Assembly (NCBI RefSeq): GCF_001724815.1
Contig: NZ_MEDO01000016.1
Location: 1-59,296 of the forward strand
Length of the DNA stretch: 59,296 nucleotides
DNA from: Arenimonas sp. SCN 70-307
GTDB lineage: Bacteria; Pseudomonadota; Gammaproteobacteria; Xanthomonadales; Xanthomonadaceae
Direction: 5' to 3'
Below, piece after piece: positions 1-59,296 of the stretch. Within the stretch, counting starts at the first letter, position 1. Each line of letters opens with the position of its first letter. Position numbers and translations under genes: made by a program. The notes under the pieces are model-generated. The model was not told the origin of the DNA. It was given only the letters and a program-made list of their open reading frames with translations, and made no database searches.

Positions 1-84
1 CCCCACGATTCCCTCGGCGATCTGACGCCCGCCGAGGTCCGCCAGCAATACGAGGAAAGTTCTACTTTTGCCTTGTGTGCTTGA
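1..84 (+). CDS. IS3-family transposase OrfB, C-terminal end (cut by window edge)
   Basis: An open frame enters from the left edge and stops at 82-84. Its 27 residues contain HDSLGDLTPAEVRQQY, the usual end of IS3-family OrfB (DDE integrase-core) transposases, where an RPH-x-SLG-x-LTP stretch follows the last catalytic Glu. Only the tail is visible, so neither the subgroup nor activity can be judged. The right IS end should lie in the next few dozen bases; a C-run/G-run dyad sits at about 102-120, but no terminal repeat can be confirmed without the left end. Confidence 0.8.
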   Translation, partial: PHDSLGDLTPAEVRQQYEESSTFALCA

Positions 85-241
85 CGGGGAAGCTTACGTA
101 ACCCCCCCCAAATCATGGGGGATTAGCCCTGAGTCCGCCGCGATTGGAACAATGGAGGGGCGCGCTTCGAGATTGTCTCTCAAACCAACCCAGTTGCTGA
201 CATTCCCGGAACGAACTCGGAGGCTTCGACGATTGGATCGC
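85..241. other. Spacer between IS3 remnant and recombinase-like gene
   Basis: There is no convincing gene here. The small plus-strand frame across it lacks family features and overlaps the 3' end of the minus-strand gene. The stretch probably contains the right end of the IS3 element and a small dyad (CCCCC-n7-GGGGG near 105-119). Confidence 0.4.
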
Positions 242-3200
242 TCAAGCAGCGAGCCTTAGATCGCGACAGACTGCCAAACCCGCGGCGACCCAAAGCACCG
301 CCAAGACCCACTCCAGGACCGGCTCACTGCCATAGGCGCTCTCGCCCTTCTGTGCGAGGAAGTACCCCACGTCTCCCTTTTCGGTCGAACTGCTCCCCAA
401 CTCGTAACCAATCATCTCTGCCAGGGCGCGCAGTCGCGCGACGGCCGCCGGTTCAATCAGGGCCACCGACCCCCGGGGCACCTTGATGCGCGAACAGTGG
501 GCCCACTCCTTCGCCATGTCGCCCAAGCCCTGCGGTTTACGGTCCAGCAGCGCCATAAGATCGAGGTATACCGGCGTCCTTCGGGGCCTGCTCAGGTCAT
601 CTTTCGACAGTATCCGTCGGGTTCGAAGGGTAAGTTCCTGACAGCGAGCGTGGATGGCCTTAGCGGTCCCCACGTCAACGTCGACGATGTCGACCACCTC
701 TTCAGGATCGTAGCCCATGGCCAACGCGTTCATTACGCTCTCTACGGCCCACAGGGGGAAGCCGGTCACGGTCGACTTGTAAGGCGGTGGATCAGGGAGT
801 TCCTCGCTAGGCCACTCGGGATCAGGCATGTGCAGCGTGAGGGCCAGCCTAGTCCTCTCATCGGGCCCGTCGCTGGTGTTCCTCGCATGGCGCCAACGCT
901 GCCAGCGCTGGTCAAGGGTGGCGACGGGGAGGCCGGAGAGCGCTGAAGCCGCGCCCCGCTCCGCCGCCGCCCTCACAGGCCGATCCAGCTCCATCCATGC
1001 CGAAGGATCCCCGATATAGGACGCGATAGGCGTTGCGATCGTTGCGTGTCCGCACACCTTGAGCACGCGATAGACATCCCGGGCCCTCGGGGCCCTGGCC
1101 CGGCGAACCCGGTCGTGCCGGTTTCGGACCCCGCGCTTTCGGAGCCAGTAGGTACGTCCGCGGGATTGCCGCGTCCGCCACCGAATCAGTTCACCAAGGC
1201 GATCAAGAAAGACCCTCCTCGGATAGCGGTCGCCCAGGGGGCCATCCAGCGTCGCGAATAGCGGTATGTGGATCCAATCCTCTTCCGGCCGGTGTCGACG
1301 CTGTCCCTGAATCCATTCGACGAACCAGGCGCGGTGGCTCTGCCAGACCTCGCCGTCGAGCGGTATGAATCCGGATGACGTGCGGGTCTTGACCTCCGCG
1401 TACTTCCCAGCGCTTCGCAGCTGTATGAAATCACCGTCCGGGCCGACGTGAATATCAGCCAGCGTGAGTCCGTAGACGGATTGCGGGCGGGCGTTCGACG
1501 CCTCGAGCAGCAGGGCGGAGCCGAAGGACAGTTCGCGCTCCCGGCGCTCGACGGGGCTCTTCCCGTCCATGGCTTTCGGCGAGACATCCTCTGCCAGTTC
1601 ACGAAGGATGCCGTTGACCTCGGCGTCCGTAACGATCGCCGGGTCCTTGCCTCGGATGGCTTCTCCCGCACTCAAATAGACCAGATCCCAGTTCGGCGTG
1701 GCGATGTCATGGTCCTTCTCAACGAACTCGAGGAAGCGCCGGACCTCATCGAGGACATCGGGCTTGTCCTTGTTTTTGGACAGGACAATCGAAGCCAGGA
1801 GAGCGTTGGTCAGGGTTTCTTCGTCCACATCACGCAGATCGACCGTTGCAGGCACCGCCGCCAGCGACGGGGCAATACAGTGGTAGATCCTGTAGATGGT
1901 TCGGAGCCTCATGCCTCCTTTGGACCGGGGGCCGCCCGTGACCATGAGCTGCTTTACATACCCGAGGGTCATGCGCGGCAGCGTTGGCTTACGACCGAGC
2001 TCTCCAAGGACCCTTTTTACTTCGGGCAGGAGCTGCTTGATTCGTCCCTTGGGCGGCAAGGCTGGCGCACCGGCAATATCGCCCCGATAGTCCGCGTGGA
2101 AGCACCGCATAAGCCGGCGAACTTTTTCGTCGCCCGCTGAATCTGGCGAGGCGGCGCTCCTGCGGCTCCTTTCCTTATCGCTGGACAGATCCGATAGCGC
2201 ATCCGGGGGCTCGGGTCCCGGAAGCGAGAAACCATCCTCCGCAGCAGCAATGCGATCCGCCCGGACACTGGCGGGCTGGACCACCCCATTCATCACCAGG
2301 CGCTCCGGCCCGGTCAGCTCGGCGGCGCCAGCCGTGCGCAAGGTCCCAATCATCCAGTCGCGCAGTTGGGTGTCGGAAATGCCGCTTGGCAATCGTTCTG
2401 GCATGAATGCCTTCAGGAATCGCCCGAGCTCGGCCGACCCCTCGCTACACACCCTTTCGACCAGGTCCTGCCAGCCGGCTCGCTGTCCCGACCGATGGAG
2501 CAATGGGGCCGCCGGGCCAGTGAGCGGCATATGCCCGTCGCCCAGCGGAACGCGCAGCAACCATCCATTAGTCTTGCTGTGCGTGGCCTTCCCAATGCCG
2601 AGGGCAATCACTTGCGCCTCTTTAAGGCTTCGGTAGGGCGTGTGGGCCAGGATCGCCCAGATGGCCAGATGGGCCTGCCAGATCGCTCCGCCTTTCGATG
2701 CCCTTGTGCTCGAAGCGGCCACCACCAAGGCTGCCCGGAGCTCATCAGAAATTGCCAACGCAAGGCCGATACCTGGGACGAAGGGACTGGGAACCGATTT
2801 GAAGGAGGGGTGCTGGAGCGGCGGAAGAGAGGCGAAGCACTGCTTGCGCTTGCAGGCCCAAAGCAGAGCGCTGCTCAGTATCCGCGCCCCCAAGTAGGCA
2901 TGGACGGGCTCGTAGCGCGGTGAGCGCAGCCGGGCCAGAACCACATCCACCATATCCGGCGTAATGCGGGGTCGTTCGGCATTCGGGTCCTTGAGCCGCA
3001 GGCGAAGCTCACCGCGGTCACCTTTGGATAGGTAAGGAACGAGGACGGCAGACGTCGGCAGGCGCCCAAGACCCTCGATGAGCTCCTTCTGGACGACTGG
3101 GGTGATTTCCCGACGGCGCTCATTGAGGGCGCGTTTGAGCTCATGGATGCGCCGCTCGAAGCTCGCACGATGTTCTTGCGCGGCTTGGTCAAAGTCGCGC

Positions 3201-5551
3201 AGCGGAATGTCGGCCAGGATGCTTTGTGGGTCTTTGGGGTTATGGCCGCCCAGCCAGCCCACCGATTCGAGCCATTCATCTATCGGGCCCGCAAGGATCG
3301 AGCCCAGAACCTCAGGTGGATAGGGCGCCATGTCGGACACGGCGTGGACCTCGCCCTCCAGCCATCCCATCTGGAAGTAGCGATGCTCGGGATCCACGCC
3401 GGCCCGGATAAGGGCCTGGTCGAGGGCGTGGCGATGAAGATTCGGGCGCTCCGCCCAGACCGCCGGCAGTCGAGCCAGGAGCTCGCCGACGTCCAAAGGC
3501 TCGACTGAACCGTTGGGTGCCGGGAGGCTGAAGACGGGCTCCGCGCCTCGGAGGATCTTGCGAGCGAGGTCCCGAGCGGCGGCGGTGGCCTGCAGATCCT
3601 TCGCGAGGCGACGCAGCTCCTCGACGAAGGACGCGAGGGCCCCCATGAATCTCCAGCCCGTTCCGACCAGTCGGGTAAGCCGCGCAGGATCCGAGCGCTT
3701 GTCTCGGATCAGCGCCATGGCCTTGGTCGGGAGGAAGTCCGTCAGGTGGATCGCACCCAACGCCATGAATGGCCGGTGGCCGGTCGCCAACATGAGGTGC
3801 AGTGCGAGGCTGTCTCGTTGCCGCCGCCAGTCGTCCACGTCCCGCATTACTTTGGGGCGCCCGCGGCCTGGCTTGCTGGAAATCCCCACCGCTGCCCAAG
3901 CGCCCTCGAATGCTTCGCGATGAGGGCGCACCCGCGAACCGACCATGTGGGTGCACTGAGCCCGCAGCTCGGACGTCAGCAGGGTGCTGACAACCCGCGC
4001 CTCGGTTTCCTCTGCGCCAGCTTCCGTCCCTTCTGGGGAATCAGGGTCCTGAAGCCCGACGTTGGCCAATCCCGCCCGATGGGCAAGCATCTCCGCAGGG
4101 AAGGCCCCGTAGTAGGTCGGGGCGGGGCTCGCACCAAAGGTGTCCCCGAACGCGATTTGGGCAGCGTCCTGTCCGAGCGTGCCGGCCAGCTCGGCCGCGA
4201 TACGGAGGCGATAGACAGGTCGGGTGGCGGACCGGGTCGGTTCAAACACACCCAGGGTTTGACGCACCTCCGTGGACGCCAGCCAGGCCTTGCGGTCTTT
4301 CGGCGAGACCACCTCTGGCAGCAGAAGCCCAGTGTCTTGATGCGATTCTGACTTTTCCCTTAGGGCAAGCAGCCGCCGGCAAAGGCTTATCGCCGTCGGC
4401 GAAAGTGGAAAAAGAATGTCTCCACCCGTCGATTGCCAGAAACTGATTGCCTCTGGCTTTGGCGAATAGGCGCCCCTTGGTCTGGATTCAGGACGCCTGA
4501 GCGCCCCAACCTTGAGGTCAATGATCGGCCCGGCCACGGCCTCGCCATCGCCAAACGCCGTGGCTTCAGCCTCGACCCGGCTCAGGCCGACTTCAATCCC
4601 CAGCAGGTAATCGAGCCCCTGCTCTGCCAGCGGGAGGTCGTTGGCATCGAGTCCGGCTTGGATCAGACCTGCGGTGCGCTCCCAGGCCTGCCGCGCCACG
4701 GGTCGGGGGAGGATGTTGTCGGGTTCCCTGAGCAGCTCCGGGCTGGACCGCCGGTGGATTTCCTTGCCGATGGCAGCCGCCAAGCGGTTCTTCAGGCCGT
4801 GGCGCTCCCCGGTCTCCTCTACCGCATCCAACTCCCAGCCAGAAACGAGATCGGGCTCGGAGGGATCCTCAAGGAGCGGGTCCGGAGGGTCCGACGCCGG
4901 ACCGTCGAGCGGGCGGGGTCGGAGCTCGTCCCCTTCGGCAGTAGTCTCCAAGGGCCTGAGCAACCTCGAAACTACAGCTGCTAGCCACTCCGTCCAGGCG
5001 AGGTCGAAGTCTCCGTGGCCGGTAAGAACCTTGGGATCGCAGGAGATCGTCCGAAGGTATGCGATCCGTTCCCGAAGCGATCTCAGCCCGTCGCAGTCGC
5101 CGATGGCATCGCGGAGCTTGTTGGTCTTCCTGTCCGAAGACAGGCCGCGAAGCCAGCTGCAAACCGGTTCAATTTCTTCGTCAGACCAGCCAGTCAGACG
5201 GAGCTCGAGAATCAGCCAAGCCAAGGTACGTTGGAGGAGGATACCGCCGACAGACGGAAGGCTGAACAGGGCCGTAGCTAGGGGGAAGTCCTCTGTCTTA
5301 CCTCGGGTGGCAATGTCGCTCCAGTCCCTTCGACCTGCAGCAAGTCCCACCCACTGGCAACGGTTCCGGGCCACGAACGCGAGGGTCCTGCGGAAGGCCC
5401 GGACCCCCTGCGGAGGCCTGTCGGCGATCTGCAGGTAGACCCTCGCCAATGCCCCTTCCCAACTCGGGTGAAACACGGATACTGACCCGAGGCAGGGATC
5501 TGCCACGTGGCAATCGGAGGGTGTCCTAGCCGCTGCGCCGGGGTCGCTCAA
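242..5551 (-). CDS. Very large protein with two tyrosine-recombinase-like modules
   Basis: The protein has 1769 residues with no signal peptide or membrane segment. Two regions resemble tyrosine recombinase catalytic domains. The first, about residues 565-760, has a box-I-like LMLATGHRP and a later HRHALDQ...FQMGW segment. The second, about 1330-1510, has a box-I-like ASNARPQS, an SGFIPL strand segment and VCGHATIATPIASYI, which resembles the LGH-S-x-TT-x-xY end of integrases. The full catalytic Arg-Lys-His-Arg-His-Tyr set is not clear in either module. The start is TTG at 5551, just after an in-frame stop. An ATG at 5566-5568 in another frame (MSKGPA then stop) could be the true start if a one-base shift lies between them. 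Lower GC than the rest, the adjacent IS3 end and the tRNA remnant upstream point to a mobile-island gene. Its role in integration is inference. Confidence 0.6.
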   Translation of the reverse strand: MSDPGAAARTPSDCHVADPCLGSVSVFHPSWEGALARVYLQIADRPPQGVRAFRRTLAFVARNRCQWVGLAAGRRDWSDIATRGKTEDFPLATALFSLPSVGGILLQRTLAWLILELRLTGWSDEEIEPVCSWLRGLSSDRKTNKLRDAIGDCDGLRSLRERIAYLRTISCDPKVLTGHGDFDLAWTEWLAAVVSRLLRPLETTAEGDELRPRPLDGPASDPPDPLLEDPSEPDLVSGWELDAVEETGERHGLKNRLAAAIGKEIHRRSSPELLREPDNILPRPVARQAWERTAGLIQAGLDANDLPLAEQGLDYLLGIEVGLSRVEAEATAFGDGEAVAGPIIDLKVGALRRPESRPRGAYSPKPEAISFWQSTGGDILFPLSPTAISLCRRLLALREKSESHQDTGLLLPEVVSPKDRKAWLASTEVRQTLGVFEPTRSATRPVYRLRIAAELAGTLGQDAAQIAFGDTFGASPAPTYYGAFPAEMLAHRAGLANVGLQDPDSPEGTEAGAEETEARVVSTLLTSELRAQCTHMVGSRVRPHREAFEGAWAAVGISSKPGRGRPKVMRDVDDWRRQRDSLALHLMLATGHRPFMALGAIHLTDFLPTKAMALIRDKRSDPARLTRLVGTGWRFMGALASFVEELRRLAKDLQATAAARDLARKILRGAEPVFSLPAPNGSVEPLDVGELLARLPAVWAERPNLHRHALDQALIRAGVDPEHRYFQMGWLEGEVHAVSDMAPYPPEVLGSILAGPIDEWLESVGWLGGHNPKDPQSILADIPLRDFDQAAQEHRASFERRIHELKRALNERRREITPVVQKELIEGLGRLPTSAVLVPYLSKGDRGELRLRLKDPNAERPRITPDMVDVVLARLRSPRYEPVHAYLGARILSSALLWACKRKQCFASLPPLQHPSFKSVPSPFVPGIGLALAISDELRAALVVAASSTRASKGGAIWQAHLAIWAILAHTPYRSLKEAQVIALGIGKATHSKTNGWLLRVPLGDGHMPLTGPAAPLLHRSGQRAGWQDLVERVCSEGSAELGRFLKAFMPERLPSGISDTQLRDWMIGTLRTAGAAELTGPERLVMNGVVQPASVRADRIAAAEDGFSLPGPEPPDALSDLSSDKERSRRSAASPDSAGDEKVRRLMRCFHADYRGDIAGAPALPPKGRIKQLLPEVKRVLGELGRKPTLPRMTLGYVKQLMVTGGPRSKGGMRLRTIYRIYHCIAPSLAAVPATVDLRDVDEETLTNALLASIVLSKNKDKPDVLDEVRRFLEFVEKDHDIATPNWDLVYLSAGEAIRGKDPAIVTDAEVNGILRELAEDVSPKAMDGKSPVERRERELSFGSALLLEASNARPQSVYGLTLADIHVGPDGDFIQLRSAGKYAEVKTRTSSGFIPLDGEVWQSHRAWFVEWIQGQRRHRPEEDWIHIPLFATLDGPLGDRYPRRVFLDRLGELIRWRTRQSRGRTYWLRKRGVRNRHDRVRRARAPRARDVYRVLKVCGHATIATPIASYIGDPSAWMELDRPVRAAAERGAASALSGLPVATLDQRWQRWRHARNTSDGPDERTRLALTLHMPDPEWPSEELPDPPPYKSTVTGFPLWAVESVMNALAMGYDPEEVVDIVDVDVGTAKAIHARCQELTLRTRRILSKDDLSRPRRTPVYLDLMALLDRKPQGLGDMAKEWAHCSRIKVPRGSVALIEPAAVARLRALAEMIGYELGSSSTEKGDVGYFLAQKGESAYGSEPVLEWVLAVLWVAAGLAVCRDLRLAA

Positions 5552-5832
5552 GCAGGGCCTTTACTCATCAGGGTTGGCTGGCATGGGCCAGAAAATAGCC
5601 GAGGCTGCTTACGGTCTCAATCGATGCTTTTGGATGGCACCCCATTTCATGTCTAAGGCATTATGATTTAATAGTTATATTTATCAGTAGCTTGAATCAC
5701 CATGGTCACCTATTGCCGCTGACTTAAACCTATTCAACCAGACGTTGGTGGAAGCCTTCCGAAGCCCGGGTAAAGTGTCACAGGGCCTGAACTCAGTTTA
5801 AGGCCGGTTTGAAGAAAAAGTCCTTTAGATAC
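5552..5832. other. AT-rich gap upstream of the recombinase-like gene
   Basis: No gene is visible. The region is clearly more AT-rich than the rest (a TTTAATAGTTATATTTATC stretch near 5668-5687) and could hold the promoter of the minus-strand gene. It also holds one copy of a 12-base repeat, CTTCCGAAGCCC (5756-5767), and one arm of an inverted repeat, TGTCACAGGG (5776-5785). The partners of both lie in or just after the tRNA remnant. Confidence 0.5.
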
Positions 5833-5885
5833 GCGCCTGTAGCTCAGCCGGATAGAGTAGTGGCTTCCGAAGCCCAGGCGCGCCA
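5833..5885 (+). pseudogene. Truncated tRNA-Arg(CCG) lacking variable loop and T arm
   Basis: The sequence starts as a standard tRNA: acceptor strand GCGCCTG, then TAGCTCAGCCGGATAGAG for the D arm, then anticodon stem-loop GTGGC-TTCCGAA-GCC with anticodon CCG (Arg). It then jumps directly to CAGGCGC (5875-5881), a perfect partner of the 5' acceptor strand, followed by GCCA. The variable loop and the whole T arm are absent, leaving 53 nt instead of about 77. It cannot be a normal elongator tRNA. It is best explained as a remnant left by integration or excision at a tRNA-Arg gene. Confidence 0.75.
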
Positions 5886-5900
5886 AACCCCCTGTGACAA

Positions 5901-5921
5901 ATCTGGGACAGATCTGGGACA
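5901..5921 (+). repeat. Tandem ATCTGGGACA repeats next to tRNA remnant
   Basis: Two exact copies of ATCTGGGACA (5901-5910 and 5912-5921) lie 11 bases apart, one helical turn, right after the tRNA remnant and after the CCCTGTGACA arm (5890-5899). Repeats of this kind beside tRNA genes are often arm-type binding sites for tyrosine integrases. That role here is inferred. Confidence 0.5.
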
Positions 5922-5964
5922 AAACCTGATCGAGCCCCCTGCCCGGATTGAGTAGAGGCGCGCC

Positions 5965-6609
5965 ATGCCCCAGCCCATCCTCCAGATCCGGGTCGAGCTC
6001 CAGGAGATCGAGCCGCTGATCTGGCGCCGCCTGCAGGTGCCGGGCGACTACACCTTCTGGGACCTGCACGTCGCCATCCAGAGCGCTTTCGCGTGGACGG
6101 ACACTCACCTGCATGAGTTCCGGCCCGTAGGTCAGCGGGACGGCCATCCGCGCCTCGGGATGCCGCTGGACGATTTCGACGAGCGCGAAGCCTGCCCTAC
6201 GGGGCACAACCCGCCTCTCCCCGATTGGGAGCACCGCGTGGCCGATATCCTGACCCCGGCCAACCCTCGCCTAGAGTACGAATACGACTTTGGCGACGGC
6301 TGGTTGCATCTCGTCACGCTTGAAGAAGCGCTGACGGCCGCTCCGGGCAAGAAATACCCGCGCTGCACCGCAGGCGAGCGTTCGGCCCCGCCGGACGACT
6401 GCGGTGGCCCCGGCGGCTATGAAAGCCTGCTCGAAACCCTGGCCGACCCCGGGGACCCGGAGCACAAGTCGTCCCACGTCTGGGCCAGCAGCCAGAAGGG
6501 CAAGCGCGGCAAGTTCGACCCCGAAGCCTTCGACGAGCAGCAGGTGAAGTTCGCCAACCCGGCGCCTCGACTCAAACGGCTGCTGGCGTATCTGGCATCC
6601 CGGCGTTGA
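5965..6609 (+). CDS. Plasmid pRiA4b ORF-3-like family protein
   Basis: The protein has 214 residues and is full length for the family. The N-terminus (ILQIRVELQEIEPLIWRRLQ) and the central EYEYDFGDGWLHLVTLE segment are the hallmark motifs of pRiA4b ORF-3-like proteins. These are small cytoplasmic proteins frequent on plasmids, islands and beside transposons, and their biochemical role is not established. The late Cys-bearing segment YPRCTAGERSAPPDDCGGPGGY is also typical. The gene lies between the tRNA remnant and two toxin-antitoxin operons, in line with cargo of an island. Confidence 0.9.
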   Translation: MPQPILQIRVELQEIEPLIWRRLQVPGDYTFWDLHVAIQSAFAWTDTHLHEFRPVGQRDGHPRLGMPLDDFDEREACPTGHNPPLPDWEHRVADILTPANPRLEYEYDFGDGWLHLVTLEEALTAAPGKKYPRCTAGERSAPPDDCGGPGGYESLLETLADPGDPEHKSSHVWASSQKGKRGKFDPEAFDEQQVKFANPAPRLKRLLAYLASRR

Positions 6610-6650
6610 TTACGCCTGAATGAGACGATGGGCAGCCCCCCGCGGCCAGC

Positions 6651-6679
6651 TTGTCAGGACATTGTCCGGACATCATAAT
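6651..6679 (+). promoter_or_regulatory. Promoter with twin palindromic operators for tacA-tacT
   Basis: A -35 TTGTCA (6651-6656) and a -10 CATAAT (6674-6679) are separated by exactly 17 bases. Overlying the spacer are TGTCAGGACA (6652-6661) and the perfect palindrome TGTCCGGACA (6663-6672), 11 bases apart. This layout fits autorepression by the ribbon-helix-helix antitoxin encoded 30 bases downstream. Confidence 0.6.
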
Positions 6680-6709
6680 GGCTCTAGCTCGTCTCCCGAG
6701 GTGCGCACC

Positions 6710-6988
6710 ATGACTGCCGCCAACCCATCCAAATCCGAACGCATCGATGTCCGCGCCACGGCGCCGGTCAAGCAGCTGCTGCAGGAAGCGGCGCGTGCGT
6801 GCCACAAGAACGTCAGCGAGTTCCTGCTCGATGCCGGGGTGAATGCCGCGTCGCAGACGCTGGCGGATCGCCGCCGGTTCGTCCTCGACGAGACCCAATG
6901 GCAGGCCTTCCAGGAAGCCCTCGATCGCCCGGTCCAGGACAAGCCGCGCTTGCGTAAGCTCCTGCGTGAACCCGGGGCGCTGGATTGA
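6710..6988 (+). CDS. DUF1778 antitoxin (TacA-type ribbon-helix-helix)
   Basis: The protein has 92 residues. The N-terminus (SERIDVRATAPVKQLLQEAA) forms the ribbon-helix-helix DNA-binding fold of DUF1778 antitoxins. The C-terminal part (RRFVLDETQWQAFQEALDRP) is the segment that wraps around and neutralises a GNAT toxin. The ATG at 6710 fits the family N-terminus; an upstream in-frame start would add about 30 unrelated residues and run through the promoter. The stop overlaps the TTG start of the acetyltransferase, the standard arrangement for translational coupling of this TA class. It should repress its own operon through the palindromes at 6652-6672. Confidence 0.9.
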   Translation: MTAANPSKSERIDVRATAPVKQLLQEAARACHKNVSEFLLDAGVNAASQTLADRRRFVLDETQWQAFQEALDRPVQDKPRLRKLLREPGALD

Positions 6989-7491
6989 GTGGCGGTTACT
7001 CGCAAGTCCGCAAGCTCGCCGCCACCGACCGCACCGAAGTCTTCGATTGCGGCCGGGAGCCCCTGAACCAGTTCCTCCAACGATTCGCCCTGGTCAGCCA
7101 GAAGGCGAACAGTGCGCAGACCTATGTCTGCTGCCAGGGCAAGGACGTGGTCGGCTACTACAGCCTGGCGGTCGGCAGCGTCGAGCCCGATGAAGCGGCC
7201 ACGCGTGTCACCAAAGGCCTCGCCCGACATCCCGTACCGGCGATGATCCTGGCCCGGCTCGCGGTGGCGACTGCGCACCAACGGCAGGGGCTGGGACAGG
7301 CACTGCTGAAGGACGCTCTGCTTCGCACCGCGCAGGCGGCAGATATCGCCGGCATCCGATGCCTTCTGGTGCACGCCAAGGATGATGCCGCGCGAAAGTG
7401 GTACGAAAGCTGGGATTTCGAGCCCAGCCCCAGTGACCCTTACCACCTGTTCCTGCTGATGAAGGACCTCAAGGCGATTGTTGGCGAGTGA
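6985..7491 (+). CDS. GNAT acetyltransferase toxin (TacT-type)
   Basis: The protein has 168 residues. The acetyl-CoA site is visible as RLAVATAHQRQGLGQALL (QRQGLG near residues 99-104). KWYES near residue 138 supplies the Tyr that acts as general acid in TacT enzymes, which acetylate the amino group of aminoacyl-tRNAs and block translation. The N-terminal DCGREPLNQFLQRFA motif is also characteristic. The start is TTG at 6985, overlapping the antitoxin stop as TTGA. Its partner is the DUF1778 protein just upstream. Which tRNA is modified cannot be read from the sequence. Confidence 0.9.
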   Translation: MSGGYSQVRKLAATDRTEVFDCGREPLNQFLQRFALVSQKANSAQTYVCCQGKDVVGYYSLAVGSVEPDEAATRVTKGLARHPVPAMILARLAVATAHQRQGLGQALLKDALLRTAQAADIAGIRCLLVHAKDDAARKWYESWDFEPSPSDPYHLFLLMKDLKAIVGE

Positions 7492-7523
7492 GGCGGCATC
7501 GGAGCCGGCAGATACAGCGCCTG

Positions 7524-7572
7524 TTGCGTTTTCTGATTTAACAGCCTATAAGCTGTTTATACAGAAAACAGC
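7524..7572 (+). promoter_or_regulatory. hipBA promoter with AACAGC/GCTGTT operators
   Basis: A -35 TTGCGT (7524-7529) and -10 TATAAG (7547-7552) are spaced by 17 bases. The -10 lies inside an inverted repeat, AACAGC (7540-7545) with GCTGTT (7552-7557). A further AACAGC half-site lies at 7567-7572, and another dyad, ACAG-CGC-CTGT, at 7514-7524. Several operators around the promoter match the known cooperative autorepression of hipBA. Confidence 0.55.
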
Positions 7573-7577
7573 CCAGG

Positions 7578-7853
7578 ATGCGTGCCATGAGCCAGTACAC
7601 CGTCCGAACCCCCGACCAGTTGCCTGCCCTGCTCAAGGCCTTCCGTAAACAGGCCGGACTGACCCAGGGCCAGCTCGCCACGCGCCTGGGCATCACGCAG
7701 CAGACACTCTCCGCCCTCGAGCGCAACGCCCACAAGGTCAGCGCCGACCGGCTGCTGCAGTTGCTGGGCATCCTGGGCGTGGACCTGGTGCTGCAGTCGC
7801 GCGGCCACGGAACCGACCCGAAGCCCTCCGCCACGGGAGGTGCCGGATGGTGA
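7578..7853 (+). CDS. hipB: HipB-like XRE-family antitoxin
   Basis: The protein has 91 residues. A helix-turn-helix of the Cro/XRE type spans about residues 22-75 (RKQAGLTQGQLATRLGI then TQQTLSALERNA). It is the DNA-binding antitoxin of a HipBA pair and should repress its own promoter through the AACAGC/GCTGTT repeats just upstream. A second in-frame ATG at 7587 is an alternative start. The end overlaps the first codons of hipA (7847-7853), suggesting coupled translation. The Gly/Ala C-terminal tail may be unstructured. Confidence 0.88.
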   Translation: MRAMSQYTVRTPDQLPALLKAFRKQAGLTQGQLATRLGITQQTLSALERNAHKVSADRLLQLLGILGVDLVLQSRGHGTDPKPSATGGAGW

Positions 7854-9229
7854 CGCCCCGTACCGGACGCACGCCGCGCCGCCAGGCCCTGGGCCTGTGG
7901 ATGAACGGCGACTTCGTCGGCACCTGGCGCCTCGACGCCAGCGCCGGTGATGTCCTCGAATACGACGCCGGCTGGCAGGCTGCGCCGCAAGGCCGACCCC
8001 TGTCGCTCTCACTTCCGTTCACGCCAGGCGGCTTGCCGCATCGCGGCGACGTCGTGCGCGCGTACTTCGAGAACCTGCTGCCGGACAGCCAGGAAATCCG
8101 GGCACGGGCCGCGCGTCGATTCCGCGCACGATCCACCGAGGCCTTCGACCTGCTGGCGCAGATCGGCCGCGACTGCGTGGGCGCATTACAGATCCTGCCC
8201 GACGGCATGACGCCCGGCGACGTCCGCACGCTCGACGCGACGCCCCTGGGCGAACACGATGTAGCCGCCCTCCTGCGCGGCACCGTGGCTCCGCCGGCGA
8301 TGGCCGGCGCGATGCCGGCGGACGACGGGGATTTCCGCATTTCCATCGCCGGCGCCCAGGAGAAGACCGCGCTCGCCTGGATCGACGGCCGCTGGTGCCT
8401 GCCCCACGGCTCGACGCCCACGACGCACATCCTGAAGCTGCCGATGGGCCTGGTCGGCAACATGAAGCTCGACCTGAGCCATTCGATCGAAAACGAGTGG
8501 CTGTGTTCGCGCATCCTGGCGGCCTACGGGCTGCCCGTGGCCGAGTGCGAGCCGCTGCAGTTCGAGGACATGAAGGTGCTGGCGGTGAAGCGCTTTGATC
8601 GTGCCTGGCTGGACGGCCCCGCCGGCCCGTGGCTGGCGAGGCTGCCGCAGGAAGACTTCTGCCAGGCCACTGGCACGCCCGCCGCGCTGAAGTACGAGTC
8701 GGACGGCGGCCCGGGCATCGAGCGCATCTTGGGCCTGCTGGCCACGTCGGAAACGCCGCAGGCCGACCGACGCACCTTCCTGCTGGCGCAGCTGGTGTTC
8801 TGGATGCTTCGCGCCCCGGACGGGCACGCCAAGAACTTCAGTCTCTCCATACGGCCACGAGGCGCCTATCGCCTAACGCCGCTGTACGACGTGATGTCGG
8901 CCTGGCCACTGATCGGCGAGGGCCCCGGCCTGCTTTCGGAGCACAAGATCCGCCTCGCGATGGCGATCCGTTCGACCAACGCGCACTGGAAGATGAAGGA
9001 GATCCAGCGCCGGCACTGGCTGGCGCTCGGCAAGCGCCATGGCGTGCTGGAGGACGACGGGCGCGACTTCGAGGCAATCATCGACGATCTTGTCGGCCGG
9101 ACGCCCGGCGTGATTTCCGACGTTGCGGCCAGTCTCCCGAAGGGCTTTCCCGACCTTGTCGCGGACCCGGTGCTGCGCGGACTTGGGCACGCGGCATCAC
9201 AACTGGCGGCATACTCCCCACCACCATGA
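7847..9229 (+). CDS. hipA: HipA-type serine/threonine kinase toxin
   Basis: The protein has 460 residues, close to the usual HipA length. The order is an N-terminal HipA_N subdomain (about 14-125, including GRPLSLSLPF and PDSQEIRARAA), then the kinase fold. The P-loop-like SIAGAQEKTAL lies near 166-176, the catalytic-loop DGHAKNFS near 325 and the metal-binding LTPLYDV near 345. All key residues are present, so an active kinase is expected. E. coli HipA phosphorylates glutamyl-tRNA synthetase; the target here is unknown. It follows hipB with a 7-base overlap and precedes a DUF3703 gene with an ATGA overlap. Confidence 0.92.
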   Translation: MVTPRTGRTPRRQALGLWMNGDFVGTWRLDASAGDVLEYDAGWQAAPQGRPLSLSLPFTPGGLPHRGDVVRAYFENLLPDSQEIRARAARRFRARSTEAFDLLAQIGRDCVGALQILPDGMTPGDVRTLDATPLGEHDVAALLRGTVAPPAMAGAMPADDGDFRISIAGAQEKTALAWIDGRWCLPHGSTPTTHILKLPMGLVGNMKLDLSHSIENEWLCSRILAAYGLPVAECEPLQFEDMKVLAVKRFDRAWLDGPAGPWLARLPQEDFCQATGTPAALKYESDGGPGIERILGLLATSETPQADRRTFLLAQLVFWMLRAPDGHAKNFSLSIRPRGAYRLTPLYDVMSAWPLIGEGPGLLSEHKIRLAMAIRSTNAHWKMKEIQRRHWLALGKRHGVLEDDGRDFEAIIDDLVGRTPGVISDVAASLPKGFPDLVADPVLRGLGHAASQLAAYSPPP

Positions 9230-9564
9230 CCCGCCTCGCCCAAGCCTTCACCCACGAGTGGAACCAGGCCCGCGCCGCGCGCCTGGCCGGCGACCTTGAC
9301 CGGGCCTTCCACCATCTCGAGCGGGCCCACATCCTGGGCCAGCGGCATACCCGGCGGCACATCCAGAGCCACCTCGGGATGCTGCACGTGGGCTGGCTTC
9401 GCAGCGATCTCCGGGAAATGGCCGGTCAACTGGCGCGCATCGTGGCGGCTACTCTGTTCTCCCGCATTTGGGTGCCAGTGGGCAATACCGGCGGCGCCAA
9501 CGTCAGCGCCCTCCAGCCCATGCCGGTGCCGCCGGACCTGCAGGCCCTGCTCGACGAGTCCTGA
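9226..9564 (+). CDS. DUF3703 family protein
   Basis: The protein has 112 residues. It opens with TRLAQAFTHEWNQARAARLAGDLDRAFHHLERAHILGQR and then TRRHIQSHLGMLHVGW, the His- and Arg-rich helical pattern of DUF3703, a family of small soluble proteins without a known function. The ATG overlaps the hipA stop as ATGA, so it is very probably translated from the hipBA transcript. DUF3703 genes are not a standard part of hipBA; elsewhere they often lie near metal-resistance genes. The link here may be chance or a third operon member. Confidence 0.85.
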   Translation: MTRLAQAFTHEWNQARAARLAGDLDRAFHHLERAHILGQRHTRRHIQSHLGMLHVGWLRSDLREMAGQLARIVAATLFSRIWVPVGNTGGANVSALQPMPVPPDLQALLDES

Positions 9565-9667
9565 GCCGCCGGGCGGCTGGCACCTGCGCGCCCTTCATTT
9601 CGTTTTCACAAGGGTCCGGGGGCGCAAAGGCGCCGGCCGGGCACCCCAACAACGAAGGACGCCCCCA

Positions 9668-10426
9668 ATGAACAAGCGCATTTCCCTCCTGGCCGCCCTC
9701 TTCCTCGCCGCCCCGGGCGCGATGGCCGCCAATGGTGACTGGACCGGCTGGTACGCCGGCTTCCACGCGGGCCAGGGTGACTCGGACGCCGAAGCACAGA
9801 CCACCCTCGGCGGCGCCTGGTCCAGCGAATCGCAGGCCCTGCGCGACGAGGTCGCGGCTGGCCTGTCGCCGGACCTCGACGCCAGCGGTGCCGCGTACGG
9901 CGTGCAGGTCGGCTACAACCACCAGTTCGCCAGCGGCTTCGTGCTCGGCGCCGAGCTCGACTGGAGCAAGCTCGACATCGACGAAACGCGGATCACCGGC
10001 CCCATCGCCACCACCGCCTTCCCGGCGCTGACCTACGACTACGGCAACGCCATCGAGCTCGACGACAAGCTCGCGCTCAAGGGCCGCATCGGCTGGGCCA
10101 GCGGCAGCCACCTGTTCTCGTTGAGCGTGGGCTGGGTGCAGGTTGATGCGCAGGCCTTCGCCGGCATCGTCAGCAACGGCAACTACCTCAAGGCCGGTGG
10201 GCGCTCGCAGACCCTCGAGGGCACCGAGATCGGCGTCGCCTACGAGTACGACTTCGGCAACCAGTGGTCGCTGCGCGGCGAGTGGCTGATGGCCGACGTC
10301 GATTCGATCAACTTCGACACCGAGTACCTGCCGGGCAGCAGCTTCACCTCGCCGGCCTACTCCGAGTCCGTGCGCCAGAACGCCGACTTCGAGACGTTCC
10401 GCCTCGCGCTGAACTACCGCTTCTGA
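9668..10426 (+). CDS. Outer-membrane beta-barrel protein (porin/OmpA-like barrel family)
   Basis: The protein has 252 residues with a clear signal peptide (MNKRISLLAALFLAAPGAMA, cut after AMA). The mature protein alternates short hydrophobic and polar strands (GWYAGFHAGQG, AAYGVQVGYNHQF, FVLGAELDWSKL, LKGRIGWASG) and ends in FRLALNYRF. The terminal Phe is the signal used by BamA for barrel insertion. The pattern matches the small 8-stranded barrels found in immunoreactive surface proteins. No ligand or partner can be assigned. The gene is monocistronic and convergent with the L,D-transpeptidase genes. Confidence 0.85.
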   Translation: MNKRISLLAALFLAAPGAMAANGDWTGWYAGFHAGQGDSDAEAQTTLGGAWSSESQALRDEVAAGLSPDLDASGAAYGVQVGYNHQFASGFVLGAELDWSKLDIDETRITGPIATTAFPALTYDYGNAIELDDKLALKGRIGWASGSHLFSLSVGWVQVDAQAFAGIVSNGNYLKAGGRSQTLEGTEIGVAYEYDFGNQWSLRGEWLMADVDSINFDTEYLPGSSFTSPAYSESVRQNADFETFRLALNYRF

Positions 10427-10432
10427 TCCACC

Positions 10433-10464
10433 GGACCGGGGTCAGCCCTGGCTGGCCCCGGTCC
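10433..10464. terminator. Strong hairpin between convergent genes
   Basis: GGACCGGGG (10433-10441) pairs with CCCCGGTCC (10456-10464), with further inner pairing CAGCC/GGCTG. It lies between the barrel gene and the end of the minus-strand transpeptidase gene, whose last codons it includes. No U-tract follows on either strand, so it may act as an mRNA-stabilising hairpin or a Rho-assisted stop. Confidence 0.4.
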
Positions 10465-11152
10465 TGCCGCGCGCGAGCGCGTCGCGGCCGCATCCCAGGA
10501 ATCGCGATTCTTCCAGCCAGTCTTCGTCGGGGTAGTAGGCGAACAGCAGCTGGCCCTGCTTGAGGGTGTCGATCACCTCGCGCGCCACCGCCGGGCGTAC
10601 CGCCGGGCAACCGAAGCTTCGCCCCAGCCGGCCCTGCAGCGCGGCGGCCAGCGGATCGACGTAGGGCGCGCCGTGCATCACGATCAGCCGCTCGCGGGCG
10701 GCGTCGTTCACGCCGGGCTCCAGCCCGTCCATGCGCAGCGAGTAACCGTTGCCGCCCTGGTAGGTTTCAGCGGTGACGAACAGGCCCAGGCTCGACTGGT
10801 GGCTGCCGTTTCGATTTGAAAACGCGGTGGCCAGGTTTTCGCCGCTGCCACGGCCGTGCGCCACGTGCTCGGCGAACAGCAGCTTGCGCGCTTCGAGGTC
10901 GAACACCCACAGCCGCGGCTCGGTCGAAGGCCGCGAGTAGTCGATCACCGCCAGCCGTTCGGCATCGGGCGCGGCGTCTTTCGCGCAATCGCGCGCCTCC
11001 AGCGCCAGCGCCAGCACCTTCGGGTCGGCGTCGGGCGCCTGCGCGCGCAGTTCGCCCAGCAGGGCGGTGTCGGCGGCGACGGGCGCGGCCAGCACGAGCA
11101 GGCCCAGGGCCAGCAGTCGGTTCAGGGCCATGGGCTGGCTCCGCGGGGTCAT
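10442..11152 (-). CDS. Murein L,D-transpeptidase catalytic domain family protein (YkuD_2 type)
   Basis: The protein has 236 residues. A signal peptide (MALNRLLALGLLVLAAPVAA) starts at the second Met (codon 8); the annotated ATG overlaps the upstream gene's stop by four bases. The catalytic region carries VMHGAPYV and RSFGCPAV, with the nucleophilic Cys near residue 181 in an S-x-GC context. That is the form used by the YkuD_2 branch rather than the classic SHGCVRL. It should act in the periplasm on peptidoglycan peptide cross-links or on attachment of proteins. It forms an operon with the classic L,D-transpeptidase just upstream. Confidence 0.85.
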   Translation of the reverse strand: MTPRSQPMALNRLLALGLLVLAAPVAADTALLGELRAQAPDADPKVLALALEARDCAKDAAPDAERLAVIDYSRPSTEPRLWVFDLEARKLLFAEHVAHGRGSGENLATAFSNRNGSHQSSLGLFVTAETYQGGNGYSLRMDGLEPGVNDAARERLIVMHGAPYVDPLAAALQGRLGRSFGCPAVRPAVAREVIDTLKQGQLLFAYYPDEDWLEESRFLGCGRDALARGRTGASQG

Positions 11153-12132
11153 TGGCCTTCCATCTGTGGCTGCCCGGGCGGGTTTTCATCCCCCGCTTGC
11201 AGCACGGTAAATCCGGCAGTCAGGCCCAGCGGTTCGTCGGTGACCACCAGGGTGGCCCCGGGCGCCAGCACGTCGTACAGCCGCGCCACGAAGCCCGGGT
11301 CGATGCCCAGGCCGGCCGGCGCCAGCGCGCTGGCCGGGTCGTCGTCGCCCTCGCCCAGCACGCGCAGCCAGCGGCGGCGCGGCCGGTCGGGCAGCACCGG
11401 CGCCACGTCGCTGCGCACGCCTTCGAGCAGCAGGTAGGCGCGCGTCCCCGTGGGCGCCGTGCCGGTGACCGACACCGCCGCCCGGCCGAGCTCCACGCCC
11501 TCGCGCAGCGCCACCATCTGGCGGTCGGCGGTGCTGAGCACCACCGTCAGCGCACCGGGCGGCGCAACGCCGGGCTGCCAGGTGTAGTCGGCGCCCGCGG
11601 GCGCGGGCAGCGTGAGCTCGCTGGCCGGCGTGCCGGCGGCGGCCTTGGGCACGGGCGGGAACAGGGTGGGCTCGGCCAGCATCGGCGCCACGTCGGCGCG
11701 GTCGGTGATCACCACGGTCATGCCGCGCGACGTCACCTCGAAGAGCCGCTCGGCGAAATCGCGCGGCAGCCGCACGCAGCCGTGCGAGGCCGGGTAGCCG
11801 GGCACGTGGCCGGCGTGCAGCGCCACGCCATCCCAGGTCAGCCGCTGCATGAAGGGCATCGGCGCATCGTCGTAGAGGTTGGAGTAGTGCTCGCGCTTCT
11901 TCTGCAGGATGGTGAAAACGCCCGTTGGCGTTTCGTAGCCGGGCTTGCCCGTGCTCACCGAGGCTTCGCCGATGCGCACGCCGTTGCGGTACACCGTGGC
12001 GCGCTGGTCGGGCAGGCTCACCAGCACCAGCACCGGGCCGGCCGGCGCCACCTCGGGGGTCCAGCGGAACTGGCCGGGCTGCAGCGTCGCCGTGCCCAGG
12101 GCCAGCAGGCCAAGCCAGTGCCAAACCGCCAT
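11149..12132 (-). CDS. L,D-transpeptidase (YkuD domain)
   Basis: The protein has 327 residues with a short hydrophobic N-terminus that may serve as a signal peptide. The YkuD domain occupies roughly residues 33-150. It contains PTGVFTI and the catalytic signature HAGHVPGYPASHGCVRLP, with the Cys near 117, so the active-site His, Ser and Cys are all present. The C-terminal half (about 165-300) looks like a second, degenerate copy of the fold (TVVLSTADRQMVALREG, then GTRAYLLLEG) with no catalytic Cys. The enzyme forms 3-3 peptide links in peptidoglycan or anchors outer-membrane proteins. Its stop overlaps the next gene as ATGA. Confidence 0.88.
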   Translation of the reverse strand: MAVWHWLGLLALGTATLQPGQFRWTPEVAPAGPVLVLVSLPDQRATVYRNGVRIGEASVSTGKPGYETPTGVFTILQKKREHYSNLYDDAPMPFMQRLTWDGVALHAGHVPGYPASHGCVRLPRDFAERLFEVTSRGMTVVITDRADVAPMLAEPTLFPPVPKAAAGTPASELTLPAPAGADYTWQPGVAPPGALTVVLSTADRQMVALREGVELGRAAVSVTGTAPTGTRAYLLLEGVRSDVAPVLPDRPRRRWLRVLGEGDDDPASALAPAGLGIDPGFVARLYDVLAPGATLVVTDEPLGLTAGFTVLQAGDENPPGQPQMEGQ

Positions 12133-12213
12133 GCGAAACCCTCCGGCAAGCTTCGTCCATGTTACGCCCGGCGCGGGCTATGCTGGTGGCCTGGCCCGCA
12201 CGCGAGCTCCGGC

Positions 12214-12687
12214 ATGGAAAACAAGACCATCGAAGTCACCCTGCACCAGCAGGAGGGTTATGCCTTCCGCATCGAGTTCGGCGAAGGCATCGACGACCTG
12301 ATGAGCGACGAGCCGGCGCCGCTGGGCCAGGGCCACGGCCCGAATCCCTCGAAGCTGCTGCTGGCCGCGGTGGCCAACTGCCTGGCCGCCAGCCTGACCT
12401 TCGCCCTGCGCAAGTTCGGCAACCAGCCCGGTCCCATCACTGCCCAGATCCGCGGCGAGATGGCGCGCAACGAGGCCGGGCGCTGGCGCATCCCGCGCGC
12501 CCGCGCCGTCATCACGCTGGCCGAGCTGCCCGGCGCGCACAAGTCCTTCGAGCGCGTGCTGTCGCAGTTCGAGGAGTTCTGCGTGGTCACCCAGAGCGTG
12601 CGCAACGGCATCGACGTCGAGGTCGAAGTGCGCGATGCCGAAGGCCGCGTGCTGATGGGCGACAAGAGTTTCGAAGCCGGCGCCTGA
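12214..12687 (+). CDS. OsmC family protein
   Basis: The protein has 157 residues. PNPSKLLLAAVANCLAASL contains the first conserved Cys of the OsmC/Ohr fold, and FEEFCVVTQSVRNGIDVEVEV contains the second (FCVVTQSV). These two Cys residues form the thiol peroxidase centre for organic hydroperoxides. The family is cytoplasmic and dimeric. The start ATG at 12214 lies behind a short spacer from the divergent L,D-transpeptidase gene. Length and spacing fit the OsmC-like (YhfA) branch better than Ohr. Confidence 0.88.
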   Translation: MENKTIEVTLHQQEGYAFRIEFGEGIDDLMSDEPAPLGQGHGPNPSKLLLAAVANCLAASLTFALRKFGNQPGPITAQIRGEMARNEAGRWRIPRARAVITLAELPGAHKSFERVLSQFEEFCVVTQSVRNGIDVEVEVRDAEGRVLMGDKSFEAGA

Positions 12688-12696
12688 GCCCGGCGA

Positions 12697-13461
12697 TCAG
12701 GCGCCCTTTCGCGCCTCGACGATCCGCCGCGCGATGGCGGCATCACCCTGCTCGAGCAGCTCGACCGGGGTGTACTGGAAGCCGGTGAGCACCATTGCCT
12801 CGCCCACGCACCATTCGCGCTGTTCCTTGCTCAGCACGGCGGCGCCGGCGGCCACGGCCGCCAGCAGCTCGGACGTGGGCACGGTGTCCTGCGGTTCGGG
12901 CGCACGCTTGGCCGGGGCCGGCCCCGCAACCGCTGCCTTCTCGGCCGCGGCCTTGAGCCAGGCCACGCGGGCCAGGGCCACGGCGAGGCGATCGCCGCCG
13001 TCCTTGAGCGCGGGCGCGGCGCTGGCCAGGGCACCAAGCAGCGCGTCGCGCTCGACTTCCAGCGCCTTCATCGCCTGCTCCTTCGACGCCAGCCTGCCTT
13101 CGGCCTCCTTGAGCATCGCCTCGAGCTGCAGGATTTCGGTGGCCGGGTCGGCCAGGGTCTTGCTGCCCAGCAGGCGCATCACCTTCTCGCCCAGGCGGGC
13201 ATGGATGGCCGGGTCGGAGAACTTCAGGTCGCGCGCGGCGGTCTGCCAGGCCAGGGCGACCTGGCTGACGGTCTGGGCCTTTTCGGTGGGCGCGCCCGGC
13301 GCGGCCTCGTTCACGGGCTCGGCGGCTGCCGCCGGGCCGGCGTTGGCCGCCTGCTGGATGGCCAGGTCCAGGCGCTCGCACAGCTCGGTCTTCTGGAAGT
13401 CGCGCGCCAGCTTGCGCAGTTCGATGCGGCAGTCGATCAGCAGGGAGCGCAGGTCCTTCAT
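12697..13461 (-). CDS. Hypothetical protein with coiled-coil segment
   Basis: The protein has 254 residues and the family is not recognised. It has no signal peptide. The first 40 residues are helical and charged (LLIDCRIELRKLARDFQK). An Ala/Pro linker follows at about 41-65. A long helical stretch (ILQLEAMLKEAEGRLASKEQAMKALEVERD, about 120-150) has heptad-like spacing. The protein ends in another helical region (EQREWCVGEAMVLTGFQYTPVELLEQG). It is convergent with osmC and lies downstream of the lipase gene on the same strand. A structural or scaffold role is possible but unsupported. Confidence 0.65.
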   Translation of the reverse strand: MKDLRSLLIDCRIELRKLARDFQKTELCERLDLAIQQAANAGPAAAAEPVNEAAPGAPTEKAQTVSQVALAWQTAARDLKFSDPAIHARLGEKVMRLLGSKTLADPATEILQLEAMLKEAEGRLASKEQAMKALEVERDALLGALASAAPALKDGGDRLAVALARVAWLKAAAEKAAVAGPAPAKRAPEPQDTVPTSELLAAVAAGAAVLSKEQREWCVGEAMVLTGFQYTPVELLEQGDAAIARRIVEARKGA

Positions 13462-13496
13462 GGCCCCATTCTATGCCCGCGCCGGTGCGGACGGGG

Positions 13497-14867
13497 TCAA
13501 CGGGCCAGCAGGAAGTGCAGCAGGTTGTTCTGGAAGTAGGGGTTCACCGACAGCTGGTCGTGCCGCTCGCACAGGAAGAAGCTCTGGGCGAAGGGGAACG
13601 TGTCGTTGCCGGCACCCACGCCCTCGACCAGGCCGCGGCCCAGCTGCGACTCGCGGGTGACCAGGCCATCGCCGGGCAGCATCAGCAGGCGCTCGTAGTC
13701 CACGCCGGGCACGCGGTTGCGCACGTCGCCCGGGCGCACGACCAGGCGCTCCCCGCGTTCGTCGCGCTCGAGCACGGCCCGGCCCGGGGTGAGGGTGCAG
13801 TCGCCGCCGAACACCGCCACCTCCACGCCGCCCGACTGGATCGGCTGGCCCAGCGCACGGTGCAGCAGGCGTGCGCGGTCGAGATGGCGGATGAAGAAGG
13901 ACTGCAGCTCGGCCATCTGCAGCGCGCCGGTTTCGCGGTCCGGCGCGGCGGCCATCACCCGCTGCTCGACCTCGGGCGAGAACACGCCCCACCGGCGCAG
14001 GCGCCAGGTGTCGGGCTGGTAGATGTCCAGCACCACCGGCTTGCCGTCGGCGCCGAAGATGACCTGCTGGTCCGGGTGCGGCAGGGTCTCGAAGGGCGTG
14101 GCCATGGTCGCCAGCACTTCCACGGGCACGGTGCGGAAGGCCATCTTCACGCCCTTCTGCAGCCGCTCGAGGCTGATCACCGAGCCGAGGTTGGGCGTGC
14201 CCAGCAGCACCATGCGGCGGATGCGGTGCGGGCCCTCGTCCCAGCTGACGAACTCGCGTTCGTCGAGCACGTTGGCCGGGCCGTAGCGCAAGTAGTAGTT
14301 GGCGATCAGTCCGCCGTTGCTGTGCGCGAGCAGGTCGACGGCCAGGTCCGGGTCGTCGTAGTCCCTGCGGATCTGCTCGATCATCGCGTGCAGCTGGCGC
14401 ACCGCGTGGATGTTTTCGCGACGCCAGTCGTACAGCAGCAGGTAGTAGCGGCGGCGGTCATCGGCGTCCTTGACCGGCTGGCCCGGCTCGGCGCGACGGA
14501 AGCGGCCGACGCGCTCGAGCGCCTCGACGAGCGCGCCGTAATAGTCCACCCGGGCCACGCCGTAGAACAGGTCGCCGGGCACCAGGCCGCCGCCGCTTTC
14601 CTCGACGGCGCGCACGCGCGCCAGCTCGCGGTAGTCGCTGAAGGCCAGCGCGCCCACGCCGCCCGGCCAGTACTCCTTGCCGGTCTTGGCATCGACCAGG
14701 GTCGAGCCCATGAGGCCATGGATGATGATGACCGGCGGCTGTGCCGGGTCGTGCGTCTCGGCTTCGTACAGGCGCGCCAGGTCGGGACGCGTGGGCGCGC
14801 CCGTGCAACCCGCCAGCACGAGGCTGGCGAGCAGCAGCCAGGGCAGCCGTCGCAGGAAGGTCTTCAT
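13497..14867 (-). CDS. LCAT-like lipase/acyltransferase lipoprotein
   Basis: The protein has 456 residues from the ATG at 14867, which gives a proper lipoprotein signal (MKTFLRRLPWLLLASLVLAGC). The longer frame would only add unrelated residues. The alpha/beta-hydrolase core shows the oxyanion segment VIIIHGLMGSTLVD, a DWR segment in YLLLYDWRRENIH, and the nucleophile elbow LLAHSNGGLIANYYLRYG (A-H-S-N-G). These are typical of the lecithin:cholesterol acyltransferase/PGAP1-like lipase group. A C-terminal ERHDQLSVNPYFQNN may supply the catalytic His. It is expected to be anchored in the outer or inner membrane and to act on lipids or acyl esters; the substrate is unknown. Confidence 0.82.
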   Translation of the reverse strand: MKTFLRRLPWLLLASLVLAGCTGAPTRPDLARLYEAETHDPAQPPVIIIHGLMGSTLVDAKTGKEYWPGGVGALAFSDYRELARVRAVEESGGGLVPGDLFYGVARVDYYGALVEALERVGRFRRAEPGQPVKDADDRRRYYLLLYDWRRENIHAVRQLHAMIEQIRRDYDDPDLAVDLLAHSNGGLIANYYLRYGPANVLDEREFVSWDEGPHRIRRMVLLGTPNLGSVISLERLQKGVKMAFRTVPVEVLATMATPFETLPHPDQQVIFGADGKPVVLDIYQPDTWRLRRWGVFSPEVEQRVMAAAPDRETGALQMAELQSFFIRHLDRARLLHRALGQPIQSGGVEVAVFGGDCTLTPGRAVLERDERGERLVVRPGDVRNRVPGVDYERLLMLPGDGLVTRESQLGRGLVEGVGAGNDTFPFAQSFFLCERHDQLSVNPYFQNNLLHFLLAR

Positions 14868-14979
14868 CGGGGCGGTGATTTTCACACGCGGCGGGTGAAT
14901 GCCGTCACCGCCAAAAGTCCCGGTCGCCGCCCCGCCGCCCGACGCAGGGGAGGGACGGGGGCGGCGGGGCAACGCGGGT

Positions 14980-16065
14980 TCAGGCGGCGGCGGACTCGCG
15001 CAGCGCGGGGTAGTCGGTGTAGCCCTCGGGGCCGGGGGTGTAGAGCTTGTCGGCCTGCATCGGCGCCAGCTCGGCGCCGGTGGCCAGGCGCGCCGGCAGG
15101 TCGGGGTTGGCGATGAAGGGGCGGCCGAAGGCGATCAGGTCGGCGCGGCCGGCCTGCAGGTCGGCCTCGGCGCGCGCGCCGTCGTAGTCGCCGGCCAGCA
15201 CCAGGGTGCCGGTGAAACGCTTGCGCACCGCGTCCACGAACTCCGGCGGGACCGCGCCCGGGGTGGCGATGAGGCTCAGGTAGGCGATGCCGCGGCGCGA
15301 CAGTTCGTCCACCAGCGCCAGCGCCTCTTCGGCCTCGCCCTCGTAGTTGGCGGCCAGGTCGTTGAAGGCGTTGAACGGCGAGAGACGCACGCCCACGCGG
15401 CCGGCGCCGATGGCGGCGGCGGTGGCGTCCACCAGCTCGAGCAGGAAGCGGCGGCGGTTCTCGGCGCTGCCGCCGTACTCGTCGCTGCGCTGGTTCGACC
15501 TGGGGTTGAGGAACTGCGCCAGCAGGTAGCCGTTGGCGGCGTGCAGCTCGACCAGGTCGATGCCGGCCTCGCGGGCCAGGATGGCCGAGCGCACGTACTC
15601 GTCGCGGGTGGTGGCGAGGTCGGCGGCGCTCATCTCGCGCGGCACGGGGTGGTCCTGCATGCCCTGGGCATCGGTCCAGACCTGGCCGGCGGCGGCAATC
15701 GCCGACGGGGCCAGCAGCTCGGCGCCTTCGGGCAGGTTGGCCGGGTGGCCGATGCGGCCGGCGTGCATCAGCTGGATCGACACGCGCGCGCCGCCGGCGT
15801 GGGCGGCCCTGGCCACGGCGGCCCAGCCCTGGGCCTGCGCGGCATTGAACAGGCCGGGGATGCGGGCATAACCCAGGCCGTTGGGCGAGGGCGAAGTGCC
15901 TTCGGTGATCAGCAGGCCGGCGCCGGCACGCTGGCCGTAATAGGTGGCCATCAGCTCGCCCGGCACGTTGCCCAGGGCGCGCGAGCGGGTCATCGGGGCC
16001 ATCACGACGCGGTTCTGGAGCGAAAGGCCGGCGACGGTGGCGGGGGACAGCAGCTTGGTGCTCAT
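14980..16065 (-). CDS. Alkene reductase, Old Yellow Enzyme family (NemA-like)
   Basis: The protein has 361 residues from the ATG at 16065, which sits behind a good GAGGAG ribosome site and gives the family N-terminus (LLSPATVAGLSLQNRVVMAPMTRSRA). Further OYE hallmarks are QLMHAGRIGHP, the substrate-binding HAANGYLLAQF pair (His and Asn) and RSDEYGGSAENRRRF. The FMN-binding end is near GRPFIANPDLPARL. The enzyme uses NAD(P)H to reduce activated C=C bonds or nitro compounds and often serves in electrophile detoxification. No NemR-like repressor gene is adjacent. Confidence 0.92.
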   Translation of the reverse strand: MSTKLLSPATVAGLSLQNRVVMAPMTRSRALGNVPGELMATYYGQRAGAGLLITEGTSPSPNGLGYARIPGLFNAAQAQGWAAVARAAHAGGARVSIQLMHAGRIGHPANLPEGAELLAPSAIAAAGQVWTDAQGMQDHPVPREMSAADLATTRDEYVRSAILAREAGIDLVELHAANGYLLAQFLNPRSNQRSDEYGGSAENRRRFLLELVDATAAAIGAGRVGVRLSPFNAFNDLAANYEGEAEEALALVDELSRRGIAYLSLIATPGAVPPEFVDAVRKRFTGTLVLAGDYDGARAEADLQAGRADLIAFGRPFIANPDLPARLATGAELAPMQADKLYTPGPEGYTDYPALRESAAA

Positions 16066-16241
16066 GGGAAGGGTCTCCTCGGGGATGGACCTAGGATGGA
16101 GGACCCCATGGGCGAAACAAAGACCGTGGTGCGCTACGTATCGTTGCAATTTCATCCCTTCTGCCCGCCTGGCTGGTCCCGGGGCCTCCCGTCTGCACGG
16201 CCCTGCGCTAACCTCGGTGCCTGCCCACCCGGAGAGCCCGC

Positions 16242-16607
16242 ATGTTCCGTCCGACCAGCCTCGCCCTGGCCAGCCTGCTCGCCCTGTCGGCCTGCGCCAC
16301 CCCGCCCCAGGACACTCCGCCGGCCGACGAAGGCGACACCGCCTTCGCCCCCGCCCCGCCCCCGCCCACCCTCGAGGACGAGGGCATCCGTGAGAAGCCG
16401 CCCGTGATCTGCAACGACCAAGCCGGCCAGTGGGCCGTTGGCCAGCTCGCCGACGAGGCCCTGGTCGAAAAGGTGCAAGCCGACACCCAGTCCAAGTACG
16501 TGCGCGTGATCAAGCCCGGGATGATGGTGACGATGGATTACCGCGAGGACCGGGTGAACATCGACGTCGACGAGGAAAACCGCGTCACGGCCGTTCGCTG
16601 CGGCTGA
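16242..16607 (+). CDS. I78-family peptidase inhibitor lipoprotein
   Basis: The protein has 121 residues. A lipobox signal (LALASLLALSAC) is followed by a Pro/Ala/Glu-rich linker to about residue 52. A compact C-terminal domain then carries CNDQAGQWAVGQ and the conserved KYVRVIKPGMMVTMDYREDRVNI-type segment of I78 inhibitors, ending in VTAVRCG. The two Cys residues probably form a disulfide. The family contains small serine-protease inhibitors in the cell envelope. The stop lies four bases before the diguanylate cyclase gene, so the two are likely cotranscribed. Confidence 0.85.
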   Translation: MFRPTSLALASLLALSACATPPQDTPPADEGDTAFAPAPPPPTLEDEGIREKPPVICNDQAGQWAVGQLADEALVEKVQADTQSKYVRVIKPGMMVTMDYREDRVNIDVDEENRVTAVRCG

Positions 16608-16611
16608 CGCG

Positions 16612-18474
16612 ATGAACCTGCTGGCCCACCAGGTCCTGCGGCGGGTCGCGCTGTGGTCGAGCCTGGCGGTGCTGGGTGCGACCGCGCTCGGCTATTGGTA
16701 CGCGTTCTCGCTCTCGCGCGACCGTGCCCTCGTGCAGCTGCAGCGCCACGCCGAGCTGCAGGGCCAGCAGCAGGAACAGGCCTTCCAGGATGCACTGGCG
16801 CACCTGGAGCTGTTCCGCGCCGAGTTCCTGCGTCGCTACCGCGACGGCGCCATCGACCACGGCGCGCGCTTCGATGCGATGTACCGCAGCGGCCCCGACG
16901 GCGCGATCCGCCTGGCGCCGGAGTTCTTCCGCGGCGTGCGCCGGCCCGATGGCCAGTACGTGAGCCACACCACCGGCTTCGTCGGCCGCAGCGCCGGCCG
17001 GCCCGACGCCGACCTGCGCCGCCGGCTCGTCATCGCCACCGACCTGGTGGCGCTCTACGGCCCGGCCTGGGGCGAGCCCTTCGCCAACCTGCACGCTTCG
17101 CTGCCGGAAAACGCGCTCGTGAACTACTGGCCGGGCGTGCCCTGGGGCCTGGACGCGCGCGCCGACCTCGACGTCACCGCCGGCGCCGTGGTGGCCGCCA
17201 CGCTGCCGGCCAACAACCCCACGCGCCAGGCGGTCTGGTCCGGCCTCTACTTCGACCTCACCGCGCGCCAGTGGACGGTGACGGTGCAGCTGCCGGTGGA
17301 TGGCGAAGACGGCCGGCACCTGGTCAACCCCAGCCACGACATCCTGCTCGACGAAATCCTGGCGCGCCTGCAGCGAAGCCGCCTCGCCGGCGCGCGCACG
17401 CTGCTGATGAGCCGCGAAGGCCAGCTTATCGCCGGCAACAGCGCGCCCGGCGAAGACGCGCAGGATCGCGGCGTGCTGCACGTGGACAAGCTCGACGACC
17501 CGCTGCCGGCCCGCATCCGCCGCCTGGCGCGCGAACAGTTGGACTCGGGCCAGCCGCAGCAAGTGGTGCGCGACGAGGAAAGCGGCGCCTACATCGTCTT
17601 CAGCCGCGTCGCCGGCCCGGACTGGTGGCTGGCGACGATCTACGGCGCCGAGCAGGTGTCGGGCGCGGCGCACCGCGGCGCGGCGATCATACTGGCGCTC
17701 GGGATCGGGCTGCAGGTGATCCTGCTGGTGGTGGTGGGCAGCGTGCTGGGACGGCGCGTTGGCCAGCCGGTGCGGCAGCTGCAGGCCGCGGCCGAGTCCC
17801 TCGCACGGGGCGAAGCCGCCGGCGCGGCCGGACTGCCGCTGGACGAGGACAACGAGATCGGCAGCCTGGCGCGCAGCTTCCGCGAGCTGGCGCGCATGGT
17901 CGAGCAGCGTCGCCACGAACTCGAGGGCACCGTCGCCGAACGCACCCGCGAGCTGGCCGACGCCAACGCGCGCCTGGAGGAACTCACCCGTACCGACAGC
18001 CTCACCGGCCTGCCCAACCGCCGTGCCTTCGACGCCGACATCGAGGCGTGGCTGGGAACCCGCGGCCCGACCTCGGCGCTGGCGCTGGCGATGATCGACG
18101 TGGACTACTTCAAGCCCTACAACGACACGCTCGGCCACGAAGCCGGCGACCAGGCCCTGCGCGAAGTAGGCGCGGTGCTGGCCGGCCAGACCCGCCGCGA
18201 CGTGCGCTGCTACCGCTACGGCGGCGAGGAATTCGCCATCGTCTTCACCGCCATCGCGGTGCCGCATGCCGAGCGCATCCTGCGCCGGATCCTCGAGGAC
18301 ATCGCCGCGCTGGGCCTGGCCCACCCGGCCAGCCCGCTGGGCGTGGTGACGGTGAGCGCGGGCCTGGCCAAGGCTTACGGCGAGGACATCGACCTGGCCA
18401 CGCTGGCGCGCACCGCCGACCGCCAGCTCTACGCCGCCAAGGCCAGCGGCCGCAACCGGCTCGCCATCGGCTGA
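16612..18474 (+). CDS. Membrane diguanylate cyclase with periplasmic sensor, HAMP and GGDEF domains
   Basis: The protein has 620 residues. An N-terminal membrane helix (about 12-33) precedes a periplasmic sensor region of about 310 residues that resembles a double-Cache fold. A second helix (about 355-375, AIILALGIGLQVILLVVVGSV) leads to HAMP (about 376-430), a short coiled coil (VEQRRHELEGTVAERTREL) and GGDEF (about 455-620). The active site is GGEEF near residue 536, and DSLTGLPNRRAF starts the domain. All catalytic residues look intact. The usual inhibitory RxxD is not present at its normal place (T-R-R-D, shifted by one residue), so product feedback may be weak. The ligand is unknown. Confidence 0.9.
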   Translation: MNLLAHQVLRRVALWSSLAVLGATALGYWYAFSLSRDRALVQLQRHAELQGQQQEQAFQDALAHLELFRAEFLRRYRDGAIDHGARFDAMYRSGPDGAIRLAPEFFRGVRRPDGQYVSHTTGFVGRSAGRPDADLRRRLVIATDLVALYGPAWGEPFANLHASLPENALVNYWPGVPWGLDARADLDVTAGAVVAATLPANNPTRQAVWSGLYFDLTARQWTVTVQLPVDGEDGRHLVNPSHDILLDEILARLQRSRLAGARTLLMSREGQLIAGNSAPGEDAQDRGVLHVDKLDDPLPARIRRLAREQLDSGQPQQVVRDEESGAYIVFSRVAGPDWWLATIYGAEQVSGAAHRGAAIILALGIGLQVILLVVVGSVLGRRVGQPVRQLQAAAESLARGEAAGAAGLPLDEDNEIGSLARSFRELARMVEQRRHELEGTVAERTRELADANARLEELTRTDSLTGLPNRRAFDADIEAWLGTRGPTSALALAMIDVDYFKPYNDTLGHEAGDQALREVGAVLAGQTRRDVRCYRYGGEEFAIVFTAIAVPHAERILRRILEDIAALGLAHPASPLGVVTVSAGLAKAYGEDIDLATLARTADRQLYAAKASGRNRLAIG

Positions 18475-18483
18475 GCGCGCGGC

Positions 18484-19323
18484 TCAGTGCGAGAGCAGCA
18501 CCGGCAGGCGTGCGCCATTGAGCACGGTGCGGGTGACCCCGCCGAACACCTGCTCGCGCCAGCGCGAATGGCTGAAGCCGCCCATCACCAGCAGGTCGGC
18601 CACGGCGCCGCGGCAGTGCTCGAGGATGGCCTCGCCGGTGCTGCGCGTGCCCTTCTCGACGATTTCCACCTTCGCGTGGCAGCCATGCCGCGCCAGGTGC
18701 CGGGCGATGTCGGCGCCGGGCGCCTCGCCGTGGCCGAGCGCGGTGGCTTCGGGGTTGACCACCAGCACGTCCACGCGCGCGTCGCGTGGCAGCCAGGGCA
18801 GGGCGTCGTGCAGCGCGCGGCTGGCCTCGCGGCGCGGCTGCCAGGCCAGCACCACGCGCCGCGGCGGCACCATCAGCTTCACGCCGTGCGGCACCATCAG
18901 CACCGGCCGGCCCGAGTGCATCAGCAGCGCGTCGAACCCCGTACCGAAGCGCGAACCAGGTTCATTTTCCACCGGCCCGCCGAACACGCACAGGTCGGCA
19001 TAACGCGCGTGCAGCGCGGCGACTTCCTCGGGCCAGGCCAGCGGCGAATCCACCACCCGCACCTCGTGCGCGATGCCGGCGGCCGACAGATGCTCGCGGG
19101 CCACGCCGGCGGCGCGCTCGGCAGCCGCGCGCAGCGCCTCGTAGCCGGCCTGGTCCAGGCCGATGGCGGTGACGCCCCACTCGCTGGCGAAGGGCACCGG
19201 CGCATGCGCGACGGCCAGTGCGGCCACGTGCGCGTCGTGCACGCGGGCCAGGGCGGCCGCGGCTTCGAGCGCCGCGTGGTCGGCGGCATTGCCCTGCAGG
19301 AAGACGAACAGGTCGCGGATCAT
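18484..19323 (-). CDS. Universal stress protein with two Usp-type domains
   Basis: The protein has 279 residues from the ATG at 19323 (MIRDLFVFLQGN). The second half carries the Usp nucleotide-binding pattern: RRVVLAWQPRREASRALHDA early and LLVMGGFSHSRWREQVFGGVTRTVL late (G-2x-G-9x-G-type). The first half is a related, more degenerate Usp domain. Such tandem proteins are cytoplasmic and tied to hypoxia or starvation. An FNR/Anr-type box (TTGAC-n4-GTCAA, 19383-19396) is centred about 65 bases upstream of the start, suggesting oxygen-dependent control. Confidence 0.88.
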   Translation of the reverse strand: MIRDLFVFLQGNAADHAALEAAAALARVHDAHVAALAVAHAPVPFASEWGVTAIGLDQAGYEALRAAAERAAGVAREHLSAAGIAHEVRVVDSPLAWPEEVAALHARYADLCVFGGPVENEPGSRFGTGFDALLMHSGRPVLMVPHGVKLMVPPRRVVLAWQPRREASRALHDALPWLPRDARVDVLVVNPEATALGHGEAPGADIARHLARHGCHAKVEIVEKGTRSTGEAILEHCRGAVADLLVMGGFSHSRWREQVFGGVTRTVLNGARLPVLLSH

Positions 19324-19382
19324 GGCCAGGCTCCTCGGTGCACGGGGTGGCTTGAACGCTACGCCGACGGGCACGGCCGGCG

Positions 19383-19396
19383 TTGACGTGGGTCAA
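19383..19396. promoter_or_regulatory. FNR/Anr-like box upstream of universal stress gene
   Basis: TTGAC (19383-19387) and GTCAA (19392-19396) form a perfect dyad around four bases. This is close to the FNR/Anr consensus TTGAT-n4-ATCAA, with G/C changes common in GC-rich proteobacteria. It lies in the divergent region between the universal stress gene and mrfA. Boxes of this type are often found before universal stress genes. Confidence 0.55.
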
Positions 19397-19413
19397 GCCT
19401 GCGCCCGCGCGGC

Positions 19414-19430
19414 GTCTCATTCAATGAGAC
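19414..19430. promoter_or_regulatory. Perfect palindrome GTCTCATT-C-AATGAGAC before mrfA
   Basis: Eight-base arms surround a single central base, 46 bases upstream of the helicase start. It could be an operator for a dimeric repressor. It does not match the gammaproteobacterial LexA box CTGT-n8-ACAG. Confidence 0.4.
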
Positions 19431-19475
19431 GGGGCCGGCGGCTAATGACGGCCGGACCGCCCACGGAATGCCGCC

Positions 19476-21926
19476 ATGCCCCCGCAAGCCCTCGCCCGCC
19501 GCGATGCCCAGGCCCTGGCCCTGGAGCCCGGCCAGCCCGCCGATGCCCCGCTCGCCCCGCGCGTGCGCGACCCGCGCCAGCTGGCGCAGCGCCTGCGCGG
19601 CAAGTATTCCGACCGGGTGACCGGCCACTTCGTGCTGCCCGCGCGCGAAGGCCGCTACGCGCCGCTGCCCGACGCGCTGCCGCCGGGGCTGGCCACGGCG
19701 CTGCGTTCGCGCGGCATCGAGCGGCTCTACAGCCACCAGGCCCAGGCTTGGGAGGCCGCGCAGGCCGGGCAGAACCTGGTCGTCGTCACGCCCACGGCTT
19801 CGGGCAAGAGCCTGTGCTACACGCTGCCGGTGGCGGCGGCGGCGATGCAGGCGCAGGCCAAGGCGCTGTTCCTGTTCCCGACCAAGGCGCTGGCGCAGGA
19901 CCAGGTGGCCGAGCTGCTCGAGCTCAACCGCGCCGGCGACCTGGGCCTGCGCTGCCACACCTTCGACGGCGACACGCCAGGCGACGCGCGCCAGGCCATC
20001 CGCCTGCACGCCGACCTGGTGGTGTCCAACCCCGACATGCTCCACCAGGCCATCCTGCCGCACCACACCAAGTGGGCGCAGTTCTTCGAGAACCTGCGCT
20101 ACGTGGTCATCGACGAGGTGCACACCTACCGCGGCGTGTTCGGCTCGCACCTGGCCAACGTGCTGCGGCGGCTGCAGCGCGTATGCGCCTTCTACGGCGC
20201 CAAACCGCAGTTCATCCTGTGCTCGGCCACCATCGGCAACCCGAAGGCGCACGCCGAGGCGCTGGTGGAGGCGCCGGTCACGGCCATCACCGAATCGGGC
20301 GCGCCGGTGGGCGAGAAGCACCTGCTGCTGTGGAACCCGCCGGTGGTGAACCCCGACCTGGGCCTGCGCGCCTCGGCGCGCTCGCAGTCCAACCGCATCG
20401 CCCGGCTGGCCATCCGCGCGGGGCTCAAGACGCTGGTGTTCGCGCAGTCGCGCACCATGGTCGAGGTGCTCACCAAGTACCTCAAGGACGTGTTCGACCA
20501 CGACCCGCGCAAGCCGCCGCGCATCCGCGCCTACCGCGGCGGTTACCTGCCCAACGAACGCCGCGAGGCCGAGCGCGCCATGCGCGCGGGCCACGTGGAC
20601 GGCATCGTCAGCACCTCGGCCCTGGAGCTGGGCGTGGACATCGGCGCGCTCGACGTGGTCGTGCTCAACGGCTATCCGGGCTCGGTGGCGGCCACCTGGC
20701 AGCGCGTGGGCCGCGCCGGCCGGCGCCAGCAGCCCTCGCTGGGCGTGCTGGTGGCCTCGTCCGATCCGCTCGACCAGTACCTGGTGCGGCATCCGGACTT
20801 TTTCGAAGCCGCCAACCCCGAGCACGCGCGCATCGCGCCCGACCAGCCGCTGATCCTCCTCGACCACCTGCGCTGCGCCGCCTTCGAGCTGCCCTTCCTG
20901 CGCGGCGAGCGCTACGGGCCGATGGACCCGGCGCCCTGGCTCGACGTGCTGGCCGAAACCGGCGTGCTGCACGCCGAGGGCCAGCGCTGGGACTGGATCG
21001 CCGACAGCTACCCGGCCAATGCGGTGTCGCTGCGCGCGGTGGCCGACGGCAACTTCGTGGTGGTCGACCGCACCGACGGCGCGCAGAAGATCATCGCCGA
21101 GGTCGATTATTCCGCCGCCGCGCTCACGCTCTACGAGGGCGCCATCCACATGGTGCAGTCGGTGCCCTTCCAGGTGGAGCGGCTCGACTGGGAAGGCCGC
21201 AAGGCCTACGTCACCCGCACGCACGTGGATTACTACACCGACGCCATCGACTACACGCGCCTGAAGGTGCTCGAACAGTTCGACGGCGTGCGCGCCGGCG
21301 AGGGCAGCGCGCGCCATGGCGAGGTCCACGTGGTGCGGCGCGTGCCGGGCTACAAGAAGATCCGCTACTACACCCACGAGAACATCGGCTACGGGCCGGT
21401 GAACCTGCCCGACCAGGAAATGCACACCACGGCGGCCTGGTGGCAGCTGGCGCAGGACACGCTCGAGCGCGCCTTCGCCTCGCGCCAGGACGCGCTCGAC
21501 GGCTTCCTGGGCGCCGCGCACGCGCTGCATCTGGTGGCCACGGTGGCGGTGATGGCCGAAGCGCGCGACCTGCGCCAGGCGGTGGGCAGCGGCGACGGCG
21601 CCTGGTTCGCCCAGGCCGATGGCCGCGGCCGCGGCCAGCTGCGCGGCAGCGACGGCCAGCCCGGGCATCCCGATGCCGCCGAGCGCTTCACGCCCACGGT
21701 CTACCTCTACGACAACTACCCCGGCGGCATCGGCCTGAGCGAGCCGTTGTGGCGGCGCCAGGCCGAACTGGTGCAGCGCGCCCGCGAACTGGTCTCGGCC
21801 TGCGACTGCCGCGCCGGCTGCCCGGCCTGCGTGGGGCCCATCCTCGCCAGCGATGAAGACAAGGCCGAAGGCACGCCCCGGGCGCTGGCGGCGAAGGTGC
21901 TGGCGCTGCTCGGGGACGCAGGGTGA
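19476..21926 (+). CDS. mrfA: DEAD/DEAH-box helicase with DUF1998 domain (MrfA/YprA-like)
   Basis: The protein has 816 residues. An SF2 helicase core shows Walker A TPTASGKS (near 108), DEVH (near 212), SATIGNP (near 250) and motif VI QRVGRAGR (near 409). The C-terminal DUF1998-type region carries the metal-binding CDCRAGCPACVGP (four Cys, about 776-785). This is the architecture of B. subtilis MrfA and yeast Hrq1, 3'-5' helicases; MrfA repairs mitomycin C adducts with the exonuclease MrfB. The next gene here, overlapping as GTGA, encodes the MrfB-type exonuclease, which strongly supports the assignment. Confidence 0.9.
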   Translation: MPPQALARRDAQALALEPGQPADAPLAPRVRDPRQLAQRLRGKYSDRVTGHFVLPAREGRYAPLPDALPPGLATALRSRGIERLYSHQAQAWEAAQAGQNLVVVTPTASGKSLCYTLPVAAAAMQAQAKALFLFPTKALAQDQVAELLELNRAGDLGLRCHTFDGDTPGDARQAIRLHADLVVSNPDMLHQAILPHHTKWAQFFENLRYVVIDEVHTYRGVFGSHLANVLRRLQRVCAFYGAKPQFILCSATIGNPKAHAEALVEAPVTAITESGAPVGEKHLLLWNPPVVNPDLGLRASARSQSNRIARLAIRAGLKTLVFAQSRTMVEVLTKYLKDVFDHDPRKPPRIRAYRGGYLPNERREAERAMRAGHVDGIVSTSALELGVDIGALDVVVLNGYPGSVAATWQRVGRAGRRQQPSLGVLVASSDPLDQYLVRHPDFFEAANPEHARIAPDQPLILLDHLRCAAFELPFLRGERYGPMDPAPWLDVLAETGVLHAEGQRWDWIADSYPANAVSLRAVADGNFVVVDRTDGAQKIIAEVDYSAAALTLYEGAIHMVQSVPFQVERLDWEGRKAYVTRTHVDYYTDAIDYTRLKVLEQFDGVRAGEGSARHGEVHVVRRVPGYKKIRYYTHENIGYGPVNLPDQEMHTTAAWWQLAQDTLERAFASRQDALDGFLGAAHALHLVATVAVMAEARDLRQAVGSGDGAWFAQADGRGRGQLRGSDGQPGHPDAAERFTPTVYLYDNYPGGIGLSEPLWRRQAELVQRARELVSACDCRAGCPACVGPILASDEDKAEGTPRALAAKVLALLGDAG

Positions 21927-22849
21927 GCGCGGCGCTGTTGGAGAAGCTGCGCGCGCTGCAGCGGCAGGCGGGAAGGGCGACCCCTCTCCCCGGCCCTCTC
22001 CCACAAGGGGAGAGGGAGACAGGCAAAGCCCCTCTCCCCTTGTGGGAGAGGGGTTGGGGAGAGGGGTCCCCCCAATCGCTGCCACGTCCCCAAGTACCTG
22101 AAAATATCCGCCGCCTGCTCGGCCTGCGCACCCGCTCGCTCTCCGTCGTGCCCGCGCCACGCGTGCAGGACCGCCACCTGCCCGGCGACGAAATCGCCCC
22201 CGGCCTGCGCTACGTCGAATCCCGCCACGACGCCCCGCCGCTGCCGCATTCCATCGACGCCCGCTTCGCCCGCGACTTCACCGACCTCGCCCGCGACGAG
22301 GTGCTGTGCTTCGACACCGAAACCACCGGCCTGGCCGGCGGCACCGGCACGCGGGCCTTCGTGATCGGCGCGGCCGACCTGGTGGACGGCCAGCTGCGCA
22401 TCCGCCAGCTGCTGACCACCACCCTGGCCGCCGAGCAGGCGATGCTCGAAACCTTCGCCCGCTGGCTGTCGCCGGCCACGGTGCTGGTGAGCTATAACGG
22501 CCGCAGCTACGACGCGCCCCTGCTCAAGGCGCGCTACCGGCTCGCGCGCCTGCCCTGCCCGGTCACGCCGCTGGCGCACCTCGACCTGCTGCATCCGTCG
22601 CGCCGGCGCTGGCGCGGCCGCTGGGAGAACTGCCGCCTGGCCACCATCGAACACCGCGTGCTGGGCGTCGTGCGCGAGGACGACCTGCCCGGCAGCGAAG
22701 CCCCGCGCGCCTGGCGCGACTACCTGGGCGGTGGCCCCGCCACCGACCTGCGCCGCGTGCTGGCGCACAACCACACCGACGTGCGCAGCCTGGCCTGGCT
22801 GCTCGCCCACCTCGCCAAACAGGGGTCGGAGGTAATTTCCCCGCCCTGA
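21923..22849 (+). CDS. mrfB: MrfB/YprB-like DEDDh-type exonuclease, carrying repeat-derived segments
   Basis: The protein has 308 residues and starts with GTG overlapping the mrfA stop. The ribonuclease H-like fold shows Exo I DTETTG (near 130), Exo II around LVSYNGRSYDAPLL (near 191) and Exo III around HNHTDVRSLAWLL (near 283-290). B. subtilis MrfB is a metal-dependent 3'-5' exonuclease that works with MrfA. About 30 residues near the N-terminus (about 19-48, including PLPQGERE and PLPLWERGWGEGS) are encoded by a genomic palindromic repeat. The last eight or so residues (QGSEVISPP) come from a second repeat whose left arm ends at the stop codon. The catalytic core between them looks intact. 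Confidence 0.85.
   Translation: MSAALLEKLRALQRQAGRATPLPGPLPQGERETGKAPLPLWERGWGEGSPQSLPRPQVPENIRRLLGLRTRSLSVVPAPRVQDRHLPGDEIAPGLRYVESRHDAPPLPHSIDARFARDFTDLARDEVLCFDTETTGLAGGTGTRAFVIGAADLVDGQLRIRQLLTTTLAAEQAMLETFARWLSPATVLVSYNGRSYDAPLLKARYRLARLPCPVTPLAHLDLLHPSRRRWRGRWENCRLATIEHRVLGVVREDDLPGSEAPRAWRDYLGGGPATDLRRVLAHNHTDVRSLAWLLAHLAKQGSEVISPP
21979..22068. repeat. CCCTCTCC-type inverted repeat inside mrfB
   Basis: The left copy (21979-22016) and right copy (22029-22068) are near-perfect inverted copies of about 38-40 bases, each holding CCCTCTCCCACAAGGGGAGAG. This repeat family is common between genes in xanthomonads and pseudomonads. Here it lies inside an open frame and keeps it open. Confidence 0.85.
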
Positions 22850-22901
22850 AGCCGTTCGGCTTGCTGATTGGTCCCGTGGCGGGGAAATTACCTCCGACCC
22901 C
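22822..22901. repeat. GGGGTCGGAGG-type hairpin repeat at the mrfB/alkD junction
   Basis: A 24-base left arm (22822-22845, starting GGGGTCGGAGGTAATTTCCC) is perfectly complementary to 22878-22901, with a 32-base loop. The mrfB stop (22847-22849) falls just after the left arm. The right arm ends 14 bases before the alkD-like start. The element is related to the hairpin at 49298-49340. Confidence 0.85.
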
Positions 22902-22915
22902 ATGCATTGACGGCC

Positions 22916-24043
22916 ATGCCCGAGCCCTTCAAGAACCTGATCAATGCCGCGCTGGTGCAGGCCTGCGGCCAGCACCTGCGCCGCGCCTGGCCCGGTTTCG
23001 ACCGCCGCGGCTTCGAGGCGCGCGCGCTCGGCGGCCTCGATGCGCTGGAGATGAAGGCACGTGCGATGCACATCGCAGACGCGCTGGAAGCGACGCTGCC
23101 GGAAGACTTCGATCGCGCCGCCGGCATCATCGAGCGCGCGCTGGCACCACCGGCCACCGACGACCGCCTGGGTTTCGCCACCAGCGAGGCCGGTCTGGCC
23201 GGCTGGATCGGCTGGCCGCTCGGCGAGTTCATCGCCCGCCGCGGCCAGTCCGAACCGGAACGTGCGCTGCTGGCGCTGCGCGAACTCACCCAGCGCTTCA
23301 CCAGCGAGTTCGCCGTGCGGCCCTTCCTGCAGAACCACTTCGCGCTGACGATCACGCGCCTTCGGGCGTGGAGCAGCGACGCCAGCCCACACGTGCGCCG
23401 CTGGACCAGCGAAGGCAGCCGGCCGCGCCTGCCCTGGGGACTGCAGGTGAAGTCGCTGATCGTCGATCCGTCGCCGACGCTGCCGCTGCTCGCGTCCCTC
23501 CAGGATGACCCCAGCGAATACGTGCGCCGCAGCGTGGCCAACCACCTCAACGACATCGCGAGGGACCACCCGGCCGTGGTCGCCGAATGGCTCGAAACCT
23601 ACCTGCCCGACGCAGGCGCCGAACGAACGGCCCTGCTTCGCCACGCCAGTCGCACCCTGGTCAAGCGGGGCGATCGTCGCGTCCTGAAGGCCTGGGGCCT
23701 GGGCGGCCGGCTGGCGGGCACGGCGAGTCTGGCGCTGACGCCCGGGCGGGTGTCGGTCGGTGAGTCGGTGCAGCTGAAGGTGACGATCGCATCGGACTCG
23801 CGGCGCAGGCAGGACCTGGTGATCGACTACGTCGTGCACCACCTCAAGGCCAACGGCGGGACGTCGCCCAAGGTGTTCAAGGGCTGGACGCTGGCGCTGG
23901 CGCCGGGCGAAACGCGCCAGCTTTCCAGGTCACATTCGCTTCGGCCGGTCACGACCCGCCGCTATTACCCCGGGCTGCACCGCATTGAGCTCAAGGCCAA
24001 TGGCACCGTCGTGGCCGAGGCCTGCTTCACGCTGTGCAGCTGA
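22916..24043 (+). CDS. DNA alkylation repair protein (AlkD-like HEAT-repeat glycosylase)
   Basis: The protein has 375 residues from the ATG at 22916 (MPEPFKNLINAALV), which is placed after the repeat. Its helical HEAT-like repeats are typical of the AlkC/AlkD superfamily: FLQNHFALTITRLRAWSSD, then SPHVRRWTSEGSRPRLPW, then DPSEYVRRSVANHLNDIAR. The R-x-W-x-SE-G-x-RPRLPW stretch is characteristic. A C-terminal domain (about 270-375, SLALTPGRVSVGESVQL onward) looks like an immunoglobulin-like add-on found in AlkC-type members. These enzymes excise N3- and N7-alkylpurines. The gene follows mrfAB on the same strand, forming a DNA-damage repair cluster. Confidence 0.85.
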   Translation: MPEPFKNLINAALVQACGQHLRRAWPGFDRRGFEARALGGLDALEMKARAMHIADALEATLPEDFDRAAGIIERALAPPATDDRLGFATSEAGLAGWIGWPLGEFIARRGQSEPERALLALRELTQRFTSEFAVRPFLQNHFALTITRLRAWSSDASPHVRRWTSEGSRPRLPWGLQVKSLIVDPSPTLPLLASLQDDPSEYVRRSVANHLNDIARDHPAVVAEWLETYLPDAGAERTALLRHASRTLVKRGDRRVLKAWGLGGRLAGTASLALTPGRVSVGESVQLKVTIASDSRRRQDLVIDYVVHHLKANGGTSPKVFKGWTLALAPGETRQLSRSHSLRPVTTRRYYPGLHRIELKANGTVVAEACFTLCS

Positions 24044-24048
24044 AAAGA

Positions 24049-24072
24049 ACGGGCCCGCCGAAGCGGGCCCGT
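24049..24072 (-). terminator. Rho-independent terminator of the endonuclease gene
   Basis: ACGGGCCCGC (24049-24058) and GCGGGCCCGT (24063-24072) pair perfectly around CGAA. On the minus strand the hairpin is followed by TTCTTTTC, giving a proper U-rich tail for the gene that ends at 24096. It may also slow plus-strand transcripts from the alkD-like gene. Confidence 0.7.
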
Positions 24073-24095
24073 CGATCAGCGGCGCAAACGTCGCC

Positions 24096-25763
24096 CTAGT
24101 TGCACTGGTTCTGGAACACGCAGGCGACCCATTGCGGGTTGTCGATGAACGGGTTGCGGTTGCCCTGGAACGAGTAAACCGCCTCGTTGCGCAGGCGCTC
24201 CTTGTCGTCCACCGGATCCTCGGCGTGCCAGCGCAGCAGGTCGGCCAAGCGACCCATGTAGGCCACGTTGAGGTTGCTCGAGGACGCCTGGATCAGGCCC
24301 GGGTCGTCGGTGAGCACCAGGTCGGGTTCGGCCACGCCGGTCACGCCGTGCGTGCCGCCTTCGTAGCGCACGTCCATGTACAGGAGTGCGCGCGCCACGT
24401 CGCCCTTGCGGTCCCCCCAGGTCTGCCAGTAGCTGGTGTCGTACCAGTTCGAGTTGCCGGGGAACACGCCGGTGCCGCCGCCCTTGCCTCCGTTCGCCAC
24501 GGTGCTGCGCTCGGTGCAGTTCACGAGGCAATCGGCGTAGGGCTTGTTGCCGCGCGAGCTGTTGTAGCCTGCATCCGACAGGAACAGCATGTGCGTGTCG
24601 GTATACGGGTAGTTGCCGCTGCCGTCGTTGGTGAAGCCGTAGCTCTTGGGCCAGGTGTGCTCGCGGTTGTACTCGGTGTTGCCTCCGCCGACCTTGGCGT
24701 AGCTGGCGTTCTTGTACACGTCGAGGATGCGGCCAGGGTTGAGGGGGTCTTCGTCGGCGAACTCCAGCACGTCCCAGGTGTCGGTGGCCGTGGACGTGTA
24801 CGGGATGCGCTGGTGGTCGTCGATCAGTGCATGCAGGCTGGCGCGCAGGGCGCTGGCGCTCGAGGTGTTCACGCCACTGTAGTAGTCGTTGCCCGGCACC
24901 GAGGCGGTGGTGAACACGAAGCTGTGGTTGGCCGCCATCGGCGTGGCCACGCCATCGAGGTCGGAGACCTTGCTGGCCAGCACGTCCACCAGGCAGTCCT
25001 CGAGGCCGACCAGGTTGGACTGGGGGTCGGCGGTCCAGGTGGTCGGGCCACCGCTGACGGCCACCGGCACGTTGCCGCTGGTGTCGCATCCCAGCACGAT
25101 GGCGCCCGCCTGCAGCGACACCGGCTCGGAGAAGGTGATGCTGATGTTCGCATCGAGTGCGACGGCCGAGCTGCCGTCGGCCGGCGACGTGGCCGTGACG
25201 GTGGGCGCCAGGTCCGGCACCGGGAAATTCTGGCCCGCGTTGCAGGTGCCGAAGCTGCTGGCCGAGGCCGCATGCCAGCGGAAGTCGGCATAGGTGCTGC
25301 CGGTGCCCTTGAGCTGCAGCGAATGGCCCACAGGCGTCGCTTCCGACTCCGACACGCCGATGTTCACCGAGGTGCGATTGCGCGCCGGGCCGTCGGCGGC
25401 CTTGAACTGGCCTTCATAGCTGAGGAACTGCACCACCGTGCCGCTGGCGTTCACCAGCGCCACGCCATCCGGTGCGCCGTTCTGCAGGCCCGATGCATCG
25501 ACGCTGGCGAAGCCGTAGGCGCCGCACGTTGCACCCAGCGTGCCCGAAAGGCTGCGGGTGCCATAAACCTTGCGGTCGGCGCCGTTGTAGAAGTGAAGCG
25601 ACCAGCCGTTGAGCGAGGTTCCAGCGTCGCCGGCCACCTCGATGCGCTCGCCGACGTCGGTGCCGGCGTTGTCGTAGTGGATTTCGTTGATCCAGACGCC
25701 GGCGCTGGCAAACGCAGGACACAGCAACAGCGCGGGCAACAGCCCGTTCTTGAGCTTCAACAT
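24096..25763 (-). CDS. Secreted endonuclease I family protein with lamin-tail-like and Ig-like domains
   Basis: The protein has 555 residues from the ATG at 25763 with signal peptide MLKLKNGLLPALLLCPAFASA. Domain order: an N-terminal lamin-tail-like beta domain (about 22-165, GVWINEIHYDNAGTDVGERIEV), a Big_5-like domain (about 185-300, PADGSSAVALDANISITFSEPV), then an EndA/NucM-type nuclease (about 310-545). The nuclease core shows TEYNREHTWPKSYGF (catalytic His) and YTDTHMLFLSDAGYNSSRGNKPY. The protein should be exported and degrade DNA or RNA outside the cytoplasm for nutrition or biofilm DNA. Several Cys residues may form disulfides. A terminator follows directly. Confidence 0.9.
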   Translation of the reverse strand: MLKLKNGLLPALLLCPAFASAGVWINEIHYDNAGTDVGERIEVAGDAGTSLNGWSLHFYNGADRKVYGTRSLSGTLGATCGAYGFASVDASGLQNGAPDGVALVNASGTVVQFLSYEGQFKAADGPARNRTSVNIGVSESEATPVGHSLQLKGTGSTYADFRWHAASASSFGTCNAGQNFPVPDLAPTVTATSPADGSSAVALDANISITFSEPVSLQAGAIVLGCDTSGNVPVAVSGGPTTWTADPQSNLVGLEDCLVDVLASKVSDLDGVATPMAANHSFVFTTASVPGNDYYSGVNTSSASALRASLHALIDDHQRIPYTSTATDTWDVLEFADEDPLNPGRILDVYKNASYAKVGGGNTEYNREHTWPKSYGFTNDGSGNYPYTDTHMLFLSDAGYNSSRGNKPYADCLVNCTERSTVANGGKGGGTGVFPGNSNWYDTSYWQTWGDRKGDVARALLYMDVRYEGGTHGVTGVAEPDLVLTDDPGLIQASSSNLNVAYMGRLADLLRWHAEDPVDDKERLRNEAVYSFQGNRNPFIDNPQWVACVFQNQCN

Positions 25764-25930
25764 GTAGGAAATCTCCCCAATTTCCCGTCGGATGATTGCC
25801 GACCGACGTGACACTAATCTTGCCGACCCACCGCCGCCACGGGGGCTGGAACACTTTCCGACGAACGGTGGCCAAGCCGCCGCCGGCACGGCACGACCAG
25901 CCCTTCACGGCGCCTGCCTAGACTGGCCCG

Positions 25931-26827
25931 ATGCTCTCCCCCCTCGCCCACCCGCTGCGCACCTGGGTCCTGCGCGCCTTCCCGCGCGGGGAAAGCGGCA
26001 TCGACTACGACCAGCCGGCCGGCGATCCGGGGCTGTTCCCGCACGACGGTGCCGCCTGGCGCATCCACGCCGACTTCGCCGGCATGCTTTCCGGCGGCCT
26101 GTGCGCGCTGATGCTGCAAACCCTGCACCCGGCCGCGCTGTCGGGCGTGTGGGACCACTCGAACTTCCGCACCGACCTGGTCGGCCGCCTGCGCCGCACC
26201 ACGCACTTCGTCGCCGGCACCAGCTATGCCTCGCGCGCCGAAGCCGAACGCCTGGTGGCGCGCGTGCGGCGCATCCACGACAAGGTGCAGGGCGTCACCG
26301 AAAGCGGCGCGCCGTATTCAGCCAACGACCCGGCCCTGCTCACCTGGGTGCACGTGACCGAGGCCTTCGGCTTCCTGCAGGGCTACCGCCGCTTCGCCGG
26401 CCCGGTGCCCACCGACGACGCCGACCGTTATTACGATGAGTCGCGCGTGGTGGCCGAGATGCTGGGCGCGCGCAACGTGCCGCGCACCGAGGCTGGGGTG
26501 GATGCCTACTTCGAAAGCGTGCGCGGCGAACTGGCCTTTACCCACCGCTCGCGCGCGGTGCTCGGGGTGCTGGCGACCATGTCGCTGCCCGTGCCGATGC
26601 CTGGCCTCTCGCGCCAGGTGTTCCTGGGCGCCGGCGCGACCCTGCTGCCCGACTGGGCGCTGCAGATGCTCGGACGCGGCCCGCGCGAGCGCCTGCGCGA
26701 CGCCGCCGGCGCGCGCGCGCTGGCCCTGGCCGCGCCGCTGTTCCGCGCCGGCCTCACCGACGGTCCCGCCCAGCACGCCTGCCGGCGCATGGGCCTGGAC
26801 CCGGACTGGGTGCGTCGCGGCTTCTGA
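25931..26827 (+). CDS. Oxygenase MpaB family protein (DUF2236)
   Basis: The protein has 298 residues. WRIHADFAGMLSGGLCALMLQTLHPAALSGVWDHS near the N-terminus and LLTWVHVTEAFGFLQGYRRF in the middle are the conserved parts of the MpaB/latex-clearing-protein (DUF2236) family. Members bind a b-type haem, and some cleave C=C bonds with O2; most bacterial members are uncharacterised. There is no signal peptide. The next gene follows after 65 bases on the same strand. Confidence 0.87.
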   Translation: MLSPLAHPLRTWVLRAFPRGESGIDYDQPAGDPGLFPHDGAAWRIHADFAGMLSGGLCALMLQTLHPAALSGVWDHSNFRTDLVGRLRRTTHFVAGTSYASRAEAERLVARVRRIHDKVQGVTESGAPYSANDPALLTWVHVTEAFGFLQGYRRFAGPVPTDDADRYYDESRVVAEMLGARNVPRTEAGVDAYFESVRGELAFTHRSRAVLGVLATMSLPVPMPGLSRQVFLGAGATLLPDWALQMLGRGPRERLRDAAGARALALAAPLFRAGLTDGPAQHACRRMGLDPDWVRRGF

Positions 26828-26892
26828 GCCCCGCGCGCTCGCCGCCGGCGCGCCGCTGGGCTAGGCTGGAGGTGTCGCCGCCGGAGACCGCC

Positions 26893-27444
26893 ATGCCCGC
26901 CGATCGCTTCCGCCTGTATTCCGAAACCGACCTGGCCCTGGTGATCGACGACATGGCCCGCCAGGCCGCCGCCCTGCTCGACGCCACGCCCACCGTGCTG
27001 CTGGGCATGCTGCGCCGCGGCTCGCCGCTGGCCGACCGCCTGCTGTCCCGCATCCGCGTGCACGCGCCCTGGGCCGAGATCTCGCGCCTGGACCTGAAGG
27101 TCAAGCGCTACGCCGACAACCTCGAGCTGCTGCATCCGGAAACCGCGCTCGAGGCGCCCGCCGACGCCAACCTGATGAACCGCCGCGTCATCGTCGTCGA
27201 CGACGTGCTCTACCAGGGCTATTCGCTGATGCGCGTGTTCGAGTGGGTGGCCACCCAGAAGCCCGCCCACGTGCACGCCGCCGTGCTGGTGGACCGCCAG
27301 CGCCACCGCATGCCGGTGCGCGCCGACATCGTCGGACTCACCCTCAAGATCGCCCCCGACGACGTCATCGAGTGCAACGTGCCGCCCTACGAATCCGACT
27401 TCGCCGTCGACCTCTGGCGCCCCGCCGAAGGCGTGAAGGGCTAG
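26893..27444 (+). CDS. PyrR-like phosphoribosyltransferase
   Basis: The protein has 183 residues. The PRPP loop is RVIVVDDVLYQGYS (about 98-111), and AAVLVDRQRHRMPVRADIVG follows. Both match the PyrR family (VILVDDVLYTGRT and AVLVDRGHRELPIRADYVG patterns) better than classical hypoxanthine PRTases. PyrR proteins have uracil PRTase activity and in Gram-positives also bind pyr mRNA. No pyr genes lie nearby here, so only phosphoribosyl transfer is suggested. The start at 26893 sits behind GGAGA. Its stop shares the CTAG palindrome with the convergent NYN gene. Confidence 0.85.
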   Translation: MPADRFRLYSETDLALVIDDMARQAAALLDATPTVLLGMLRRGSPLADRLLSRIRVHAPWAEISRLDLKVKRYADNLELLHPETALEAPADANLMNRRVIVVDDVLYQGYSLMRVFEWVATQKPAHVHAAVLVDRQRHRMPVRADIVGLTLKIAPDDVIECNVPPYESDFAVDLWRPAEGVKG

Positions 27445-28253
27445 GCCGCCCGCGCGCGCACGTACAAATCCTTGCCGCCCGCCGAGCTGGCCAGCTCCTT
27501 GAGCTCGAACCACTTCGGGTGCGCCTTGAACAGCTCGCTGAGCTTGCGGTGCCCGTACAGGCGCGGATCGAAGTCCGAGCGCAGCTTGTTGAGGTAGCTG
27601 CCGACCGCGCCCAGGTGGGCCCAGCCTTCCTCGTCGCCCGCTTCCTCGATGGCCTGGTTAAGCAGCTTCCGCGGCACCTGCTGCGGCGCCTTGGGCTTCT
27701 CGGCCGGCGCGGCGACGGCCTTCGCCGCCGACTTGGCGGGCGCCTTGCCGGCGGGCTTGGCGGGCTCGGCCTTTTCGGGCTCCGTCGCTTCCTGGCGCAG
27801 CACTTCGGTGTAGATGAACTTGTCGCAGGCCTGCACGAAGGGATCGGGCGTCTTGCGCTCGCCGAAGCCGTAAACCGTCAGGCCGGCCTCGCGCAGGCGC
27901 TGGGCCAGGCGGGTGAAGTCGCTGTCGCTCGACACGAGGCAAAAGCCATCGAAGCGGCCCGTGTACATCAGGTCCATCGCGTCGATGATCAACGAACTGT
28001 CGGTGGCGTTCTTGCCCGAGGTGTAGGCGAACTGCTGCACCGGATGGATGGAATGCTTGAGCAGCACCTGCTTCCAGCCCTGCAGCCGCTGCGAGGTGAA
28101 GTCGCCATAGATGCGCTTCACGCTCGCCACCCCGAACTTCGCCACCTCCGCCAGCAAACCCTCGATCACCGAAGGCTGCGCGTTGTCGGCGTCGATCAGG
28201 ACGGCGAGGTGATCCGCCTCCTCGCGATCAATCGGGTTGGGCTTCTTCGCCAT
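27441..28253 (-). CDS. NYN-domain protein with OST-HTH/LOTUS domain
   Basis: The protein has 270 residues from the ATG at 28253. The N-terminal NYN (PIN-like) nuclease domain, about 15-150, has the acidic cluster VLIDADNAQPS, then NATDSSLIIDAMDLMYTGRFDGFCLVSSDSDFTRLAQRL and VYGFGERKTPDPFVQACDKFIY. An Ala/Lys/Pro linker (about 155-195) joins it to a C-terminal OST-HTH/LOTUS domain (about 200-262, AHLGAVGSYLNKLRSDFDPRLYGHRKLSELF). It is probably an RNA-processing or RNA-binding factor; targets are unknown. It is convergent with the PyrR-like gene with a four-base overlap. Confidence 0.9.
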   Translation of the reverse strand: MAKKPNPIDREEADHLAVLIDADNAQPSVIEGLLAEVAKFGVASVKRIYGDFTSQRLQGWKQVLLKHSIHPVQQFAYTSGKNATDSSLIIDAMDLMYTGRFDGFCLVSSDSDFTRLAQRLREAGLTVYGFGERKTPDPFVQACDKFIYTEVLRQEATEPEKAEPAKPAGKAPAKSAAKAVAAPAEKPKAPQQVPRKLLNQAIEEAGDEEGWAHLGAVGSYLNKLRSDFDPRLYGHRKLSELFKAHPKWFELKELASSAGGKDLYVRARAA

Positions 28254-28281
28254 GATGTGGTCCCCAAGGTTCCTGCGTGGC

Positions 28282-28740
28282 TCAGTCCTGGCCGTCGTCG
28301 AGGGCCAATGCACCCGTGGCGGCTACGGCGGCATGGGCGGCGGCGTGGCGCGCGGGGGAATCGGATTGGATGACGAGCAGGATCTTGCCGTCCTCGACCA
28401 GGGCGCGGTAGCGGGCGCGCACGTCGTCGGTGGCGTGGTCGCCGGCGAGGGCGCGGAACCAGCCGGCCACGTTGCTGCCCAGCAGGCTGATGAAGCCGGC
28501 GCCGGCCACGCTCACGCCGAGCGTGGGCACCGTCACCGCCGAGAGCCCGGCCAGCAGGCCGCGCACGTGGCCCTGGGCGTCGGAGTCGCTGGCCATCGGG
28601 TCGAGCTCGAGCTCGATGTCATGGCGGGCCACCAGGGAAATGGCCTCGTCGTCCACGCCGGCGGCGCGGGCGGCGGCCAGCGCGTCTTCCAGCGCGGCCA
28701 GGTCGTCGAGGGCGAAGACGCTGCGGTTCTCGTCGCTCAT
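28282..28740 (-). CDS. Hypothetical stress-type protein with central hydrophobic segment
   Basis: The protein has 152 residues from the ATG at 28740 (MSDENRSVFALDDLAALEDAL). The layout is a small alpha/beta domain, a central Gly/Ala-rich hydrophobic stretch (GLLAGLSAVTVPTLGVSVAGAGFISLLGSNVAGW, about 64-97), then a second alpha/beta stretch ending LVEDGKILLVIQSD. It resembles the general layout of YflT/DUF1269-type stress proteins, but the family cannot be named with confidence. It sits between the NYN gene and a BON-domain gene on the same strand. Confidence 0.6.
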   Translation of the reverse strand: MSDENRSVFALDDLAALEDALAAARAAGVDDEAISLVARHDIELELDPMASDSDAQGHVRGLLAGLSAVTVPTLGVSVAGAGFISLLGSNVAGWFRALAGDHATDDVRARYRALVEDGKILLVIQSDSPARHAAAHAAVAATGALALDDGQD

Positions 28741-28773
28741 GGATTTCCTCACGTTCAAGCCGGACCAACGGAA

Positions 28774-28799
28774 ACGGCCGGGCCCGGAGGCCCGGCCGT
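28774..28799 (-). terminator. Hairpin downstream of BON-domain gene
   Basis: ACGGCCGGGCC (28774-28784) and GGCCCGGCCGT (28789-28799) pair perfectly around CGGA. It lies 36 bases beyond the stop of the BON-domain gene. Only a weak T-rich stretch follows on the minus strand. Confidence 0.5.
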
Positions 28800-28834
28800 C
28801 GCCGTCCACTCTGACATGGATGGCGCGCTGGCGC

Positions 28835-29461
28835 TTACTCGCGCACCACGCGCAGCCCGGTGGCCACCACGCTGCGCACGCCGCGGGTGGACTGGGCCAG
28901 CTCGACCGCCTTGTTGCGGGCCTCGAGGCTGGGCGCGGTGCCGGTCAGGGTCACCACGTTGCCCTTGACGTCGACATTGATGTCGGTGCCCTTCACCTGC
29001 TCGTCGGCAAGCAGCTGGCTCTTGACCTTGGTGGCGATCCAGGCGTCGTCGATGCCGTCGCCGGCCTCGTCCATGCCCTCGCGCAGTTCGCCCGACAGGG
29101 TGGCGGTGTTGGCGTCCTGGCGCGCCTCGCTGCCCGGGGCGGCCACGACCAGGTTGTTCTTGATCAGCACCACGTTCTCGGCCCGGCCGGCGAGTTCGCT
29201 GGCGGCGAGCTTGGCGGCCTGGCTGTCGGCGCCGCCGGTCAGGGTGACCACGCCGTTCCAGGTGTCGACGTTGATGTCGAAGCCCTTGGTGCGGTCGTCG
29301 GCGAGCAGCTTGGTCTTCACCGAGGCGGTGATGGCGGCATCGGTGGCCACCTGGCTCGCGGTGCGCTCGGCGCGCTGTTCCTCGGCCTGGGCGGACGCGG
29401 AAGCGGCGCCGAAACCCAGGGCGATGGCGGTGGCGAGCAGGGAAGTCTTGATCGCGTTCAT
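28835..29461 (-). CDS. Periplasmic BON-domain protein (OsmY-like)
   Basis: The protein has 208 residues. A signal peptide (LLATAIALGFGAASASA) precedes two BON domains, about 40-105 (AAITASVKTKLLADDRTKGFDINVDTWNGVVTLTG) and 140-205 (WIATKVKSQLLADEQVKGTDINVDVKGNVVTLTG). BON domains are thought to bind phospholipid membranes, and E. coli OsmY is a periplasmic stress protein with two copies. The start has an excellent ribosome site (AAGGAG). The 231-base gap upstream holds its promoter. Confidence 0.9.
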   Translation of the reverse strand: MNAIKTSLLATAIALGFGAASASAQAEEQRAERTASQVATDAAITASVKTKLLADDRTKGFDINVDTWNGVVTLTGGADSQAAKLAASELAGRAENVVLIKNNLVVAAPGSEARQDANTATLSGELREGMDEAGDGIDDAWIATKVKSQLLADEQVKGTDINVDVKGNVVTLTGTAPSLEARNKAVELAQSTRGVRSVVATGLRVVRE

Positions 29462-29692
29462 GGGGCTCTTCTCCTTTTGAACGTTTCGGGGGGAACGGCC
29501 CGGTGGGCCTGGCCCGACGGGGCGACCGGGGGATCGCCAGCACGTCCGTCGAACGTGGGGCCGAGGTTGTGCGCCAAGAACGCAACAAAAACTGAAGCGG
29601 ATGTTTTTATTTCGTTCGCGCGCGCTTCGCCGCGCGGCTTTTTACCAAGCCGCGTCAACCATTTGCGAAAACATGAACGTTTCCCGGCGGAT

Positions 29693-30535
29693 TCAGTCGC
29701 GGCGCCACATTTCCGGCGGGAACACCAGCAGCTGGCCGCGCATGCCCCCGGGCACGCTGGTGTCGAGTTCGCCCGCGCAGTTCTCTTCCTTCTGCAGGCG
29801 CGCGGTTCGCTCCACGCCGGCGAGTAGCTGCGCCTGCATCGCCTCGCCATCCAGCTTCGGGTCGACGTAGATGTCGTGGCTTGTGCAGCCACCGGTGCTG
29901 CGCACTTCGATCGCCGGCACCAGCGTCGCCATCGCGTGGTTGGCGAAGCGGTCGAAGTTCTCCTGCGGAACCCGCTTGGGCAGCGCGCTCAGGCGGCCTT
30001 TGTGGAGGAACAGGCCGCGGTGGAACATGAAGATCAGCGAATCCATCGGCCCTTCCTTGCGCACGTAACGCAGGGCCTGGCGGCGGCCGAGGTCTGGGCC
30101 GTCCTTGCCCACCGGGCCGGCGCTGCCGTCCTCGTCGACGGTGCCGAGGTCGAAGGCTTGCTCGTCGGCGTACTCAACGTCGGAATACGCGCCCTGCGCC
30201 GCCGCGCGGTCGATGTCGGCGCGCGTGGTGCGCATGCCGTAGTCCAGCGCCTCCCCGCGGTCCATCCGCCCCACCGGGTACACGAACACGTCCAGGACCA
30301 CCTCGGGCACGTCGTCGTGCCGGTAGCGCACGCTGGCGCCGGCCTGCGGCGCGCCCTCGAAGTCGCCCATCCCCACCAGCGTGAAGGCGCCCACGCGCTC
30401 CGGCGCCAGCACCAGGCTGCGTTCGATGAAGGGCCGCTGCGGCGCGGCGGCGGCCTGTTCCACCGGGCGGGTGGGGGTGCCGGCGCAGGCCGCCACGGTG
30501 CAAGCGGCGACGAACGCCAGCAACGCCTTCTTCAT
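29693..30535 (-). CDS. Lipoprotein of unknown function
   Basis: The protein has 280 residues from the ATG at 30535. A lipobox signal (MKKALLAFVAACTVAAC) is clear. The mature part has SLVLAPERVGAFTLVGMGDFEGAPQ, a DVFVYPVGRMDRGEALDYG segment and a late pair of Cys residues (GGCTSHD, ENCAGEL). No known family is recognised. The start overlaps the stop of the upstream MASE1 kinase-like gene by four bases, so the two are cotranslated and probably work together in the envelope. Confidence 0.7.
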   Translation of the reverse strand: MKKALLAFVAACTVAACAGTPTRPVEQAAAAPQRPFIERSLVLAPERVGAFTLVGMGDFEGAPQAGASVRYRHDDVPEVVLDVFVYPVGRMDRGEALDYGMRTTRADIDRAAAQGAYSDVEYADEQAFDLGTVDEDGSAGPVGKDGPDLGRRQALRYVRKEGPMDSLIFMFHRGLFLHKGRLSALPKRVPQENFDRFANHAMATLVPAIEVRSTGGCTSHDIYVDPKLDGEAMQAQLLAGVERTARLQKEENCAGELDTSVPGGMRGQLLVFPPEMWRRD

Positions 30536-32148
30536 GCGGTGTTTCCTTGTGAGAGGGAATTGGTCCGGCCGCTGGCCAGGAAGCGCACCTGGTGGCGGTG
30601 CGCATGCACCTGCGGTTCGAGCAGGTAGTCGCCCTGCACGGCCATCACGCGGTCCTTGATGCCCGGCACCTGCTCGAGCGGCGGAAGGTGCTGGGCATAG
30701 GGCGAGAACTCCAGGTCCACCACCAGCTCCACCGCCTGCCCGGCCTGGCCGCGCTGCACCGACAGCACGAGCACGAAGCGCCGCACCATCTCCAGGCGCA
30801 CCGCCTCGCGCACCGCCGCCTGGCAGATGCGGTAGACGGTGGTGCGGGCGTCTTCGCCCAGCGCGTCCACGTCGCCCTCGAAGCGCGGCTCGAACAGCAC
30901 GCCGCTGTCGTCGAGCATGTCGCGCAGCGGGCCGGTTTCGAGCGCCTGGCGCAGGCCGTGGCTGTCGAGCTGCGGCGGCCGCAGCTGGCGCAGCGCGCGG
31001 CGCAGGCTGTCCTGGATCTCGCGCACCTGTTCGCGCAGCGACTCGAGCAGGCGCGTGCCCTGTTCGTCGCGCACGTCGCGGAAGGCCAGGCTGATGCGCG
31101 TGCCCAGCGCGTGGATGGCGTGGCCCAGTTCGTATTCGAGTTCGCTGGCGAGCTCGCGCTGGCCCTGCTCCTCGAGCCGCACCAGGCGCTGGCCGACTTC
31201 GCCCAGCTCGCCCGCCAGCTGCTCGAGCTCCTGGGTCTTGGCCGCCAGCTCGGCGTGGCGCGCGGCCAGCTCTTCGTGGCTGTGGCGCAACGCCGTGCTG
31301 GCCGCGCCCAGCACCAGCGCGCCGCCGCCCACCACGGCCAGCACGAGCTGCAGCATGGTCACGTCCACGGTCAGCAGGCCGGTCTGCACCAGGGCCTGGA
31401 TGGTCACGCCCAGCAAGGTGGTGCCCAGTGCGCTGCCGGCCCAGCCCTGGCGGAAGCCCAGGAAGAACAGCGGCGCGAAAGCCAGCAAGAGCACGTACAT
31501 CGCCAGGTCGGCGTAAGCCTGCAACAGCAGGAACATCGCCACGGCCGCCGCCAGCACCAGCATCAGGTCGCGCACCAGGCCGGCGTGGCGCGAGCGGCGC
31601 AGGCTGCCGTGCGCCAGCGCGGCCAGAAGCGGTGCCAGCGCCAGCTGGCCGATCAGGTCGCCGTACATGAAGGCGAACATGCTGGCCAGCGAATCGGCCG
31701 TGCTCATGGGGTAGGTGACCAGGAACATCCACAGCAGCGGCGACACGCCGGCCGCGCCCAGCAGGCCGGCCAGCAGGAACAGCAGCATGCGGGTGGGCGA
31801 ATCGGGCGGCGGGGCCGGCTGGCTGCCGCGCAGCAGGTACACCACCGCGGCGTAGACCAGCCACGGCGCCACGCACACGGCCAGGAAGGTGGTGGTGAAC
31901 AGGGCGTAGCCCAGCAGTACGGACTTGATGGCCTGGCCCACCACTTCGGCAAGGGCCAGCCAACCCCAGCGTCGGGTCGGGGTCAGCCAGAGCAGGGCCA
32001 GGCGCAGGCCCGCGGGCAGGAACCACAGCTGGGCCGACAATTGCTCCAGGCCGAGCCAGGCCAGCAGGGCCAGCAGCGAAAGCAGCGCCCACCGACCGTT
32101 CCGGCCGGGGCCTGCATCCTGCAGCAGTGCCAGTGGCTGCCAAGCCAT
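30532..32148 (-). CDS. MASE1-domain sensor kinase homologue, apparently degenerate
   Basis: The protein has 538 residues. The first 290 or so form about eight to ten membrane helices of a MASE1 sensor. A coiled coil follows (EELAARHAELAAKTQELEQLA). The dimerisation helix reads QRELASELEYELGHAI (near 339), where NarX/UhpB-type kinases have R-ELHD, so the phospho-acceptor His is replaced by Glu and the next Asp by Tyr. In the ATPase-like part the N-box (usually E-x-x-x-N) reads QAAVREAVRL and the Gly-rich boxes are absent. It probably lacks kinase activity. No response regulator is next to it. It overlaps a lipoprotein gene downstream. Confidence 0.8.
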   Translation of the reverse strand: MAWQPLALLQDAGPGRNGRWALLSLLALLAWLGLEQLSAQLWFLPAGLRLALLWLTPTRRWGWLALAEVVGQAIKSVLLGYALFTTTFLAVCVAPWLVYAAVVYLLRGSQPAPPPDSPTRMLLFLLAGLLGAAGVSPLLWMFLVTYPMSTADSLASMFAFMYGDLIGQLALAPLLAALAHGSLRRSRHAGLVRDLMLVLAAAVAMFLLLQAYADLAMYVLLLAFAPLFFLGFRQGWAGSALGTTLLGVTIQALVQTGLLTVDVTMLQLVLAVVGGGALVLGAASTALRHSHEELAARHAELAAKTQELEQLAGELGEVGQRLVRLEEQGQRELASELEYELGHAIHALGTRISLAFRDVRDEQGTRLLESLREQVREIQDSLRRALRQLRPPQLDSHGLRQALETGPLRDMLDDSGVLFEPRFEGDVDALGEDARTTVYRICQAAVREAVRLEMVRRFVLVLSVQRGQAGQAVELVVDLEFSPYAQHLPPLEQVPGIKDRVMAVQGDYLLEPQVHAHRHQVRFLASGRTNSLSQGNTA

Positions 32149-32255
32149 CGTTCGCGTGATTCCCCCGCCGGTCGTCCCGGCCCGTCCATGCTACCCGACC
32201 ACCACGTGAAGACGGGCCCGGACGCCGAAACTTCACTTGGAAGGGATGGGGCCGA

Positions 32256-32261
32256 TATAAT
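32256..32261 (+). promoter_or_regulatory. Perfect -10 TATAAT before cytochrome gene
   Basis: TATAAT lies 48 bases before the cytochrome ATG. A weak -35 (TTCACT, 32232-32237) is 18 bases upstream. A sigma-70 promoter for the cytochrome gene is likely. Confidence 0.45.
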
Positions 32262-32308
32262 CGCGGGTCTCTTATCCACAGGGCCCCGGCCCGACCTCAG
32301 GACTTCCC

Positions 32309-32824
32309 GTGCGCAACCACGATCTGGTCTTCCTCAAGCACTTCTCGATGGTCATCGTCTTCCTGGCCGTCGTCACGCTCGGGCTGATCCTGCTCGGCAT
32401 GTACTTCAACAACCTGCAGGAGCCGGAGCCCAACCCGGTGGCCGAGGCCGCGATGGTTGCGCGCGTCAGCCCGGTCGGCGCCGTGTACGCGGGCTCCACC
32501 GGTGCCGCCGCCCAGGCCGCCGCTGCCGCCCAGGCCGCCGCCGCGTCGGCCGGCCAGGTCGCCTACGACGGCACGCTCGACGGCAAGGTCATCTACGACG
32601 CGCTCTGCGGCGCCTGCCACACGGCCGGCGTGGCCGGCGCGCCCAAGATGGTGCGCGGCGACTGGACCGCCCGCATCGCCCAGGGCATGGAGACGCTCAA
32701 CAAGCACGCCATCGAGGGTTTCCAGGGCGCCGCCGGCGTGATGCCCGCCAAGGGCGGCAACCCGAACCTGAGCGACGAGCAGGTCATCGCCACCGTGCAG
32801 TGGATGGTCGACAACCTGCAGTAA
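32309..32824 (+). CDS. Membrane-anchored cytochrome c5 family protein
   Basis: The protein has 171 residues. An N-terminal membrane anchor (about 13-32, FSMVIVFLAVVTLGLILLGMY) is followed by a very Ala-rich linker (about 60-85). The haem-binding domain (about 90-170) has CGACH. Met axial-ligand candidates lie in GVMPAKGGNPNLSDEQV, matching the cytochrome c5 pattern. It should shuttle electrons in the periplasm close to the inner membrane. A terminator follows. Confidence 0.9.
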   Translation: MRNHDLVFLKHFSMVIVFLAVVTLGLILLGMYFNNLQEPEPNPVAEAAMVARVSPVGAVYAGSTGAAAQAAAAAQAAAASAGQVAYDGTLDGKVIYDALCGACHTAGVAGAPKMVRGDWTARIAQGMETLNKHAIEGFQGAAGVMPAKGGNPNLSDEQVIATVQWMVDNLQ

Positions 32825-32847
32825 GCTTGGCCCCACGCCCTTGCACC

Positions 32848-32871
32848 AGACGCCGCCTCCGGGCGGCGTCT
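32848..32871 (+). terminator. Terminator after cytochrome c5 gene
   Basis: AGACGCCGCC (32848-32857) pairs with GGCGGCGTCT (32862-32871) around TCCG, followed by TCGTTT. It lies between the cytochrome gene and the nuclease gene. The nuclease ATG is only 19 bases further on, so that gene may need its own promoter or read-through. Confidence 0.65.
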
Positions 32872-32889
32872 TCGTTTCCGGAGATCCGC

Positions 32890-34653
32890 ATGCGCCGTCC
32901 GCCCCTGTTCCTCGCCCTGCTGCTGGCCGGCTGCACGCCGCCGCCCGGCGAGCTGGCTTCCGATCCGGCCCCGGCCGGACCCGTGGCGATCGCCGTGGTT
33001 CAGGGCTCCGGCCAGCGCAGCCCGCTCGAGGGCCGCGAAGTGGTGGTCGAAGGCCTGGTGTCGGCGCGCTTCGGCGGACTCGACGGCGTGTTCCTGCAAT
33101 CCGAAGCGCCGGACGCCGACCCGGCGACCTCGGAAGGCCTGTTCCTTCCCCAGCCCGACGACGCGCAACCGAAGCTGCGGGTCGGCGACCGCGTGCGGGT
33201 GCTCGGCACCGTGGCCGAACTGGGCGACGCCGGCAATACGCTCACGGCCATCGAACCGCGCGAGGTCGAGGTGCTGGGCCGCGGCGACGTGACGCCGCTG
33301 GCCCTGGCCAGCGCCCCGCCCAGCCCGGGCGACTGGGAGCGCTACGAAGGCATGCTGGTGACCATCACCACCCCGCTCACCGTCACCGGCAACGAAGACC
33401 TGTCGCGCTTCGGCGAACTGCGCGTGAGTTTCGACGGCCGCCTGTTCGCGCCCACGGAGATGGCCCCGCCCGGCCCGGCCGCGCGCGGCATCGCCGCCGA
33501 GAACGCCCGCCTGATGCTGCGCCTCGACGACGGCCGCACCAGCCGCGACCCGAAGACCCTGTGGTTCCTGCCCGGCAAGCGCCTGCAGGCCGACGCGCCG
33601 CTGCGCGTGGGCAGCGTGCTCGGCGGCGTCACCGGCGTGGTGGACCAGCGTTTCGGCGGTTACCGCCTGCAGCTGTCGGAGGCCCTGGGCAGCATCGAGC
33701 AGGCGCCGCGCCCGGCGCCGCCGGAGGTCGGCGGCGACCGCCGCATCGCCGGCTTCAATCTGCTCAACCTGTTCAATGGCGACGGCCAGGGCGGTGGCTT
33801 CCCCACCGCGCGCGGCGCCGCCACCGAAGCCGACTACCTGCGCCAGCAGGCCAAGCTGGTGGCCACGGTGCAGGCCCTGGACCCGGACCTGGCCGCGCTG
33901 ATGGAGATCGAGAACGACGGCTACGGCCCGGACTCGTCCATCGCCGGCTTCGTGGCCGCGCTCAACGCCGCCGGCCCGCACCGGGACTGGCGCTTCATCG
34001 ACACCGGCACCGGCCCGGGCGACAACCCGATCCGCGTCGGCATGGTCTACCGCACCAGCCGCTTCACTCCGGTGGGCCGCCCGGCCCTGCTGGCCGAGGG
34101 CCCGTTCCGCGACCGCAGCCGCGTGCCGCTGGCCCAGGCCTTCCGCGCCGGCCGCGGCCCGGTGTTCGTGGTGGTCGCCAACCACTTCAAATCCAAGGGC
34201 GGCTGCGGCGAGGCCCGCGACGGCGATGTCGACCAGGGCGACGGCCAGGCCTGCTTCAACGCCACCCGGGTCGAGTCCGCCCGCCTGCTGAACGCCTGGC
34301 TGGCCAAGGACCCCACCGGCACCCGGCCGGCCGGCCACGTGCTGATCGGCGACTTCAACGCCTACGCCCAGGAAGACCCGATGCGCCTGCTGCGCGACGA
34401 GGGCTGGCAGGACGCCTTCGCCCGCATGAAGCTTGAGCGGCCCTACTCCTATGTCTTCCAGGGCCTGTCGGGCCGGCTCGACCACGCCCTGCTCGACGCC
34501 GGCCTGGCCGACCGCCTGCGCGGTGCCGCCGAATGGCATTCGAACGCCGACGAAGCCGACGCGTTCGGCTACGTTTCGGGGCTTGATCCCGACGGCCCCT
34601 GGCGCGCCTCCGACCACGACCCGCTGCTGCTGGGCCTCGACCTGGCCCGCTAA
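32890..34653 (+). CDS. ExeM/NucH-like extracellular endonuclease lipoprotein
   Basis: The protein has 587 residues from the ATG at 32890 (MRRPPLFLALLLAGC, a lipobox). An OB-fold-like N-terminal region (about 45-275) includes REVVVEGLVSARFGGLDGVFL. A C-terminal endonuclease/exonuclease/phosphatase domain (about 285-585) shows FNLLNLFNGDG, LMEIENDGYG, VVVANHFKSKGG, GHVLIGDFNAYAQEDP, GRLDHALL and WRASDHDPLL. These hold the metal Glu, catalytic His and Asp/Asn residues. The layout matches ExeM/NucH nucleases, secreted or surface DNases for phosphate scavenging and biofilm DNA. Confidence 0.92.
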   Translation: MRRPPLFLALLLAGCTPPPGELASDPAPAGPVAIAVVQGSGQRSPLEGREVVVEGLVSARFGGLDGVFLQSEAPDADPATSEGLFLPQPDDAQPKLRVGDRVRVLGTVAELGDAGNTLTAIEPREVEVLGRGDVTPLALASAPPSPGDWERYEGMLVTITTPLTVTGNEDLSRFGELRVSFDGRLFAPTEMAPPGPAARGIAAENARLMLRLDDGRTSRDPKTLWFLPGKRLQADAPLRVGSVLGGVTGVVDQRFGGYRLQLSEALGSIEQAPRPAPPEVGGDRRIAGFNLLNLFNGDGQGGGFPTARGAATEADYLRQQAKLVATVQALDPDLAALMEIENDGYGPDSSIAGFVAALNAAGPHRDWRFIDTGTGPGDNPIRVGMVYRTSRFTPVGRPALLAEGPFRDRSRVPLAQAFRAGRGPVFVVVANHFKSKGGCGEARDGDVDQGDGQACFNATRVESARLLNAWLAKDPTGTRPAGHVLIGDFNAYAQEDPMRLLRDEGWQDAFARMKLERPYSYVFQGLSGRLDHALLDAGLADRLRGAAEWHSNADEADAFGYVSGLDPDGPWRASDHDPLLLGLDLAR

Positions 34654-34669
34654 GGGCTATGATCCGCGC

Positions 34670-35341
34670 ATGGACGCCCTGCCCGCCTTCCCGACCGAAT
34701 CCGGCCCGCTGCTGATCCCCGGCCCGGCCGGCCTGCTCGAGCTGATGGTGGACCTGCCCGAGGAAGGGCAGGAGCGCGCCGGCGTGGCCGTGGTCTGCCA
34801 CCCCAACCCGCCCGAGGGCGGCACCCTGCACAACAAGGTGGTCACGATGGCCGCGCGCGCGGTCAGCGAGCTCGGCCTGGCGGCGGTGCGCTTCAATTTC
34901 CGCGGTGTCGGCAAGTCGGAAGGCAGCTGGGACGAAGGCCGCGGCGAAATCCTGGACCTGCTGGCGGTGGCCAACTGGGTGCGCAAGGTGCGCCCCGACG
35001 ACGCGCTGTGGCTGGCGGGCTTTTCCTTCGGCAGCTGGGTGGCCCTGCAGGGCGCGCGCCAGCTGCCGGTGAAACAGATGATCTCGCTGGCGCCGCCGGT
35101 GGGTTTCCGCGATTTTTCCGGCGTGCAGCCGCCCAACTGCCCCTGGCTGGTGGTGATGCCCGACGCCGACGAGGTGGTGGACCCGCAGAAGGTCTACGCC
35201 TGGATCGACGGCCTCGAGCACAAGCCCTCGCTGGTGAAGATGCCCGACACCAGCCACTTCTTCCATCGACGCCTGATGGACCTGCGCGGCGCGATCAAGA
35301 ACGGCGTGCGCAAGAACCTGCCGCCGCCGCGCCATGGCTGA
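34670..35341 (+). CDS. Alpha/beta hydrolase
   Basis: The protein has 223 residues. VAVVCHPNPPEGGTLHNKVV, VRFNFRGVGKSEG and the nucleophile elbow AGFSFGSWVAL (G-x-S-x-G) are the marks of a small dienelactone-hydrolase-like alpha/beta hydrolase family. An Asp (MPDADEVVDP) and a His (PDTSHFFH) complete a triad. There is no signal peptide, so it is cytoplasmic. The substrate is unknown. The gene overlaps zapE by eight bases, suggesting coupling. Confidence 0.88.
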   Translation: MDALPAFPTESGPLLIPGPAGLLELMVDLPEEGQERAGVAVVCHPNPPEGGTLHNKVVTMAARAVSELGLAAVRFNFRGVGKSEGSWDEGRGEILDLLAVANWVRKVRPDDALWLAGFSFGSWVALQGARQLPVKQMISLAPPVGFRDFSGVQPPNCPWLVVMPDADEVVDPQKVYAWIDGLEHKPSLVKMPDTSHFFHRRLMDLRGAIKNGVRKNLPPPRHG

Positions 35342-36437
35342 AGCCGCGGCGGCCCGGCCGCCGTCGCAGGCCTATGCCGCCGGCGTCGCCAGCGGCCGCT
35401 GGCAGGACGACCCGGCGCAGCGCCCGGCGCTGGCCGAACTCGACCGCATCCACCGCGAACTTCTCGCGCGCGAATCGCTGCCCGCGTGGAAGCGCCTGTT
35501 CGGGCGCGGCCCCGGCGACGTGCGCGGGCTCTACCTGTGGGGCGGCGTGGGCCGCGGCAAGACCTTCCTCAACGACCTGCTCTACGACCAGCTCGGCGCG
35601 CTGCCGCGCCGGCGCTGGCACTTCCATCGCTTCATGGTCGAGGTGCACGCACGCATCCAGGCGCTGCCCGACGACACCGCCGACACCGTGGCCGTGGTCG
35701 CCGACCAGCTGGCCGACGAACTGCGCCTGCTGGTGCTCGATGAGTTCATCGTCTCCGACATTGCCGACGCGATGATCCTCGGCCGCCTGCTCGAGCGCCT
35801 GTTCGCGCGCGGCGTGGTGCTGGCCACCACCTCCAACACCGAACCGAAGAACCTCTACCGGGACGGCCTGCAGCGCGCGCGCTTCCTGCCGGCCATCGCG
35901 CTGCTGGAAAAGCACTGCGTCGTGCACTTCCTCGACAGCCCGCAGGACTACCGCCTGCGCCAGCTCACCCGCGCCGAAACCTACCTCACGCCGCTGGGCG
36001 ACGCCGCCGAGCAGGGCCTGGCCGAGCACTACGCGCGCCTGTCGGCCGACTGCCCGGGCGAGGACGGGCCGCTGGTGGTCAACGGCCGCGCCATCGCCGT
36101 GCGCGCGATGGCCGAGGGTATCGCCTGGTTCGACTTCGCGGCGCTGTGCGAGGGCCCGCGCGCCGCCGCCGACTACATCGAGGTCGCCCGCGACTTCCAC
36201 ACCGTGCTGGTCTCGAACGTCCCGGTGCTCGACGCCACCCACGACAACGCCGCGCGCCGCTTCGTGCACCTGGTGGACGAGCTCTACGACCGCAACGTGA
36301 ACCTGCTGCTCAGCGCCGCGGCCGAGCCGGTCTGGCTCTACGCCGGCGACAAGCTGCGCCAGGAATTCGAGCGCACCGCCTCGCGCCTGATCGAGATGCG
36401 CAGCGCCGAGTACCTGGCGCGCGAACACCGGCCCTAG
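35334..36437 (+). CDS. zapE: Cell division protein ZapE (AFG1-like ATPase)
   Basis: The protein has 367 residues. Walker A GGVGRGKT (near 70) and Walker B LLVLDEF (near 133) are present, along with WHFHRFMVEVHARI and ATTSNTEPKNLYRDGLQR, the conserved stretches of the AFG1/ZapE family. ZapE binds FtsZ and destabilises FtsZ polymers in an ATP-dependent way, supporting constriction, mainly under low oxygen or heat. Length and motifs are complete. It is cotranscribed with the upstream hydrolase. Confidence 0.93.
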   Translation: MAEAAAARPPSQAYAAGVASGRWQDDPAQRPALAELDRIHRELLARESLPAWKRLFGRGPGDVRGLYLWGGVGRGKTFLNDLLYDQLGALPRRRWHFHRFMVEVHARIQALPDDTADTVAVVADQLADELRLLVLDEFIVSDIADAMILGRLLERLFARGVVLATTSNTEPKNLYRDGLQRARFLPAIALLEKHCVVHFLDSPQDYRLRQLTRAETYLTPLGDAAEQGLAEHYARLSADCPGEDGPLVVNGRAIAVRAMAEGIAWFDFAALCEGPRAAADYIEVARDFHTVLVSNVPVLDATHDNAARRFVHLVDELYDRNVNLLLSAAAEPVWLYAGDKLRQEFERTASRLIEMRSAEYLAREHRP

Positions 36438-36453
36438 GCTCGGGCCGGCGGGC

Positions 36454-36957
36454 TCAGCGGCACATCGCGTCGATGAAGCCGTCGCCGTCGTCGTCGCGGT
36501 CGCCGACGGTGCTCGTGTCGCAGTCCTCGTCGATGCCCTGGGCGTCGCAGATCTCGGTCCGGCCCGGGTTGCGGTTGGGATCGGTGTCGTCGCAGTCGTC
36601 GCCGCCGCAGGCGATGGCCGCATGACCGTCGCCATCGGCATCGGGCACGTCGCAGACGCCGACGCGGCAGCGGTCGCCCTGCTCCACGCAGGTTTCGCCC
36701 TGGCGGCATGGCGGGCTGCCGGCCACGCAGCCGCGGCGGTCGGCATTGGCGGCCTGCGGCGCGCAGCGCTCGGCGCCGTTGCAGAAGACGCCGTCGCTGC
36801 ACTGGCTGTCGCGGGTGCAGATGTCCTGGCCGGCGATGCGCACCACCGGGGCCTTGTCGCCACCGCTGCCCACGCGCACGCGCACGGGATCCTGGGCGAC
36901 GGCGGCGCCCGCGAAGCTGGCCAGCACGAGCGCGGCGGCGAAGAAGTGGCGGTTCAT
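36454..36957 (-). CDS. Secreted MopE-like Cys/Asp-rich protein
   Basis: The protein has 167 residues with signal peptide MNRHFFAAALVLASFAGAAVA. The mature part is rich in Cys (about 14) and Asp. Repeats such as DICTRDSQCSDGVFCNG resemble disulfide-rich modules in extracellular proteins. DVPDADGDGHAAIACGGDDCDDTDPNRNPG and GDRDDDGDGFIDAMC match the MopE-type putative metal-binding motif. Calcium or copper binding is plausible but not shown. Its ATG overlaps the stop of the related gene upstream by four bases. Confidence 0.78.
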   Translation of the reverse strand: MNRHFFAAALVLASFAGAAVAQDPVRVRVGSGGDKAPVVRIAGQDICTRDSQCSDGVFCNGAERCAPQAANADRRGCVAGSPPCRQGETCVEQGDRCRVGVCDVPDADGDGHAAIACGGDDCDDTDPNRNPGRTEICDAQGIDEDCDTSTVGDRDDDGDGFIDAMCR

Positions 36958-37544
36958 GGGCAGGTCCCCAGGCTGGGATTGCGGGCGGGATCGGTATCGT
37001 CGCAATCGCGGTCGTTGAGCGAGAGGTTGGACAGGGCCTGGCCCACCGGGCAGGTGGCCACGGGATAGCGCGAATCGCCGAAGCCGTCGCCGTCCTGGTC
37101 GCGCCAGAGCGTCCAGGTCACGCCTTCGTCCACCTGGCCGTCGCAGTTGTCGTCCTTGAAGTTGCACACCTCGACCTGGTTCGGGTGCACGCTGCGGTCG
37201 CGGTCGTCGCAGTCGGCCGGCTGGCGGCGGTAGTCGCGCCGGTTCTGCGGCACCACCGCGGGCGGGCGCAGCGCGGCCTCGGCGTCGCGCTCGGCCTGCA
37301 GGCGCAGCTTGCGCAGCTGCTCGTAGTCCATGCCGCCGCGCACGCCGAGCTGTCGTTTGAAATCCCCCGGCGGCTGCGCGACGCGGGCGGCCGGCGTGCC
37401 CAGCTTCGACGCCACCCCGGGCCGCAGCGTGTGCGCGGCGGGGGCAGGCTTGGCCTCGCTCCCGGGCGGCTTGTTCTCCTGCGCCGAGGGCGCGGCGGAG
37501 AGGCCGGCGAACAAAACCACCAGAGCGAGCACGAACGGTCTCAT
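36954..37544 (-). CDS. Secreted MopE-like protein (putative metal-binding motif)
   Basis: The protein has 196 residues with signal peptide MRPFVLALVVLFAGLSAAPSA and a Pro/Ala-rich segment to about 65. The C-terminal half shows two motif copies: DCDDRDRSVHPNQVEVCNFKDDNCDGQVDEG and RDCDDTDPARNPSLGTC. Between them is WTLWRDQDGDGFGD, a DxDxDG-type calcium-like loop. This is the MopE/DUF-type putative metal-binding motif common in myxobacteria and some xanthomonads. It forms a two-gene operon with the shorter relative downstream. Confidence 0.78.
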   Translation of the reverse strand: MRPFVLALVVLFAGLSAAPSAQENKPPGSEAKPAPAAHTLRPGVASKLGTPAARVAQPPGDFKRQLGVRGGMDYEQLRKLRLQAERDAEAALRPPAVVPQNRRDYRRQPADCDDRDRSVHPNQVEVCNFKDDNCDGQVDEGVTWTLWRDQDGDGFGDSRYPVATCPVGQALSNLSLNDRDCDDTDPARNPSLGTCP

Positions 37545-37632
37545 GGCGTTTCCCCTGCGATGGCGGGCGGCGCGGCCGGGGCCGCGCCTGGGCGCATGCT
37601 AGCATCGGCCGACGCCTCGAAGGGGACCCGAA

Positions 37633-38934
37633 ATGCGCCGCTTGCTGCTTGTTTCCGCCCTCGCCGCCGCGCTCTGCGGCCCTGCCTTCGCCCAGGCGCC
37701 CGACGTCGAGGCCATGGCTTCGTCGGTCGATGCCAAGGTGCAGGCCTGGCGCCGCGACATCCACCAGAACCCGGAGCTGGGCAACCGCGAGGTGCGCACG
37801 GCCAAGCTGGTGGCCGAGCACCTGCGCGCCATCGGCCTGGAGGACGTGCGCACCGGCATCGCCACCACCGGCGTCACCGCCGTGCTTCGCGGCGGCAAAC
37901 CGGGTCCGCGCATCGCCCTGCGCGCCGACATGGACGCGCTGCCGGTCACCGAGCGTACCGGCCTGCCCTTCGCCTCGAAGGCCACGGGCGTGTTCAACGG
38001 CGAAACCGTGGGCGTGATGCACGCCTGCGGCCACGACGCCCACGTGGGCATCCTGATGGGCGTGGCCGAGGCGCTGGCCGCACGCAAGGACGAGCTCGCG
38101 GGCGAGGTGCTCTTCATCTTCCAGCCGGCCGAGGAAGGCCCGCCGGATGGCGAGGACGGCGGCGCGGAGGAAATGCTCAAGCAGGGCATCTTCGACGACT
38201 TCAGGCCCGAGGCGGTGTTCGGCCTGCACGTGTTCAGCACGCTCAACGCCGGCCAGGTGGGCTGGCGCAGCGGCCCGGCGATGGCGGCTTCCGACCGCTT
38301 CAACATCGTCATCAAGGGCCGGCAGACGCACGGCTCGCGCCCCTGGGGCGGCGTGGACCCGATCGTGGCCGCGGCCGACGTGATCGGCACCGCCCAGACC
38401 ATCGTCAGCCGGCGCCAGAACATCAGCAAGCAGCCGGTGGTGGTCACCTTCGGCGCCATCAAGGGCGGCGTGCGCTTCAACATCATCCCGGACGAGGTGG
38501 AGATGGTGGGCACCATCCGCACCTTCGACGAAGGCATGCGCCAGCAGGTGTTCGCCGACCTCAGGAACGTGGCCGAAAAGGTCGCCGCCGCCCACGGCGC
38601 CACCGCCATCGCCCAGGTGCCCGACACCAAGGGCAACCCGGTTACGGTGAACCACCCGGCGCTGACCGCGCGTTTGGTGCCCAGCCTCGAGAAGGCCCTC
38701 GGCGCGTCGAACGTGGTGGAAATGGACCTGAACATGGGCGCCGAGGACTTCAGCTACTACGCCCGCGAGGTGCCCGGCTTCTTCTTCTTCGTCGGCGCCA
38801 CCCCGCCCGGCCAGGACCCGCTCAAGGCCCCCTCCAACCACTCGCCGGAGTTCTTCCTCGACGAGCAGGCCCTCAAGGTCGGCACCCGCGCCATGCTCCA
38901 GGTCGCCCTCGACTACCTCCACGAGACCGACTGA
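37633..38934 (+). CDS. Exported M20-family amidohydrolase
   Basis: The protein has 433 residues with signal peptide MRRLLLVSALAAALCGPAFA. The M20D (hippuricase/IAA-amino acid hydrolase-like) pattern is clear: DIHQNPELGNRE, RADMDALPVTE, HACGHDAHVGILMG, FQPAEEGPPDGEDGG (metal Glu pair) and GAEDFSYYA. All metal ligands are present. It should cleave N-acyl amino acids or dipeptides in the periplasm. The gene is divergent from the MopE-like pair and is followed by the cobalamin riboswitch of nrdAB. Confidence 0.93.
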   Translation: MRRLLLVSALAAALCGPAFAQAPDVEAMASSVDAKVQAWRRDIHQNPELGNREVRTAKLVAEHLRAIGLEDVRTGIATTGVTAVLRGGKPGPRIALRADMDALPVTERTGLPFASKATGVFNGETVGVMHACGHDAHVGILMGVAEALAARKDELAGEVLFIFQPAEEGPPDGEDGGAEEMLKQGIFDDFRPEAVFGLHVFSTLNAGQVGWRSGPAMAASDRFNIVIKGRQTHGSRPWGGVDPIVAAADVIGTAQTIVSRRQNISKQPVVVTFGAIKGGVRFNIIPDEVEMVGTIRTFDEGMRQQVFADLRNVAEKVAAAHGATAIAQVPDTKGNPVTVNHPALTARLVPSLEKALGASNVVEMDLNMGAEDFSYYAREVPGFFFFVGATPPGQDPLKAPSNHSPEFFLDEQALKVGTRAMLQVALDYLHETD

Positions 38935-38983
38935 CCCTGTCCCCGGTTTGACCTGTGGGGGCGGGGCCCACTATCTTGGGCTC

Positions 38984-39191
38984 GTCGGTCCCGGGCGCCA
39001 CCAGCGCTTGGGTTAATAGGGAAGCCGGTGGGAATCCGGCACTGCCCCGCAGCGGTATGTGGAAACGACCGCCGTCATGAGCACTGGGAGTGTGGGTCGG
39101 GCCTGAAGGCCCGCCTGCAGACGCCTGGGAAGCGACGGCCAGTAGGGGAGGCGCCCGCGCCTCGCGTCCACGAGTCCGAAGACCTGCCGAC
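38984..39191 (+). promoter_or_regulatory. Cobalamin riboswitch upstream of nrdAB
   Basis: The P1 arms GTCGG (38984-38988) and CCGAC (39187-39191) close the element. Inside are the canonical blocks: TAATAGGGAAGCCGGTG then GAATCCGGCACTGCCCCGC (39014-39051), a CACTGGGA block near 39082, CTGGGAAGCG near 39125, and GAGTCCGAAGACCTGCC (39172-39188). Every conserved core block of the AdoCbl riboswitch is present and in order. The sole downstream genes are class Ia ribonucleotide reductase, so B12 binding is expected to reduce their expression. Confidence 0.95.
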
Positions 39192-39424
39192 AGCCGCGCG
39201 AATGCACGCCGCGCGGTGACCGGCCCAAGGGTCTCCGGGGGGAGACGGCGCCGGTGTCGTGGCGCCGCGTCCCGCCGGCTGCGACACCCGTTCTCCGTCC
39301 TCCCTGTCGACCCGACGCCCGCGGGGGCGTGGCCGCGATGGCGCGTATTGCGCCTTCGCCGCGTTCCCGCGCGCCGCCTTCCGAGGGAGGGGCGGCGACC
39401 GTGCGCAACGCACCGGAGAACGCC
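39192..39424 (+). promoter_or_regulatory. Leader between riboswitch and nrdA
   Basis: The 233-base leader holds the likely expression platform. A hairpin CCGCGCG/CGCGCGG (39194-39216) directly follows the aptamer but has no U-tract, so control may be by ribosome-site occlusion or Rho rather than intrinsic termination. The ribosome site GGAG (39415-39418) lies six bases before the nrdA ATG. Confidence 0.5.
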
Positions 39425-41806
39425 ATGAACCCTGCCAGCCCCGCCGTCGCCCCCGTCGAGGACGACGCGCCGCAATTCGTCCTCACCCCGCCCGCCACCG
39501 CGCTGGGCATGACCGTCACCAAACGCAACGGCCGGCGCGAGCCGGTGGACCTCAACAAGATCGTGCGCGCCGTGCAGCGCCACTGCGACGGCCTGCACGC
39601 CGTCGACCCGATGCGCGTGGCCACCCGCACCATTTCCGGCCTGTACGACGGCGCCAGCACCCGCGAGCTCGACGAACTCTCCATCCGCACCGCGGCCTTG
39701 CTCACCGCCGAGGAGCCCGAGTACGGGCGCCTCGCTGCACGTTTGCTGGCCGAATGCATCGGCAAGGAAGTGGCGGGCCAGGAAATCCACGCCTTCTCGC
39801 AGTCGGTGGCCCGTGGACACGAGCTGGGCCTGGTGGGCGACCGCCTGCTGGCCTTCGTGCAAGCCAATGCCCGCAAGCTCAACGATGCGCTCGATGCCTC
39901 GCTCGACCGTCGCTTCGACTACTTCGGCCTGCGTACGCTCTACGACCGCTACCTGCTTCGCCACCCCACCGCCCGCACCGTCATCGAAACCCCGCAGCAG
40001 TTCTTCCTGCGCATCGCCTGCGCCCTCAGCGAGGACGTTCCCGAGGCGCTGGCGCTGTACCGGCGCATGGCCAGCCTGGACTACCTGCCCAGCTCGCCGA
40101 CCCTGTTCAACGCCGGAACCACGCACGAGCAGCTTTCGAGCTGCTTCCTGCTCGATTCGCCGGAGGACACGCTCGAGTCGATCTACCGCAAATACGCCGA
40201 CGTGGCGATGCTGAGCAAATTCAGCGGCGGCATCGGCGTTGCATTCACCCGGGTGCGCTCGCGCGGCTCGCTGATCCGGAGCACCAACGGTCACTCGAAC
40301 GGCATCGTGCCCTGGCTCAAGACGCTCGACGCCTCGGTCGCGGCCGTCAACCAGGGCGGGAAAAGGAAAGGCGCCGCCTGCGTTTACCTCGAGCCCTGGC
40401 ATGCCGACGTTGAGGAATTCCTCGAGCTGCGCGACAACACCGGCGACGAAGCCCGGCGCACGCACAACCTCAACCTGGCGCACTGGATCCCGGACCTGTT
40501 CATGCGCCGGGTCGAGGCCGACGGGCCATGGTCGTTGTTCGACCCGAAGGCGGTGCCGCAGTTCACCGACCTGCACGGCAAGGCCTTCGAAGTCGCCTAC
40601 GAGCAGGCCGAAGCCGCCGGGCGGGCCGTGAAGACGATCCGCGCGCGCGACCTGTACGCGAAGATGATGCGCACGCTGGCCCAGACCGGCAACGGGTGGA
40701 TGACCTTCAAGGACAAGTCCAACCGTGCCAGCAACCAGACCGCGCGCCCGGGCAACGTGATCCACCTGTCGAACCTGTGCACCGAAATCCTCGAGGTAAC
40801 CTCCGACGACGAAACGGCGGTGTGCAACCTGGGTTCGATCAACCTCGGCCAGCACCTCGGCGAGGATGGGTTCGACTTCGGCAAGCTCGCCGAAACGGTG
40901 CGCCTGGCGGTCCGCCAGCTCGACCGGGTGATCGACCTGAACTACTACCCGATCGAAACCGCCCGCCGAGGCAACCTGCGCTGGCGGCCGGTGGGCCTGG
41001 GCTGCATGGGCCTGCAGGATGTCTTCTTCCGCCTGCGCCTGCCCTTCGATGCGCCCGAGGCGCGCGCGCTGTCGGCGCGCATCGCCGAGGAAATCTATTT
41101 CCACGCGCTCGAGGCCAGCTGCGAGCTGGCCCAGGCGCGTGGCCGGCACCCGAACTTCGACGAGACCCGCGCCGCAAATGGCGAGCTGCAGTTCGAGGCC
41201 TGGGGCGTGCAGCCGGCCGAGCCGGCGCGCTGGGACGCGCTGCGCCGACGCATCATGCAGCACGGGCTCCGCAATTCACTGCTGGTGGCCATTGCCCCCA
41301 CGGCCACGATCGCATCGATCGCCGGCTGCTACGAATGCATCGAGCCGCAGGTGAGCAACCTGTTCAAACGCGAAACCCTCTCCGGGGACTTCCTGCAGGT
41401 CAACCGGCACCTGGTGGCCGAGCTCAAGCAGCTGGGGCTGTGGACGCCGGAGATGCGCGACCGCATCAAGCTCGCCGAGGGCTCGGTGCAGGGCATTGCC
41501 GAGATACCGGCGACGCTGCGGGCGGTCTACCGCACGGTGTGGGAGGTCCCGATGCGCTCGCTGATCGACATGGCGGCCGACCGCGGCGCCTACATCGACC
41601 AGAGCCAGTCGCTGAACCTGTTCATGGAAAGCCCGAACATCGGCGCGCTGTCCTCCATGTACATGCACGCGTGGAAGCAGGGCCTGAAGACCACCTACTA
41701 CTTGCGCTCGCGCCCCGCCACCCGCATCGCCAAGACCACGGTCGAGGCGGCGGTGGCCGTCGCCTGCTCGCTCGAGAACCCCGAAACCTGCGAGGCCTGC
41801 CAGTGA
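39425..41806 (+). CDS. nrdA: Class Ia ribonucleoside-diphosphate reductase, alpha subunit
   Basis: The protein has 793 residues. An ATP-cone (about 29-115, TVTKRNGRREPVDLNKIVRAV) gives overall allosteric control by ATP/dATP. The barrel shows the redox Cys in SSCFLLD (near 239) and AVCNLGSINLG (near 467), and the radical Cys in LSNLCTEIL (near 450). The C-terminus ends in TCEACQ, the tail thiols that accept electrons from thioredoxin or glutaredoxin. It converts NDPs to dNDPs with NrdB. The ATG at 39425 is preferred for its GGAG site; earlier in-frame starts would run into the leader. It is under the cobalamin riboswitch. Confidence 0.96.
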   Translation: MNPASPAVAPVEDDAPQFVLTPPATALGMTVTKRNGRREPVDLNKIVRAVQRHCDGLHAVDPMRVATRTISGLYDGASTRELDELSIRTAALLTAEEPEYGRLAARLLAECIGKEVAGQEIHAFSQSVARGHELGLVGDRLLAFVQANARKLNDALDASLDRRFDYFGLRTLYDRYLLRHPTARTVIETPQQFFLRIACALSEDVPEALALYRRMASLDYLPSSPTLFNAGTTHEQLSSCFLLDSPEDTLESIYRKYADVAMLSKFSGGIGVAFTRVRSRGSLIRSTNGHSNGIVPWLKTLDASVAAVNQGGKRKGAACVYLEPWHADVEEFLELRDNTGDEARRTHNLNLAHWIPDLFMRRVEADGPWSLFDPKAVPQFTDLHGKAFEVAYEQAEAAGRAVKTIRARDLYAKMMRTLAQTGNGWMTFKDKSNRASNQTARPGNVIHLSNLCTEILEVTSDDETAVCNLGSINLGQHLGEDGFDFGKLAETVRLAVRQLDRVIDLNYYPIETARRGNLRWRPVGLGCMGLQDVFFRLRLPFDAPEARALSARIAEEIYFHALEASCELAQARGRHPNFDETRAANGELQFEAWGVQPAEPARWDALRRRIMQHGLRNSLLVAIAPTATIASIAGCYECIEPQVSNLFKRETLSGDFLQVNRHLVAELKQLGLWTPEMRDRIKLAEGSVQGIAEIPATLRAVYRTVWEVPMRSLIDMAADRGAYIDQSQSLNLFMESPNIGALSSMYMHAWKQGLKTTYYLRSRPATRIAKTTVEAAVAVACSLENPETCEACQ

Positions 41807-42813
41807 CCGCCCCCCGTTTGCTCGACCCCGGCTTCAACCTGACCCTGCGGCCGATGCGCTACCCGAGGTTCTACGAGATGTACCGCGACGCCATCCGCAA
41901 CACCTGGACGGTGGAGGAAGTGGACTTCTCGCTCGACACCAATGACCTCCACAACAAGCTCGGGCCGGCCGAGCGGCACCTGGTGGAGCGGCTGGTGGCT
42001 TTCTTCGCCACGGGCGACTCGATCGTGGCCAACAACCTGGTGCTCAACCTCTACCAGCACATCAACGCCCCCGAGGCGCGGCTGTTCCTGTCGCGCCAGC
42101 TGTACGAGGAGGCGCTGCACGTGCAGTTCTACCTCACCCTGCTCGATACCTACCTGCCGGATCCTTCCGCGCGCGCCAGGGCCTTCGCGGCGGTCGAGAA
42201 CATCCCCTCGATCCGCAAGAAGGCCGAGTTCTGCTTCCGCTGGATGGACAGCGTGCAGGAGCTGCAGCGGCTCGAGACCCCGGCGCAGCGACGCCGCTTC
42301 CTGCTCAACCTGGTGTGCTTCGCCGCCTGCATCGAGGGCCTCTTCTTCTTCGGCGCCTTCGCCTACGTGTACTACCTGCGCTCGCGAGGGCTGCTGCACG
42401 GGCTGGCGGGCGGCACCAACTGGGTGTTCCGCGATGAAAGCGGGCACATGGCCTTTGCCTTCGAGGTCATCCGCACGGTTCGCGAGGAGGAGCCCGGGCT
42501 GTTCGACGACGAACTCAAGGCCCAGGTGGTGAAGATGGTCGAGGAGGCCGTGGACTGCGAGCAAGCCTTCGCCGAGGACGTACTCAGCGGCGGCGTGGCC
42601 GGGCTGTCGACCCGGGACATGCGCCAGTACCTGGAATACGTGGCCGACCAGCGCCTCGCCCAGCTCGGCCTGCCCAGGCGCTTCGAGGCCCGCAACCCCT
42701 TCCCGTTCATGGACCTGCAGGACGTGCAGGAACTGGCCAACTTCTTCGAACGCCGGGTGTCGGCCTACCAGGTCGGCATCCAGGGCGACGTCCAGTTCGA
42801 CGCCGCCTTCTAG
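41803..42813 (+). CDS. nrdB: Class Ia ribonucleoside-diphosphate reductase, beta subunit
   Basis: The protein has 336 residues with a GTG start overlapping the nrdA stop (GTGA). The di-iron site is visible: Asp in EVDFSLD, Glu, His and radical Tyr in YEEALHVQFY (E-x2-H-x3-Y spacing, Tyr near 110), and later CIEGLFFFGAF and RDESGHMAFAF. The tyrosine is present, so this is a classic tyrosyl-radical, oxygen-dependent enzyme. A terminator is not obvious; a short GGGGACAGGGTC repeat piece follows the stop. Confidence 0.96.
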   Translation: MTAPRLLDPGFNLTLRPMRYPRFYEMYRDAIRNTWTVEEVDFSLDTNDLHNKLGPAERHLVERLVAFFATGDSIVANNLVLNLYQHINAPEARLFLSRQLYEEALHVQFYLTLLDTYLPDPSARARAFAAVENIPSIRKKAEFCFRWMDSVQELQRLETPAQRRRFLLNLVCFAACIEGLFFFGAFAYVYYLRSRGLLHGLAGGTNWVFRDESGHMAFAFEVIRTVREEEPGLFDDELKAQVVKMVEEAVDCEQAFAEDVLSGGVAGLSTRDMRQYLEYVADQRLAQLGLPRRFEARNPFPFMDLQDVQELANFFERRVSAYQVGIQGDVQFDAAF

Positions 42814-42871
42814 GGGGACAGGGTCGCTTTTAGTGTCCGTATCCCAGCGGGCGGGGGGTAAAATGGCCGGC

Positions 42872-43699
42872 ATGACGACCCCTGAAGCCAGCCTCCTCGG
42901 CAAACCCGTCCAGTACGGTGCCGAGTACGACCCGACCCTGCTGTTCCCGATTCCCCGCGCCCAGGCGCGGGCCGCGCTTGGCCTGGGCGAGGACCTGCCC
43001 TTCGTCGGCGTGGATTTCTGGAACGCCTATGAACTGAGCTGGCTCGACGGCCGCGGCAAGCCGCGCGTGGCGCTGGCCGAACTGCGGGTGCCGGCGGCCT
43101 CGCCGAACCTGGTCGAATCCAAGAGCCTCAAGCTCTACCTCGGCAGCTATGCCATGGCCCGCTTCACAGACACCGACGCGCTGCGCGCGCAGCTGGTGGC
43201 CGACCTCTCGGCCGCCGCCGGCGCGCCGGTCAGCGTGGTGCTCACCCCGGCCGGTTCGAGCAACGTGGCCCTGATCGAGAACCTCGAAGGCGACGTCATC
43301 GACGACCTGCCCATCGAGATCAGCCACTACGGCCCGCCGCGCCCCGAATTCCTGTCGTCCGACCCCGGGCTCAAGGCCGACGAGGTGCTGGTCTCGCACC
43401 TGCTCAAGTCCAACTGCCCGGTCACCGGCCAGCCCGACTGGGCCAGCGTGCAGGTGCGCTACGCCGGCCCGCGCATCGCCCGCGACGGGCTGCTGCGCTA
43501 CCTGGTCAGCTTCCGCCAGCACAGCGACTTCCACGAAAGCTGCGTCGAGCGCATCTTCATGGACATCCTGGGCCAGTGCGCGCCCACGCGCCTGGCGGTG
43601 TACGCTCGCTACACCCGGCGCGGCGGCCTGGACATCAACCCCTTCCGCGCCACCCCGGGCCTGCCCCTGCCGGGCAACCCGCGCACCAACCGCCAGTAG
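42872..43699 (+). CDS. queF: NADPH-dependent 7-cyano-7-deazaguanine reductase (long form)
   Basis: The protein has 275 residues and is the two-lobed (YqcD-like fused) form found in gammaproteobacteria. FVGVDFWNAYELSWLDGRGKP, ESKSLKLYLGSYAMARF, the catalytic-Cys segment SNCPVTGQPDW (near 182), and VERIFMDIL...YARYTRRGGLDINPF are diagnostic. It reduces preQ0 to preQ1 in queuosine synthesis. An ATG nine bases upstream (42863) has closer spacing to the G-rich ribosome site and is an equal alternative start. No preQ1 riboswitch is visible before it. Confidence 0.96.
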   Translation: MTTPEASLLGKPVQYGAEYDPTLLFPIPRAQARAALGLGEDLPFVGVDFWNAYELSWLDGRGKPRVALAELRVPAASPNLVESKSLKLYLGSYAMARFTDTDALRAQLVADLSAAAGAPVSVVLTPAGSSNVALIENLEGDVIDDLPIEISHYGPPRPEFLSSDPGLKADEVLVSHLLKSNCPVTGQPDWASVQVRYAGPRIARDGLLRYLVSFRQHSDFHESCVERIFMDILGQCAPTRLAVYARYTRRGGLDINPFRATPGLPLPGNPRTNRQ

Positions 43700-43722
43700 C
43701 CGCCCGCCCCGCCGGAGAGCCC

Positions 43723-44202
43723 ATGCGCAACACCCTGCCCTGCGTCGCCCTGGTTTCGATCCTGGTCCTGGCCGCCTGCGGCAAGCAGGAAGAGGCGGCG
43801 CCCGCGCAGGCCGCGGCCGGCGAGGCGCCCGCCGCCGAGGAAACCCTGCCCGAAGAACCGCCCATGCCCAGCGGCGACTTCCGCGTGGTGGCCGTCGAGC
43901 TGGGCAGCCGCCTCGACGAGGAAGGCCGCGTGGCCGCCCCGCGCGACGTGTTCGCCCCGGGCGACACGATCCACGCCGCCGTGGTCGGCGTCGGCACCAG
44001 CCCCGGCCTGACCCTGTCGGCGCGCTGGACCACCGCCGACGGCACCGAGGTGGCCAAGGCCGGCCAGAGCCTCGCCCCCGAGGCGCCGACCGTGGCCAGC
44101 TTCACCGTCTCCAAGCCCGATCCCTGGCCCACCGGCGCCTACCGCGTCGAAGTGGCGATCAACGACCGGGTCGTCGAGACCCGCGCCTTCGAGGTGCGAT
44201 AG
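43723..44202 (+). CDS. Lipoprotein of unknown function
   Basis: The protein has 159 residues. A lipobox (LVSILVLAAC) is followed by an Ala/Glu/Pro-rich linker (about 20-52) and one beta-rich domain (FRVVAVELGSRLDEEGRVAAP, then AYRVEVAINDRVVETRAFEV). This domain looks like a small Ig-type fold and no family is recognised. The gene follows queF closely on the same strand and may be cotranscribed, though no functional link is apparent. Confidence 0.7.
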   Translation: MRNTLPCVALVSILVLAACGKQEEAAPAQAAAGEAPAAEETLPEEPPMPSGDFRVVAVELGSRLDEEGRVAAPRDVFAPGDTIHAAVVGVGTSPGLTLSARWTTADGTEVAKAGQSLAPEAPTVASFTVSKPDPWPTGAYRVEVAINDRVVETRAFEVR

Positions 44203-44236
44203 CGCGCCGGCACCCCGGCGCGTCACGCGACGCGTC

Positions 44237-44621
44237 ATGTCCAAGCATCCCTGCATCCTCTGTGGCGCCTGCTGCGCCACCTTCCGCGTGTCCTTCCATT
44301 GGTCGGAGGTGCAGCCCGACAACCCCGACGGGCCGCCCGCCGACCTGGTGGTGCCGCTGCGCCGCCACGAGCTGGCCATGCGCGGCACCGACGGCGCCAA
44401 CCCGCGCTGCGTGGCCCTGCGCGGCACCATCGGCGTGGACGGTCACTGCGGCATCTACCCCAACCGGCCCAGCGTCTGCCGCCAAGGTGGAGCCGAGCTG
44501 GGAGTTCGGCCGGCACAGCCCGCAGTGCGACAAGGGCCGCCTGGCCCACGGCCTGCGGCCGCTGACGCCCGCCGACTGGGCCCATCCGGACGAGGACGCC
44601 GGGCCCGGCCAGGCCGCCTGA
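44237..44621 (+). pseudogene. YkgJ-family Cys-cluster protein, broken by a one-base frameshift
   Basis: The first frame gives MSKHPCILCGACCATFRVSFHW and ends its family match at CGIYPNRPSVCR (about residue 82). The matching continuation, KVEPSWEFGRHSPQCDKGRL...GQAA, is in the next frame and stops at 44619-44621. The length 385 equals 3n+1, so one extra base (likely a C in CCGCCAAGG, 44478-44486) explains it. The intact protein would be about 127 residues, normal for YkgJ-like proteins, which bind zinc or an iron-sulfur cluster through CxxCxxCC and a later Cys. It is either a real frameshift or a sequencing error. Confidence 0.75.
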
Positions 44622-44747
44622 ACGGGGGGAGCCGCCCCCCCCCCTCCGGACGCCGGCCGGGGACCGTGGCCGAGTTGTCCGCGACCCGGCGTTGGTTCGG
44701 CGTACGGTCCACCAGGGGGGTGGGCCGATTCGCCAAGGGGACCACCC

Positions 44748-46961
44748 ATGAATGCACCTGCCTGCCTCCGGCGGCTTGGGCTGCTGTTCGCCCTATCCAC
44801 CGGTCCCGTTCTTGCCGCTCCCAACCTTCCCGAAGCCGCACCCGACCTCGCCGTCACGGCGCCCGGCCAATCCGTGGTGGTCGACGTGCTGGCCAACGAC
44901 CGCGCCAGCCTCGGCCCCGACATCCGCCTGCTCAACGCCCACAAGCCGCGCCACGGCAAGGCACAGGTCGAGAACGGTCGGGTTCGCTACACGCCCAACG
45001 CCGGGTTCACCGGCTCCGACCAGTTCGTCTACATGGTGCAGGCGCCCAAGTCGCAGCCGCGCGTGGGCACCGTCACCGTCAACGTCGGCGCCGGCGGCGT
45101 CGCGCTGACGATGGCCGGCCAGGTGGTGGACGAACCCATCCCGGGCGCCGTCGTCACCGTCTCGGTCGGCGGCTTCGACTTCGTGGCCGTGGCCGATGAG
45201 AACGGCAACTACGTCATCGACATCGCCGCGCTCACCGGCAATGCCTTCGTCAGCGTCAGCGCGGTGGGCACTTCGCCCAGCGGCGGCGCGGTGGACTTCG
45301 TGTCGCTGGTGGGCGAAATCGCCCGCCTCGACGCCGAGGCCGGCAGCGACGGCATCCTGACCCTGGACGAGAACAACCAGGTCAACGTCACCCACTTCTC
45401 GACCGCGCAATTCGTGCTGCTGGGCAAGGCCAACGGCGGCCGCGCGCCGACCAGCGACGCCAGCCTCAAGCAGCTCACCCAGAACATCGACATCGACGAG
45501 CTGATCGAGCTGGCCGCGGTGATCAAGCTGGTGGTGGACGAGGGCTACGCGCTGCCGCCGGGCGTGCGCAGCCCGCTGGCGCTGATCAGCGACGAGAACG
45601 CGCTGGTCGGGTTCATCGGCGCACTGCCCGCCGGCGTGCTCGAGGACACCGTGGCCGAAGTCGGCAGCGGCGCCGGCGAACTGTCCGGCTTCTCGGCCGG
45701 GCGCATCCCGTCCGGCTATGCGCTGGTCTTCCCGGGCGACACGGGCACCATCCGCATCGGCATCGGTGGCCAGCTGCTGCTCGAGCTGGGCAGCGTCACG
45801 GCCTCGACCACCTCGGGCCGCGGCAACCTCGTGGGCGCCAACTTCAACACCAGCCCGGGCCTGGACTGGTTCCTGGACGGCAACACGCTGGTGGCCGACC
45901 TCGACAGCCCGTCGCTGGGCTTCGGCTACCAGACCTCGCCCGGCTGCCCGGTGCCGCAGAACCTGCAGGTGACCTTCCGCACCGTCGGCCTGCGCCTTGA
46001 GCGCATCCAGGACGGCGCGGGCATCGACTACCTCAACGTCACCCAGGTGCAGGAGCGCAGCTTCCTCGACCAGACCGGCAGCTGCACCACCCCGCCGGAC
46101 GACACCTTCACCAGCAGCTTCCGGGCGCTGGGCTTCGAGGATGGCGCGGGCGAACTGCCGTTCACCGCCGGCGAGTCGCTGGGCACGATGATGCTCTCGC
46201 ACTACGGACCGCAGCGCTTCGTGCCGGGCGCGACGGGCATCTTCTGGATCGCCGCGCTGTTCGACTTCAATGCCTCGCAGGTGGACATCCCGCAGATCGC
46301 GCCCGGCTTCACCTGGTCGATCAGCGGCGGCCGCCTGAACGTGGCGCTGGCCAACACCGTCACCGGCGAGGTGCTCAACTACCAGTACCGCCGCTACCAG
46401 ACCGACGGCCGCAAGGGCGAGGGCCTGTTCACCGTGGTCACGCGCCCGGACGGCGCGCGCGCGGCGAGCTACAACCTGGCGGCGCGCGTGGACGGCAGCC
46501 TGCCGGCCTTCACCGAGGCGATGCTGCCGGGCCGCTGGCGTTCGGGCTTCGACATCAGCCAGTTCCAGCCGGACCTGGCCAGCGACTTCGGGTTCTTCCT
46601 GCGCATGTATGACGACCCGCAGCGCAGCGGAACCTTCGAGTCGGTGTCCTACCTGCCCGACGGCACGCCGCAGGCCTCGTTCTTCCCGCCCGTCACCTGG
46701 GGCGTCGCCAGCGGCGCCGACGCCGGCGCCAAGGAGGTGCTGTCGTACTTCAACGGTTCGGGCATCGTGAGCAGCTGCAACGTGGGCGTCGACCCGGTCT
46801 GCCAGCTCTGGCGCCGGCGCACCTGGACGCCGGTGGCCATCGACGGCAACCGCGTCTACGTGCTCGAGCGGCTGTATTTCCAGATCGGCAACCCGTTCAC
46901 GGACGCCCCGCAGATCATCGCCGAGCGCCCGAACTTCTACGAGCGCGGCGAGATTCCCTGA
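44748..46961 (+). CDS. Large secreted beta-rich protein with N-terminal cadherin-like repeat
   Basis: The protein has 737 residues with a signal peptide (LGLLFALSTGPVLA). Residues about 30-120 (VVVDVLANDRASLGPDIRLLN...GFTGSDQFVYMVQ) form a Big/cadherin-like repeat of the type that starts with VxVLxND and ends with GxDxFxYxV. A short carboxypeptidase-regulatory-like domain follows (VDEPIPGAVVTVSVGG, about 125-175). The rest is Asp/Gly-rich beta sequence without a known family. It is probably a surface or secreted adhesin-like or carbohydrate-linked protein; the function is unknown. Confidence 0.7.
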   Translation: MNAPACLRRLGLLFALSTGPVLAAPNLPEAAPDLAVTAPGQSVVVDVLANDRASLGPDIRLLNAHKPRHGKAQVENGRVRYTPNAGFTGSDQFVYMVQAPKSQPRVGTVTVNVGAGGVALTMAGQVVDEPIPGAVVTVSVGGFDFVAVADENGNYVIDIAALTGNAFVSVSAVGTSPSGGAVDFVSLVGEIARLDAEAGSDGILTLDENNQVNVTHFSTAQFVLLGKANGGRAPTSDASLKQLTQNIDIDELIELAAVIKLVVDEGYALPPGVRSPLALISDENALVGFIGALPAGVLEDTVAEVGSGAGELSGFSAGRIPSGYALVFPGDTGTIRIGIGGQLLLELGSVTASTTSGRGNLVGANFNTSPGLDWFLDGNTLVADLDSPSLGFGYQTSPGCPVPQNLQVTFRTVGLRLERIQDGAGIDYLNVTQVQERSFLDQTGSCTTPPDDTFTSSFRALGFEDGAGELPFTAGESLGTMMLSHYGPQRFVPGATGIFWIAALFDFNASQVDIPQIAPGFTWSISGGRLNVALANTVTGEVLNYQYRRYQTDGRKGEGLFTVVTRPDGARAASYNLAARVDGSLPAFTEAMLPGRWRSGFDISQFQPDLASDFGFFLRMYDDPQRSGTFESVSYLPDGTPQASFFPPVTWGVASGADAGAKEVLSYFNGSGIVSSCNVGVDPVCQLWRRRTWTPVAIDGNRVYVLERLYFQIGNPFTDAPQIIAERPNFYERGEIP

Positions 46962-46968
46962 GCCAAGC

Positions 46969-46996
46969 ACGGCGCCGGCCACCCGGCCGGCGCCGT
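46969..46996 (+). terminator. Strong hairpin after the large secreted protein
   Basis: ACGGCGCCGGCC (46969-46980) pairs with GGCCGGCGCCGT (46985-46996) around ACCC. There is no U-tract, so it may work with Rho or protect the transcript. Confidence 0.45.
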
Positions 46997-47049
46997 ACCC
47001 CGGCGGATCTTTGCCCGGGGGGCGCACAACAGCGACAATGCGGGGCTGA

Positions 47050-49290
<2,241 letters not shown>

Positions 49291-49297
49291 AGAGAAA

Positions 49298-49340
49298 GGG
49301 GGTCAGGTTCACTTCCCGCCGGGAAGTGAACCTGGCCCCC
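49298..49340. repeat. GGGGTCAGG-type hairpin repeat after icd
   Basis: The 20-base left arm (49298-49317, GGGGGTCAGGTTCACTTCCC) and right arm (49321-49340) are complementary with one mismatch around GCC. The arm start resembles that of the element at 22822-22901, suggesting one repeat family dispersed in the genome. It also could act as a terminator-like hairpin for icd. Confidence 0.75.
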
Positions 49341-49362
49341 TTCTTGTCGAGCCAAAGAAAAA

Positions 49363-49390
49363 CCCCGCCCGGTCGCGAGACCGGGCGGGG
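49363..49390. terminator. Bidirectional terminator between icd and katG
   Basis: CCCCGCCCGGTC (49363-49374) and GACCGGGCGGGG (49379-49390) pair perfectly around GCGA. It is flanked by AAAAA on the left and TTTTGATTT on the right. The U-tract exists on both strands, so it serves both convergent genes. Confidence 0.85.
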
Positions 49391-49406
49391 TTTTGATTTA
49401 CGCGGA

Positions 49407-51728
<2,322 letters not shown>

Positions 51729-51783
51729 TTAACAGGGCTGCGTGATAGCCTCGGGCACCTTCGAACCACCCCCGGAGAACCGA

Positions 51784-52704
51784 ATGCGCCTCACCGCCAC
51801 CCCCAGCCTGCTGGCCTTCGCCCTGGCCTTCGCCCTGACCGGCTGCCAGAAGGCCGACGAGGCCGCCCCGGCCGCCGACGCCGGCCTGGCCAGCAGCACC
51901 GGAGCCACGGCCGAGCCGGCCGCCGAGCCGGACCGCAACGCCAACGCCGACCCGATCGATGCCGTGCTGGCCGGCGACTGGCGCGACCCGGCCAACGTGG
52001 CCCGCGACGCCTGGCGCCACCCGCGCGAGACGCTGGCCTTCTTCGGCGTGGGCCCGAGCCAGCGCATCGTCGAGATTTCGCCGGGCGGCGGCTGGTACAC
52101 GGAGATCCTGGCACCGCTGCCGAAGGACAAGGGCAGCTACGTGGGCGTGGTCAACGACCCGGCCAAGGCCGCCAACGAACGCGCCCGCGACTACTACGCC
52201 AATGCCAACGGCAAGCTGCGCGAGAAGCTGGCGGCGCGTCCGGACGTCTACGGCAACGCCGTCCTGGTCGAGGTCGACCCGGCCGCGCCGGTCATCGGCG
52301 AGCCCGGTTCGGCCGACGTGGTGCTGACCTTCCGCAACGTGCACAACTGGGTGATGTCCGGCCAGGAAGCGGCCATGTTCAAGGCCTTTTACGACGTGCT
52401 GGCGCCGGGCGGCGTGCTGGGCGTGGTGGAGCACCGCGCGGCGCCGGGCAAGTCCCTGGCCGAGGTGAAGACCTCGGGCTACCTGCCGGAAGACTACGTG
52501 ATCGGCCTGGCCGAGGCCGCGGGCTTCGTGCTCGAGGAAAAGAGCGAGATCAACGCCAACCCGGCCGACACCAAGGACCACCCGAACGGCGTGTGGACCC
52601 TGCCGCCCTCGAACAACCACCCCGAGGCCGACCGCGCCAGGTACGCCGCCATCGGCGAGAGCGACCGCATGACCCTGCGTTTCGTGAAGCCGCAGGCGGA
52701 GTAA
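51784..52704 (+). CDS. Lipoprotein-signal class I methyltransferase-like protein
   Basis: The protein has 306 residues. A lipobox (LLAFALAFALTGC) and an Ala-rich linker to about 55 precede a Rossmann methyltransferase fold. Motif I is IVEISPGGGWYTEIL (near 95), then SADVVLTFRNVHNW and a strand-4/5 region FYDVLAPGGVLGVVEHR. The family is known among proteobacteria as predicted methyltransferases with an N-terminal export signal. SAM is not normally available outside the cytoplasm, so real methylation there is uncertain. It is followed by a terminator. Confidence 0.82.
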   Translation: MRLTATPSLLAFALAFALTGCQKADEAAPAADAGLASSTGATAEPAAEPDRNANADPIDAVLAGDWRDPANVARDAWRHPRETLAFFGVGPSQRIVEISPGGGWYTEILAPLPKDKGSYVGVVNDPAKAANERARDYYANANGKLREKLAARPDVYGNAVLVEVDPAAPVIGEPGSADVVLTFRNVHNWVMSGQEAAMFKAFYDVLAPGGVLGVVEHRAAPGKSLAEVKTSGYLPEDYVIGLAEAAGFVLEEKSEINANPADTKDHPNGVWTLPPSNNHPEADRARYAAIGESDRMTLRFVKPQAE

Positions 52705-52732
52705 ACCGCCGAGGGCCTGGTTGTCGAACAAA

Positions 52733-52754
52733 GAGGGGCCCCACGGGGCCCCTC
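52733..52754 (+). terminator. Terminator after methyltransferase lipoprotein gene
   Basis: GAGGGGCCCC (52733-52742) pairs with GGGGCCCCTC (52745-52754); GTCGTTTCT follows. It lies 28 bases beyond the stop codon. Confidence 0.65.
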
Positions 52755-52769
52755 GTCGTTTCTGGCTTC

Positions 52770-52835
52770 TGTAGGAGCGGCTTCAGCCGCGAAGCTCTTG
52801 ATTCAAAAGATTCGCGGCTGAAGCCGCTCCTGCAA
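52770..52835. repeat. REP pair (GTAGGAGCGGC-type REPIN)
   Basis: Two REP units in inverted orientation form the pair. TGTAGGAGCGGCTTCAGCCG starts at 52770, and its reverse complement (CGGCTGAAGCCGCTCCTGCA) ends at 52835. They are separated by a short AT-rich middle (AAGCTCTTGATTCAAAAGAT). Units of this exact type are spread by RAYT transposases in pseudomonads and xanthomonads. It sits between a terminator and the convergent amidohydrolase gene. Confidence 0.85.
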
Positions 52836-52843
52836 GGGTGCGC

Positions 52844-54124
52844 TCAGCGGGTGTCTTTTTCGACCACGCCGCCCTTGATGACCACCGGGATGGTTTCGAG
52901 CAGCGCCACGTCCGCGGTCGGGTCGCCCGGCACCGCCACGAAATCGGCCCAGCGGCCCGGCTCGGCCACGCCCACGTCCTGGCGGCCCAGGGCTTCGGCC
53001 GAGTTCACGGTGGCGGCCTGGATGGCCTGCAGTGGCGTCATGCCGTAGCGCACCATCCACGCGAACTGGCGGCCGTTGTCGCCGTGGCGGTGCACGCCCG
53101 CGTCGGTGCCGTAGACCATGCGCACGCCGGCGGCGTGGGCGCGGCGGAAGTTCTCGCGCTGCAGGTCGGCGATCTCGCGGTCCTTGCGCAGGTTGTCCTC
53201 GAGCACGCCGTTCTTGCGGCCCTCGGACTGGGTGTACTCGGTGTTGTAGATGTCCATCGACAGGAAGGTGCCGGCCTTCCTGGCCAGCGCGATGCCCTCG
53301 TCGTCGATCAGGCTGGCGTGCTCGATGGTGTCCACGCCGGCGCGGATGGCGGCCTTGATGCCCGAGGTGCCGTGCGCATGCGCGGCCACCTTCAGGCCCC
53401 ACTGGTGCGCTTCCTCGACCACGGCGCGCATCTCGTCCTCGCGCATCTGCTGCTGGCCGGGTTCGGTGTTGCGCGAGAACACGCCGCCGGTGGCGCAGAT
53501 CTTGATCACCTGGGCGCCATGCTTGCGGATCTCGCGCACCCGCTTGCGGGCCTCGTCGGGGCTGTCGGCGTTGTACGGGTTCCTGGCCTCGAATGACGGC
53601 GGGAAATAGGTTGAATCGCAGTGGCCACCGGTGGCGCCGAAGCTGTAGCCGGCCGAGACGATGCGCGGGCCGCGCACCTTGCCCTCGTCCACGGCCTGGC
53701 GCAGGCCCACGTCGTTCCAGTGGTCGGCGCCGACGTTGCGCACGGTGGTGAAGCCGGCCTCGAGCGTGTCGGCGGCGTGCCTGACCGACAGCATCGACCA
53801 GAACCGGTCGGAGAACTGCAGGCCGGTGTAGCCGCCGTAGGTGGGGTCGGAATCGAGGTGCACGTGCATGTCGATCAGGCCGGGCAACAGGCTCAGGCCG
53901 GGCAGTTCGATGCGGCGCGCGCCCTCCACCGCCGGGCCGGGCCCGGCGCTGATGCTGACGATCTTCCCGTCGCGCACGAGCACCTCGGGCTTGGCCACCC
54001 ATGTTCCGGTGCGCACATCGAGCAGCCGCTCGGCCGAAATGACCACGGTGTCGGCGACGGCCGGGAGCGCGGCCACGCCCAGGCTTGAGGCAATCAAAAG
54101 CGAAACAATCCGGCGCATCGTCAT
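52844..54124 (-). CDS. Exported metal-dependent amidohydrolase (Xaa-Pro dipeptidase/imidazolonepropionase-like)
   Basis: The protein has 426 residues with signal peptide LLIASSLGVAALPAVA. The amidohydrolase-superfamily metal site is complete: GLIDMHVHLDSD, VIKICATGGVF (the Lys position), KVAAHAHGTSGIKAA, TIEHASLIDDEG and YGTDAGVHRHG (final Asp). The end VGVAEPGRWADFVAVPGDP is typical. The family includes membrane-associated dipeptidases and carboxypeptidases with broad activity; the substrate here is unknown. It lies in the periplasm or envelope. Confidence 0.9.
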   Translation of the reverse strand: MTMRRIVSLLIASSLGVAALPAVADTVVISAERLLDVRTGTWVAKPEVLVRDGKIVSISAGPGPAVEGARRIELPGLSLLPGLIDMHVHLDSDPTYGGYTGLQFSDRFWSMLSVRHAADTLEAGFTTVRNVGADHWNDVGLRQAVDEGKVRGPRIVSAGYSFGATGGHCDSTYFPPSFEARNPYNADSPDEARKRVREIRKHGAQVIKICATGGVFSRNTEPGQQQMREDEMRAVVEEAHQWGLKVAAHAHGTSGIKAAIRAGVDTIEHASLIDDEGIALARKAGTFLSMDIYNTEYTQSEGRKNGVLEDNLRKDREIADLQRENFRRAHAAGVRMVYGTDAGVHRHGDNGRQFAWMVRYGMTPLQAIQAATVNSAEALGRQDVGVAEPGRWADFVAVPGDPTADVALLETIPVVIKGGVVEKDTR

Positions 54125-54169
54125 CCCTTGGGTTCGTGGTTGGCGGGGTGGCCCGGGAACATTACCGGT

Positions 54170-55945
54170 TTACCCCGGTGTTGTGCCCGCCACGTCGCCG
54201 GTCTGCAGGCGCCAGAGGGCGGCGTAGGGGCCGTCGCGGGCGATGAGTTCGTCGTGGGTGCCCGATTCGACGATGCGGCCGGCCTCGAGCACGTGGATGC
54301 GGTCGGCGTGGCGCACCGTACTCAGGCGGTGCGCGACCACCAGCGTCGTGCGGCCGCGCGCGGCGGTGGCCAGCGAGCGCTGGATGGCGGCTTCGGTTTC
54401 GTTGTCCACGGCCGACGTGGCCTCGTCGAGCACCAGCACCCGCGGGTCGCGGTAGAGCGCGCGGGCCAGGGCGATGCGCTGGCGCTGGCCGCCGCTGAGG
54501 TTGCCGCCGCGCTCGCCCACCGGGCTGTCGTAGCCGTCCGGCAGGGCCGCGATGAACTCGTGGGCCTCGGCCGCGCGCGCCGCCGCCTCGATGCGGGCGC
54601 GGTCGGGCTGGTGCTCGCCGTAGGCGATGTTGTCGGCCACGCTGCCGTCGGTGAGGAAGGGCTCCTGGGCCACGTAGCCGATCCGGCGGCGCAGCGCCTC
54701 CGGGTCGAGGCCGGCCAGGTCGGCGCCGTCGAACTCGATGCGGCCGCGGGCCGGGTCGATGAAGCGCATCAGCAGCTTGAGCAGGGTGCTCTTGCCGCCG
54801 CCGGTGCCGCCGACCAGGGCCACGGTGGCGCCGGCCGGCACGTCCAGGTCGATGCCGTGCAGCGCCGGGCGGCCGTCGTAGTCGTGGCCCACGCCGCTGA
54901 AATGCAGCGCGCCGCGCGCTCCCTCGGGCAGCGGCGCCTCGCCGCGCGGCGGCACCGGCGTGTCGAGCAGGTCCATCACCCGGTTCACCGAGGCCATGGC
55001 GCGCTGGTAGAGGTCGACCATGTCGGCCAGCCGCGTCAGCGGCCAGAGCAGGCGCTGCGTGAGGTACACCAGCGCCGAATAGCTGCCCACGCCCAGCTCG
55101 CCGCGCAGCGTGAGCATGCCGCCGTAGAGCAGCGTGGCGACGAAGCCGGCCAGGATGGCCATGCGGATCACCGGCGTGATCGCCGCCGAGAAGCGGATGG
55201 CGTCGGCATTGCGTGCGCGGAATTCGTCCGAGGCCTGGCGCAGGTGCTCGGCCTCGAAGCGCTCGGCGGTGTAGGCCTGGATGGTGGCCATGCCGGCGAG
55301 GTTGTTGTTCAGGCGCGCCGACACCGTGGCCGCGGCCTCGCGCGCGGCGGCGTAGCGCGGCGCCAGGCGCTTCTGGAACCAGAACGCGCCGATGAGGATG
55401 AGCGGGATAGGCAGCATCGCCAGCGCCGCCAGGTCGGCGGTGAGCACGAAGAACACCGCGCCCACCAGCAGCGACGACACCACCACCTGGATCAGGTCGT
55501 TGGCGCCGGTGTTGAGGAAGCGCTCGACCTGGTTCACGTCCTCGTTCATCACCGCCATCAGGCGGCCGCTGCGCTCGCGCTCGATCACCGCCGGCGGCAG
55601 CTTCTGCAGGTGGCCGTAGGCGGCCTGGCGCAGCGCGTGCTGCAGTTCCTGCGCCAGCCCGCGCCACTTCACCGCGTACAGGTATTCGAACAGCGACTCG
55701 AGCACCCACACCGCCACCGTCAGCGCCACCAGCACGTACAGCTGCTGCAGGGGGTCGGGGATGCCGAAGCCGGCCAGGAAGGAGTCCTCCTGGTTCACCA
55801 CCACGTCCACCGCCACGCCGATCAGGAGCTCGGGCAGCACGTCGAAGATCTTGTTGAGCACCGAGTACACGGTGGCCAGCACGGCGGTGCCGCGGTGCGG
55901 ACGGGCGAAGCCGGCGAGCCGGCGCAGCGGATGGGGCGTGGCCAT
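54170..55945 (-). CDS. ABC transporter, fused permease and ATPase (MsbA/LmrA-type exporter)
   Basis: The protein has 591 residues from the ATG at 55945. The membrane domain (about 15-310, six helices) is followed by the ATPase (about 345-585) with Walker [11 protein letters not shown]-loop YVAQEPF, signature LSGGQRQR, Walker [10 protein letters not shown] and switch His in VVAHRLST. It is a half-transporter that should form a homodimer and export a lipid, drug or peptide. No substrate genes are near. An AGGA ribosome site precedes the chosen ATG. Confidence 0.94.
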
Positions 55946-56007
55946 GGGATTTCCTGGGGCGGGGACGGGCGCCGGCATCATTTTCCCATGCGGCGTATGC
56001 TGGGCGA

Positions 56008-56553
56008 ATGCTGATTGCCTTCAACAAACCCTACGGCGTGCTCTGTCAGTTCACCGACAAGACCGTGCCGCCGCGGCCCACGCTGGCCGGCTTCGACCTG
56101 CCCGAGGGCGTCTATGCCGCCGGGCGGCTGGACCAGGACTCCGAGGGTCTGCTGCTGCTGTCCGACGACGGCCCGCTGATCGCCCGCATCAGCTCGCCCA
56201 AGTTCCACTGGCCCAAGACCTACCTGGCCCAGGTGGAGGGCGAGGCCACCGAGGAGCAGGTGGCGGCGCTGCGCCAGGGCGTGCAGCTCAAGGACGGCCC
56301 GACCCGCCCGGCCAAGGCCCGCAAGCTGGTGGGCGCGCCCGACTGGCTGTGGCCGCGCGACCCGCCGGTGCGCTTCCGCAAGTCGGTGCCCGACAGCTGG
56401 ATCGAGCTGACCATCACCGAAGGCCGCAACCGCCAGGTGCGCCGCATGACCGCCGCCGTTGGCCTGCCCACCCTGCGCCTGCTTCGCATCGCCATCGGCC
56501 CGCACCGCCTCGAGGGCCTGCGCCCCGGCCAGTGGCGCGACGAGCCGCTCTGA
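56008..56553 (+). CDS. rluE: 23S rRNA pseudouridine synthase, RluE type
   Basis: The protein has 181 residues and lacks an S4 domain, as in the RluE/RsuA-related short form. [14 protein letters not shown], the catalytic [17 protein letters not shown] (catalytic Asp in RLD) and [25 protein letters not shown] are diagnostic. E. coli RluE modifies U2457 of 23S rRNA. The gene is divergent from the ABC exporter. Confidence 0.93.
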
Positions 56554-56589
56554 GCCGAAAATGGGGCCAGGGCACCTGGGAGGTGGGTG

Positions 56590-57348
56590 ATGGCGTTCGA
56601 GGATCATTTCTCCGGCCATGCGGTCGATTACGCCGCGGCGCGCCCCACCTACCCGCGTGAACTGTTCCAGTGGCTGGCCGACCAGTGCCGGCAGCACGAC
56701 CTGGCCTGGGACGTGGGCTGCGGCAACGGCCAGGCCAGCGTGTCGCTGGCGCACTGGTTCAACCGCGTGCACGCCAGCGACGCCAGCGCCGAGCAGATCG
56801 CCCAGGCGCCGGCGAACCCGCGCATCGTCTGGCGCGTCGAGTCGGCCGAGCACTGCACGCTGCGCACCCACACCGTCGACCTGGTCACCGCCGCGCAGTG
56901 CTACCACTGGTTCAACCAGGAGCGCTTCAACAACGAGGCCCTGCGCGTGCTCAAGCCCGGCGGGCTGTGCGCGGTGTGGTGCTACGGCATCTCGCGCGTC
57001 AGCCGCGAGGTGGACGAGGTCTACCACGAGCTCTATGGCGACGTGCTCGGCACGTACTGGCCGCCGGAGCGCCGCCATATCGAGGACGGCTACCGCCACC
57101 TGCCCTTCCACTTCGACGCGCTGGGCGAGATCCCGCGCCTGGAGATGAGCGAGCAGTGGACGCTGGCCCAGTACCTGGCCTACCTGCGCACCTGGTCGGC
57201 CAGCCAGCGCCATCTCAAGGACACCGGCCGCGACGCCGTGTCCGAACTCGAGGCCCGCTTCGCCGCCGCCTGGGGCGACCCCGCCGCCACCCGCGAGGTG
57301 AGCTGGCCCCTGTCCATCCGCGCCGGGCGCTCGCCGCCGGCCGACTGA
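56590..57348 (+). CDS. Class I SAM-dependent methyltransferase
   Basis: The protein has 252 residues from the ATG at 56590, behind GGGAGGTG. The N-terminus (FEDHFSGHAVDYAAARPTYP) is typical of the UbiE-like/YcgJ group. Motif I is WDVGCGNGQASVSLA, then VHASDASAEQIAQA, LVTAAQCYHWFN and VLKPGGLCAVWCYG. It is cytoplasmic. The substrate is unknown; homologues with the CYHWF motif include small-molecule methyltransferases such as trans-aconitate-like enzymes. Confidence 0.9.
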   Translation: MAFEDHFSGHAVDYAAARPTYPRELFQWLADQCRQHDLAWDVGCGNGQASVSLAHWFNRVHASDASAEQIAQAPANPRIVWRVESAEHCTLRTHTVDLVTAAQCYHWFNQERFNNEALRVLKPGGLCAVWCYGISRVSREVDEVYHELYGDVLGTYWPPERRHIEDGYRHLPFHFDALGEIPRLEMSEQWTLAQYLAYLRTWSASQRHLKDTGRDAVSELEARFAAAWGDPAATREVSWPLSIRAGRSPPAD

Positions 57349-57391
57349 ACGCCTTCCGAAAACCCGATACCGCAAACCGGAGCACCCCCGC

Positions 57392-59194
57392 ATGACCCGA
57401 ACCCGCGCGCTCGCCGCCGCGATGGCGTTTGCCCTCGCCAGCCTCGCCTCGCCCCTGCCCGCGCTCGCCGCCGAGGCGGCCACCGCGACACAGGCACCCG
57501 CCAATGAAGCGGCCACCCGCCTGCACGCCCTGTTCGAGGCCGACTGGCAGCGCCAGCTCGAAGACAACCCGCTGATGGCCAGCTACCTGGGCGACAAGCG
57601 CTACAACGCCCGCCTGCCCGACCTCTCGCCGGCGGCCTTCGCCCGCCGCGAGGCCGCGCTGCGCGCCTCGCTGGCCACGCTCGAGGGCATCGACCGCGCC
57701 GCGCTGTCGCCGGCCGACCAGCTCAATTACGACCTCTACCTGCGCGAGCTGCGCATCGACCTCGAAGCCCTGGCCTTCCCCTCGCAGCGCCTGGCCGTGG
57801 ACCAGCGCGGTGGCGTGCACCTGCTGGCCGTGCAGATGGCGCCGGCGCTGCGCTTCGAGTCCGCCGCCGACTACGCCGACTGGACCGCCCGCCTGCACGG
57901 CTACGGCACGCTCGTGGACCAGACCATCGCACTGATGCGCGAGGGCATGGCCAGCGGCTGGGTGGCGCCCAAGGCGGTGATGCAGCGCGTGCCGGCGCAG
58001 ATCGCCGCCCAGCGCGTCGCCCGCGCCGAGGACAGCAGCTTCTACAAGCCCTTCCTGGCTATGGCCGACGCGCTGCCCGCCGCCGAACGCGAGCGCCTGC
58101 AGGCCGAAGGCCGCGCCGCCGTTGCCGACGTGGTGCTGCCGGCGCTGGCGCGCTTCGAGGCCTTCTTCAACGATGAGTACCTGCCGGCCAGCGCCGAATC
58201 CGTCGCCACCGGCGACCTGCCCAACGGCCGCGCCTACTACGACCACCTCGCCCGCCGCTACACGACGACCGCGATGAGCGCCGACGAGATCCACGCCATC
58301 GGCCTGTCGGAAGTGGCGCGCATCCGCGGCGAGATGGAGGCGCTGCGCAAGGAGGTGGGCTTCGGGGGCGACCTGGCTGCCTTCTTCGAATACCTGCGCA
58401 CCGACCCGCGTTTCTTCCACACCGACCCGCAGGCCCTGCTGGCCGAATACCGCGCCATCAGCCGGCGCATGGACCCGGAGCTGGTGAAGGTGTTCGGCAA
58501 GCTGCCGCGCACGCCCTACGGCGTGATTCCCATCCCCGACGCGATCGCGCCCGACACCACCACGGCCTACTACCAGCGCCCGTCCGCCGACGGCCGCCGC
58601 GCGGGCTACTACTACGTCAACCTCTACAAGCCCGAGTCGCGGCCGCGCTGGGAAATGATGGCGCTGTCGCTGCACGAGGCCGTGCCCGGCCACCACCTGC
58701 AGATCGCGCTGGCGCAGGAAATGCCCGACCAGCCGATGTTCCGCCGCCAGGGCGGCTTCACCGCCTTCATCGAGGGCTGGGGCCTGTACGCCGAGCGCCT
58801 GGGTTACGACATGGGCCTGTACGACGACCCCTATGACCGCATGGGCCAGCTGGCCTACGACATGTGGCGCGCGGTGCGCCTCGTGGTGGACACGGGCCTG
58901 CATTCGAAGGGCTGGACGCGCGAGCAGGCCATTGAATACTTCGCCGACAACGCGCCCAAGTCGCGGCACGACATCGCCAACGAAGTCGACCGCTACATCA
59001 CCACGCCGGGCCAGGCCCTGGCCTACAAGGTGGGCCAGCTGCGCATCAGCGCGCTGCGCTCACGCGCCGAGCAAAAGCTTGGCGATCGCTTCGACATCCG
59101 CGCCTTCCACGACGCCCTGCTGGCCGAGGGCGCGCTGCCGCTGGACGTGCTCGAGCAGCGCATGGACGCCTGGATCGAGGACCAGGCGCGCTAA
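57392..59194 (+). CDS. Exported DUF885 family peptidase-like protein
   Basis: The protein has 600 residues with signal peptide ALAAAMAFALASLASPLPALA. The DUF885 hallmark HEAVPGHH (His-Glu-x4-His-His) lies near residue 428. FIEGWGLYAERLG supplies the following Glu, together forming a zinc-peptidase-like site. The family is mostly uncharacterised; members act like dipeptidases or lipoprotein-linked peptidases. Family length is normal. The stop is directly followed by the end of an ISL3-type element. Confidence 0.92.
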   Translation: MTRTRALAAAMAFALASLASPLPALAAEAATATQAPANEAATRLHALFEADWQRQLEDNPLMASYLGDKRYNARLPDLSPAAFARREAALRASLATLEGIDRAALSPADQLNYDLYLRELRIDLEALAFPSQRLAVDQRGGVHLLAVQMAPALRFESAADYADWTARLHGYGTLVDQTIALMREGMASGWVAPKAVMQRVPAQIAAQRVARAEDSSFYKPFLAMADALPAAERERLQAEGRAAVADVVLPALARFEAFFNDEYLPASAESVATGDLPNGRAYYDHLARRYTTTAMSADEIHAIGLSEVARIRGEMEALRKEVGFGGDLAAFFEYLRTDPRFFHTDPQALLAEYRAISRRMDPELVKVFGKLPRTPYGVIPIPDAIAPDTTTAYYQRPSADGRRAGYYYVNLYKPESRPRWEMMALSLHEAVPGHHLQIALAQEMPDQPMFRRQGGFTAFIEGWGLYAERLGYDMGLYDDPYDRMGQLAYDMWRAVRLVVDTGLHSKGWTREQAIEYFADNAPKSRHDIANEVDRYITTPGQALAYKVGQLRISALRSRAEQKLGDRFDIRAFHDALLAEGALPLDVLEQRMDAWIEDQAR

Positions 59195-59200
59195 AAGAAT

Positions 59201-59296
59201 GGTTCTTCACCCAAGTCCGGGGAAGGCCGCCCGGATCTTCAGGAAGAAGTAGGCGTCATCGCGGTAGCCGTAGGCCACCCGCTTTATGACCTTGAT
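59201..59296 (-). mobile_element. ISL3-family insertion sequence, right part (runs off window)
   Basis: The element appears to begin at GGTTCTTCACCC (59201 onward), close to the GGCTCTTC-type ends of ISL3 elements. The transposase tail begins a few bases inside. The eight bases before it, AAAAGAAT (59193-59200), include the last bases of the DUF885 stop and may be the target duplication, typical in length for ISL3. The other end lies outside the window. Confidence 0.65.
59207..59296 (-). CDS. ISL3-family transposase, C-terminal end (cut by window edge)
   Basis: The minus-strand frame ends at 59207 and holds 29 residues, including IKRVAYGYRDDAYFFLK and RAAFPG. This matches the C-terminal signature of ISL3 transposases (KR-x-x-YG-x-R-D-x-x-YFFLKI-x-x-x-FPG). 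The DDE domain lies beyond the edge, so integrity is unknown. Confidence 0.85.
   Translation of the reverse strand: MKVIKRVAYGYRDDAYFFLKIRAAFPGLG

Follow-up and report, generated by a model that had tools for sequence, protein, structure and literature searches.

The nrdAB leader described here is very probably a cobalamin riboswitch through which less of the oxygen-dependent, B12-free class I ribonucleotide reductase is made when adenosylcobalamin is plentiful and NrdJ can be used. Adenosylcobalamin would bind the aptamer, leading to a fall in nrdAB production, and class I output would be lowered with B12 because the cell can then use the B12-dependent NrdJ; the direction of this response, with B12 as the off signal, is presumed by analogy with the Streptomyces precedent. 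The features of the window (the whole 59,296-base stretch of DNA that was analysed) that bear on this reading are as follows.

38948 to 38977, + strand: putative sigma-70-type promoter, TTGACC-18-TATCTT, the sole promoter-like site in 38700 to 39500
38969 to 39205, + strand: complete cobalamin riboswitch aptamer (RF00174)
39193 to 39217, + strand: GC-rich hairpin with a CAC-bearing loop, candidate P13/L13, forming eight pairs in the fold at the 3' edge of the aptamer
39289 to 39297, + strand: candidate anti-Shine–Dalgarno (anti-SD) element CGTTCTCCG, a perfect 9-nt complement of 39414 to 39422 with covarying pairing
39414 to 39422, + strand: nrdA Shine–Dalgarno (SD) region CGGAGAACG, by sequence and pairing test
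39425 to 41806, + strand: nrdA, class I ribonucleotide reductase large subunit with an ATP-cone, 793 aa (TIGR02506; PF02867, PF00317, PF03477)
41803 to 42813, + strand: nrdB, class I small subunit, GTG start, 336 aa (PF00268), overlapping the nrdA stop

Aptamer and class I reductase genes

The complete B12 aptamer claimed by an earlier note on this DNA was borne out by an Rfam search, in which RF00174 matched 38969 to 39205 on the + strand over model positions 1–189 of 189 (89.4 bits, gathering score 31.5, E = 8.2 × 10−21). This was the sole Rfam match at gathering score across the window, and the same aptamer was recovered again by a whole-genome Rfam search. Of the span proposed for the element, 38984 to 39424, the start falls 15 bases inside the match, and the end takes in the expression platform up to the nrdA ATG at 39425.

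The nrdA product scored 719 bits against TIGR02506 (cut-off 341.05), with the ATP-cone, all-alpha and barrel domains (PF03477, PF00317 and PF02867) among its profile matches, and the nrdB product scored 273.2 bits against 33.6 for PF00268. By motif, the latter also contains the metal-ligand motifs and tyrosine that we take to be the diiron ligands and radical tyrosine of the small subunit. As such, the pair is assigned to class I on a large subunit above its curated cut-off and a small subunit carrying these residues; the narrower NCBIfam equivalogs were not reached by either NrdA (NF005544, 787.4 vs 965) or NrdB (NF005550, 260.5 vs 309). Class I reductases need oxygen, and this is the sole basis for the oxygen-linked part of the switch that had been claimed. 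An in-frame GTG at 39401 and a longer frame from 39254 were rejected as the nrdA start; we kept the ATG at 39425 with its ribosome site CGGAGAACG because, judged by eye, the GTG falls out of frame with the later start in several relatives.

The riboswitch and nrdJ in this genome and its relatives

The earlier note had also predicted an nrdJ elsewhere in the genome and proposed a search for it, the absence of a class II reductase being one of the two things that together would speak against its account. The search instead located the gene within this assembly (contig C25), as a 738-aa open frame matching TIGR02504 at 543.7 bits (cut-off 399.95), such that the genome has the Streptomyces-type layout of a riboswitch on the class I genes and nrdJ elsewhere. 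A second riboswitch (86.5 bits) precedes a B12-receptor-like gene, for which the best curated match, TIGR01779 (TonB-dependent B12 receptor), scored 416.5 bits and so fell short of its cut-off (599.7). Furthermore, a PduO-type adenosyltransferase is present in the assembly, and a profile search of the assembly returned no match for CbiC. From the receptor gene under a riboswitch, the adenosyltransferase and the lack of a CbiC match, the organism is probably a B12 scavenger, which would gain from sensing imported B12.

Reductase matches were present in 74 genomes, and the 61 family genomes with a full riboswitch list were used for comparison, a riboswitch being counted if it lay at most 3 kb upstream of the nrdA barrel domain on the same strand. 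For nrdA matches of at least 500 bits, a riboswitch was found at all 41 that share a genome with nrdJ and at two of the six that do not (Fisher p = 8.4 × 10−5, the contingency being inflated by the relatedness of the genomes). The two riboswitch-bearing genomes without nrdJ are assemblies 83 and 87 % complete; the four with neither belong to four different genera, with completeness of 99–100 %, and no RF00174 was detected at their nrdA loci even when Rfam was scanned with E relaxed to 1. The coupling holds in two nrdA lineages, one scoring near 660 bits and the other near 535. Reductase matches falling beyond these score bands, in genomes G004, G007, G014, G023, G034 and G041, did not enter the table: that of G004 is a second NrdJ, that of G034 is an E. 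coli-type NrdA and the others look like fragments by match span. Amongst these, G034 constitutes an exception, with nrdJ in the genome and no riboswitch at its nrdA.

At the named loci, riboswitches were scanned for in 51 of 80, from which two were dropped for cut contigs (L072, which has a riboswitch, and L073, whose contig starts 76 bases before the nrdA match), leaving 49. Four named Stenotrophomonas without nrdJ had no riboswitch at a 660-type nrdA, and Stenotrophomonas sp. ATCM1_4 had both nrdJ and a riboswitch at nrdA. Exceptions with nrdJ and no riboswitch at nrdA were Myxococcus qinghaiensis (L088) and a record labelled Comamonas sp. KCTC 72670 (L091); conversely, in two MAGs (L095 and L096) the riboswitch was present and no second PF02867 reductase was seen. 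With the riboswitch tracking nrdJ across the family, the Streptomyces-type logic of a riboswitch on class I and nrdJ elsewhere is supported, and a single sighting becomes a testable family-wide rule: the riboswitch appears to stay on class I nrdAB mostly where the B12-dependent enzyme can take over.

The expression platform

A scan of 38700 to 39500 gave no terminator-like sites, in keeping with the earlier assertion that the platform lacks an intrinsic terminator. Roughly 220 nt separate the aptamer from nrdA, and in this stretch the anti-SD arm lies 116 nt from its SD target. In a fold of the post-aptamer sequence, computed without aptamer or ligand, 39289 to 39297 and 39414 to 39422 paired with a mean probability of 0.74. 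Across 42 filtered leaders, the true anti-SD/SD pairing averaged −11.7 kcal/mol vs −9.7 kcal/mol when partners were swapped between species (z −6.1); none of 10,000 permutations was as low, and the signal peaks at the anti-SD place.

For the first leader set, 69 distinct leaders were reduced to 37 above 76.45 % nrdA identity, a limit picked after seeing that the anti-SD box was nearly absent below it, and then to 31 on removal of three without the box and three without a start having a recognisable ribosome site. The second set went from 34 regions to 19 with all landmarks (11 lacked the box, three the aptamer-end motif and one a start) and to 12 after the filter. Unfiltered, these 19 gave z of only −0.6 and −1.8 at the first set's two best positions; with the filter, which was set after a look at the unfiltered second set, z was −2.0 to −3.6 at offsets 0 to +10 and still −0.8 at −5. 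No covarying partner that might release the anti-SD when B12 is absent stood out in a scan of upstream windows (best z −1.4). That scan also gave a signal 84 nt before the start (−84, z −3.9), which was set aside, as it overlaps the anti-SD itself in shorter leaders.

These observations suggest a translational output, in which the B12-bound state would pair 39289 to 39297 with the nrdA SD at 39414 to 39422, hiding the SD, whilst without B12 this pairing would be opened. The same circuit might instead act on transcription, with B12 exposing a Rho site or causing early termination or mRNA decay and the SD pairing being incidental or secondary. The Streptomyces case was titled as transcriptional control (Borovok 2006, cited in PMC5962746 and PMC4991794), and much of the nrdAB transcription in P. 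acnes appears to stop short of the first gene (PMC3848588). Nevertheless, we consider such a mode the less probable one here, as it would leave the covarying SD complement without a role and the scan yielded no intrinsic terminator. Translational control therefore seems the more likely of the two, and the two 9-base stretches provide a concrete, checkable switch element for a leader that has no terminator.

Promoter, NrdR boxes and extent of the unit

The putative promoter was the only such site in 38700 to 39500 (one vs a shuffle mean of 0.0), and TTGAC occurs just 5' of the aptamer in 25 of the 26 relatives looked at. An NrdR-controlled nrd promoter is marked by a pair of NrdR boxes spaced by about 32 bp. 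Paired NrdR-like boxes flank the promoter in all 26 named relatives scored, and an nrdR gene is present in the genome. Scored against the NrdR-box consensus, the box pair had 14 mismatches in the window (8 and 6) vs 6–12 in relatives, and 14 was also the minimum among 1,000 random window segments, attained once; a two-box promoter was thus not found in the window, where the outer box is eroded. It is possible, although we hold this only tentatively and find it somewhat doubtful, that nrdAB in the family is under both NrdR and a translational B12 riboswitch with a long-range anti-SD, and that the sub-lineage of the window lost the outer box, with B12 as the main signal. On this reading, decay of the outer box there would have left B12 as the main chooser between the oxygen-using and B12-using routes to dNTPs.

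The earlier note had listed only nrdAB downstream of the aptamer; class I nrdAB are indeed there, but queF (ATG 42872, TIGR03138 above cut-off) begins 58 nt past the nrdB stop on the same strand, with possible read-through. Were queF part of the B12-controlled unit, B12 would be tied to queuosine synthesis in addition to dNTP supply, and queF is also found close behind nrdB in the nearest named relative (L037). This extension is improbable, however, given that queF lies 3' of nrdB at only three of the 80 named nrdA loci, more than 400 bases off in two of them (in flanks of at most 3 kb, some shorter).

Inverted 12-mers flank the unit at 38933 to 38944 and 42814 to 42825, and these are the only two exact copies in the 2.93 Mb assembly. 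None was found at the L037 locus, and near-copies with one mismatch numbered 19 vs 18 in a reversed-pattern control. We attach no meaning to them because, by rough estimate, chance alone would often place such pairs less than 4 kb apart in a window of this size.

With respect to the aptamer loops (L5–L13 kissing loop by covariation), the window has GGTGGGAATCC as L5, shared by three of 28 parsed riboswitches, the commonest being GGTGCGAATCC (10 of 28). The loop of the hairpin at 39193 to 39217 is a candidate L13 and may be the kissing partner of the L5 GGUG, L13 being parsable in only eight of the 28. That the riboswitch is a leftover without control of nrdAB here, degenerate or inherited by descent, is very improbable: the uncommon L5 and a score below that of a genus mate (G042, 117.5 bits) would fit such decay, but the model match is complete and scores near the genome's other riboswitch, the 9-nt complementarity of anti-SD and SD is fully preserved, and the riboswitch seems not to be idly kept, because it is missing from the four well-assembled genomes that have no nrdJ.

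Comparison with known systems

The Streptomyces coelicolor nrdABS B12 riboswitch (Borovok et al. 2006, cited in PMC4991794 and PMC5962746) likewise stands before class I nrdAB in a genome that also has nrdJ. The unit there includes nrdS, whereas the gene after nrdB in the window is queF, and its control is reported as transcriptional, unlike the leader in the window, where the missing terminator and covarying anti-SD make translation more likely. In Propionibacterium (Cutibacterium) acnes, as described in PMC3848588, nrdAB similarly combines a cobalamin riboswitch with an NrdR box; riboswitches are placed at nrdAB and nrdDG, and the nrdJ operon is described without one. The single P. acnes box overlaps the nrdAB promoter, whereas boxes are paired in relatives of the window and the outer one is eroded in the window itself, and transcription there appears to stop before the first gene, in contrast to the translational model proposed here.

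Pseudomonas aeruginosa is another gammaproteobacterium that has reductases of both class I and class II (nrdA and nrdJ), but its nrd genes are described as responding to B12 independently of a B12 riboswitch (PMC5962746). The delta-proteobacterial B12-elements precede class III nrdDG rather than class I nrdAB, and share with our proposal the repression by B12 of a B12-independent reductase where NrdJ is present (PMC545781). The principle itself has been published for other bacteria, and the circuit is widespread in this bacterial family.

The riboswitch-nrdAB locus and its partners in the genome

The assembly to which the window (contig C16) belongs comprises 2,928,465 bases in 35 contigs and is 99.98 % complete. 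As an earlier note had rightly read from the sequence, a cobalamin riboswitch precedes the class I reductase genes nrdAB, with the Rfam model RF00174 matched in full.

Features of the nrdAB locus
End at 38934: M20-type amidohydrolase gene, upstream of the riboswitch (TIGR01891, above cut-off)
38948–38977: promoter-like TTGACC-18-TATCTT (computed site scan)
38969–39205, + strand: cobalamin riboswitch (Rfam, entire model, 89.4 bits)
39425, ATG start: nrdA (profile matches)
41803, GTG start overlapping the nrdA stop codon: nrdB (profile matches and sequence reading)
58 nt 3′ of nrdB: queF (profile match)

The closest named nrdA (91 % identity) was that of a metagenome-assembled Arenimonas sp. (L037), followed mostly by matches from Xanthomonadaceae/Lysobacteraceae, which probably puts the genome in Arenimonas or near it. 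The 12-mer GGGGACAGGGTC has exactly two copies in the assembly, at 38933–38944 (−) and 42814–42825 (+) of the window, which flank riboswitch-nrdAB as an inverted pair. Both copies sit at a stop codon, and the first coincides with the place of the outer NrdR box in relatives.

Besides nrdA in the window, a search of the assembly for the reductase barrel domain returned one other gene, at 16995–18605 of contig C25. This gene encodes NrdJ (TIGR02504, 543.7 bits versus a cut-off of 399.95), and thus the B12-dependent class II enzyme is indeed found elsewhere in the genome, as had been predicted. The nrdJ leader carries one NrdR-like box with 4 mismatches. The gene immediately 3′ of nrdJ (L004:733–1245, −) codes for a histone H1-like protein rich in lysine and alanine, which matches NF038053 weakly (26.2 bits versus a cut-off of 80).

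The other cobalamin riboswitch of the genome lies at 130955–131138 of contig C3, and the best curated match of the gene after it is a TonB-dependent B12 receptor (416.5 bits, under the model cut-off of 599.7). Among the marker families searched, a PduO-type adenosyltransferase was found in the genome, and neither CbiC nor a CobA/BtuR-type adenosyltransferase was. Judged by these marker families, with a receptor-like gene behind a riboswitch, a PduO-type enzyme and no CbiC, the cell therefore probably imports cobalamin and turns it into the NrdJ cofactor.

Coupling of the riboswitch to nrdJ

At least one RF00174 match was present in 194 of 198 family genomes searched. For 61 family genomes, matches are listed by both the reductase and the riboswitch searches; NrdJ was assigned in this table by score band, NCBIfam checks covering the window genome's NrdJ, the second of G004 and five in named genomes. 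With nrdJ present, all 41 nrdA matches of at least 500 bits had a same-strand upstream riboswitch; with nrdJ absent, two of six did. These two come from assemblies with a completeness of 83 and 87 %. The four genomes lacking both (G017, G018, G044 and G053) represent four genera, are 99–100 % complete and gave no RF00174 match at their nrdA loci even by a permissive Rfam scan. The rule holds in two nrdA lineages, scoring near 660 and near 535 bits. A counter-case outside the 500-bit class is the family member G034 (locus L122), which has an NrdJ-band match but no riboswitch at its nrdA, a class Ia gene of the E. coli type (NF006578).

Among 49 named genomes, the riboswitch was upstream of nrdA in 43 and absent in six; this set and the family table are not independent, because some genomes occur in both (identical coordinates). 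Every named genome with NrdJ in the 400–445-bit band had the riboswitch (35/35). Four Stenotrophomonas genomes (two of S. maltophilia, S. rhizophila and S. pavanii) had neither an nrdJ match nor a riboswitch at nrdA, nor was one found at the second, other-lineage nrdA of the single such genome scanned for it (L124); in Stenotrophomonas sp. ATCM1_4 the two occur together. A long NrdJ was confirmed in five genomes: Archangium, Minicystis and an Acidobacteriaceae MAG, which have the riboswitch, and Myxococcus qinghaiensis and an entry under the name Comamonas sp. KCTC 72670, which lack it at nrdA. Three genomes (L081, L109 and L110) combine the riboswitch with additional reductase matches of unassigned class, and in two MAGs (L095 and L096) it occurs with no second reductase match found.

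Several further observations were made in these genomes. In nine of the 61 (G002, G004, G013, G025, G033, G036, G049, G054 and G056) all reductase matches in the PF02867 search, which did not extend to class III, were NrdJ-type, and DNA synthesis may therefore be outright B12-dependent in them. The barrel match in nrdJ of several relatives (G020, G027, G031, G036, G047, G056, G059, G065, G199, G219, G221, G239 and G243; G027 and G199 are apparently one genome) covers ∼2,760 nt, against the usual 1,640 nt, and the open frame is uninterrupted over 1,100–1,191 aa; the match spans suggest that some 370 aa are inserted, putatively as an intein-like element. A second, divergent cobalamin riboswitch adjoins that of nrdA in Oleiagrimonas (L089:1966–2262, −) and in a Lysobacteraceae MAG (L096:2114–2355, −).

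Expression platform

A scan of the nrdA leader found no intrinsic terminator, bearing out the earlier note. The stretch CGTTCTCCG at 39289–39297 is exactly complementary to CGGAGAACG at 39414–39422, which contains the ribosome site, and the two pair with a mean probability of 0.74 when the post-aptamer stretch is folded alone. In relatives, the counterpart of this anti-Shine–Dalgarno arm follows a conserved GCGACRCC box. Covariation was assessed by comparing the duplex energy of the stretch with its own species' ribosome site versus those of swapped species. Across 31 leaders, two consecutive positions gave z of −4.9 and −3.7, the other fourteen ranging from −2.1 to +2.4. A second set of 34 additional regions, 19 of which had all landmarks, was weak when unfiltered (z of −0.6 and −1.8 at these two positions). 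Both sets were then restricted by a filter chosen after this weak result (leaders of nrdA lineage 1 with start 180–325 and box 95–165). For the 12 new leaders that passed, z lay between −2.0 and −3.6 from offset 0 to offset +10, but was −0.8 at −5. All 42 filtered leaders gave −6.1 at offset 0, a value as low occurring in 0 of 10,000 permutations, and the 30 that are <80 % alike gave −6.0. Exact complementarity and covariation, together with the missing terminator, point to sequestration of the ribosome site as what would most likely be the output of the riboswitch. The leader analysis found no element freeing the anti-Shine–Dalgarno arm without B12. A GC-rich hairpin with a CAC-bearing loop at the 3′ edge of the aptamer is a candidate L13.

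NrdR-like boxes at the putative promoter

An nrdR gene is present in the genome. Promoter sites were scored as summed mismatches to what we take to be the NrdR box consensus, with spacings of 30–33 permitted. All 26 named relatives scored, of the 43 with the riboswitch, had two NrdR-box-like sites 32–33 bp apart around the promoter, with 6–12 mismatches per pair; among 1,000 random window segments none fell below 14 and one equalled it. The pair scored 14 in the window, and 17 and 13 in the genus mates L031 and L008, and in these three the outer box is eroded. Another genus mate, L007, scored 11, and such erosion is therefore not genus-wide.

Comparison with known systems

In the Xanthomonas and Xanthomonadaceae cobalamin-riboswitch literature covered, which lay mostly outside subscription journals and included PMC8123684 and PMC9600381, we came across no account of riboswitch-controlled nrdAB for this family, and we claim no priority. 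The logic of a B12 riboswitch over a B12-independent reductase has been published for delta-proteobacterial nrdDG (PMC545781) and for nrdAB and nrdDG of P. acnes (PMC3848588), and is mentioned for Streptomyces nrdABS in PMC4991794 and PMC5962746. The platform described here is interesting and testable; the riboswitch-nrdAB-nrdJ circuit is an ordinary one, of already known logic.
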